From the NCBI GenBank assembly GCA_929200175.1, contig CAKMYR010000003.1, positions 1 through 33,902 of the forward strand: a DNA stretch of 33,902 bases. The letters are read 5' to 3'. Both the position numbers and the translations under genes were made by a program. The DNA is from an uncultured Gammaproteobacteria bacterium (GTDB taxonomy: Bacteria; Pseudomonadota; Gammaproteobacteria; PS1; Pseudothioglobaceae). Within the stretch, counting starts at the first letter, position 1. The number at the start of each line of letters is the position of its first letter. The notes beneath the pieces were generated by a model. The model searched no databases. It was not told the DNA's origin and saw only the letters and a list, made by a program, of their open reading frames with translations. This document shows, piece by piece, positions 1 to 33,902 of the stretch.

Positions 1-1010
1 TTAAAAATAACAAACATGTTATAACTGCAAATAAATTACTAATTTCTACTTATGGTAATGAATTGTTAAATCTTGCCAAAAAACATAATGTACATTTATT
101 GTTTGAAGCTGCTGTAGCAGGTGGTATTCCTGTTTTAAAATCTTTAGAACACGGACTAAGTGCAAATAAAATTGAGTTGATAACGGGGATTATTAACGGT
201 ACTACCAATTTTATTCTAACCGAAATGTATAATAAAAATAAGTCTTTTGATGATGCATTAAAAGAAGCTAAGTCTTTAGGTTATGCCGAAGCTGATCCAA
301 CTTTTGATATTGAAGGGATTGATTCTGCCCATAAATTAACTATTTTGACAGCTATTGCTTTTGGTTGTAGGTTACAACTTAATAAAGTTTTTACTAAGGG
401 TATTGATGAGATTAAAAAAGAAGATTTAGTTTATGCCGATGAGCTTGGATATGTTATTAAGCATTTAGCTACTGCTAAAAAAATAGCAAACAAAATTCAA
501 ATGAAAGTATATCCTACTCTAGTTCCTAAAGAATCATTACTAGCTAATGTAAAAGGGGTTATGAATGCAGTTTTAATCAAAGGTAATGCAGTTGGTGATA
601 CCTTATATTATGGACCAGGAGCAGGAGATCAAGCAACAGCAAGTGCAATAATAGCTGATTTAATTGATATTAAAAAAAATATATCTAACAACGACTCATT
701 GTTAGTAAATAATTCTTTAGCAACACCTGTTAACAATGATTTTGATGAAATAAAAAGTGAATTTTATATAAAATTATTAGTATCTGATAAACCAGAGATA
801 TTAGCTAAAATAAAAAGTATTTTTACTAAAAATAGTATTAAGATAGAAAAACTTACACAAAAACCAATTAATAAAGAAAATGACTTTCATATTATCATTA
901 TTACTAATACTGTAAAAATTAAAGATATTAATAAAGTGGTTAACGAAATAAAAGATACTAACTTAATTAAATCTAACATTGACGTAATGCATGTTGAAAC
1001 ATTAAATTAA
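1..1010 (+). CDS. hom: Homoserine dehydrogenase, 5' end cut by the window
   Basis: Catalyses NAD(P)H-dependent reduction of aspartate semialdehyde to homoserine in the threonine/methionine pathway. The ORF track starts at a TTG at 63, but the frame stays open to base 3 and reads homoserine-dehydrogenase sequence there (HVITANKLLISTYGNELL), so the true start lies left of the window. About 335 residues of a usual ~430 are present; the missing part is the N-terminal nucleotide-binding half-domain. Visible family motifs are FEAAVAGGIP, GIINGTTNFIL and GYAEADPTFDIEG. The last ~85 residues (FYIKLLVSDKPEILAKI onward) look like the C-terminal ACT domain that usually mediates threonine feedback inhibition. 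thrC follows after 4 bases, so the two are probably co-transcribed. Identification is firm; only the start is unknown. Confidence 0.97.
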   Translation, partial: KNNKHVITANKLLISTYGNELLNLAKKHNVHLLFEAAVAGGIPVLKSLEHGLSANKIELITGIINGTTNFILTEMYNKNKSFDDALKEAKSLGYAEADPTFDIEGIDSAHKLTILTAIAFGCRLQLNKVFTKGIDEIKKEDLVYADELGYVIKHLATAKKIANKIQMKVYPTLVPKESLLANVKGVMNAVLIKGNAVGDTLYYGPGAGDQATASAIIADLIDIKKNISNNDSLLVNNSLATPVNNDFDEIKSEFYIKLLVSDKPEILAKIKSIFTKNSIKIEKLTQKPINKENDFHIIIITNTVKIKDINKVVNEIKDTNLIKSNIDVMHVETLN

Positions 1011-1014
1011 ATAT

Positions 1015-2079
1015 ATGATGTATACAGGGCTAATTGAAAAATATCGCAATAAATTAGGAATATCTAAAGACACTAAAATAATCAGTTTAGGAGAAGGCAA
1101 TACTCCTTTAATTAAACTTAATAATTCTATTAAAGATATAAATAAAAAAATTGATGTTTATATCAAATACGAAGGGCTAAACCCTACTGGATCATTTAAA
1201 GATCGTGGAATGACTATGGCAGTAACAAAGGCTGTAGAAACTGGATCTAAAGCTATTATTTGTGCATCTACAGGCAATACTTCTGCTTCTGCTGCTGCTT
1301 ATGCTGCTAGAGCTGGGATTAAATGTTTTGTATTAATACCAGAAGGCAAGATTACAATAGGCAAAATGTCTCAAGCAATGATTCATGGAGCAACTATTAT
1401 GCAAATTAATGGTAATTTTGATGATGGAATGAGAATGGTTAAAGAAGTTGCAGAAAAAGCAAAAGTATCAATAGTAAATTCAATTAACCCGTATAGATTA
1501 CAAGGACAAAAAACTGCCGCTTTTGAAATTATTGAAGAATTAGGATGCTCTCCTGACTACCATGCTTTGCCAGTTGGTAATGCTGGTAATATTTCAGCTT
1601 ACTGGATGGGTTATAGTGAATATTATAAAGATAATAAAACTGATAAAAAACCTAAAATGTTAGGATATCAAGCCTCTGGAAGTGCTCCTTTTGTAAGTGG
1701 CGAAATAATTAAAAACCCTGAAACCATTGCAACCGCAATTAGAATAGGCAATCCTCAAAGCTGGGATTTAGCACAAAAAACCAAAAAACAATCAAATGGA
1801 TGGTTTGATTCATTTTCTGACCAAGAAATTATAAATATCCAAAAAGTATTAGCTAAAGAAGAAGGTATTTTTTGCGAACCGTCTTCTGCAATTTCATTAG
1901 CAGGAGTAATAAAAGATATCCAAAATAATAAAATTGCCGACAATTCAAAAGTAGTATGTACCTTAACCGGTCATGGGCTAAAAGACCCCGATACTGTAAT
2001 TAAATATCATAATAAAAATATGATTAAGGTTAATCCTATCGCGCAAGAAGTAAAACAAGCAATTTTAAATAATATGTAA
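1015..2079 (+). CDS. thrC: Threonine synthase
   Basis: PLP-dependent fold-type II enzyme converting O-phosphohomoserine to threonine. The PLP lysine is K62 in PTGSFKDRGM; the STGNTSASAAAYAARAG loop and the phosphate-binding GNAGN motif follow. At 354 residues it is the short form of the enzyme, not the longer E. coli type (~430). It lies 4 bases after hom, and cysM starts 2 bases after its stop, so the three form one cytosolic amino-acid unit. The start is ATGATG; either codon could serve, and no clear Shine-Dalgarno sequence is present, suggesting coupling to hom translation. No thrB (homoserine kinase) lies beside it; it must be elsewhere or replaced. Confidence 0.97.
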   Translation: MMYTGLIEKYRNKLGISKDTKIISLGEGNTPLIKLNNSIKDINKKIDVYIKYEGLNPTGSFKDRGMTMAVTKAVETGSKAIICASTGNTSASAAAYAARAGIKCFVLIPEGKITIGKMSQAMIHGATIMQINGNFDDGMRMVKEVAEKAKVSIVNSINPYRLQGQKTAAFEIIEELGCSPDYHALPVGNAGNISAYWMGYSEYYKDNKTDKKPKMLGYQASGSAPFVSGEIIKNPETIATAIRIGNPQSWDLAQKTKKQSNGWFDSFSDQEIINIQKVLAKEEGIFCEPSSAISLAGVIKDIQNNKIADNSKVVCTLTGHGLKDPDTVIKYHNKNMIKVNPIAQEVKQAILNNM

Positions 2080-2081
2080 AA

Positions 2082-2975
2082 ATGGATTATAAAACTATTG
2101 TAGATACTATAGGCAACACACCATTAATAAAACTACAAAAACTTAATCCTAACCCCTCTAATACAATCTTATTAAAGCTAGAAAAAAATAATCCAACTGG
2201 CTCGGTTAAAGATAGAGCTGCGTTTAATATGATTGATCAAGCTGAAAAACTAGGGAAAATATCTAAAGGAGATACATTAATCGAGGCAACAAGTGGAAAT
2301 ACTGGAATTGCTCTAGCAATGATAGCAGCAATAAAAAACTACAAAATGATACTAATAATGCCAAGCGATTTATCACAAGAAAGAAGAGATGCAATGACTG
2401 CTTATGGCGCTGAATTAATATTAGTTTCAGAAAATGAAGGAATGGAAGGCGCTAGAGATTTAGCAAATAAAATGGAAAAAGAGCATAAAGGAAAACAGCT
2501 TAATCAATTTGCAAATAAATATAATCCAAAGATGCACTTTAACACAACAGCCGAAGAAATTTGGCGAGATACAAATGGAAAAATTACCCATTTTGTTTCA
2601 GCAATGGGTACAACTGGAACAATTATGGGAGTATCTACTAACCTTAAAGCAAAAAATAAAGATATTAAAATTATTGGAGTACAACCAGAAGAAAATTCTC
2701 AAATAGCTGGGATTCGTCGTTGGCCAAAACAATATTTACCAAAGATTTTTGATGCATCTAAAGTAGATTTAATAATAGATGTATCTCAATCTAATGCTGA
2801 AAAAACAACTCGTAAACTAGCAGCTAAAGAAGGTATTTTTGCTGGAGTATCAACTGGTGGTGCTGTATATACAACAATTGAATTATCTAAAAAAGTTAAC
2901 AATTCAACTATCGTTACTATAGCTTGTGATGTAGGCGATAAATACTTATCTACTGGGTTATTTAATAATACTTAA
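2082..2975 (+). CDS. cysM: Cysteine synthase B (O-acetylserine sulfhydrylase)
   Basis: PLP enzyme making cysteine from O-acetylserine and sulfide (CysM enzymes can also accept thiosulfate). K43 in PTGSVKDRAA is the expected PLP lysine, followed by EATSGNTG, and GTTGTIMG for the phosphate pocket. The GIRRWPKQYLPKIF stretch is characteristic of CysM rather than CysK, and 297 residues is typical for CysM. It lies 2 bases after thrC. The neighbour thrC is a distant fold-type II relative with similar PLP-loop motifs, but the two are clearly separate families. The gene converges on ubiA with only 33 bases between stops. Confidence 0.95.
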   Translation: MDYKTIVDTIGNTPLIKLQKLNPNPSNTILLKLEKNNPTGSVKDRAAFNMIDQAEKLGKISKGDTLIEATSGNTGIALAMIAAIKNYKMILIMPSDLSQERRDAMTAYGAELILVSENEGMEGARDLANKMEKEHKGKQLNQFANKYNPKMHFNTTAEEIWRDTNGKITHFVSAMGTTGTIMGVSTNLKAKNKDIKIIGVQPEENSQIAGIRRWPKQYLPKIFDASKVDLIIDVSQSNAEKTTRKLAAKEGIFAGVSTGGAVYTTIELSKKVNNSTIVTIACDVGDKYLSTGLFNNT

Positions 2976-3008
2976 CTAGGATGTTTTAGTTGAAGATACT
3001 AAAATTTA

Positions 3009-3848
3009 CTAACTAATTGATAATGTTATTCCAATAAAAATTAACATACCTATATAATTATTATTTAAAAAAGCCTTAAGGCATTTTTCTTTTTTTCTAT
3101 CTTTAATTAAATATTGATGATAAATCATCAAAAATCCACTTAAAATTAAAGCAATATTGTAATAAATAGTTAAGTCAAAAACTATATAGATTTTTATTAA
3201 AACCAATAAAAGCAATATTTGTAAAATTGCTATTATTAGTTTGTCAAATTTTTTAAAAAGAACTGCTGTTGATTTGATTCCAATTTGTAAATCTTCTTCT
3301 CTATCTGCTATAGCATAAATAGTATCATAGATAACTGTCCAAATAACAGCAGCTGTAAATAACCACCAAGCAGATGAAGAGATATAATTATTAGTAGCAG
3401 CAAAGGCCATTGGGACACTCATAGCGAAAGCCAAACCAAGTATAAACTGAGGAAAATGAGTATAATTTTTAGTAAAAGGATAAATTATTGCTAATAATAC
3501 CGCTAACAAAGCTATTTTAATTGTTAAAAAATTAGTCATTAAAACTAACTGAAATGCCACTAATATCAATACTAAAAATAACCATAATGCAGATTTTGCA
3601 CTTAATTCTCCAGAAGTAATTGGTCTATTTTTAGTACGCTCAACAAACTTATCAATTTTTCTATCTGCATAATCATTAATCACGCATCCAGCAGCACGCA
3701 TAACAATAACTCCTAATGTAAATATTATTAATAAATCAATTTGTGGTATTCCTTTTTCTGCTAAAAATAAAGCCCATAAAGTCGGCCATAATAATAAATA
3801 TATCCCAATAGGCTTATCAAAACGCATAAGGCGAAGATAGGCATTCAT
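3009..3848 (-). CDS. ubiA: 4-hydroxybenzoate polyprenyltransferase
   Basis: Integral-membrane prenyltransferase that attaches the polyprenyl tail to 4-hydroxybenzoate in ubiquinone synthesis. The N-terminus (MRFDKPIGIYLLLWPTLWALFLAEKGIPQ) is typical UbiA. The first Asp-rich motif is NDYADRKID at residues 58-66, followed by KNRPITSGELS; the second is in YDTIYAIADREED near residue 180. Most of the remaining sequence is hydrophobic and could form 7-9 membrane helices. Length (279) is near the family's ~290. Its start overlaps the end of rluC by 4 bases (ATGA type), so it is probably translationally coupled and last in the mnmG-ubiA run. No ubiC is adjacent. Confidence 0.96.
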   Translation of the reverse strand: MNAYLRLMRFDKPIGIYLLLWPTLWALFLAEKGIPQIDLLIIFTLGVIVMRAAGCVINDYADRKIDKFVERTKNRPITSGELSAKSALWLFLVLILVAFQLVLMTNFLTIKIALLAVLLAIIYPFTKNYTHFPQFILGLAFAMSVPMAFAATNNYISSSAWWLFTAAVIWTVIYDTIYAIADREEDLQIGIKSTAVLFKKFDKLIIAILQILLLLVLIKIYIVFDLTIYYNIALILSGFLMIYHQYLIKDRKKEKCLKAFLNNNYIGMLIFIGITLSIS

Positions 3849-4750
3849 AATTGTTTCAAGAAAAATTCTAATTCAGATGGTAGTGGTGCATTTATTTTTT
3901 GTAAATTTCCACTAGTAGGATTTATAAAAGCTAATTTATGGGCATGTAGAAATAATCTTTTAAGCCCCTTAGATTTAACTTTTTTATTAAATTCGCTATC
4001 TCCATACTTATCATCTCCTGCCAAGCAGTGCTTTACATATCTAGCATGTGCTCGTATTTGATGAGTGCGACCAGTTTCTATCAAAACTTCAACTAAAGAG
4101 GCTTCTATCTCTTTATTGAAATTTTTTAAAGGATGAAAATGACTAATTGCATTTTTACCTTGTGAACTTACTCTTGTATAGCTTAAATCTTGACAAAGCG
4201 GCACATTGACAGTATGAATCTTCTTTGCCCATACTTTATCAACAAGAGCCATATAGCTTTTTTTAATTGTGTTATTTTTAAATTGCTTATGTAAATTTTT
4301 TAAAACACTTTGTTTTTTAGCAATTAACAATACTCCAGAAGTATCTCTATCAATCCTATGGACCAGCTCTATTGATTTATAAGATTCTCTAAGTGTTTCT
4401 ATTACCCCAACTTTTATCCCGCTACCGCTATGTACAGCAATACCACTTGGTTTATTAATAATAATAATCCCATTATCTTCATACAAAATAGAATCAAATA
4501 ATATTTTTTTTAAACTTTCTGATACATATAATTGTTTTTTCTCTGAAATGATAATTGGCGGAATACGAACAGTATCATTAATTTGTAGCTTATAATTAAC
4601 TTTCTTTCGGCCTTTATTAACACGCACTTGACCTTTTCTAATAATTTTATATATATGTGATTTAGGTACGCCTTTTAAATTTTTAAATAGATAATTATCT
4701 AATCTTTGATCGTTAGCAGATTCATCAATTGAATGTATTTTTACATTCAT
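3845..4750 (-). CDS. rluC: 23S rRNA pseudouridine(955/2504/2580) synthase RluC
   Basis: Pseudouridine synthase acting on 23S rRNA. Residues ~14-70 form an S4 RNA-binding domain (RLDNYLFKNLKGVPKSHIYKIIRKGQVRVNKGRKK), whose sequence is closer to RluC than to RluD. The catalytic motif HRIDRDTSGVLLIAKK starts at residue 131, with the presumed nucleophile at D134. GRTHQIRAHARYVKHCLAGDDKYGD is the usual C-terminal motif. Length (301) is slightly below the E. coli protein. It overlaps tatD upstream and ubiA downstream by 4 bases each, a chain of coupled starts. Confidence 0.95.
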   Translation of the reverse strand: MNVKIHSIDESANDQRLDNYLFKNLKGVPKSHIYKIIRKGQVRVNKGRKKVNYKLQINDTVRIPPIIISEKKQLYVSESLKKILFDSILYEDNGIIIINKPSGIAVHSGSGIKVGVIETLRESYKSIELVHRIDRDTSGVLLIAKKQSVLKNLHKQFKNNTIKKSYMALVDKVWAKKIHTVNVPLCQDLSYTRVSSQGKNAISHFHPLKNFNKEIEASLVEVLIETGRTHQIRAHARYVKHCLAGDDKYGDSEFNKKVKSKGLKRLFLHAHKLAFINPTSGNLQKINAPLPSELEFFLKQL

Positions 4751-5517
4751 AATGAAAATAACTTTTTGAAATTATTAGTAGTTGTGTTTGCTATGCTTTG
4801 AATACTAGTTTCTCTTATTTCTGCTAATTTTTCTACAACATAATAGCTATATGCAGGAGAATTAGCTTTCCCACGATAAGGTGTTGGAGTTAAATAAGGG
4901 GCGTCGGTTTCTACTAACAATCTATCTTCTGGGATTTTTTTTGCAACTTCACGCAAGCTTTGAGCGCTTTTAAAGGTGATAACTCCAGAAAAAGAGATAT
5001 AAAACCCTAAATCAAGTGCTGCTTCTGCAGTTTCTAAGTCTTCAGAAAAGCAGTGCATAACTGCCTTTTCGGCTTTCTCATCAATAAGCATTTTTATAAC
5101 ATCTTCTTTGGCATTACGCATGTGAATAATCATAGGCTTGCCAGTATTATTAGATGCTTTAATATGTCTTACAAATCTTTCCTTTTGCCAACTTGCAGTT
5201 TTTTTATCAACATGAAAATAATCTAATCCTGTTTCTCCAATAGCTATAATTTTTTTATGATTAGCTAGTTTAATTAATTCTTCTACAGTAGGGTCTTTAC
5301 AATTTTGTTCAGTAGGATGAACTCCAACAGATGTATAAATCTGAGGATATTTATCAGCCAAACTAAGACACTTACTAAAATCTTCTAAATTAATACAAAC
5401 ACATAAAAATTCAGTAACTGATAAAGTCTTGGCGTGAGCTAACATAGTATCCACACTGCCACCAAAAGCAGATAAATCAACTTTATCAATATGGCAATGG
5501 GAGTCAATTATTTGCAT
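4747..5517 (-). CDS. tatD: TatD-family metal-dependent deoxyribonuclease
   Basis: TIM-barrel metallohydrolase of the TatD/YcfH family; characterised members are DNases. Metal ligands are visible in order: DSHCHID at the N-terminus, GETGLDYF near residue 95, IIHMRNA near 130, MHCFSE near 155 and ETDAPYLTP near 204. At 256 residues it matches the family. In many gammaproteobacteria the YcfH type sits in holB-pilZ operons; here it heads a tatD-rluC-ubiA set with 4-base overlaps. A 52-base gap separates it from the upstream AsmA-like gene. The YcfH and TatD subgroups cannot be separated by eye, so the symbol is a family name. Confidence 0.92.
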   Translation of the reverse strand: MQIIDSHCHIDKVDLSAFGGSVDTMLAHAKTLSVTEFLCVCINLEDFSKCLSLADKYPQIYTSVGVHPTEQNCKDPTVEELIKLANHKKIIAIGETGLDYFHVDKKTASWQKERFVRHIKASNNTGKPMIIHMRNAKEDVIKMLIDEKAEKAVMHCFSEDLETAEAALDLGFYISFSGVITFKSAQSLREVAKKIPEDRLLVETDAPYLTPTPYRGKANSPAYSYYVVEKLAEIRETSIQSIANTTTNNFKKLFSL

Positions 5518-5569
5518 TAAAAATTAAAATTTATCTAACAATTATTTATTAAGCATATAGATAAAACTA

Positions 5570-6322
5570 CTAAATTCCTAATTTTTCTAGTAAATTTTTG
5601 CCTTTTTCTTTTATCTTATCTACATCAATTTCTTGCTTAACTTTATCAACATCAATACTTTTTTTTATTTTATTAATAGATTCTTTGATTTTATTTTTTC
5701 CTTTTAAAGCAGTACTTTTATTTAGTGCTGTTTTTATATTACTAAATAACGTCTTAACTATTTCATAGCCAATTTCACTTGACTTAATTCCATCATCTCC
5801 ACCAAAATCAGTAAGGCTGATATCTGGCACTTTAATCGTAGTTTTTAATAATTTAGTGTCAATTTTTAACTTAATATTATTAATAACAAATTTCTTAATT
5901 TTTATATTTTTTTCTCTACTTTTAGTTTCTTCATTTGATTCTTTTTCTGTTTCTATATTATCAATCAAATTATTCAAATTAAATCCACTACTTCCTTGCT
6001 CTAAAATAAATTTAATATCTTCGAATCTAACTTCATTTATAACAATGATGTCACTTTTAATATCTCCAAGTTCTAAATAAAAATTATCTAATGTAAAGGC
6101 ATTTTCATTATTAAAATTAGGTGGATTTTTTACTGTAATAGACTTAATGCTAGCATTTTTACCTAAAAAATTAGCACTAAAGTCATCAACTGTAACTTTA
6201 GTATCTAGTAATTCAGAAGCTTGACTTTCAATATATTTTTTTGCCAATATATCAGTTGCAAAAATAATAGTTAAAAATATAGCTATTATTAACCCTAATA
6301 ATGAATAAATTATTTTTTTCAT
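5570..6322 (-). CDS. AsmA-like membrane-anchored protein, function unknown
   Basis: A 250-residue protein with one N-terminal hydrophobic segment (residues ~4-24, IIYSLLGLIIAIFLTIIFATDILA), probably an uncleaved anchor with the rest in the periplasm. Residues ~35-130 (VTVDDFSANFLGKNASIKSITVKNPPNF, then LELGDIKSDIIVINEVRFEDIKFI) resemble the repeating beta-strands of AsmA/DUF748-type proteins, which handle outer-membrane lipids or assembly. The C-terminal ~60 residues are Lys-rich and probably helical, with a small duplication, IDVDKVK then IDVDKIK. It begins 2 bases after rsmG, so it is co-transcribed with mnmG-rsmG. The AsmA relation is inferred from pattern only; no catalytic motif is seen. 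Confidence 0.75.
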   Translation of the reverse strand: MKKIIYSLLGLIIAIFLTIIFATDILAKKYIESQASELLDTKVTVDDFSANFLGKNASIKSITVKNPPNFNNENAFTLDNFYLELGDIKSDIIVINEVRFEDIKFILEQGSSGFNLNNLIDNIETEKESNEETKSREKNIKIKKFVINNIKLKIDTKLLKTTIKVPDISLTDFGGDDGIKSSEIGYEIVKTLFSNIKTALNKSTALKGKNKIKESINKIKKSIDVDKVKQEIDVDKIKEKGKNLLEKLGI

Positions 6323-6324
6323 AG

Positions 6325-6933
6325 TTATTTGTTTATTTCTAACAAGAATCTACTGTATAAATTATCAAATGTAAAAAGTTTATGTATTTTTGTTTGATCG
6401 GGCATTGATTCTTTTTTAAAATTATCTCCTTTCATTAATAAGTATTTACCATTATCACATAATAAATGATTGGTAAGTTTTAATGTATCTTCAACAGAAG
6501 CAAAAGCTCTTGACAAAACTTGCCCAAAACAAAAGTCTGGGTAATAATTTTCTACTCTATTATTGACAATATTGACATTATACAAGTTTAAATGCGCTTT
6601 GACAAAAATCATAAAATTACACTTCTTAGCAGAACTATCAATTGCAGTAATAGCTAAATCTGGTTTAATAATAGCAATAATAAAACTTGGCAATCCTGCT
6701 CCACTACCAACATCTATAAGTTTTTTATCATTAATATAATTGATAATTGATATACTGTCTAGTAAATGTTTTTTTGCAATTAAATCAGGCTCTGTAATAG
6801 CCGTTAAATTATATGTATTATTCCATTTAATTAATAGTTGCAAATAATTTAATAATTTTTTTATTTGTTCTGAATTTAATTCAATATTAATTTGTTTTGA
6901 ACCAGACCATAATATTTGCTCAACACTATCCAT
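6325..6933 (-). CDS. rsmG: 16S rRNA (guanine527-N7)-methyltransferase RsmG
   Basis: S-adenosylmethionine-dependent methyltransferase modifying G527 of 16S rRNA. The SAM site is LIDVGSGAGLPSFIIAI, followed by the acidic strand end AITAIDSSAKK. The motif KWNNTYNLTAITEPDLIAKKHLLDS is characteristic of RsmG/GidB. Length (202) is typical. It follows mnmG by 15 bases, the widespread gidA-gidB pairing. The usual parA-parB/atp genes do not follow; instead an AsmA-like gene starts 2 bases later. One deviation is S in GLPSF where most relatives have Gly. Confidence 0.96.
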   Translation of the reverse strand: MDSVEQILWSGSKQINIELNSEQIKKLLNYLQLLIKWNNTYNLTAITEPDLIAKKHLLDSISIINYINDKKLIDVGSGAGLPSFIIAIIKPDLAITAIDSSAKKCNFMIFVKAHLNLYNVNIVNNRVENYYPDFCFGQVLSRAFASVEDTLKLTNHLLCDNGKYLLMKGDNFKKESMPDQTKIHKLFTFDNLYSRFLLEINK

Positions 6934-6948
6934 TATATGGCTCTAAAA

Positions 6949-8796
6949 CTATTTGATGTATATTAACAAAATTGAAATTGCAGCAGGAGTTATACCTTCA
7001 ATTCTACTGGCTTGACCTATAGTTGTTGGCTTGTACTTTTTAAGTTTTTGTTTAGCTTCATTAGATAATGATTTAATCAAATCATAATTTATATTTTTCG
7101 GCAATAATGTTTGTTCATTTTTACGATATTTTTTAATTTCATCTAATTGACGCTTAATATAACCTTCGTACTTAATTTGAGTCTCTACAGAATCAATAAT
7201 AGTTTTATTATTCAAAAAAGGCTTAGCAGATTCTATCTTACTTAAAATCTGATAATTAATTTCTGGTCTTTTTAAAAGCTCAAACAAGCAATATTCATGT
7301 TCTAATTTTTGCCCTAATACCTCCATAGCTTGATTGTCATAAGGTTGTATCCATACATTTTTCAATCTTTTTTTCTCATTTTCAATCTTAATATATTTAT
7401 CTTTAAATGTACGCCAGCGTAAATCATCAATTAAGCCTAATTCTTTAGCTTTTGGAGTTAGTCTTTCATCTGCATTATCTTCTCTTAATAATAAACGATA
7501 TTCTGCTCTGGAAGTAAACATACGATAAGGCTCATTTACTCCTTTAGTGATTAAATCATCAATCATAACTCCTATGTATGATTCATCTCTTTTTAGTAGT
7601 AAAGATTCTTTATCTTGAATACTACAAGCAGCATTAATGCCAGCCACTAATCCTTGTGCTCCTGCTTCTTCATATCCAGTAGTGCCATTAATTTGCCCAG
7701 CAAAATATAAATTAGCTATTTTTTTAACTTCTAATGTTTGCTTTAATTCTCTAGGATCAAAAAAATCATATTCGATAACATATCCAGGCCGCATTATTTT
7801 CGCTTTTTCAAAACCTTTAATTGAACGAATAAGCTCAACTTGTAAGTCATAAGGTAATGAAGTAGATAGACCATTTGGATAAACTTCATTAGTATTTAAT
7901 CCTTCTGGCTCAACAAAAATTTGATGTGAATCACGATGAGAAAACTTCATTACTTTATCTTCAATTGAGGGACAATATCTTGGTCCAATACTTTTAACAT
8001 CACCTCTATATAAAGGAGAATGCTCTAAATTAGATAATATTAAATCATGGGTTTTTTGATTAGTATGGGTAATATGACAATTAACTTGTTGAGGATGTTG
8101 ATTTGCATTACCTATAAATGAAAAGGCAGGAAATACAGTATCGCCTGGTTGTTTTTGCAAACTAGAATAATCTATGGTTTTGCCATCAAGTCTGGGAGGA
8201 GTGCCAGTTTTTAATCTTCCAACATTTAAATCATATTCGCGTAATTTTTTACTCAAAGTATTTGCGGCAATATCTCCTGCTCTTCCTCCTTGATGTTTTA
8301 AGCTACCAATATGAATAATTCCACCTAAAAATGTTCCAGATGTCAGAATAACTTTATCAGCATTAAATTTAATCCCAATATTAGTAATAACTCCTTTTAC
8401 TTGATTATTTTTAATAATTAAATCATCAACTGATTGCTGAAATATTGATAGATTTTCTTGGCTTTCAAGAACATAACGAATATTAATCTTATATAACATT
8501 CTATCAATTTGAGCTCTTGTTGCTTGTACTGCAGAGCCTTTCGATGCATTAAGTATACGAAATTGAATACCTGCTTTATCAGCACCGTAAGCCATTATCC
8601 CGCCCATTGCGTCAATCTCTTTTACTAAATGCCCCTTGCCAATTCCTCCTATTGCTGGATTACAGCTCATTTGTCCTAAAGTTTCAATATTATGGGTAAT
8701 CAATAAAGTATCAACCCCCATCCTAGCAGATGCTAATGCCGCTTCAGTTCCTGCATGTCCACCACCTATTACGATTATCGGATAATAATTATTCAT
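6949..8796 (-). CDS. mnmG: tRNA uridine-5-carboxymethylaminomethyl modification enzyme MnmG
   Basis: FAD-dependent subunit of the MnmE-MnmG complex that installs (carboxymethyl)aminomethyl groups on wobble U34 of tRNAs. The FAD dinucleotide-binding motif [19 protein letters not shown] is at residues ~9-27, followed by [23 protein letters not shown]. The cysteine motif [11 protein letters not shown] and the C-terminal tRNA-binding region ([19 protein letters not shown]) are intact. Length is 615, against 629 in E. coli. Translation starts at ATG with no obvious strong ribosome site. An unrecognised small-ORF unit lies upstream on the same strand, 31 bases away, and may share its transcript. 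Confidence 0.98.
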
Positions 8797-8827
8797 TTGT
8801 TTTTTGCACTATTACTATAGTTTGGTA

Positions 8828-8926
8828 TTACAAAACTTGCGATAATAACCTATAAGCTGCTAACGTAGGTCTTTCATTAAATGAATAATTATTATTAACT
8901 CTTAATATTAATTTTTTATTATTCAT
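8828..8926 (-). CDS. Possible 32-residue small protein, unrecognised
   Basis: A short ATG ORF missing from the track. It begins 3 bases after the stop of the membrane ORF (8930-9406) and is preceded by a good Shine-Dalgarno sequence (AAGGA, 7 bases from the ATG) lying inside the last codons of that ORF. The product starts MNNKKLILRVNNNYSF and ends RPTLAAYRLLSQVL. It has no cleavable signal, metal motif or membrane segment; the C-terminal half could form an amphipathic helix. It could be a real microprotein coupled to its neighbour, a leader peptide for mnmG, or the stub of a decayed gene. The ribosome site and spacing favour translation, but 32 codons can occur by chance. Confidence 0.4.
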   Translation of the reverse strand: MNNKKLILRVNNNYSFNERPTLAAYRLLSQVL

Positions 8927-8929
8927 AAT

Positions 8930-9406
8930 TTATTCCTTGTATTGTTTTAATATATTATGCTGTTTAGTTATTTCTTTAAACTCTATTTTAATGGATTTTA
9001 TATTCATATAGGCTTTTGATACTACTATAAATGATATTATCAGCCAAATAAAAAGAACTATTGCAACAATATAAATTATAACCCCAATATTAAAATTAGA
9101 CGGGCCATAAAAGGGCATAAGTAAATGAATAAAAACTAATACTATAACTATTAAAAACCCTGTTACAGTTAAAGAATCTAAACTAACTATATAATTTTTT
9201 TGATTTTTATGCTTATTAAGAGCTAAATCCCAACGTTCTGCTAGCTTTGATTCATTATCATTAGTCTTATCAAACTCTATTTTTTGTAAAGAGTTTATAA
9301 AATATCTAGTGCTATCTAGATGGCTATTAAAAACATATTGTACAGCTATCATAGAAACACTGGTCAATATTATTAACTGTGTTAAAGCTGCTGTATTATT
9401 GAACAA
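8930..9406 (-). CDS. Small membrane protein with about three transmembrane segments, unknown function
   Basis: A 158-residue ORF with hydrophobic stretches at about residues 7-26 (ALTQLIILTSVSMIAVQYVF), 78-98 (TVTGFLIVIVLVFIHLLMPFY) and 106-130 (IGVIIYIVAIVLFIWLIISFIVV). A charged, mostly helical loop separates the first two, and a Lys-rich cytoplasmic tail ends it. The start is a TTG overlapping the preceding ORF by 11 bases; an in-frame TAG three codons upstream leaves only this TTG, a second TTG at residue 14 or an ATG at residue 19, which would remove most of helix 1. There is no clear Shine-Dalgarno sequence, so coupling to the upstream ORF is likely. No family was recognised. Confidence 0.7.
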   Translation of the reverse strand: MFNNTAALTQLIILTSVSMIAVQYVFNSHLDSTRYFINSLQKIEFDKTNDNESKLAERWDLALNKHKNQKNYIVSLDSLTVTGFLIVIVLVFIHLLMPFYGPSNFNIGVIIYIVAIVLFIWLIISFIVVSKAYMNIKSIKIEFKEITKQHNILKQYKE

Positions 9407-9872
9407 TTTGTGCGTCTATTTTATCAAATAAATCAAGAAGAAAACTACCCATACTTTCATCATTAAAATTAGCAATAGCTTTAGTATCTTTTTTATCAGC
9501 TGAATAACGAAAGGAATTATTTCCAACAATAATAAAATTTGGCAAACCCTCAAAACTTGAAGCTTTTTTTAAAAATCTTTTAGATTGGTGATAAAAATTA
9601 TTATTTTCCTGGTCATCAATCTTTTCTTCAACAATTACTTGAACTGTATTACCATTTTCAACAATTTGTTTAAGTTTGTCGGTTAATTGATTATAAAAGC
9701 TTGCCAATAGTTTATTGGTAATTATTTTTATATCTTCTTTATCTCTTATAGCTTTATCAAATAATTTATTAAAAATCATCAATGCATTTTCTTGACTAGC
9801 GTTATGTATTTCTTGATTTTTTCTACTTTGATAGCAATCATTAACCCATTCATCGTAATCAAAATCACTCAT
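9396..9872 (-). CDS. Soluble protein of unknown function, first gene of an unrecognised unit
   Basis: A 158-residue, probably cytoplasmic protein with no signal or membrane segment. It has an acidic N-terminus (MSDFDYDEWVNDCYQ), a central helical, charged region, then a beta-rich region with SSFEGLPNFIIVGNNSFRYSADKKDTKAIANF before a helix (MGSFLLDLFDKIDAQIV). The start is well supported: ATG with AGAGG 6 bases upstream and a TATAAT at 9902-9907. Its 3' end overlaps the membrane ORF by 11 bases in another frame. The pairing suggests a soluble partner of the membrane protein. I do not recognise the family and assign no function. Confidence 0.75.
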   Translation of the reverse strand: MSDFDYDEWVNDCYQSRKNQEIHNASQENALMIFNKLFDKAIRDKEDIKIITNKLLASFYNQLTDKLKQIVENGNTVQVIVEEKIDDQENNNFYHQSKRFLKKASSFEGLPNFIIVGNNSFRYSADKKDTKAIANFNDESMGSFLLDLFDKIDAQIVQ

Positions 9873-9901
9873 AACTTACCTCTAATAACTTACCCAGATA
9901 C

Positions 9902-9907
9902 ATTATA
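9902..9907 (-). promoter_or_regulatory. -10 element for the unknown three-ORF unit
   Basis: The minus strand reads TATAAT, 29 bases before the leader that carries AGAGG and the ATG at 9872. A weak -35-like TTAATT lies 18 bases further upstream. It suggests the unit has its own promoter after fbaA rather than relying only on read-through. In A+T-rich DNA this hexamer is common, so support is moderate. Confidence 0.4.
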
Positions 9908-9923
9908 ACAATAAAGCTTTAAA

Positions 9924-10985
9924 TTAATTAATTTTTGCATCTAATTCTCCAGCGGCATATCTTTGACTCATTTTTTCCAAAGAAGATACCTTGATTTTAT
10001 CAGCATTACCGGCACAACCGAATGCTTCAAAACGTGCTTTACAAATCATCATCATGCCTTTTGTAGATTCTTTTAAGAATTTACGCGGATCAAAATTACT
10101 TGGATTATCATGTAAATGTTTACGAACTGCACCGGTAGATGCCATACGAAGATCAGTATCAATATTTACTTTTCTAACACCATTTTTAATACCTTCTTGA
10201 ATTTCACTAACAGGAACACCATAAGTTTGTCCCATATCTCCACCATAATTATTGATAATTTCTAACCAGTCTTGAGGTACACTAGAAGACCCATGCATTA
10301 CTAAATGAGTATCTGGAATACGAGCATGAATTTCTTTAATTCTATCAATTCTTAAAATTTCTCCAGTTGGCTCTTTGGTAAACTTATAAGCACCATGACT
10401 AGTACCAATTGCAATAGCTAAGGCATCAACATTAGTAGCTTTAACAAAATCAGCAGCTTCTTCAACACTTGTTAATAACATATCGATATCTAATTTGCCT
10501 TCTGCGCCATGACCATCTTCTTCTCCCATTTCGCCAGTTTCAAGAGAGCCTAAACAACCTAATTCACCCTCTACTGAAACTCCGCCAGCATGCGCCATTC
10601 TTACTACTTCTTTAGTAACATCAACATTATATTCAAATGAAGCTGGGGTTTTCATATCAGATTTAAGCGAGCCATCCATCATTACAGAAGAAAATCCAGA
10701 TTGAATTGAACGCAAACAAACCGCAGGCTCAGAACCATGATCTTGATGCATAACTATTGGAATATTAGGATACATTTCAATAGCCGCTGAAATTAAGTGA
10801 CGCAAAAATGGCTCACCTGCATAACTTCTAGCTCCAGCTGATCCTTGCATAATAACCGGACTATTAGTTTGTTCAGCAGCTTGCATAATAGAATGTACTT
10901 GTTCCATATTATTAACATTAAATGCAGGCATTCCGTATCCATTTTCTGCTGCATGATCTAATAATTCTCTTAATGAAATTAACAT
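9924..10985 (-). CDS. fbaA: Class II fructose-bisphosphate aldolase (Calvin-cycle type)
   Basis: Zinc-dependent aldolase interconverting fructose-1,6-bisphosphate with dihydroxyacetone phosphate and glyceraldehyde-3-phosphate; enzymes of this subtype can also make sedoheptulose bisphosphate in the Calvin cycle. [14 protein letters not shown] contains the catalytic Asp (D82) and the zinc ligand H83; further conserved blocks are [32 protein letters not shown] and [12 protein letters not shown]. The sequence resembles the CbbA/CfxA group, and 353 residues fits. It has the clearest ribosome site in the window (AAGGAG, 6 bases before ATG). It is the last gene of tkt-gap-pgk-pyk-fbaA, 15 bases after pyk. 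Confidence 0.97.
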
Positions 10986-11000
10986 ATTTTTCTCCTTAAA

Positions 11001-12455
11001 TTAATAATTATCTTCACCAACACGAATAATTTTCATTACGTTGGTACCTCCTGGTTTATTTTTATACATACCTTTAGTCAAAACTACTAAGTCCATTTTA
11101 TCTACAACTTTATTTTTTATCAATGTCTTTATCACTTTCTTATTTACTTGATCCCAATCATCATTAGTATAATTTTTTCCCATACTACAAGGATAGACAC
11201 CACGATATAATGTTACTTTATTTAAGGTTTTAATATTATCACTCATGGCATAAATCGGGATATTCGAACTCATTCTTGACATCCACATAGGTGTTTTTCC
11301 TGTATGTGTGAGTGCTGCAACAGCTTTAACCCTTAAATGATTAGCAACATACATTGTACTCATAGAAATAGCTTCATCTATATATTTAAAATCCTCATGC
11401 AATCTATGGTGTGAAATTTTAACAATAGGATCTTTTTCTGCTTCTAAACAAACTTCTGCCATAACTTTAACAGCATTAATCGGAAATTTACCCATTGCTG
11501 TTTCTGCTGATAGCATTACTGTATCAGTACCATCTAATACTGCATTAGCAACATCAAATATCTCAGCACGAGTAGGAGTTGGATTTTCTATCATTGATTC
11601 TAACATTTGAGTTGCTGTTATAACAACTATATCATTTGAGCGAGCTAGTTTGATTAATCTTTTTTGTTGCGCTGGTAGTTGCGCATCACCAATCTCAACA
11701 CCCAAATCTCCTCTAGCTACCATAATTCCTGCTGATTCTTTAATTATATCTTTAATAACCTCTTCTTTTAAAGCTTCTGTTCTTTCAATTTTAGATATAA
11801 TTTCAGCATCACAATTAAACTTTTTTAAAAGTTTTTTGCCATAACGCACATCATCGCCACTAGCTACAAAAGATAAAGCAATATAATCAGGATTTATTTT
11901 TGCAGCAATAGCAATATCTTCTTCATCTTTTTTAGTTAAAGCATTAAGACTTAAGCCGCCTCCGCGCAAATTAATACCTTTTCTACTTGATAAAGTGCCG
12001 CCTTGAATTACTTTACAAATAATTTTTGCTTGATTAATTTTTTCAACTTTAATTACAATTCTGCCGTCATCTAGCAATAACTCTTTACCTATTGAGACTT
12101 CCTGTGGTAATTTTTTATAAGTTATACCAACGGATTCTTGATTACCAGAGTTTTCATCTAAATTAGCATCTAAGGCAAATTTATCGCCAGAATTAAGATA
12201 AATTTTATCATCAATAAAACTTGTAATACGAACCTTAGGTCCTTGTAAATCAAATAAAATTCCTATATAAGTATTATTTTTATTAGCCCAATCTCTAACA
12301 GCTTTTACTCTTTTTATATGATCTTTTCTTACATTGTGAGAGAAGTTAATTCTAACAACATTAACCCCAGCCTTTAAGACATTATCTAATACTTTTGGAT
12401 TATCAGTAGCTGGTCCTAATGTTGCTAATATTTTAGTTCGTCTCAAATTTATCAC
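11001..12455 (-). CDS. pyk: Pyruvate kinase
   Basis: Converts phosphoenolpyruvate and ADP to pyruvate and ATP. Visible motifs are [14 protein letters not shown] at the N-terminus, VRINFSHN, the active-site [24 protein letters not shown] and [21 protein letters not shown]. At 484 residues it has the A, B and C domains without an extra C-terminal swivel domain. Its start overlaps the pgk stop by 4 bases, so the two are coupled. In an autotroph pyruvate kinase provides the exit from the Calvin trunk towards pyruvate. The allosteric class (PykA or PykF) was not decided. Confidence 0.97.
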
Positions 12456-13615
12456 TCCAAAGCTCTTTGTTCTAGAATTTTTACAGCTGGTAATTTTTTG
12501 CCTTCTAAAAATTCTAAAAAAGCACCTCCGCCTGTTGATATATAATTAATTTTATTCTCAATATTATATTTATCAACAGCAGCTAAAGTATCACCGCCTC
12601 CAGCTATTGAAAAGGCATCTGACTCAGCAATCGCCTGTGACAAAACTTTAGTGCCATTTTCAAATTGATTAAATTCAAATACTCCAACAGGACCATTCCA
12701 AACTATAGTACCCGCATCTTTCATAATAGCAGCTAATTGCTCTGAAGATTTTGGACCAATATCAAAAATCATATCATCATCACACACATCTTTACAGTCT
12801 TTAATGTTGGCAACACTATTTTCAGAAAACTCTTTACCGCAAACAACATCAGTTGGTACTGGTACATTGCAATCCTTTATTAAATCTTTAACTTCTGGTA
12901 TTAAATCATTTTCAGATAATGATTTACCTATATTAAATCCTTGTGCGGCAATAAAAGTATTAGCTATCCCACCACCTACAACTAATTGATCAACCTTTTT
13001 AGAAAGGTTCGCTAACAAAGTTAGTTTAGTTGAGACTTTTGAGCCTCCAACAATTGCCACCATAGGACGTGATGGGTTTTCCATCACCTTACTTAAATGC
13101 TTAAGTTCATTAGTTAAAAGAGGTCCAGCACAAGCTATTTTGGCATATTTAGCTACTCCATAAGTAGAAGCTTGTGCACGATGCGCGGTACCAAAAGCAT
13201 CCATAGCAAAAACATCACAAATAGCTGCCATTTTTTTAGCCAAATTATCATCATTTGCCTTTTCTCCAACATTAAATCTTACATTTTCACACAGGACAAC
13301 TTCGCCTTTATTAAGCTCAATGCCGTTTAGCCAATTTTTTTCTAAAACTACATTTAAATTTAATAATTTACTTAAATGAGATGCAACTGGATAAAGAGAA
13401 AATTCATCATCTATTTCTCCTTCTTTAGGACGGCCAAGATGTGACATTAACATCACTTTAGCTCCTTTTTTAAGAGCCATTTTGATGGTTGGAATTGATG
13501 CCTTAATGCGTTTATCGCTAGTTACTATGCCATTTTTTATAGGAACATTTAAATCTTGGCGAATTAACACTTTTTTATTATCTAAATCTAAATCTTCTAG
13601 GTTTATTGTTTTCAT
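12452..13615 (-). CDS. pgk: Phosphoglycerate kinase
   Basis: Transfers phosphate between 3-phosphoglycerate and ATP, working towards 1,3-bisphosphoglycerate in CO2 fixation and in reverse in glycolysis. Conserved blocks are [25 protein letters not shown], the [11 protein letters not shown] loop, [17 protein letters not shown] and [12 protein letters not shown]. Length 387 is standard. There is no recognisable Shine-Dalgarno sequence at the ATG. A 102-base gap to gap contains a 19-base dyad and weak promoter-like hexamers, so pgk may have extra regulation within the cluster. Confidence 0.98.
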
Positions 13616-13641
13616 TGTAAAAATATATTAGATTAAACAAA

Positions 13642-13660
13642 TATACAAATTTATTGTATA
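13642..13660. promoter_or_regulatory. Inverted repeat TATACAA-N5-TTGTATA upstream of pgk
   Basis: A perfect 7-base dyad with a 5-base spacer lies in the gap-pgk intergenic region, ending 27 bases before the pgk start. It overlaps promoter-like hexamers on the minus strand (TTGTTG, 18 bases, TATATT). TACAAATTT is also part of a 12-base palindrome at the tkt promoter. It could be an operator for a regulator of this cluster, but the region is so A+T-rich that chance is a serious alternative. Confidence 0.35.
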
Positions 13661-13717
13661 AACCAACAAATATCTCTTTTTTTTAAAATTAGAAATTTAA
13701 AGTAAATTAAACTAATT

Positions 13718-14713
13718 TTAAGCAATATATTCTACTAAACGCAGCATGTTGCAAGTATAGCCATATTCATTATCATACCAAGAAACTAACTTAACAAAAG
13801 TTTCATCTAATGCAATTCCAGCGCCTGAATCAAAAACTGAAGCAGCATTAAAACCACGAAAATCACTTGATACTACCATATCGTCAGTATATTGTAATGT
13901 ACCTGCCATATCTCCTTTAGAAGCATTTTTCATCGCCTGACAAATATCATCATATGAAGCAGGATTTTTAAGCTCGCAAGTAAGATCAACTACTGATACA
14001 TCAACTGATGGAATACGAAATGCCATGCCTGTTAATTTTCCATTTAACTCTGGCAAAACAACACCAACAGCTTTAGCAGCACCAGTAGATGATGGAATAA
14101 TATTTTCAAAAACCGATCTGCCGCCTCTCCAATCTTTAGCGCTAGGACCATCAACAGTTTTTTGAGTAGCTGTTGCTGCATGCACAGTTGTCATAAGTCC
14201 ACGACTAATTCCCCAATTATCATTAACAACTTTAGCTACAGGAGCTAGGCAATTAGTAGTACAAGATGCAGCTGAAATAATTTGTTCTCCATTGTAATTA
14301 CTATGATTAACTCCATAAACAAACATTGGAGTAGAATCCTTAGAAGGTGCTGACTGAATAACTTTTTTAGCACCAGCATCAATATGAGACTGACAAGAGT
14401 CAGTTGTTAGAAAAAAACCTGTGCAATCAATTACTAAATCGGCTCCAACATCATTCCATTTTAAATCAGCAGGATTTTTTTCTGCGCTAAGACGAATTTT
14501 CTTACCATTAATTATAAAATTATTATTTTCTACTTTTATATCACTAGAGAAGCGACCATGGGCTGTGTCATATTTCAACATGTATGCTAAATAATCATTA
14601 CTTAATAAATCATTAATTCCTACTATTTCTAAATTTGGAAAATCTTTTTCAATAGCACGAAAAACCATTCTGCCTATACGTCCAAAACCGTTTATACCTA
14701 TTCTTATTGCCAT
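13718..14713 (-). CDS. gap: Glyceraldehyde-3-phosphate dehydrogenase
   Basis: Oxidoreductase interconverting glyceraldehyde-3-phosphate and 1,3-bisphosphoglycerate. Nucleotide binding is shown by [16 protein letters not shown]; the catalytic Cys is C151 in [34 protein letters not shown] and the C-terminal SWYDNEYGY are also present. D35 in VGINDLL suggests NAD preference, so the CO2-fixing direction may use NADH, as in several autotrophs; this is inferred from one residue. Length 331 is standard. GGGAG lies 7 bases before ATG. It sits 28 bases after tkt and 102 bases before pgk. Confidence 0.98.
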
Positions 14714-14741
14714 TTATCTACTCCCATATTAAAACCAATTT

Positions 14742-16724
14742 TTATGTTATTAATGCTTTAGCTTTAGCTACAACATTTTGTACTGTAAATCCAAACTCTT
14801 TAAATAAATCATCAGCTGGCGCGGATTCTCCAAATGTTGTCATACAAACAACATCACCATCTAACCCAACATATTTATACCAACAATCAGCAACTCCAGC
14901 CTCAATAGCTAAGCGTTTAACTCCAGGTGTTAAAACTGAGTCTTTATATTCCTTGTCTTGACTATCATAAGCTTCACAACAAGGCATTGAAACTACTCGA
15001 ACATTAGCGTTTATAGCTTCAGATGCTTCAATTGCTAATGCAACTTCTGATCCAGTTGCTATAAATATTATATCTGCTTTAACTTCACAATCTCTAATAA
15101 CATAAGCTCCTTTTTCAATATTTTTAACTTGTAATGAGTTTCTTTCTATAGGCTTAAGATTTTGTCTTGAAAATATCAATGCAGTTGGTGCATTAGAGCG
15201 TAACATTGCAATTTTCCAAGATACTGCACTTTCTATAGCATCACAAGGCCTCCAAGATTGAAAATTAGGAATAGCTCTAATTGTAGCCATTTGCTCAACT
15301 GGCTGATGAGTAGGTCCGTCTTCACCTAAACCAATAGAATCATGGGTATATACATAAATTGCACCAATTTTCATAAGTGATGACATTCTTAATGCATTAC
15401 GCATAAATTCCATAAACATAAAAAATGTGGCACCGTATGCCTTAAAACCGCCGTGTAAAACTATACCATTTATCATATGTGCCATTCCAAACTCACGCAC
15501 ACCCCATGAAATATAATTACCATTGGCATTATTAGCATTAACTATTACAGAACCTGACCAATTAGTAAGATTTGATCCTGTTAAATCAGCACTACCACCA
15601 AACATTTCTGGCAATAATGGACCCATCGCCTCGATAGTGTTTTGAGATGCTTTGCGTGATGCTATATTAGGCATATCTGTTTGAGTTTTAGCTATGAATT
15701 TATCCATTTCTAAAACAAAATTATCTGGTAATTTTCCAGCTATTCTACGCTCAAACTCTAATGCTAACTCTGGATACTTATCTTTATAAATAGCGAATTT
15801 ATCATTCCAAGCTTTTTCTTCATTTGCTCCTAATTTTTTGTGATCCCAGCCATTATAAATATCAGCAGGAATTTCAAACGGAGGATTGTTCCAGTTTAAT
15901 TCTTTTCTAGCAGCTGCTATCTCATCTTCACCTAATGGAGCTCCATGGCATTCATGAGTTCCAGCAGCATTTGGAGCACCATAACCAATTATAGTTTTAC
16001 AACAGATTAAACTAGGTTTATCAACAACAGCTTTAGCCTCTATAATAGCTTTGTTAATAGCATTTGAATCATGGCCATCAATATTAATTACATGCCAATT
16101 GTAAGATTTAAAACGATCTATTACACTACGCTCCATCCAGTCATCAATTTTGCCATCAATTGAAATTCCATTATCATCCCAAAAAGCAATTAATTTACCT
16201 AAAGCTAAAGTTCCAGCCATAGCACAAGATTCATGTGATAATCCTTCCATCAAGCAACCATCACCCATAAATACATAAGTATAATGATCTACAATTGCGC
16301 AATCTGATTTATTAAATTGTGCAGCTAAAGTTCTCTCAGCTATTGCCATACCAACAGCATTAGCAATACCTTGCCCTAATGGACCAGTAGTAGTTTCAAT
16401 CCCATCAGCATAACCATATTCTGGATGACCTGCTGTTTTAGAATGTAATTGACGAAAATTTTTAATATCATCTATAGTTAAATCAAAACCAGTTAAATGC
16501 AGTAATGAATATAATAACATTGATCCATGACCATTAGACAAAACAAAACGATCACGATTAGGCCAATTAGGGCTTGTTGGATTATATTTTAAGTGATCAT
16601 TCCAAAGTACTTCTGCAATATCAGCCATGCCCATTGGAGCTCCAGGATGTCCAGATTTAGCCTTTTGTACTGAATCCATACTAAGTACACGAATTGCATT
16701 TGCTAATTCTTTACGAGATGACAT
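14742..16724 (-). CDS. tkt: Transketolase
   Basis: Thiamine-diphosphate enzyme moving two-carbon units between sugar phosphates in the Calvin and pentose-phosphate cycles. Motifs in order: [36 protein letters not shown], the ThDP-binding [12 protein letters not shown], and the phosphate-binding [13 protein letters not shown] with the glutamate-containing MVREFGMAH-like block. The track begins at a TTG at 16748, but I place the start at the ATG at 16724: the family begins [21 protein letters not shown] lies 9 bases upstream, and the TATAAT at 16749-16754 would put the transcript start downstream of the TTG. The product is 660 residues. It heads the tkt-gap-pgk-pyk-fbaA cluster. Confidence 0.97.
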
Positions 16725-16748
16725 AATTAAAATTCCTAAAATCTTCAA

Positions 16749-16778
16749 ATTATACGCAAAAACTACAAATTTGTATAA
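16749..16778 (-). promoter_or_regulatory. Promoter of the tkt-gap-pgk-pyk-fbaA cluster
   Basis: The minus strand carries a perfect -10 TATAAT (16749-16754) and, 18 bases upstream, TTATAC as a -35. The predicted start near 16742 leaves an ~17-base leader that contains AGGA for tkt. The 12-base palindrome TACAAATTTGTA (16764-16775) lies between the two hexamers and into the -35, a position suited to a repressor or activator site. Confidence 0.5.
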
Positions 16779-16885
16779 TCTTAAATTAACAACTAACTAA
16801 TATTTTTTAAAATTTCATATTATTAAGATAGGTAATTAATAAAAATTTCCTATAATTTACTTGATGATTTTGAAATAGTTTTATC

Positions 16886-16907
16886 AAGACAAAAAATGTC
16901 TTTTTTT
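16886..16907 (+). terminator. Orphan intrinsic-terminator-like hairpin
   Basis: AAGACA, a five-A loop, TGTCTT, then a run of T on the plus strand. The 6-base stem is weak but the U-tract is good. No plus-strand gene ends here: tkt points away and the nearest plus gene starts at 17200. It may end a small unannotated RNA starting near the TATAAT at 16851-16856. On the minus strand no T-tract follows, so it is unlikely to end tRNA-Met transcription. Confidence 0.4.
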
Positions 16908-17028
16908 AACATAAAATTAAGCATATTTTCCCCATATTCGGTAAATGATTAATGAACGAATATTCTTCTAAAATAACTTAATTTTAACCTTTATTAAAAT
17001 TATCTTGCTGGATGTAAATCATCAAATT

Positions 17029-17105
17029 TGGTGGTTATGGGTGGAATTGAACCACCGACCCCAGCGTTATGAGTGCTGTGCTCTAACCGACTGAGCTACA
17101 TAACC
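17029..17105 (-). tRNA. Elongator tRNA-Met (CAT anticodon)
   Basis: The reverse complement folds as a 77-base cloverleaf: acceptor GGTTATG with CATAACC, D arm GCTC/GAGC, anticodon loop CTCATAA, T arm GGTGG TTCAATT CCACC, discriminator A and an encoded CCA. Its likeness to E. coli elongator tRNA-Met around GAGCACA and TGGGGTC separates it from tRNA-Ile(CAT) and from the initiator. The top pair of the anticodon stem is an A31/C39 mismatch instead of A-U. A TAGAAT (17118-17123, minus strand) is correctly placed as a -10. Confidence 0.95.
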
Positions 17106-17117
17106 ATAAGTACTTTT

Positions 17118-17123
17118 ATTCTA
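17118..17123 (-). promoter_or_regulatory. -10 element for tRNA-Met
   Basis: The minus strand reads TAGAAT, one base off consensus, placing the transcript start about 6 bases before the mature tRNA. TTATTG 18 bases further upstream could be the -35. Short 5' leaders are normal for tRNAs matured by RNase P. Confidence 0.4.
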
Positions 17124-17199
17124 ATCAACTAAAATAAAAGCCAATAAATAATACCCTATTTTAATTATAATGAAACCTTATAAACTAACATTTATGTAA

Positions 17200-17799
17200 A
17201 TGCTAAAAATTGCGCTTACTGGAGGAATTTCATCTGGCAAATCAACCAGCGCTAAAATATTACAAAAAAATAACATTAATGTTATTAGTCTTGATGAGAT
17301 TTCAAAAAATATAACTAAAAAAAAATCTCAAGCCTTAAAAGAGTTAACGGCTGAATTTGGCGACAGTATTTTAACCATCGATAAAAATCTTAATCGCGCA
17401 GAATTAAAAAGAATATTATTTAACAACACTAAAGACAAAGAAAAAATTGAAAAGATTCTACACCCAAAAATATTTAAAAAAATGCAAAGCTTAATTAAAC
17501 AAACTAAAGGAAAAATAGCTGTTGTAGAAATACCATTATTAATAGAAAAAAATTGGGTTAATTCATTTGATATTTGTATTTTAATTGATTGTAGCGAGCA
17601 AAATCAAATGAAAAGATTACTTAAATACCAAAATATTGAAAAAGATTTAGCGATGAAAATAATAAAAAATCAAGCAACTAGAAGCGAAAAATTAAAAATT
17701 AAAAATATATTGCCAACTTATATTATTAATAATGATAACGACCTTAACTCTTTAGAACAAAAAATTATAAAGCTATCTAACAAATTACTTAATCTGTAA
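17200..17799 (+). CDS. coaE: Dephospho-CoA kinase
   Basis: Phosphorylates the 3'-hydroxyl of dephospho-CoA, the last step of coenzyme A synthesis. The P-loop GGISSGKST is at residues 8-16; VISLDEISKNIT follows, where the family usually has LDADxIxR, and HPKIF and VVEIPLLIEKNW are conserved. Length 199 is typical. It stands alone on the plus strand, without the pilD/yacG neighbours common in gammaproteobacteria. Its last 15 bases overlap the converging ferredoxin gene. A TATAAT and a TATAAA lie in the 40 bases before the start. Confidence 0.95.
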   Translation: MLKIALTGGISSGKSTSAKILQKNNINVISLDEISKNITKKKSQALKELTAEFGDSILTIDKNLNRAELKRILFNNTKDKEKIEKILHPKIFKKMQSLIKQTKGKIAVVEIPLLIEKNWVNSFDICILIDCSEQNQMKRLLKYQNIEKDLAMKIIKNQATRSEKLKIKNILPTYIINNDNDLNSLEQKIIKLSNKLLNL

Positions 17800-18096
17800 C
17801 CTTTGTACTATTTCGCCCTCAAGCAAATGCTTTGTAATAATATCATCAATATCTTCTTCGTCAATATATTTATACCAAACATTATCAGGATAAACTACAG
17901 CTACTGGACCATATTCACATCTGCCTAAACAACGAGATTCACTAACGCCAATATTGTCTTTTCCTAATATTTTGTCTTGACGACACTTATCTTTAGCATA
18001 GCGATACATCTTTTTCGCGTTATATTGAGAGCAACATTGTTTATTATCACGGCGTAAATTATTACAAAAAAAAATATGCCTAGTGTAAAAACTCAT
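17785..18096 (-). CDS. Thioredoxin-like [2Fe-2S] ferredoxin
   Basis: A 103-residue protein of the thioredoxin-fold [2Fe-2S] ferredoxin family, a soluble electron carrier related to the NuoE-type domain. Cysteines C11 (HIFFCNN), C21/C22 (QCCSQ), C56 and C60 (SRCLGRCEYGP) fit the four-ligand pattern; C38 is extra. The ending GPVAVVYPDNVWYKYIDEEDID is typical. It starts 4 bases after the TlpA-like gene, so it is in the rsmI operon. Its redox partner is unknown. The 3' end overlaps coaE by 15 bases. Confidence 0.92.
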   Translation of the reverse strand: MSFYTRHIFFCNNLRRDNKQCCSQYNAKKMYRYAKDKCRQDKILGKDNIGVSESRCLGRCEYGPVAVVYPDNVWYKYIDEEDIDDIITKHLLEGEIVQRLQIK

Positions 18097-18100
18097 CTTA

Positions 18101-18553
18101 TTATTTTATTTCAAGAAATTTCTTAATGACTTTTTCTAATTCTGGTTTATCTTTACTGCTAAAGCCTAAATGAGAATAAAGTAAATTACCCTTATCATCT
18201 AAAATAAAAGAGCTAGGCACAACCCTAACTCCAAATTGCACTAACATTTGTGAATCAGTATCAAACAATATTTCAAAGTTTGCTGGATTTTCTTCCAAAA
18301 ATTTTAAAGCTGCCTCTTTTCTGCCATCTATGCTAACTGCAACAATATTTAATCCTTTTTTTTCGTATTTATCGATAATCTGATTCATCCAAGGAAAAGA
18401 TTCAAGACAAGGTCCACACCAAGATGCCCAAAAATCAACATAAGTAATTTTGCTTTTTTGATAGTCTATTTTACTATTTTTAAAATTGGCTTCGTCTGCT
18501 AATAAATAGTTAAAAGAAAATAAACTAAAACATATTATTAAAATTCTAATCAT
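18101..18553 (-). CDS. TlpA-like periplasmic thioredoxin-fold protein
   Basis: A 150-residue TlpA/ResA-type thiol-disulfide protein. An N-terminal signal (MIRILIICFSLFSFNYLLA) predicts export to the periplasm. The redox site is WASWCGPCLESFPW (CxxC), followed by LNIVAVSIDGRKEAALKFLEE, and the cis-proline position is in GVRVVPSSFIL. Such proteins commonly keep cytochrome c haem-site or other periplasmic cysteines reduced; the actual substrate cannot be told. It lies 15 bases after rsmI and 4 before the ferredoxin gene. Confidence 0.92.
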   Translation of the reverse strand: MIRILIICFSLFSFNYLLADEANFKNSKIDYQKSKITYVDFWASWCGPCLESFPWMNQIIDKYEKKGLNIVAVSIDGRKEAALKFLEENPANFEILFDTDSQMLVQFGVRVVPSSFILDDKGNLLYSHLGFSSKDKPELEKVIKKFLEIK

Positions 18554-18568
18554 AAAAACTTTTTAAAG

Positions 18569-19420
18569 TTAATCTTTCTTTAATAAATCCGCTAAAAATA
18601 AAGCTTTTTGATAGCAATATTTTTTATTAGCCCCCGTAATTTTAGCTGCCATTCTAGCAGATTTTGATACAGTTGTTTCAGTTAATAAAATTTTTAATAT
18701 TTTATCAACTTTTTCTTTGTCATTATCTTGATTATTTTTATCAATTGCTGATATTAAAACTACGAATTCACCTTTTTGATTAAGTTTATCTTCTTGTAAA
18801 TAATCAATTAATTTTGGTAATGTTGTGGTTTTAATAACTTCAAATGTTTTAGTTAATTCTTTAGCTAAACATACAATGCGCTCCATCCCTAATACTTCTT
18901 CTAAATCCTTAAAGCAAGATAATATGCGTTTTGGTGATTCATAAAAAATAGCTGTTTGAGTAGTATTTGCTATACTTTTTATAACCTTTAAACGAGCTAT
19001 GTGCTTGGAAGGGAAAAAACCAAAAAAACTAAAACTGTTAGTGGCTAAACCTGATACTGATAATGCTGCAATGACTGAGCTTGCACCAACAATTGGAGAT
19101 ACTTTAATACTATGTTGTTTAGCTCTAGTAACTAATAAATATCCAGGATCACTAATAAGAGGAGTGCCAGCATCGCTAATTAATGCTATATTATTACCTT
19201 TTAATATTTTGTTTATAATTTCATTTGTTTTATCTATTTCATTATGTTCATGTAAACAACGCATTGGAGTTTTGATATTATAATTATTCAATAATAATTT
19301 AGAATGAAGTTTATTTTCTGCATAAATTATATTTACCATATTTAAAGTTTTAATTGCCCTTAAGGTAATATCATCTAAGTTTCCAATTGGGGTTGCTACA
19401 ATATAAAGAGTTCCGTACAT
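18569..19420 (-). CDS. rsmI: 16S rRNA (cytidine1402-2'-O)-methyltransferase RsmI
   Basis: Methylates the ribose of C1402 in the ribosomal P site. Family signatures are GTLYIVATPIGNLDDITLRAI, ISDAGTPLISDPGY, SPIVGASSVIAALSVSGL, FYESPKRI and KGEFVVLI. The track extends to a TTG at 19447, giving nine extra residues (MPIFLLKLN) that do not match the family; I choose the ATG at 19420, giving 283 residues. That ATG shares CATG with the divergent yraN start. Neither start has a Shine-Dalgarno sequence. The tlpA-like and ferredoxin genes follow in the same direction. Confidence 0.95.
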   Translation of the reverse strand: MYGTLYIVATPIGNLDDITLRAIKTLNMVNIIYAENKLHSKLLLNNYNIKTPMRCLHEHNEIDKTNEIINKILKGNNIALISDAGTPLISDPGYLLVTRAKQHSIKVSPIVGASSVIAALSVSGLATNSFSFFGFFPSKHIARLKVIKSIANTTQTAIFYESPKRILSCFKDLEEVLGMERIVCLAKELTKTFEVIKTTTLPKLIDYLQEDKLNQKGEFVVLISAIDKNNQDNDKEKVDKILKILLTETTVSKSARMAAKITGANKKYCYQKALFLADLLKKD

Positions 19421-19787
19421 GTTTAGTTTTAAAAGAAAAATAGGCAATCAAGCAGAAAAAATTGCACTTAAATACCTGCTTAAAAATGGTTTTTTACTCA
19501 TACAACAAAATTATCTAACAAAATTAGGTGAAATAGATATTATTATGCTTGATAAAAAAGAAAAAACATTGGTTTTTGTCGAAGTTCGTTATCGAAAAGA
19601 TAATGAATTGATTGAATCTATTGAAACAGTCAATAAAAATAAACAAAATAAAATTATTCGTACCGCTAATTTTTATATCCTAAAAAATAAAAAATATCAA
19701 AGTTTAGCAGTAAGATTTGATATAATCGGGATTGAATCTAATTTAAAAAAACCTAAAATAAAATGGATAAAAAATGCTTTTTCATAA
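19419..19787 (+). CDS. yraN: YraN family (UPF0102) putative endonuclease-like protein
   Basis: A 122-residue member of UPF0102, which has a restriction-endonuclease-like fold. QAEKIALKYLLKNGF is the family start; GEIDIIMLDKKEKTLVFVEVRYR carries the E-D...E-x-K/R-type residues of that fold. Its biological role is not established. In E. coli the order is rsmI, divergent lpoA-yraN-diaA-dolP; here yraN directly faces rsmI with the two ATGs overlapping by two bases, and lpoA and diaA are absent. A TATAAA 11 bases before the ATG would give a very short leader. The 3' end overlaps dolP by 25 bases. Confidence 0.92.
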   Translation: MFSFKRKIGNQAEKIALKYLLKNGFLLIQQNYLTKLGEIDIIMLDKKEKTLVFVEVRYRKDNELIESIETVNKNKQNKIIRTANFYILKNKKYQSLAVRFDIIGIESNLKKPKIKWIKNAFS

Positions 19788-20488
19788 ATAAGTTTAACTT
19801 ATTAATAATAACTATTGCTATCGTATTAAGTGGCTGCTCTATTACAGAAAGTGTATCACTTACTAGCTCTGTACTAAATGATGATGGTGATCGTCGTAGT
19901 TCTGGTGAAATAATAGATGATAAAAAACTTAAATTCGCGCTTGAAAAATCAATAAAAGAAGATGAAAAATTAAAAAATACCAATATTGCATTTATGGTTT
20001 ATAACAAAAATGTACTAATAGCAGGGAAAGTGCCTAATGATGAACTGCTTATCTATGTTGATGACAAAGTAAAATCTAGTGGAGCTAAAAAGATTTACAA
20101 TGAACTGCAAGTAGGACCTAAGATTAGTTTAATTAATCGCTCTAAAGATTCCTTTATTACCTTTCAAATTGAATCAAGATTTGGCAAGAAAAAAGAATTT
20201 AATCCTGTCCATGTGCTAGTTACAACAAAAGATAAAAATGTTTATTTAATGGGGGCAGTACTTAAATCAGAAGCTGATCAAGCAACAGAAATTGTTTCTA
20301 CAGTCAAAGGCGTGAAAAAAATAGTTAAATTATTTGAATATTTAAAACATAGACCTAAATCAGAAATTGAGCAAGAAAGAAAAAAACAAGCTGAAAAAGA
20401 AAGGCAAGAAAAAATTGAAAAAAGAAAATTAATACTCGAAGCTCAAAAAGCTGATATTCAAAAACAACTTGAAGATTTAGAAAAATAA
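19763..20488 (+). CDS. dolP: Dual-BON-domain outer-membrane lipoprotein, DolP-like
   Basis: A 241-residue lipoprotein: signal peptide and lipobox LSGC with the lipidated Cys at residue 25. DRRSSGEIIDDKKL is the recognisable start of DolP/YraP. Two BON domains follow (residues ~50-115 and ~125-195), which in E. coli DolP bind anionic phospholipid at the outer membrane and support envelope integrity. The last ~45 residues (PKSEIEQERKKQAEKERQEK onward) are highly charged and probably form a coiled coil; E. coli DolP (191 residues) lacks such a tail. Its start lies inside yraN, with no ribosome site. It ends 2 bases from the converging rnhB. Confidence 0.9.
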   Translation: MDKKCFFINKFNLLIITIAIVLSGCSITESVSLTSSVLNDDGDRRSSGEIIDDKKLKFALEKSIKEDEKLKNTNIAFMVYNKNVLIAGKVPNDELLIYVDDKVKSSGAKKIYNELQVGPKISLINRSKDSFITFQIESRFGKKKEFNPVHVLVTTKDKNVYLMGAVLKSEADQATEIVSTVKGVKKIVKLFEYLKHRPKSEIEQERKKQAEKERQEKIEKRKLILEAQKADIQKQLEDLEK

Positions 20489-20490
20489 AT

Positions 20491-21048
20491 TCATCTTGAT
20501 TTAAAGTCTTTAATTGGGGCAAAAGATTTACGATGAAATTTTGTATATCCAAAATCTGATATAGCTTTAATATGATTTTTTGTAGCATAACCTTTATGCT
20601 TAGAAAAATTATATTCTGGGTATGTTTTGTCAAGTAGTAACATTTGTTTATCACGAGTTACCTTAGCCACAATAGAAGCAGCTGAAATAACTGGCTCGGT
20701 TAAATCTCCTTTGACAATAGCTTTGCAATTATTTATATTAGGGCAGTGAATGCCATCTACCAATGCATTATCATATCTGGTATTTAAATTTTTAACAGCT
20801 CTTTCCATCGCCAATAAACTAGCTTGTAGTATATTTATTTTATCAATTTCAATATTAGTTGCTTCACCTATAGCCCATTTACATTTTTGGCTGATAACTT
20901 TATATAAATACTCTCTTTTAGTTGCATTTAATTTTTTAGAATCAGTTAACCCTGCTAAATAAAAATCTTTGGGCAAAATAACAGCAGAGGCTACCACGTT
21001 ACCAACCAAAGCTCCGCGACCTGCTTCATCAATGCCAACGATAATCAT
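20491..21048 (-). CDS. rnhB: Ribonuclease HII
   Basis: Cleaves RNA in RNA-DNA hybrids and at single ribonucleotides in DNA. The N-terminus IVGIDEAGRGALVGNVVASAVIL carries catalytic D and E; LTDSKKLNATKREYLY, NALVDG (third Asp) and ISAASIVAKVTRDKQM complete the active site. The family's YPEYNFSKHKGYATKNH block is intact. At 185 residues it is compact. It lies 63 bases after purD on the same strand, in an A+T-only gap without a convincing terminator, so read-through from the rimP operon is possible. Confidence 0.97.
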   Translation of the reverse strand: MIIVGIDEAGRGALVGNVVASAVILPKDFYLAGLTDSKKLNATKREYLYKVISQKCKWAIGEATNIEIDKINILQASLLAMERAVKNLNTRYDNALVDGIHCPNINNCKAIVKGDLTEPVISAASIVAKVTRDKQMLLLDKTYPEYNFSKHKGYATKNHIKAISDFGYTKFHRKSFAPIKDFKSR

Positions 21049-21111
21049 TTTTAATATTTAATTAAATAGTAGTAAAAATATATTTTTATTAAAAAATAAT
21101 TTAACAAAAAA

Positions 21112-22395
21112 TTAATCTTCTGTATTAGGCTTAATTGCCTTAAACCCAATATCATCTCTATAATAACAGCCTTGCCAATCTATTTTATTAACTAATTTAT
21201 AAGCATTATCTTTAGCTGACTTAACATCTTTTCCTAAAGCAGTGGCGCACAAAACTCTACCTCCGTTTGATAATATCTTATTATTTACTAATTTAGTTCC
21301 GGCATGAAAAATCTTTGTATTTTCAGTATCATCTGGCAGTGTTATTTGTTGGTCTTTTTTATAATCTCCAGGGTAGCCATCAGCAGCTAAAACTACCCCA
21401 AGTGCTGCTCTATCATCCCATTTAATATTTGCATCATTTAATTTATTATTAGCAGCTAATAAACATAAGTTTGCTAAATTAGATTTTAATCTTAATAAGA
21501 TTGGCTGAGTTTCAGGATCTCCTAAACGACAATTATATTCCAAAACTTTAGCTTTACCTTTATTGTTTATCATAAGTCCTGCATACAAAAAACCAGTGTA
21601 AGTCATACCTTGTTCTTTCATTTTATCAACAGTAGGATAAATGATAGTATTCATTATATTTTGCAATATCTCATTATTAACACTTGTAACTGGAGAATAA
21701 GCGCCCATTCCGCCAGTATTTGGCCCTTTATCATTATTATCTCTAGCTTTGTGATCTTGTGAAGTTGCCATAGGTAAAACATTATTTTCATCAACCATAG
21801 CTATAAAACTTAATTCTTCTCCCACCAAAAACTCTTCGATAACAATTTTATTACCAGCAACCCCAAAATAATTCTCTTCTAGCATATCATTGATAGCCTT
21901 TATCGCTTGTTTTTGTGTATTTGCTATTATTACCCCTTTGCCAGCTGCTAAGCCATCTGTTTTAATTACTATAGGCAAAGATTGATTTTTTATATATTCA
22001 ATAGCAGGAGCGCTTTTATCAAATATTTTATATGTAGCTGTTGGTATTTTATTACGGGAAAGAAAATCTTTACAAAATGATTTTGAGCCTTCAAGTTGAG
22101 AAGCAGCCTTAGTTGGCCCGAAAATAGTTAGCCCATTTGCTTGAAAATAATCTACTATACCAATTACTAATGGTGCTTCAGGTCCTACTATTGTTAAATC
22201 TATCTTCTTATTTTTAGCAAATTCAACAAGCTCATCAATTGCCTCAACTCCAATGTCAATATTAATTAGCTTTTTTTCTAATGCAGTACCAGCATTCCCT
22301 GGAGCTACAAAAACTTTCTCAACACTATCAAATTTAGCACATTGCCAAGCCATAGCATGCTCTCTTCCTCCAGAACCAATAATTAATACTTTCAT
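21112..22395 (-). CDS. purD: Phosphoribosylamine-glycine ligase (GAR synthetase)
   Basis: ATP-grasp enzyme for the second step of purine synthesis. Motifs: VLIIGSGGREHAMAWQC at the N-terminus, IVGPEAPLVIGI, IFGPTKAASQLEGSKSF, IKTDGLAAGKGVIIA, DHKARDNNDKGPNTGGMGAYSP and EYNCRLGDPETQPIL. Length 427 is standard. It is usually next to purH; here it follows truB by 19 bases, where E. coli has rpsO-pnp, and so appears to be carried in the translation-factor operon. Confidence 0.97.
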   Translation of the reverse strand: MKVLIIGSGGREHAMAWQCAKFDSVEKVFVAPGNAGTALEKKLINIDIGVEAIDELVEFAKNKKIDLTIVGPEAPLVIGIVDYFQANGLTIFGPTKAASQLEGSKSFCKDFLSRNKIPTATYKIFDKSAPAIEYIKNQSLPIVIKTDGLAAGKGVIIANTQKQAIKAINDMLEENYFGVAGNKIVIEEFLVGEELSFIAMVDENNVLPMATSQDHKARDNNDKGPNTGGMGAYSPVTSVNNEILQNIMNTIIYPTVDKMKEQGMTYTGFLYAGLMINNKGKAKVLEYNCRLGDPETQPILLRLKSNLANLCLLAANNKLNDANIKWDDRAALGVVLAADGYPGDYKKDQQITLPDDTENTKIFHAGTKLVNNKILSNGGRVLCATALGKDVKSAKDNAYKLVNKIDWQGCYYRDDIGFKAIKPNTED

Positions 22396-22414
22396 ATATT
22401 TTTAATCAATTTAT

Positions 22415-23311
22415 TCATATAAATAACCTTTTTGGTACTATCATTTCGTTATTTTTACATTCACCAATTCCTAAAAATTGTTTTTTATCATTAAAAAGTT
22501 TTATTTTTTCAGTTAAACAATTATTTTTTAAAAACACACTTTTTCCAAATTTTATACTACTTGATTGTCTTTCATTAAGATAAACACTGTCAAAATTAGC
22601 AAGCATAAAATCACTAGGTAGCATTAATTTATCTAATTTTTCGTAATTATTTTTTAATTCTTCTAGTCTACTAAACTTTATACTATTAGCAATATCTATA
22701 TGAGCAAAACCTGTTCTTCTAAGCTCAATAACATGTGCTCCACAGGATAATTTATCTCCTATATCTGTTACTAAAGTACGAATATAACTGCCTTTTGAAC
22801 AAAAAACATCAAAAGTTAAAATATTATCTTGATAATCAATAAAATTAATTTTATAGATTGTTATATCACGAGGCTCTCTTTTAATAGATATTCCTTTTCT
22901 AGCAAGACTATAAAGGGACACTCCATTTTTTTTCAAAGCAGAATACATTGGTGGTACTTGTTTGATATTACCAACAAAACTATTAACTACTGACTTAATA
23001 TCTTTTTGAGTTAAATTACTAGGATTTTTTTCTGCAATTATTTTTCCTTCTATATCGCCAGTATCAGTTGTTTGTCCTAATTTAGCGCGTACAAAATATC
23101 TTTTATCAGCTTTTAATAAAAAGCCAGCAACTTTTGTCGCTTGACCAAAACAAATAGGCAAAATACCACTAGCAAGAGGATCTAGCGTTCCTGTATGTCC
23201 TGCCTTTTTGGCAAAAAATAAACGCTTAACTTTCTGCAATACTAAGTTTGAACTTAAACCGGTACATTTGTCTAATATTAATACGCCGTTAACTTCTCTA
23301 TTTTTGCTCAT
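22415..23311 (-). CDS. truB: tRNA pseudouridine(55) synthase TruB
   Basis: Makes the universal pseudouridine 55 in the T loop of tRNAs. GVLILDKCTGLSSNLVLQKVKRLF begins the family domain; KAGHTGTLDPLASGILPICFGQATK contains the catalytic D44; VPPMYSALKKNGVSLYSLARKG and CSKGSYIRTLVTDIGDKLSCGAHV are further conserved blocks. The C-terminal ~50 residues (PUA-like) are divergent. It lies 15 bases after rbfA, the normal gammaproteobacterial order. Confidence 0.97.
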   Translation of the reverse strand: MSKNREVNGVLILDKCTGLSSNLVLQKVKRLFFAKKAGHTGTLDPLASGILPICFGQATKVAGFLLKADKRYFVRAKLGQTTDTGDIEGKIIAEKNPSNLTQKDIKSVVNSFVGNIKQVPPMYSALKKNGVSLYSLARKGISIKREPRDITIYKINFIDYQDNILTFDVFCSKGSYIRTLVTDIGDKLSCGAHVIELRRTGFAHIDIANSIKFSRLEELKNNYEKLDKLMLPSDFMLANFDSVYLNERQSSSIKFGKSVFLKNNCLTEKIKLFNDKKQFLGIGECKNNEMIVPKRLFI

Positions 23312-23326
23312 TAAATAACTAAAAAA

Positions 23327-23662
23327 TTAGCGTTTTAATAATTGTTCGATTTTTAAACCAGCGCTTAAAGAAGAGTCATAAACAAATCTAAGTCGTGGAA
23401 CATGATGTAAATCTAAATTTTTAGATAAATGAGTACGAAAAAAACCACTAACATTATTAAGTAATTTTAGTGTGCTATTTTTGTTATGTTCCATTCCGTT
23501 ATAAAAAACTTTAGCATTACCTAAATCGCGACTAACAATAACATCTGTAATTACAAGGTTTTGCAATCTAGGATCTTTAATTTTTTGCTTAAGTACTAAA
23601 ACTAATTCACGAAGGATTGTTTCACTAATACGCTCAATTCTATAAGAAGTTTTAAGTGTCAT
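23327..23662 (-). CDS. rbfA: 30S ribosome-binding factor RbfA
   Basis: KH-fold maturation factor that binds immature 30S subunits near the 5' helix of 16S rRNA. RIERISETILRELVLVLKQKIKDPRLQNLVITDVIVSRDLGNAKVFY is the recognised core; the C-terminal LRFVYDSSLSAGLKIEQLL is also typical. Length is 111, slightly under the E. coli 133 because the acidic tail is missing. It sits between infB (10 bases) and truB (15 bases). Confidence 0.96.
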   Translation of the reverse strand: MTLKTSYRIERISETILRELVLVLKQKIKDPRLQNLVITDVIVSRDLGNAKVFYNGMEHNKNSTLKLLNNVSGFFRTHLSKNLDLHHVPRLRFVYDSSLSAGLKIEQLLKR

Positions 23663-23672
23663 ATTCTAAATT

Positions 23673-26054
23673 TTAGCTTCTTTTACTTTCAATACTATCA
23701 AATACTTCTATTCTATCGCCAATTTGTACATCATTATATTTTGCAATAACAATACCGCACTCAGTCCCAGATTTAACTTCATTAACATCATCTTTAAATC
23801 TTCTAAGTGACTCTAGTTCACCTTCAAAAATCATTTTTTTATCACGCAATATACGAAGTTGTTTACCTTTTTTTATAATTCCTTCTTCAACAATACAGCC
23901 TGCAACGCACCCCATTTTTTGTAGATTAAAAATATCTTTTACAGTAGCAGCACCTATCATTTGTTTGCTGAAAATTGGATTAAGCTTACTTTTAATAACA
24001 GCTTTAACATCATCTATTAAATCATAAATAATTGAATAGCATTTAATTTCTAATCCTTCAAAAATAGCTGTTTTACGAGCAATTGCATCGGTCCTAACAT
24101 TAAAGCCTATTACTAAAGCATTAGCAGTCGAGGCAAGCACAATATCAGTATTATTAATATCCCCAACACCACTAAATATTACCTTTGTCTTTACTTCATC
24201 ATTTGATAATTTTTCTAAAGCTGTAATCAATGCTTGTGAAGAGCCTCTAACATCAGTTTTAAGCAGTATATTAACAGTAATAATGTCTGCTTCTTCCATT
24301 TTCTTTAATAAATTATCTGTAGTCGAAACTTTTTTCTTTTGTAATTCCTTATCACGATTTTTAGTTTTTCTAAAATCAGTAACTTCATGCGCTTTACGTT
24401 CAGACTTAACAGCTGCAATCTTATCTCCAGCATTAGGTACTCCGGATAATCCTAATACTTCAACTGGCATTGATGGTGTAGCCGTTTTAATTGGCTTACC
24501 TGTATAATCAGTAATTTGTTTTACCTTGCCATATTCAAAGCCTGCAATTATTATATCTCCTTTTTTTAAAGTACCAGACTGTACTAAAATTGTAGCTACC
24601 TTGCCTCGTCCTTTATCTAAACGAGCCTCTAAAACTACTCCTTTTACAGAAGAATCAACTGGTGCTGATAATTCTAATATTTCAGTTGTTAAGTTGACAG
24701 CTTCTAATAATTCATCAATTCCTTCTCCAGTATGTGCCGAAACACCAACTATAATAACATCTCCACCCCAATCTTCGGAAACTAAGCCATAACTTGAAAG
24801 CTCTTGCTGGATTTTATCTATAGCTACCCCTTCTTTATCTATTTTATTAATAGCAACAATAACAGGCACTTCTGCTTGTTTTGCATATTTAATCGATTCT
24901 ATAGTTTGTGGCATTACCCCATCATCAGCAGCAACCACTAAAATAACAATATCTGTTATATTAGCGCTTCTGTCGCGCATTTTTTCAAATGCAGCATGAC
25001 CGGGAGTATCAATAAATGTCATAATACTATCTTTGTGTTTAACTTGATAGGCTGATATATGTTGAGTAATTCCGCCAGATTCAGAGCTTGCAACTTTTGA
25101 TTTACGAATATAATCAAGCAATGAAGTTTTTCCGTGATCGACATGCCCCATAACAGTTAATACAGGACATCTTGGAATTTTTTCGCCTGTCTCATAATCT
25201 TGCTCTAGGAGAGTATCTTCAATATTTTCTTGTTTACCTGCTATGCCCTTGTGTCCCATTTCTTCGACTACTAAAAGAGCAGTCTCTTGATCAATAACAT
25301 CATTTAAATTGGACACAACTCCCATTTTCATTAAAGTTTTTAATACCTCTCCAACTTTAGTTTTCATCTTTTGAGCCAAATCAGTAATTTTTATGGTGCT
25401 AGCAACCAAAACTTCATGAACTATTTTTTCAGCTGGCTTTTGAAAAGAATGTTGTGCACGCTCTTTTTCAATTTTTTTTGAAAAGTCAGATTTAAACTTT
25501 TGATTTAATTGATGTTCTTCTATGTTTTCGTTTTCAGTATTTAATTCTTCTTTTTGATTATTGCGTAAATGTTTAGGTTTTTTAGTTTCTTTGGCGGTAT
25601 CTTCAATAATTTCTGGTTTTTTTTCTATAGTTTTTTTAATTTCTTCTTTTTGTTCTTGCTCTTTTTTTATTAATATTGAATCAATACGCTTAGCTTCTTG
25701 GTTTGATAATTTTTCATAAGCAGCTTTACCTGATTCTATAGATAACTTTGCTTTAATTATTTCTTCTTCGTCAAGAGTGTTTTTTTGTGAAATATTATCT
25801 TCATTAGATTTCTTTTTAATTTGTATATTAATACTACTATTAGCTCCAGTTTTAGATTTAAGATTATTTCTTGAGACATATTTATCAGATGCATCAAAGC
25901 GTTTTGATAAATTATTTGTTAAAATTTTTCTTTCTTGAGCAGAGATTTCAGAATCAATATTTTTATTATCCACCCCGGCATTTAAAAGTATTTCAATTAC
26001 CTCATTAGGTGTCTTTCTTAAGATTTTAGATAAAGTTTTAACTGTATGCGCCAT
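23673..26054 (-). CDS. infB: Translation initiation factor IF-2
   Basis: GTPase that brings initiator fMet-tRNA to the ribosome. The N-terminus ([27 protein letters not shown]) is an IF2-N domain; residues ~80-210 are a charged Lys/Glu-rich linker; a second IF2-N-like domain is at ~212-270 ([29 protein letters not shown]). The G domain starts with GHVDHGKT (303-310), then [12 protein letters not shown] and NKIDKEG. Domains II-IV follow, ending at the usual [19 protein letters not shown]. Length 793 versus 890 in E. coli, the difference being in the linker. It is 3 bases after nusA. Confidence 0.98.
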
Positions 26055-26057
26055 AAA

Positions 26058-27533
26058 TTAATTAAACCATTTTTCATGTTTTCTTGCGGCCATAATAATA
26101 GACGATGCAAGATCATTATCTATCTTTTTAATATCCAATAACTCATAGGTTGATAACTGAGCTAAATCATCAATAGTTGCAATTTCTGCATTTATCAATG
26201 CTTTTGCCAAATCTTCATCAACTCCTTGTACATTCATCAATAATTTATAAGTTTCTGCATCTTCCATAGCTTGTACTAATTTTGCATCTGATGCTCTTTC
26301 TTGCAATTCAACTATCGTTTTTTCATCAAACTCTGCTATATTTTCTAATGTTTTAGGGTCTGCATCTAAAACACTGTCAATATTTTTAAAACCTTCATTA
26401 ATTAAAACATTCGCCACTTCTGAATCAATATCTAGCTGTTTAGCTAATTTAGAACTTATTTTTTTGTTTTCAACATTTTGTTTTTCATTTGATTCGCTAA
26501 CTGATATAACATTAAGTCCCCATCCAGTTAAACGAGAAGCTAATTTAACATTTTGACCACCACGACCAATTGCTAATGCTAATTGATCATCTTCTACTGT
26601 TATATCCATTATTTTATTTTCTTCATCAACAACAATAGAGCTAACTTTAGCTGGAGTTATCGCATTAATTACAAACTGTGCCGGGTCTTGATCCCATAAT
26701 ATTACATCAATACGCTCGCCATTTAATTCATTAGAAACAGCTTGTACTCTAGCACCACGCATCCCTATACATGAACCTATAGGATCTATGCGTCTATCTT
26801 TTGTTTTTACTGATAATTTTGATCTAAGTCCTGGGTCTCTACTTCCTCCCATAATTTCAATAACACCTTCTGAAATTTCTGGTACTTCCATTTCAAATAG
26901 TTTTATCATCATCTCTGGTGTGGTACGAGATAATATAATCTGCGCCTTGCGCGGAGTTAGCTTTACATCCTTGATATAAGCTCTTAACCTATCATTTTTA
27001 CGAATTGACTCATTTGGTATTAAATCAAACTTATATATAATGCCATCAACTCCGCCTATATCAACATAAACATTTCCTCTATCTACGCGTTTTACAGTAG
27101 CATTTATTACTTGACCTAACTGCTTACTATAATCATCTACTACTACTATATTTTCTGCTTCACGAACTTTTTGAATAATTACTTGTTTTGCAATTTGAGC
27201 AGCAATACGGCCAAATTGTTCATTTTCTATAGGTTCAAAAATAAAATCTCCGATTTCAACTCCATTGGAATCTTTAAGATAAATATGTAATTCAGGATTA
27301 AATTCAGTACCATCATCGTCAACAAAATTTTCTCCATCTTCAACAACCAACCATCGTCTAAATGTAGTAATTTCGCCACTCTTTCTATCAATTTTGATTT
27401 TAACGTCAATTTTATTACGTTTTTTTGTTGCTATCTCTAACGCCTCTTCTAATGATTTAAATACATCTTCTTTAGAAATATTTTTCTCATTAGAAATAGA
27501 TTCAACCATTAAAAGTAATTCTTTATTATTCAC
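26058..27533 (-). CDS. nusA: Transcription termination/antitermination factor NusA
   Basis: RNA-polymerase-binding factor affecting pausing, termination and antitermination. Domain order: N-terminal polymerase-binding region (ELLLMVESISNEKNISKEDVFKSLEEAL), S1 domain (~135-200, GQVINATVKRVDRGNVYVDIGGVDGII), KH1 with GSCIGMRGARVQAVSNELNGERIDVI, KH2 with ALAIGRGGQNVKLASRLTGW, then two C-terminal acidic helix-hairpin repeats to residue 491. The start is GTG at 27533 with GGGAG 5 bases upstream. An out-of-frame ATG-AGT-GAA-TAA overlaps this start. It lies 9 bases after rimP. Confidence 0.98.
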   Translation of the reverse strand: MNNKELLLMVESISNEKNISKEDVFKSLEEALEIATKKRNKIDVKIKIDRKSGEITTFRRWLVVEDGENFVDDDGTEFNPELHIYLKDSNGVEIGDFIFEPIENEQFGRIAAQIAKQVIIQKVREAENIVVVDDYSKQLGQVINATVKRVDRGNVYVDIGGVDGIIYKFDLIPNESIRKNDRLRAYIKDVKLTPRKAQIILSRTTPEMMIKLFEMEVPEISEGVIEIMGGSRDPGLRSKLSVKTKDRRIDPIGSCIGMRGARVQAVSNELNGERIDVILWDQDPAQFVINAITPAKVSSIVVDEENKIMDITVEDDQLALAIGRGGQNVKLASRLTGWGLNVISVSESNEKQNVENKKISSKLAKQLDIDSEVANVLINEGFKNIDSVLDADPKTLENIAEFDEKTIVELQERASDAKLVQAMEDAETYKLLMNVQGVDEDLAKALINAEIATIDDLAQLSTYELLDIKKIDNDLASSIIMAARKHEKWFN

Positions 27534-27542
27534 TCATTCTCC

Positions 27543-28007
27543 CTAAAAAATAGCAACTAAATTTGCTTTTTCTATCATATTAAAATCCAACTCTACTGTT
27601 TTTAGCTCTGTCGCTAATTCAATAATATTATCTTTTTCTCTTATGCTTAATATTGTACCTTTAAATTTTCTTTGTCCATCTAAAGCTCTAACTAATCTTA
27701 ACTTAACATCATAACCTAAAAAACGCTGATAATGCTTAACTTTGAATAATGGTCTAGCAATACCTGGAGATGAAACTTCTAAATCATATCTACAATCAAT
27801 CAAACTTTCAACATCAAGAATAGAACTTACTTGTTTTGATGCCAATTCACAATCATTAACACTAATTCCTTTAACTGAATCAATATACAGTCTTAAAATA
27901 TTTTTACTATAACTAGAGATATATTCTATCCCCAGCAACTCATATCCAATATCATTTATAACTGGCTCAACTAAAACAGTAACTTTCTCAACAATTCTGG
28001 TCATCAT
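27543..28007 (-). CDS. rimP: Ribosome maturation factor RimP
   Basis: Needed for 30S subunit maturation. VEKVTVLVEPVINDIGYELLGIEYIS, LRLYIDSVKGISVNDCELASKQVSSILDVESLI and YDLEVSSPGIARPLFKVKHYQRFLGYDVKLRL are characteristic. Length 154 fits. The start is ATGATG; either may serve. There is no ribosome site other than GGGG inside the terminator stem, and the gap to the upstream initiator tRNA holds only that terminator, so expression is likely to come from read-through. First protein gene of rimP-nusA-infB-rbfA-truB-purD. Confidence 0.97.
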   Translation of the reverse strand: MMTRIVEKVTVLVEPVINDIGYELLGIEYISSYSKNILRLYIDSVKGISVNDCELASKQVSSILDVESLIDCRYDLEVSSPGIARPLFKVKHYQRFLGYDVKLRLVRALDGQRKFKGTILSIREKDNIIELATELKTVELDFNMIEKANLVAIF

Positions 28008-28009
28008 TT

Positions 28010-28038
28010 AAATAAAACAAAACCCCTAAATGGGGTTT
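28010..28038 (-). terminator. Intrinsic terminator between initiator tRNA and rimP
   Basis: On the minus strand AAACCCC, loop ATTTA, GGGGTTT, then TGTTTTATTT: a 7-base stem with four G-C pairs and a T-rich tail. It starts 4 bases after the tRNA CCA, and its tail runs to within a few bases of the rimP start. In E. coli the metY-rimP interval also contains terminators, and the operon is transcribed by read-through. Confidence 0.85.
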
Positions 28039-28041
28039 ACT

Positions 28042-28118
<77 letters not shown>

Positions 28119-28131
28119 CTAAATTAAAGAA

Positions 28132-28137
28132 ATTATA
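28132..28137 (-). promoter_or_regulatory. -10 element for initiator tRNA and probably the rimP operon
   Basis: Minus-strand TATAAT with a predicted start about 7 bases before the mature tRNA. TTAAAC lies 18 bases upstream as a weak -35. As no promoter fits in the 34 bases between tRNA and rimP, this may drive the whole operon. Confidence 0.55.
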
Positions 28138-28195
28138 CACTTTTATTATATAATTGTTTAATAGTTTTTAAAACATAATTAACTTAAAAGAATTA

Positions 28196-28201
28196 TATAA
28201 T
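28196..28201 (+). promoter_or_regulatory. -10 element for gshB
   Basis: Plus-strand TATAAT ends 11 bases before the gshB ATG at 28213, predicting a leader of about 5 bases. It overlaps the TTG that the ORF track uses as the start, arguing against that start. Confidence 0.45.
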
Positions 28202-28212
28202 TGCTTAGAATT

Positions 28213-29178
28213 ATGAAATTAATTAAAGTTGGTTTTTTAATGGATGACATTAAAAATATCAAACCAGAAAAAGATTCTTCACTAGCTATGATGTTAGAAG
28301 CTCAATCAAGAGCTTGGGATTGTTATACTTTTGATACAAATGACATGTTTATAGCAGATAATCAAGTATTTGCAAATGTTAGTAAAACAAAAGTATATCA
28401 AGATAAAAAAAAATGGTTTAAAAAAGAAAATAGCAAAGTTATTTCCTTAGATAAATTTGATGTTATTTTTATGCGTAAAGATCCGCCTTTTAATATGAAC
28501 TATATCTACACTACCTATCTTTTAGAGCAAGCTGAAAATAACGGAGTGTTAGTAGTTAATAAACCAAGCTCTCTAAGAGATGCTAATGAAAAATTATTTG
28601 CCATTAATTTCCCTAATTGTATTCCTAAAAGTTTAGTAAGTACCAATAAAGAACAAATTAAAGAATTTATTAAAAAACAAAAAATTGCCATAGTAAAGCC
28701 ATTAGATGGAATGGGAGGCAAAGATATTTTTAAGCTAGAATATAATGATGATAAAACAGATGATATTATAAATTATTTAACTAAAAATGGTAAAAATCAA
28801 ATTATAACTCAACAATTTTTGACTGATATCAAAAAAGGCGATAAAAGAATTTTACTTATTGATGGTAACCCTATTGATTATGCCTTAGCTAGAATACCTT
28901 CTAAAAACAATTTTAAGGGTAATTTAGCTGCTGGAGCTACAGGAATTGGTAAACCCTTAAGTAAAAGAGATTATTGGCTGTGTGAACAAATTGCACCGAC
29001 ACTAAAAGCAAAAAAATTAATTTTTGTTGGGATTGATGTAATTGGAGATTATATCACCGAAATTAATGTTACTAGCCCCACTTGTATTAGAGAATTAGAT
29101 AAAATTTTTAATTTAAATATTGCTGGTAAATTATTAGATGTTATTGCTCATAAATTAGCCAATAAAATACATAATTAA
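28213..29178 (+). CDS. gshB: Glutathione synthetase
   Basis: ATP-grasp ligase joining gamma-glutamylcysteine and glycine. The proteobacterial GshB pattern is clear: KVGFLMDDIKNIKPEKDSSLAMMLEAQSRAW, DVIFMRKDPPFNMNYIYTTYLLE, VNKPSSLRDANEKLFA, VKPLDGMGGKDIF, and ITEINVTSPTCIRELD at the C-terminus. I place the start at the ATG at 28213, not the track TTG at 28201: family proteins begin M-K-L-K-x-G, and TATAAT covers the TTG. Product 321 residues, close to E. coli (316). gshA is not in the window. The gene stands alone and stops 8 bases from the converging crcB. Confidence 0.96.
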   Translation: MKLIKVGFLMDDIKNIKPEKDSSLAMMLEAQSRAWDCYTFDTNDMFIADNQVFANVSKTKVYQDKKKWFKKENSKVISLDKFDVIFMRKDPPFNMNYIYTTYLLEQAENNGVLVVNKPSSLRDANEKLFAINFPNCIPKSLVSTNKEQIKEFIKKQKIAIVKPLDGMGGKDIFKLEYNDDKTDDIINYLTKNGKNQIITQQFLTDIKKGDKRILLIDGNPIDYALARIPSKNNFKGNLAAGATGIGKPLSKRDYWLCEQIAPTLKAKKLIFVGIDVIGDYITEINVTSPTCIRELDKIFNLNIAGKLLDVIAHKLANKIHN

Positions 29179-29186
29179 TAATAAGA

Positions 29187-29585
29187 TTACATAAATAAAC
29201 TTTTGGTATATTTAGCTAAGGTAATACCAATAAACATAAAAAATAAAGAAAGCGCTATATTTAATAAAATATTGATTACAGCCTGAGTATATTGTCCATA
29301 ACTAATCATCTGTAAAGACTCTAATGAAAGTGCTGACATAGTAGTTAAAGATCCAGCAAAACCAACTAATAAAAATAATTTATATGTTTCATTCAAACTT
29401 GTTTTTTCTAATAAAACAATTACTAATATTCCAGCTAAAAAAGAGCCTATAACATTCACAGCCAAAGTTGCATATGGAAGATATTCATTAGTTATATTTT
29501 GAATAAATAATCCCAGATAATAACGCAAACTAGCGCCAATAGTAGCTCCAGATCCAATTATTATAATTGTTGTAACTACATTCAT
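29187..29585 (-). CDS. crcB: Fluoride channel CrcB/Fluc with altered Phe box
   Basis: A 132-residue, four-helix membrane protein of the CrcB/Fluc family, which works as a dual-topology dimer exporting fluoride. GATIGASLRYYLG, the pore-lining TLAVNVIGSFLAG with the conserved Asn, and GFAGSLTTMSALSLE are recognisable. The family's usual TTFSTF is TTMSAL here, so both phenylalanines of the Phe box appear replaced by Met and Leu. Its start overlaps the rarA stop by 4 bases; no fluoride riboswitch can fit there. Confidence 0.92.
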   Translation of the reverse strand: MNVVTTIIIIGSGATIGASLRYYLGLFIQNITNEYLPYATLAVNVIGSFLAGILVIVLLEKTSLNETYKLFLLVGFAGSLTTMSALSLESLQMISYGQYTQAVINILLNIALSLFFMFIGITLAKYTKSLFM

Positions 29586-30826
29586 TTTTTTTGTCTTAAA
29601 ATTTTAAGTTTTTCAGCTATTTTAATTTCTAAACCTCGATTTGTTGGTAAATAATATTGTTGTTCAGATAACTCATCAGGGAAATATTTTTGCCCTTTGG
29701 CTAAAGCATTTGGTTCATTATGCGAATAAATATAACCTTTTCCATAATCTAAATTTTTCATCAAATCAGTAGGAGCATTACACAAATGTTTCGGCACTGA
29801 TAAATGAGAAGTCTTTTTAGCATCTTCCATCGCTTTATTAAATGCGTTATAAACTGCATTAGATTTTGGTGCCACTGCACAATAAACTGCAGCCTGTGCT
29901 ATAGCACGATTACCTTCTTTTGCCCCAACTCGCTCAAATATATCCCAAGCATTTAAAGTAATCTCTAAAGCTCTAGGGTCAGCATTACCAATATCTTCTG
30001 AAGCAATAGCGAGCAATCTTCTAGCAATAACTTTAATATCACAGCCTCCTAATAACATTCTTGCCATCCAATATAAAGCCCCGTCTGGAGAAGAGCCTCT
30101 TACTGATTTATGAAAAGCCGAAAGTTGTTGGTAAAAAATATCTCCCCCTTTATCAAAAACACTAAGTTTTTCTTGTAATATTTTTTTAATATTAGCTAAA
30201 CTAACTACTTTTAAATTAACCAGTGCTATTTGCTCTACGATATTTATTAACCTTCTAGCATCACCATTACTAGTATTTATTATTTGTAATTTAATATTTT
30301 TATCTTTAATCTTTATATTCTTATAATCTAAGGCTTTATCTAGGATTTTTTCTAGTTCTAAAACACTTAATGAATTTAATACATAAATACTAAAGCGTGA
30401 TAACAATGCTCCATTTATTTCAAATGAAGGGTTTTGGGTAGTAGCCCCTATTACAGTTATTAAACCAGACTCCATATATGGTAAAAAAGCATCTTGTTGA
30501 GTTTTATTAAAACCATGAATTTCATCTATAAATAAGACAGTTTGTTGTCCAGAGGTTTGAAATTTTTTAGCTTTTTCAATAATAATTCTAAACTCTTTTA
30601 TACCCTCTAAAGCAGTATTCATATATGCAAAATATCCATTTACTTGACTTGCAATAATCCTTGCTAATGTTGTTTTGCCAGTACCAGGAGGACCCCATAA
30701 AATCATTGAATGTAATTTATTATTTACAATAGCCTGTTTAAGAGGATGATTGTTATTTAAAAGCTCGGATTGACCAAAAAAATCATCTAAGTTTTGTGGT
30801 CTTAAAATTTCTGCAAGTGGTTTCAT
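29582..30826 (-). CDS. rarA: Replication-associated recombination protein A (AAA+ ATPase)
   Basis: Clamp-loader-like AAA+ protein of the RarA/MgsA/WRNIP1 family acting at stalled replication forks. Walker A GPPGTGKT (45-52), Walker B FIDEIHGFN (~98), sensor 1 region IGATTQNPSFEINGALLSR, and the C-terminal HKSVRGSSPDGALYWMARML and ASEDIGNADPRAL are all typical. Length 414 versus 447 in E. coli. In many gammaproteobacteria it lies in lolA-rarA-crcB-serS; here crcB is retained downstream but apbE lies upstream, overlapping by 4 bases. Confidence 0.96.
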   Translation of the reverse strand: MKPLAEILRPQNLDDFFGQSELLNNNHPLKQAIVNNKLHSMILWGPPGTGKTTLARIIASQVNGYFAYMNTALEGIKEFRIIIEKAKKFQTSGQQTVLFIDEIHGFNKTQQDAFLPYMESGLITVIGATTQNPSFEINGALLSRFSIYVLNSLSVLELEKILDKALDYKNIKIKDKNIKLQIINTSNGDARRLINIVEQIALVNLKVVSLANIKKILQEKLSVFDKGGDIFYQQLSAFHKSVRGSSPDGALYWMARMLLGGCDIKVIARRLLAIASEDIGNADPRALEITLNAWDIFERVGAKEGNRAIAQAAVYCAVAPKSNAVYNAFNKAMEDAKKTSHLSVPKHLCNAPTDLMKNLDYGKGYIYSHNEPNALAKGQKYFPDELSEQQYYLPTNRGLEIKIAEKLKILRQKK

Positions 30827-31764
30827 AAATTAATCTTTAATACTTTAAAATGATTTTTTTCGTCCAATATAAATAATACAGATAAATTTAATCTTTTAGC
30901 TAAAATAGCAGCTTTTTGATACCCCATAGCTAAAATAGCTGTAGCATAAGCATCTGCAAGCATATTACTATTATGAATAACACTTACAGAAGATAAATCT
31001 GTTTTTGCTGGTAATCCATTATTTGGATTTAGTATGTGCGCATACTTTTTACCATCCCAAATAAAATAATTACGATAATCACCCGAAGTAGCTATGGTCT
31101 TATTTTTTAAATTTATATTGATTGGATTGCCAAAATTTAAAAATTCAACTCCAATTTTCCAGTCTTTGCCATAAGCTGCAACCTCACCTCCAATCTCTAC
31201 TATAAACTTATTTACTCCTTTTTTTAATAAAAATTTCACAATTTCATCAACAGCATAACCTTTAGCAATAGCTGATAAATTTATATGTATATCTTTTAAT
31301 TTTCTCACTTTTTTATCTGCTAATTGCAAGTTTTTAATCGAAGACAACTCTAAGGATTTTATTATTTGGTTTTTATTCGGCTTATCATTTACTTTATTAC
31401 TACCAAAGCCCCATATATCAATTAATCTACCAATACCAGGATCAAAAAAACCTTTTGTTTGTTTGTAAATTTGCTTTGAATTATGCAAAACAAAAAACAT
31501 ATCATCTGAAATATCTATCCATTCATTTATAGGCGCATTGTTAAGTTTTGATATCTCTGAATTTTTATCCCAATTGGAAAATATACTATTTATTTTAAGA
31601 AGTCTATTCTCAATATCTAATTTTTCAAGTTTAATATCAATAGTTTGAATAGAATAATTTGTCCCCATAGTTTTTCCTTTAATATAATAAGACTTTTCAC
31701 TATAATCTTGAAAAATTGAAAATATTAATATTAAAACTACTTTAAAAGCTATAATCGTATACAT
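30823..31764 (-). CDS. apbE: FAD:protein FMN transferase ApbE
   Basis: Covalently attaches FMN to threonine residues of redox proteins such as Na+-NQR or Rnf subunits. Blocks: KGKTMGTNYSIQ, NLSAIAKGYAVDEIV, VEIGGEVAAYGKDWKIGVE, YFIWDGKKYAHILNPNNGLPAK and MLADAYATAILAMG. The track's 382-residue version includes 69 residues antisense to the transglycosylase gene; I start at the ATG at 31764, giving 313 residues with an N-terminal hydrophobic anchor (IIAFKVVLILIFSIF). No lipobox cysteine follows, unlike many ApbE lipoproteins. The start shares CATG with the divergent gene, and TATAAA lies 7 bases upstream. Confidence 0.94.
   Translation of the reverse strand: MYTIIAFKVVLILIFSIFQDYSEKSYYIKGKTMGTNYSIQTIDIKLEKLDIENRLLKINSIFSNWDKNSEISKLNNAPINEWIDISDDMFFVLHNSKQIYKQTKGFFDPGIGRLIDIWGFGSNKVNDKPNKNQIIKSLELSSIKNLQLADKKVRKLKDIHINLSAIAKGYAVDEIVKFLLKKGVNKFIVEIGGEVAAYGKDWKIGVEFLNFGNPININLKNKTIATSGDYRNYFIWDGKKYAHILNPNNGLPAKTDLSSVSVIHNSNMLADAYATAILAMGYQKAAILAKRLNLSVLFILDEKNHFKVLKINL
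31750..31755 (+). promoter_or_regulatory. -10 element for the lytic transglycosylase gene
   Basis: Consensus TATAAT on the plus strand with exactly 7 bases (CGTATAC) to the ATG at 31763, which predicts transcription starting at or one base before the start codon, so a leaderless mRNA. No good -35 is seen. It lies inside the apbE coding region. Confidence 0.5.
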
Positions 31765-32965
31765 GCTAAAATTTATATTGTGTTTATTATTTACAGCGTT
31801 ATTTTCTTTGCATGCAAATAATACCAAAGTATTAAATTTACAACCAAGTTTCAATGATTTATTACTAAAAATAAGAACCGAAGCCTTAAGTAAAGGAATA
31901 TCTGAAAAAACAATAGATGAAGCCTTAAATAATATAGTTATAGATGAAAAAGTATTAGAAAACTTTCTCAACCAAGCTGAATTTATTCTTAATTTCTGGA
32001 GTTACACAAATTCAAGAGTAAATGATTATCGCATAACAAAAGGTAAAGAGGCCTGGCTAGAAAACAAAGAAATACTAAAAAAAATATTTGATGAATACGG
32101 CGTTAATCCTGCCATTTTAGTAGCTTTTTGGGGCTTAGAAACTAATTACAGCAGAAATTTTGGCAACTTAAATGCAATTAGATCTTTAGTAACTCTTAGT
32201 TTTAATCAGCGTAGAAGTGAATTTTTCTTTAATGAATTAATAATCTTATTAAAACTAATTGACGAAGGGAAAATACCGCTTGAAGTAAAAGGCTCATGGG
32301 CTGGAGCATTAGGCAGTATGCAATTTTTACCTAGCAATATCATGCAATATGGTATTGATAAAAATAACGACAATAAAATAGATTTATGGAATAACAAAGA
32401 AGATATTTTTGCTAGTGCTTCTAATTTTTTACTATCTATTGGCTGGAATAAAGGAGAACGTTGGGGAAGAGAAGTAACAATACCAAAAAAATTTGACTAT
32501 AAATTATCTGGTTTAAAAATTAAAAAATCTATTAATGAGTGGAGTCTTATAGGCATAAAAAATGCAAAAGGCGAAGATCTACCAAAATCAGAAATAAAAG
32601 CCTCATTACTAATGCCAATGGGACATAAAGGGCCTGCTTTTTTAGTATATAACAATTTTCACACTATTTTAAAATGGAATAATTCAATTTTATATGCATT
32701 ATCAGTTGGATATTTATCTGATATTTTAATTAATTCAGTTAAATTAACCTCCAAGCCTATAATTGAACCATCTTTAAGTAAAGAAGATGTTCTTTTTATC
32801 CAAACTAAGCTTAATCATCTAGGATTTGACTCTGGCGAGCCAGATGGCATATCAGGCCCAAAAACTCGTGGCGCAACTAGATCTTATCAAAAAAATAATA
32901 ATTTGCCAGTTGATGGCTATGTAGGTTATGAATTATTACAAAGATTTAAAAATTTGGAACAATAA
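31763..32965 (+). CDS. mltB: MltB-family lytic murein transglycosylase with peptidoglycan-binding domain
   Basis: Cleaves peptidoglycan glycan strands with formation of 1,6-anhydroMurNAc. A signal peptide (MLKFILCLLFTALFSLHA) sends it to the periplasm; no lipobox is seen. The SLT domain has the catalytic E126 in AFWGLETNYSRNFG, then SFNQRRSEFFFNELI and WAGALGSMQFLPSN. Residues ~345-400 (FIQTKLNHLGFDSGEPDGISGPKTRGATRSYQ) are a PG_binding_1 domain, absent from E. coli MltB but common in relatives. Total 400 residues. The ruvX ATG overlaps its TAA by one base. Confidence 0.94.
   Translation: MLKFILCLLFTALFSLHANNTKVLNLQPSFNDLLLKIRTEALSKGISEKTIDEALNNIVIDEKVLENFLNQAEFILNFWSYTNSRVNDYRITKGKEAWLENKEILKKIFDEYGVNPAILVAFWGLETNYSRNFGNLNAIRSLVTLSFNQRRSEFFFNELIILLKLIDEGKIPLEVKGSWAGALGSMQFLPSNIMQYGIDKNNDNKIDLWNNKEDIFASASNFLLSIGWNKGERWGREVTIPKKFDYKLSGLKIKKSINEWSLIGIKNAKGEDLPKSEIKASLLMPMGHKGPAFLVYNNFHTILKWNNSILYALSVGYLSDILINSVKLTSKPIIEPSLSKEDVLFIQTKLNHLGFDSGEPDGISGPKTRGATRSYQKNNNLPVDGYVGYELLQRFKNLEQ
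31772..31777 (-). promoter_or_regulatory. -10 element for apbE
   Basis: Minus-strand TATAAA with exactly 7 bases to the apbE ATG at 31764, mirroring the divergent gene's element. It again predicts a leaderless transcript. It lies inside the transglycosylase coding region. Confidence 0.45.
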
Positions 32966-33396
32966 TGGATGTTAAGACTTACTTAGGGTTTGATGTAGGC
33001 ACTAAAAAAACTGGTATTGCAATAGCAAATAGCTTAACCAATAAAGCTATTGGAATAAAAACTATAAATAATCATAAAAATGGAGCTATTAATTGGGATG
33101 ATTTTGACAAAATTATACATGCTAATAATATAAGCTTATTTATTGTAGGCTTAGCTTTGGATAAAAATTATCAACCACAAAAAATGACTTTTATAGCTAA
33201 ATCATTTGCTAAACAACTAACTAAAAGATATAACATTAAAACTGAATTTATAGATGAATATTTATCATCGTTTGACGCTAAAAAACAATTAAAATATAAT
33301 CATCATCACACAAATGCAGATCGCTCTGTAGTTGATAAGCAATCTTCACAATTAATATTGCAAACTTGGTTAAATGAAAAATTATTCAATAAATAA
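32965..33396 (+). CDS. ruvX: RuvX/YqgF, pre-16S rRNA nuclease (Holliday-junction-resolvase fold)
   Basis: RNase H-fold protein that acts in 16S rRNA 5'-end processing, historically called a putative Holliday junction resolvase. LGFDVGTKKTGIAIANS has the first catalytic Asp; FIVGLALDKNYQPQ, FIDEYLSSFDAKKQL and VDKQSSQLILQTWL are the remaining conserved blocks. Length 143 is typical. The start overlaps the preceding stop (TAATG) and its end overlaps pyrB by 23 bases. The yqgF-pyrB pairing is common in gammaproteobacteria. Confidence 0.94.
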   Translation: MDVKTYLGFDVGTKKTGIAIANSLTNKAIGIKTINNHKNGAINWDDFDKIIHANNISLFIVGLALDKNYQPQKMTFIAKSFAKQLTKRYNIKTEFIDEYLSSFDAKKQLKYNHHHTNADRSVVDKQSSQLILQTWLNEKLFNK

Positions 33397-33902
33397 TAAT
33401 ATCCAACTAAATAAAAATGGCGAATTAATTCATTTATTAGGATTACAAGGTCTTTCAAAAAAACAATTAACCAATATTATTCATTTTGCCAATACCTTTA
33501 TTGATAACAAAGGCAATCTAAAAAAATCAAAAGCATTAAAAGGTATGTCGATAGCTAATCTATTTTTTGAGCCATCAACCCGTACTAGAAATACCTTTGA
33601 AATTGCTGCAAAAAGAAGTAGTGCTAATGTTATTAATGTTGATTTAGCTAATTCTGCAACCAAGAAAAAAGAATCTTTGCTTGATACAATGTATACATTA
33701 CAGGCAATGCAAATAGATATGTTTGTTATTAGACACAAACAAAATGGACTACCTCATTATGTTGCTAATAATATTAATAATAATATAGCTATTTTAAATG
33801 CTGGAGATGGTGTTAATGCCCATCCAACTCAAGCTTTATTAGATATGCTAACTATCTATCAATATAAAAAAACTTTTACAAATTTATCAGTAGCTATTGT
33901 AG
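33374..33902 (+). CDS. pyrB: Aspartate carbamoyltransferase catalytic subunit, 3' end cut by the window
   Basis: Missing from the ORF track because no stop is reached; only an antisense shadow (33481-33738) is listed. From the ATG at 33374 the frame reads through to the window end, about 176 residues. It condenses aspartate with carbamoyl phosphate in pyrimidine synthesis. The carbamoyl-phosphate site FFEPSTRTRNTFEIAAKR is unmistakable, with LANSATKKKESLLDT and NAGDGVNAHPTQALLDML following. The start lies in ruvX with a 23-base overlap and begins MKNYSINNNIQLNKNGELIH; the next GLQGLSKKQL matches the family start. No PyrI or PyrC is visible. Confidence 0.95.
   Translation, partial: MKNYSINNNIQLNKNGELIHLLGLQGLSKKQLTNIIHFANTFIDNKGNLKKSKALKGMSIANLFFEPSTRTRNTFEIAAKRSSANVINVDLANSATKKKESLLDTMYTLQAMQIDMFVIRHKQNGLPHYVANNINNNIAILNAGDGVNAHPTQALLDMLTIYQYKKTFTNLSVAIV

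Follow-up and report, generated by a model that had tools for sequence, protein, structure and literature searches.

How are two genes transcribed when their start codons overlap head to head? In the 33,902-nucleotide stretch of DNA analyzed here (the window), apbE and a gene for an MltB-type lytic transglycosylase diverge from a common CATG at 31762-31765, which contributes to both start codons (Table 1). A first-pass annotation had noted this sharing, together with a TATAAT and a TATAAA that each lie 7 bases from one of the two ATGs, and all of these letters are indeed present. It had inferred that both transcripts would begin at or next to their own start codons and that initiation at one promoter would exclude initiation at the other. 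For apbE, no other plausible ATG or GTG start lies in frame near the N-terminus, and the gene is followed on the same (minus) strand by rarA/mgsA and then crcB. In the window sequence, there is no Shine-Dalgarno-like stretch ahead of either ATG, as annotated, but this absence is unremarkable because about 78% of the ATG genes here lack such a stretch (present in 151 of 680 genes, with a shuffled mean of 60, according to a crude 4-mer test). As a side aspect, the signal-like N-terminus of ApbE in the window (31690-31764, minus strand) does not end in a lipobox cysteine, a residue that is present (as LSAC, LSGC, or similar) in nearly all relatives.

Table 1. Observed and predicted features of the apbE/mltB junction (window coordinates).
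Feature	Position	Strand	Basis or remark
mltB-type lytic transglycosylase gene	31763..32965	+	SLT_2 and PG_binding_1 (Pfam), relatives, junction conservation; predicted leaderless, without Shine-Dalgarno
apbE (FMN transferase family)	30823..31764, ATG 31764-31762	-	PF02424, E 1e-76 (Pfam)
TATAAT, predicted -10 element of mltB	31750-31755	+	spacer CGTATAC (7) before ATG 31763-31765
TATAAA near apbE start	31777-31772	-	spacer TTTTAGC (7) before ATG 31764-31762
TTTGGTATTAT, predicted apbE promoter with extended -10 (TG-G-TATTAT), inside mltB	31828-31818	-	-10 score, synonymous conservation
Predicted overlap of mltB and apbE mRNA 5'-ends, ~49 nt	31763..31811		from the two predicted promoters

Relatives were collected by searching whole genomes and a named genome collection with mltB and apbE. 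They comprise Thioglobus, SUP05, Ruthia/Ruthturnera, Vesicomyosocius, thiotrophic Bathymodiolus symbionts, and PS1 (Thioglobaceae), and most of them retain the divergent gene order, in which no more than about 15 bases separate the two ATGs. The mltB side was compared in 60 distinct junctions, which are related sequences rather than independent trials; for the apbE side, the 50 junctions in which the start of apbE had been assigned were used. Genome-wide counts were made with a simple custom ORF caller on the 53 largest contigs of the source genome (G000, 817 kb) and on 800 kb of G021.

On the mltB side, TATAAT is found in 59 of the 60 junctions and TATAAC in one. The spacer to the ATG is 6 bases long in 58 junctions and 7 in two, namely the window and a MAG locus (L016/L099), and all 60 junctions thus carry a hexamer within one mismatch of TATAAT at one of these two distances. 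The columns from -12 to -7 are identical at 97-100%, those from -26 to -13 at 32-82%. The hexamer is kept regardless of whether apbE begins at +1 or +13, so that it lies in apbE codons, begins at -13 or -15, so that it lies outside the gene, or is missing from the junction (9 PS1 genomes). As these three contexts have no codon constraint in common, the DNA itself is conserved. A Shine-Dalgarno sequence is not visible in the junctions of the relatives either. With the last base of the -10 element 6 bases before the ATG, position +1 falls on the A of the start codon, and the 7-base spacer of the window would place the start of the mltB RNA at C31762 or, one base further, at the purine A31763. 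Judged by this conservation, mltB is very probably leaderless. A consensus scan gave no -35/-10 pair at either ATG, and the conservation columns showed no -35 element on either side.

This arrangement fits the signature of the TA-led leaderless bacterial genes, in which a -10-like TANNNT precedes the start codon by about 10-12 bases and a Shine-Dalgarno sequence is absent (Zheng et al., 2011, PMC3160421). To this known kind, mltB would add a single gene whose promoter is kept throughout a family of Gammaproteobacteria and whose -10 element lies in or next to the opposite gene.

The strongest peak of synonymous conservation within mltB (z up to 6.3) lies at codons 17-25, which read GGTATCAT on the minus strand, with TTTGGTATTAT in the window. 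Among 40 sequences, GGTATCAT is fixed at 95-100%, most flanking columns at 40-80%. In 40 of the 50 junctions, a TATCAT or TATTAT at a distance of 50-68 bases from the apbE ATG outscores all other -10 candidates within 100 bases; outside PS1, the exceptions L016 and L060 have different -10-like hexamers, 51 and 56 bases away. In TTTGGTATTAT, the hexamer is preceded, one base away, by a TG, which is the pattern of an extended -10 element. In the samples of the two genomes, GGTAT[ACT]AT is enriched in the regions ahead of genes relative to coding DNA, about 4-fold in G000 and 6-12-fold in G021, and TATCAT without the GG showed no such enrichment. Because of the conservation, the top -10 score, and the enrichment upstream of genes, we place the apbE promoter at TTTGGTATTAT. 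It is probably a minus-strand extended -10 promoter inside mltB, from which the RNA would start at about 31811 with a leader of about 47 nt.

It could instead be that mltB is leaderless and that apbE, with no dedicated promoter at either place, is weakly expressed from -10-like sites dispersed over the antisense strand of the A+T-rich mltB. GGTATCAT would then owe its conservation to something else, for example the mature N-terminus of MltB or the site of an mltB regulator. In agreement with this, the motif encodes a conserved (N/D)-D-T of MltB, there is no -35 element, and the PS1 clade has apbE at this place without the element. GGTATCAT is missing throughout the PS1 clade, even in the roughly nine genomes with apbE beside mltB, and a link between the element and apbE expression therefore cannot be separated from ancestry. 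Individual PS1 loci with apbE opposite mltB and without GGTATCAT are L109, L110, L112, L113, L115, L116, L121, and L129. However, the conservation of GGTATCAT is at the level of codons and not merely of amino acids, with ACC mostly followed by C whatever the next residue is. The element also changes its position within MltB between lineages, and the encoded amino acids move along with it. Furthermore, GGTATCAT is not palindromic, unlike most sites of dimeric regulators, and its GG makes it similar to the promoter -10 elements of these genomes. We regard an apbE gene without a dedicated promoter as unlikely.

The annotated view that both genes are leaderless by virtue of mirror-image -10 elements, with mutually exclusive initiation, fares worse. 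Both hexamers and spacings do exist in the window, and TATAAA also occurs 7 bases before the apbE ATG in two relatives, L126 (apbE start at +1) and L094 (+13). Across the relatives, the position of the apbE start codon varies by lineage (-13, -15, +1, or +13 relative to the A of the mltB ATG), and TATAAT was found 6-8 bases before it in none of the 50 junctions; the window and these two loci are the only three of the 50 with a hexamer within one mismatch at 7 bases. The hexamer is thus not conserved in the other 47 junctions, and a better -10 element is conserved elsewhere. Sigma-70 favors a T as the final base of the -10 element. TATAAA does not have this T, and it scored 2.1 in comparison to 4.2 for TATTAT with generic -10 weights. 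Within MltB, 31777-31772 encodes Phe-Ile of the signal peptide, and TTT accounts for 0.93 of the Phe codons and ATA for 0.35 of the Ile codons. TTT-ATA is consequently expected about one time in three given the MltB protein, and the symmetry in a single genome is therefore weak evidence. The mirror hexamer is probably a coincidence of the Phe-Ile codons, and we rejected it as the -10 element of apbE for its non-conservation in the relatives; there is little chance that two leaderless, mutually exclusive transcripts arise here. The check proposed in the first-pass annotation, conservation of both hexamers and spacings in relatives beyond what the codons require, thus clearly favors the mltB hexamer, with a family spacing of 6 instead of 7, but not that of apbE, and of the two leaderless transcripts only that of mltB is supported.

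Each half of the mirror pattern is, by itself, uncommon but not rare. In the 817 kb of the source genome, TATAAT stands 6 or 7 bases before 8 of 138 divergent ATG starts, and TATAAT or TATAAA before 10 of 138; of 71 divergent pairs, 3 have starts with an exact -2 overlap. The window holds another CATG shared by head-to-head genes, at 19419-19420, between an RsmI-type methylase gene (18569-19420, minus strand) and a UPF0102 gene (19419-19787, plus strand), with no TATAAT 6-9 bases before either ATG. The third CATG pair (L066; G000 contig C4) consists of 4925-5716 on the minus strand and 5715-6491 on the plus strand and has TATAAT 8 bases before the minus-strand ATG; its ortholog in G021 has GGTATAAT at a larger distance. 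The minus-strand protein of this pair begins with MLPIDPTLNIAIKAARKAG and is inositol-monophosphatase-like (SuhB) by eye.

In the sampled source genome, TATAAT before the ATGs of first genes peaks at distances of 6-9 bases, with 16 of 279 starts in comparison to 16 across 21 other spacings. This peak points to a minority of leaderless or nearly leaderless genes in the source genome. TATAAT 5-8 bases before any ATG was not above the reversed control across the genome (174 vs 248), because coding sequence swamps the signal, and the analysis restricted to gene starts is the useful one. Among the other genes with TATAAT near the ATG and a comparable start in G021, only two retain the hexamer; as most of these genes lose it, mltB is unusually conserved. 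In the sense direction, GTATAAT is strongly over-represented upstream of genes in the samples of G000 and G021 (about 10 per 10 kb vs 0.2-0.8 in coding DNA), which suggests that promoters in Thioglobaceae usually include a G at -13.

That neither hexamer matters and A+T richness alone makes the pattern is hardly conceivable and, for mltB, already contradicted: the A+T content of 70% here does make single hexamers common, but TATAAT is exact 6 or 7 bases before the ATG in 59 of 60 junctions with variable flanks, including non-coding and apbE-less contexts.

Bacterial bidirectional promoters can share one symmetric -10 element, with start sites on either side of it or within it that are typically 7-25 bp apart (Warman et al.; PMC12825309, PMC10268837). 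The locus resembles these promoters in that two opposite transcripts would arise from closely spaced elements. However, the candidate -10 elements are separate, at 31750-31755 and 31818-31823 (or 31772-31777), the predicted start sites lie between them, and the RNAs would overlap. A symmetric -10 element is available in many relatives as the palindrome ATTATAAT, which is absent from the window. We rejected it as a shared promoter, since its minus-strand start would fall inside apbE past the ATG and it therefore cannot give a full apbE mRNA. Overlapping mRNA pairs, or excludons (PMC10349824), are comparable insofar as the divergent coding transcripts are predicted, from conserved promoter-like elements, to be complementary at their 5'-ends, whereas the predicted overlap is short here. 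In the literature, we found nothing on promoters or leaderless genes in Thioglobus.

In the model that we favor, mltB and apbE are read from two promoters that point toward each other, with the shared start codons between them. The mltB RNA would arise from TATAAT and start at the ATG or one base before it, giving a leaderless mRNA, while the apbE RNA would arise from TTTGGTATTAT, within the part of mltB that encodes the region where the signal peptide ends. This would leave the first ~49 nt of each RNA complementary to those of the other. Taken together, a leaderless mltB, an apbE transcribed from the embedded extended -10 element, and a coincidental TATAAA form a picture that we consider fairly probable on the basis of the comparative data.

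With the apbE promoter at 31828-31818, the polymerase footprints would cover about 31723-31783 and 31791-31851 (taking -40 to +20). As these do not overlap, a strict mutual exclusion of initiation, which had been annotated for this junction, is not expected. Interference, if any, may possibly occur by collision or by antisense pairing. A more far-reaching proposal is that the two genes form a family-conserved 5'-5' antisense pair, in which the leader of the apbE-rarA-crcB mRNA would cover the very 5'-end of the leaderless mltB mRNA, its ribosome entry site, the two transcripts would mutually tune translation or elongation, and codon-level selection would maintain both embedded promoters. We hold this to be rather improbable.

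In Gammaproteobacteria, leadered mRNAs are the textbook rule, and mltB would provide a clean comparative case of leaderless expression in a family of this class. The locus would also hold two promoters that lie inside or run against coding sequence, one of which would be maintained by selection at synonymous sites. At the same time, it illustrates that a symmetry which looks striking in a single A+T-rich genome can turn out half genuine, half coincidental.
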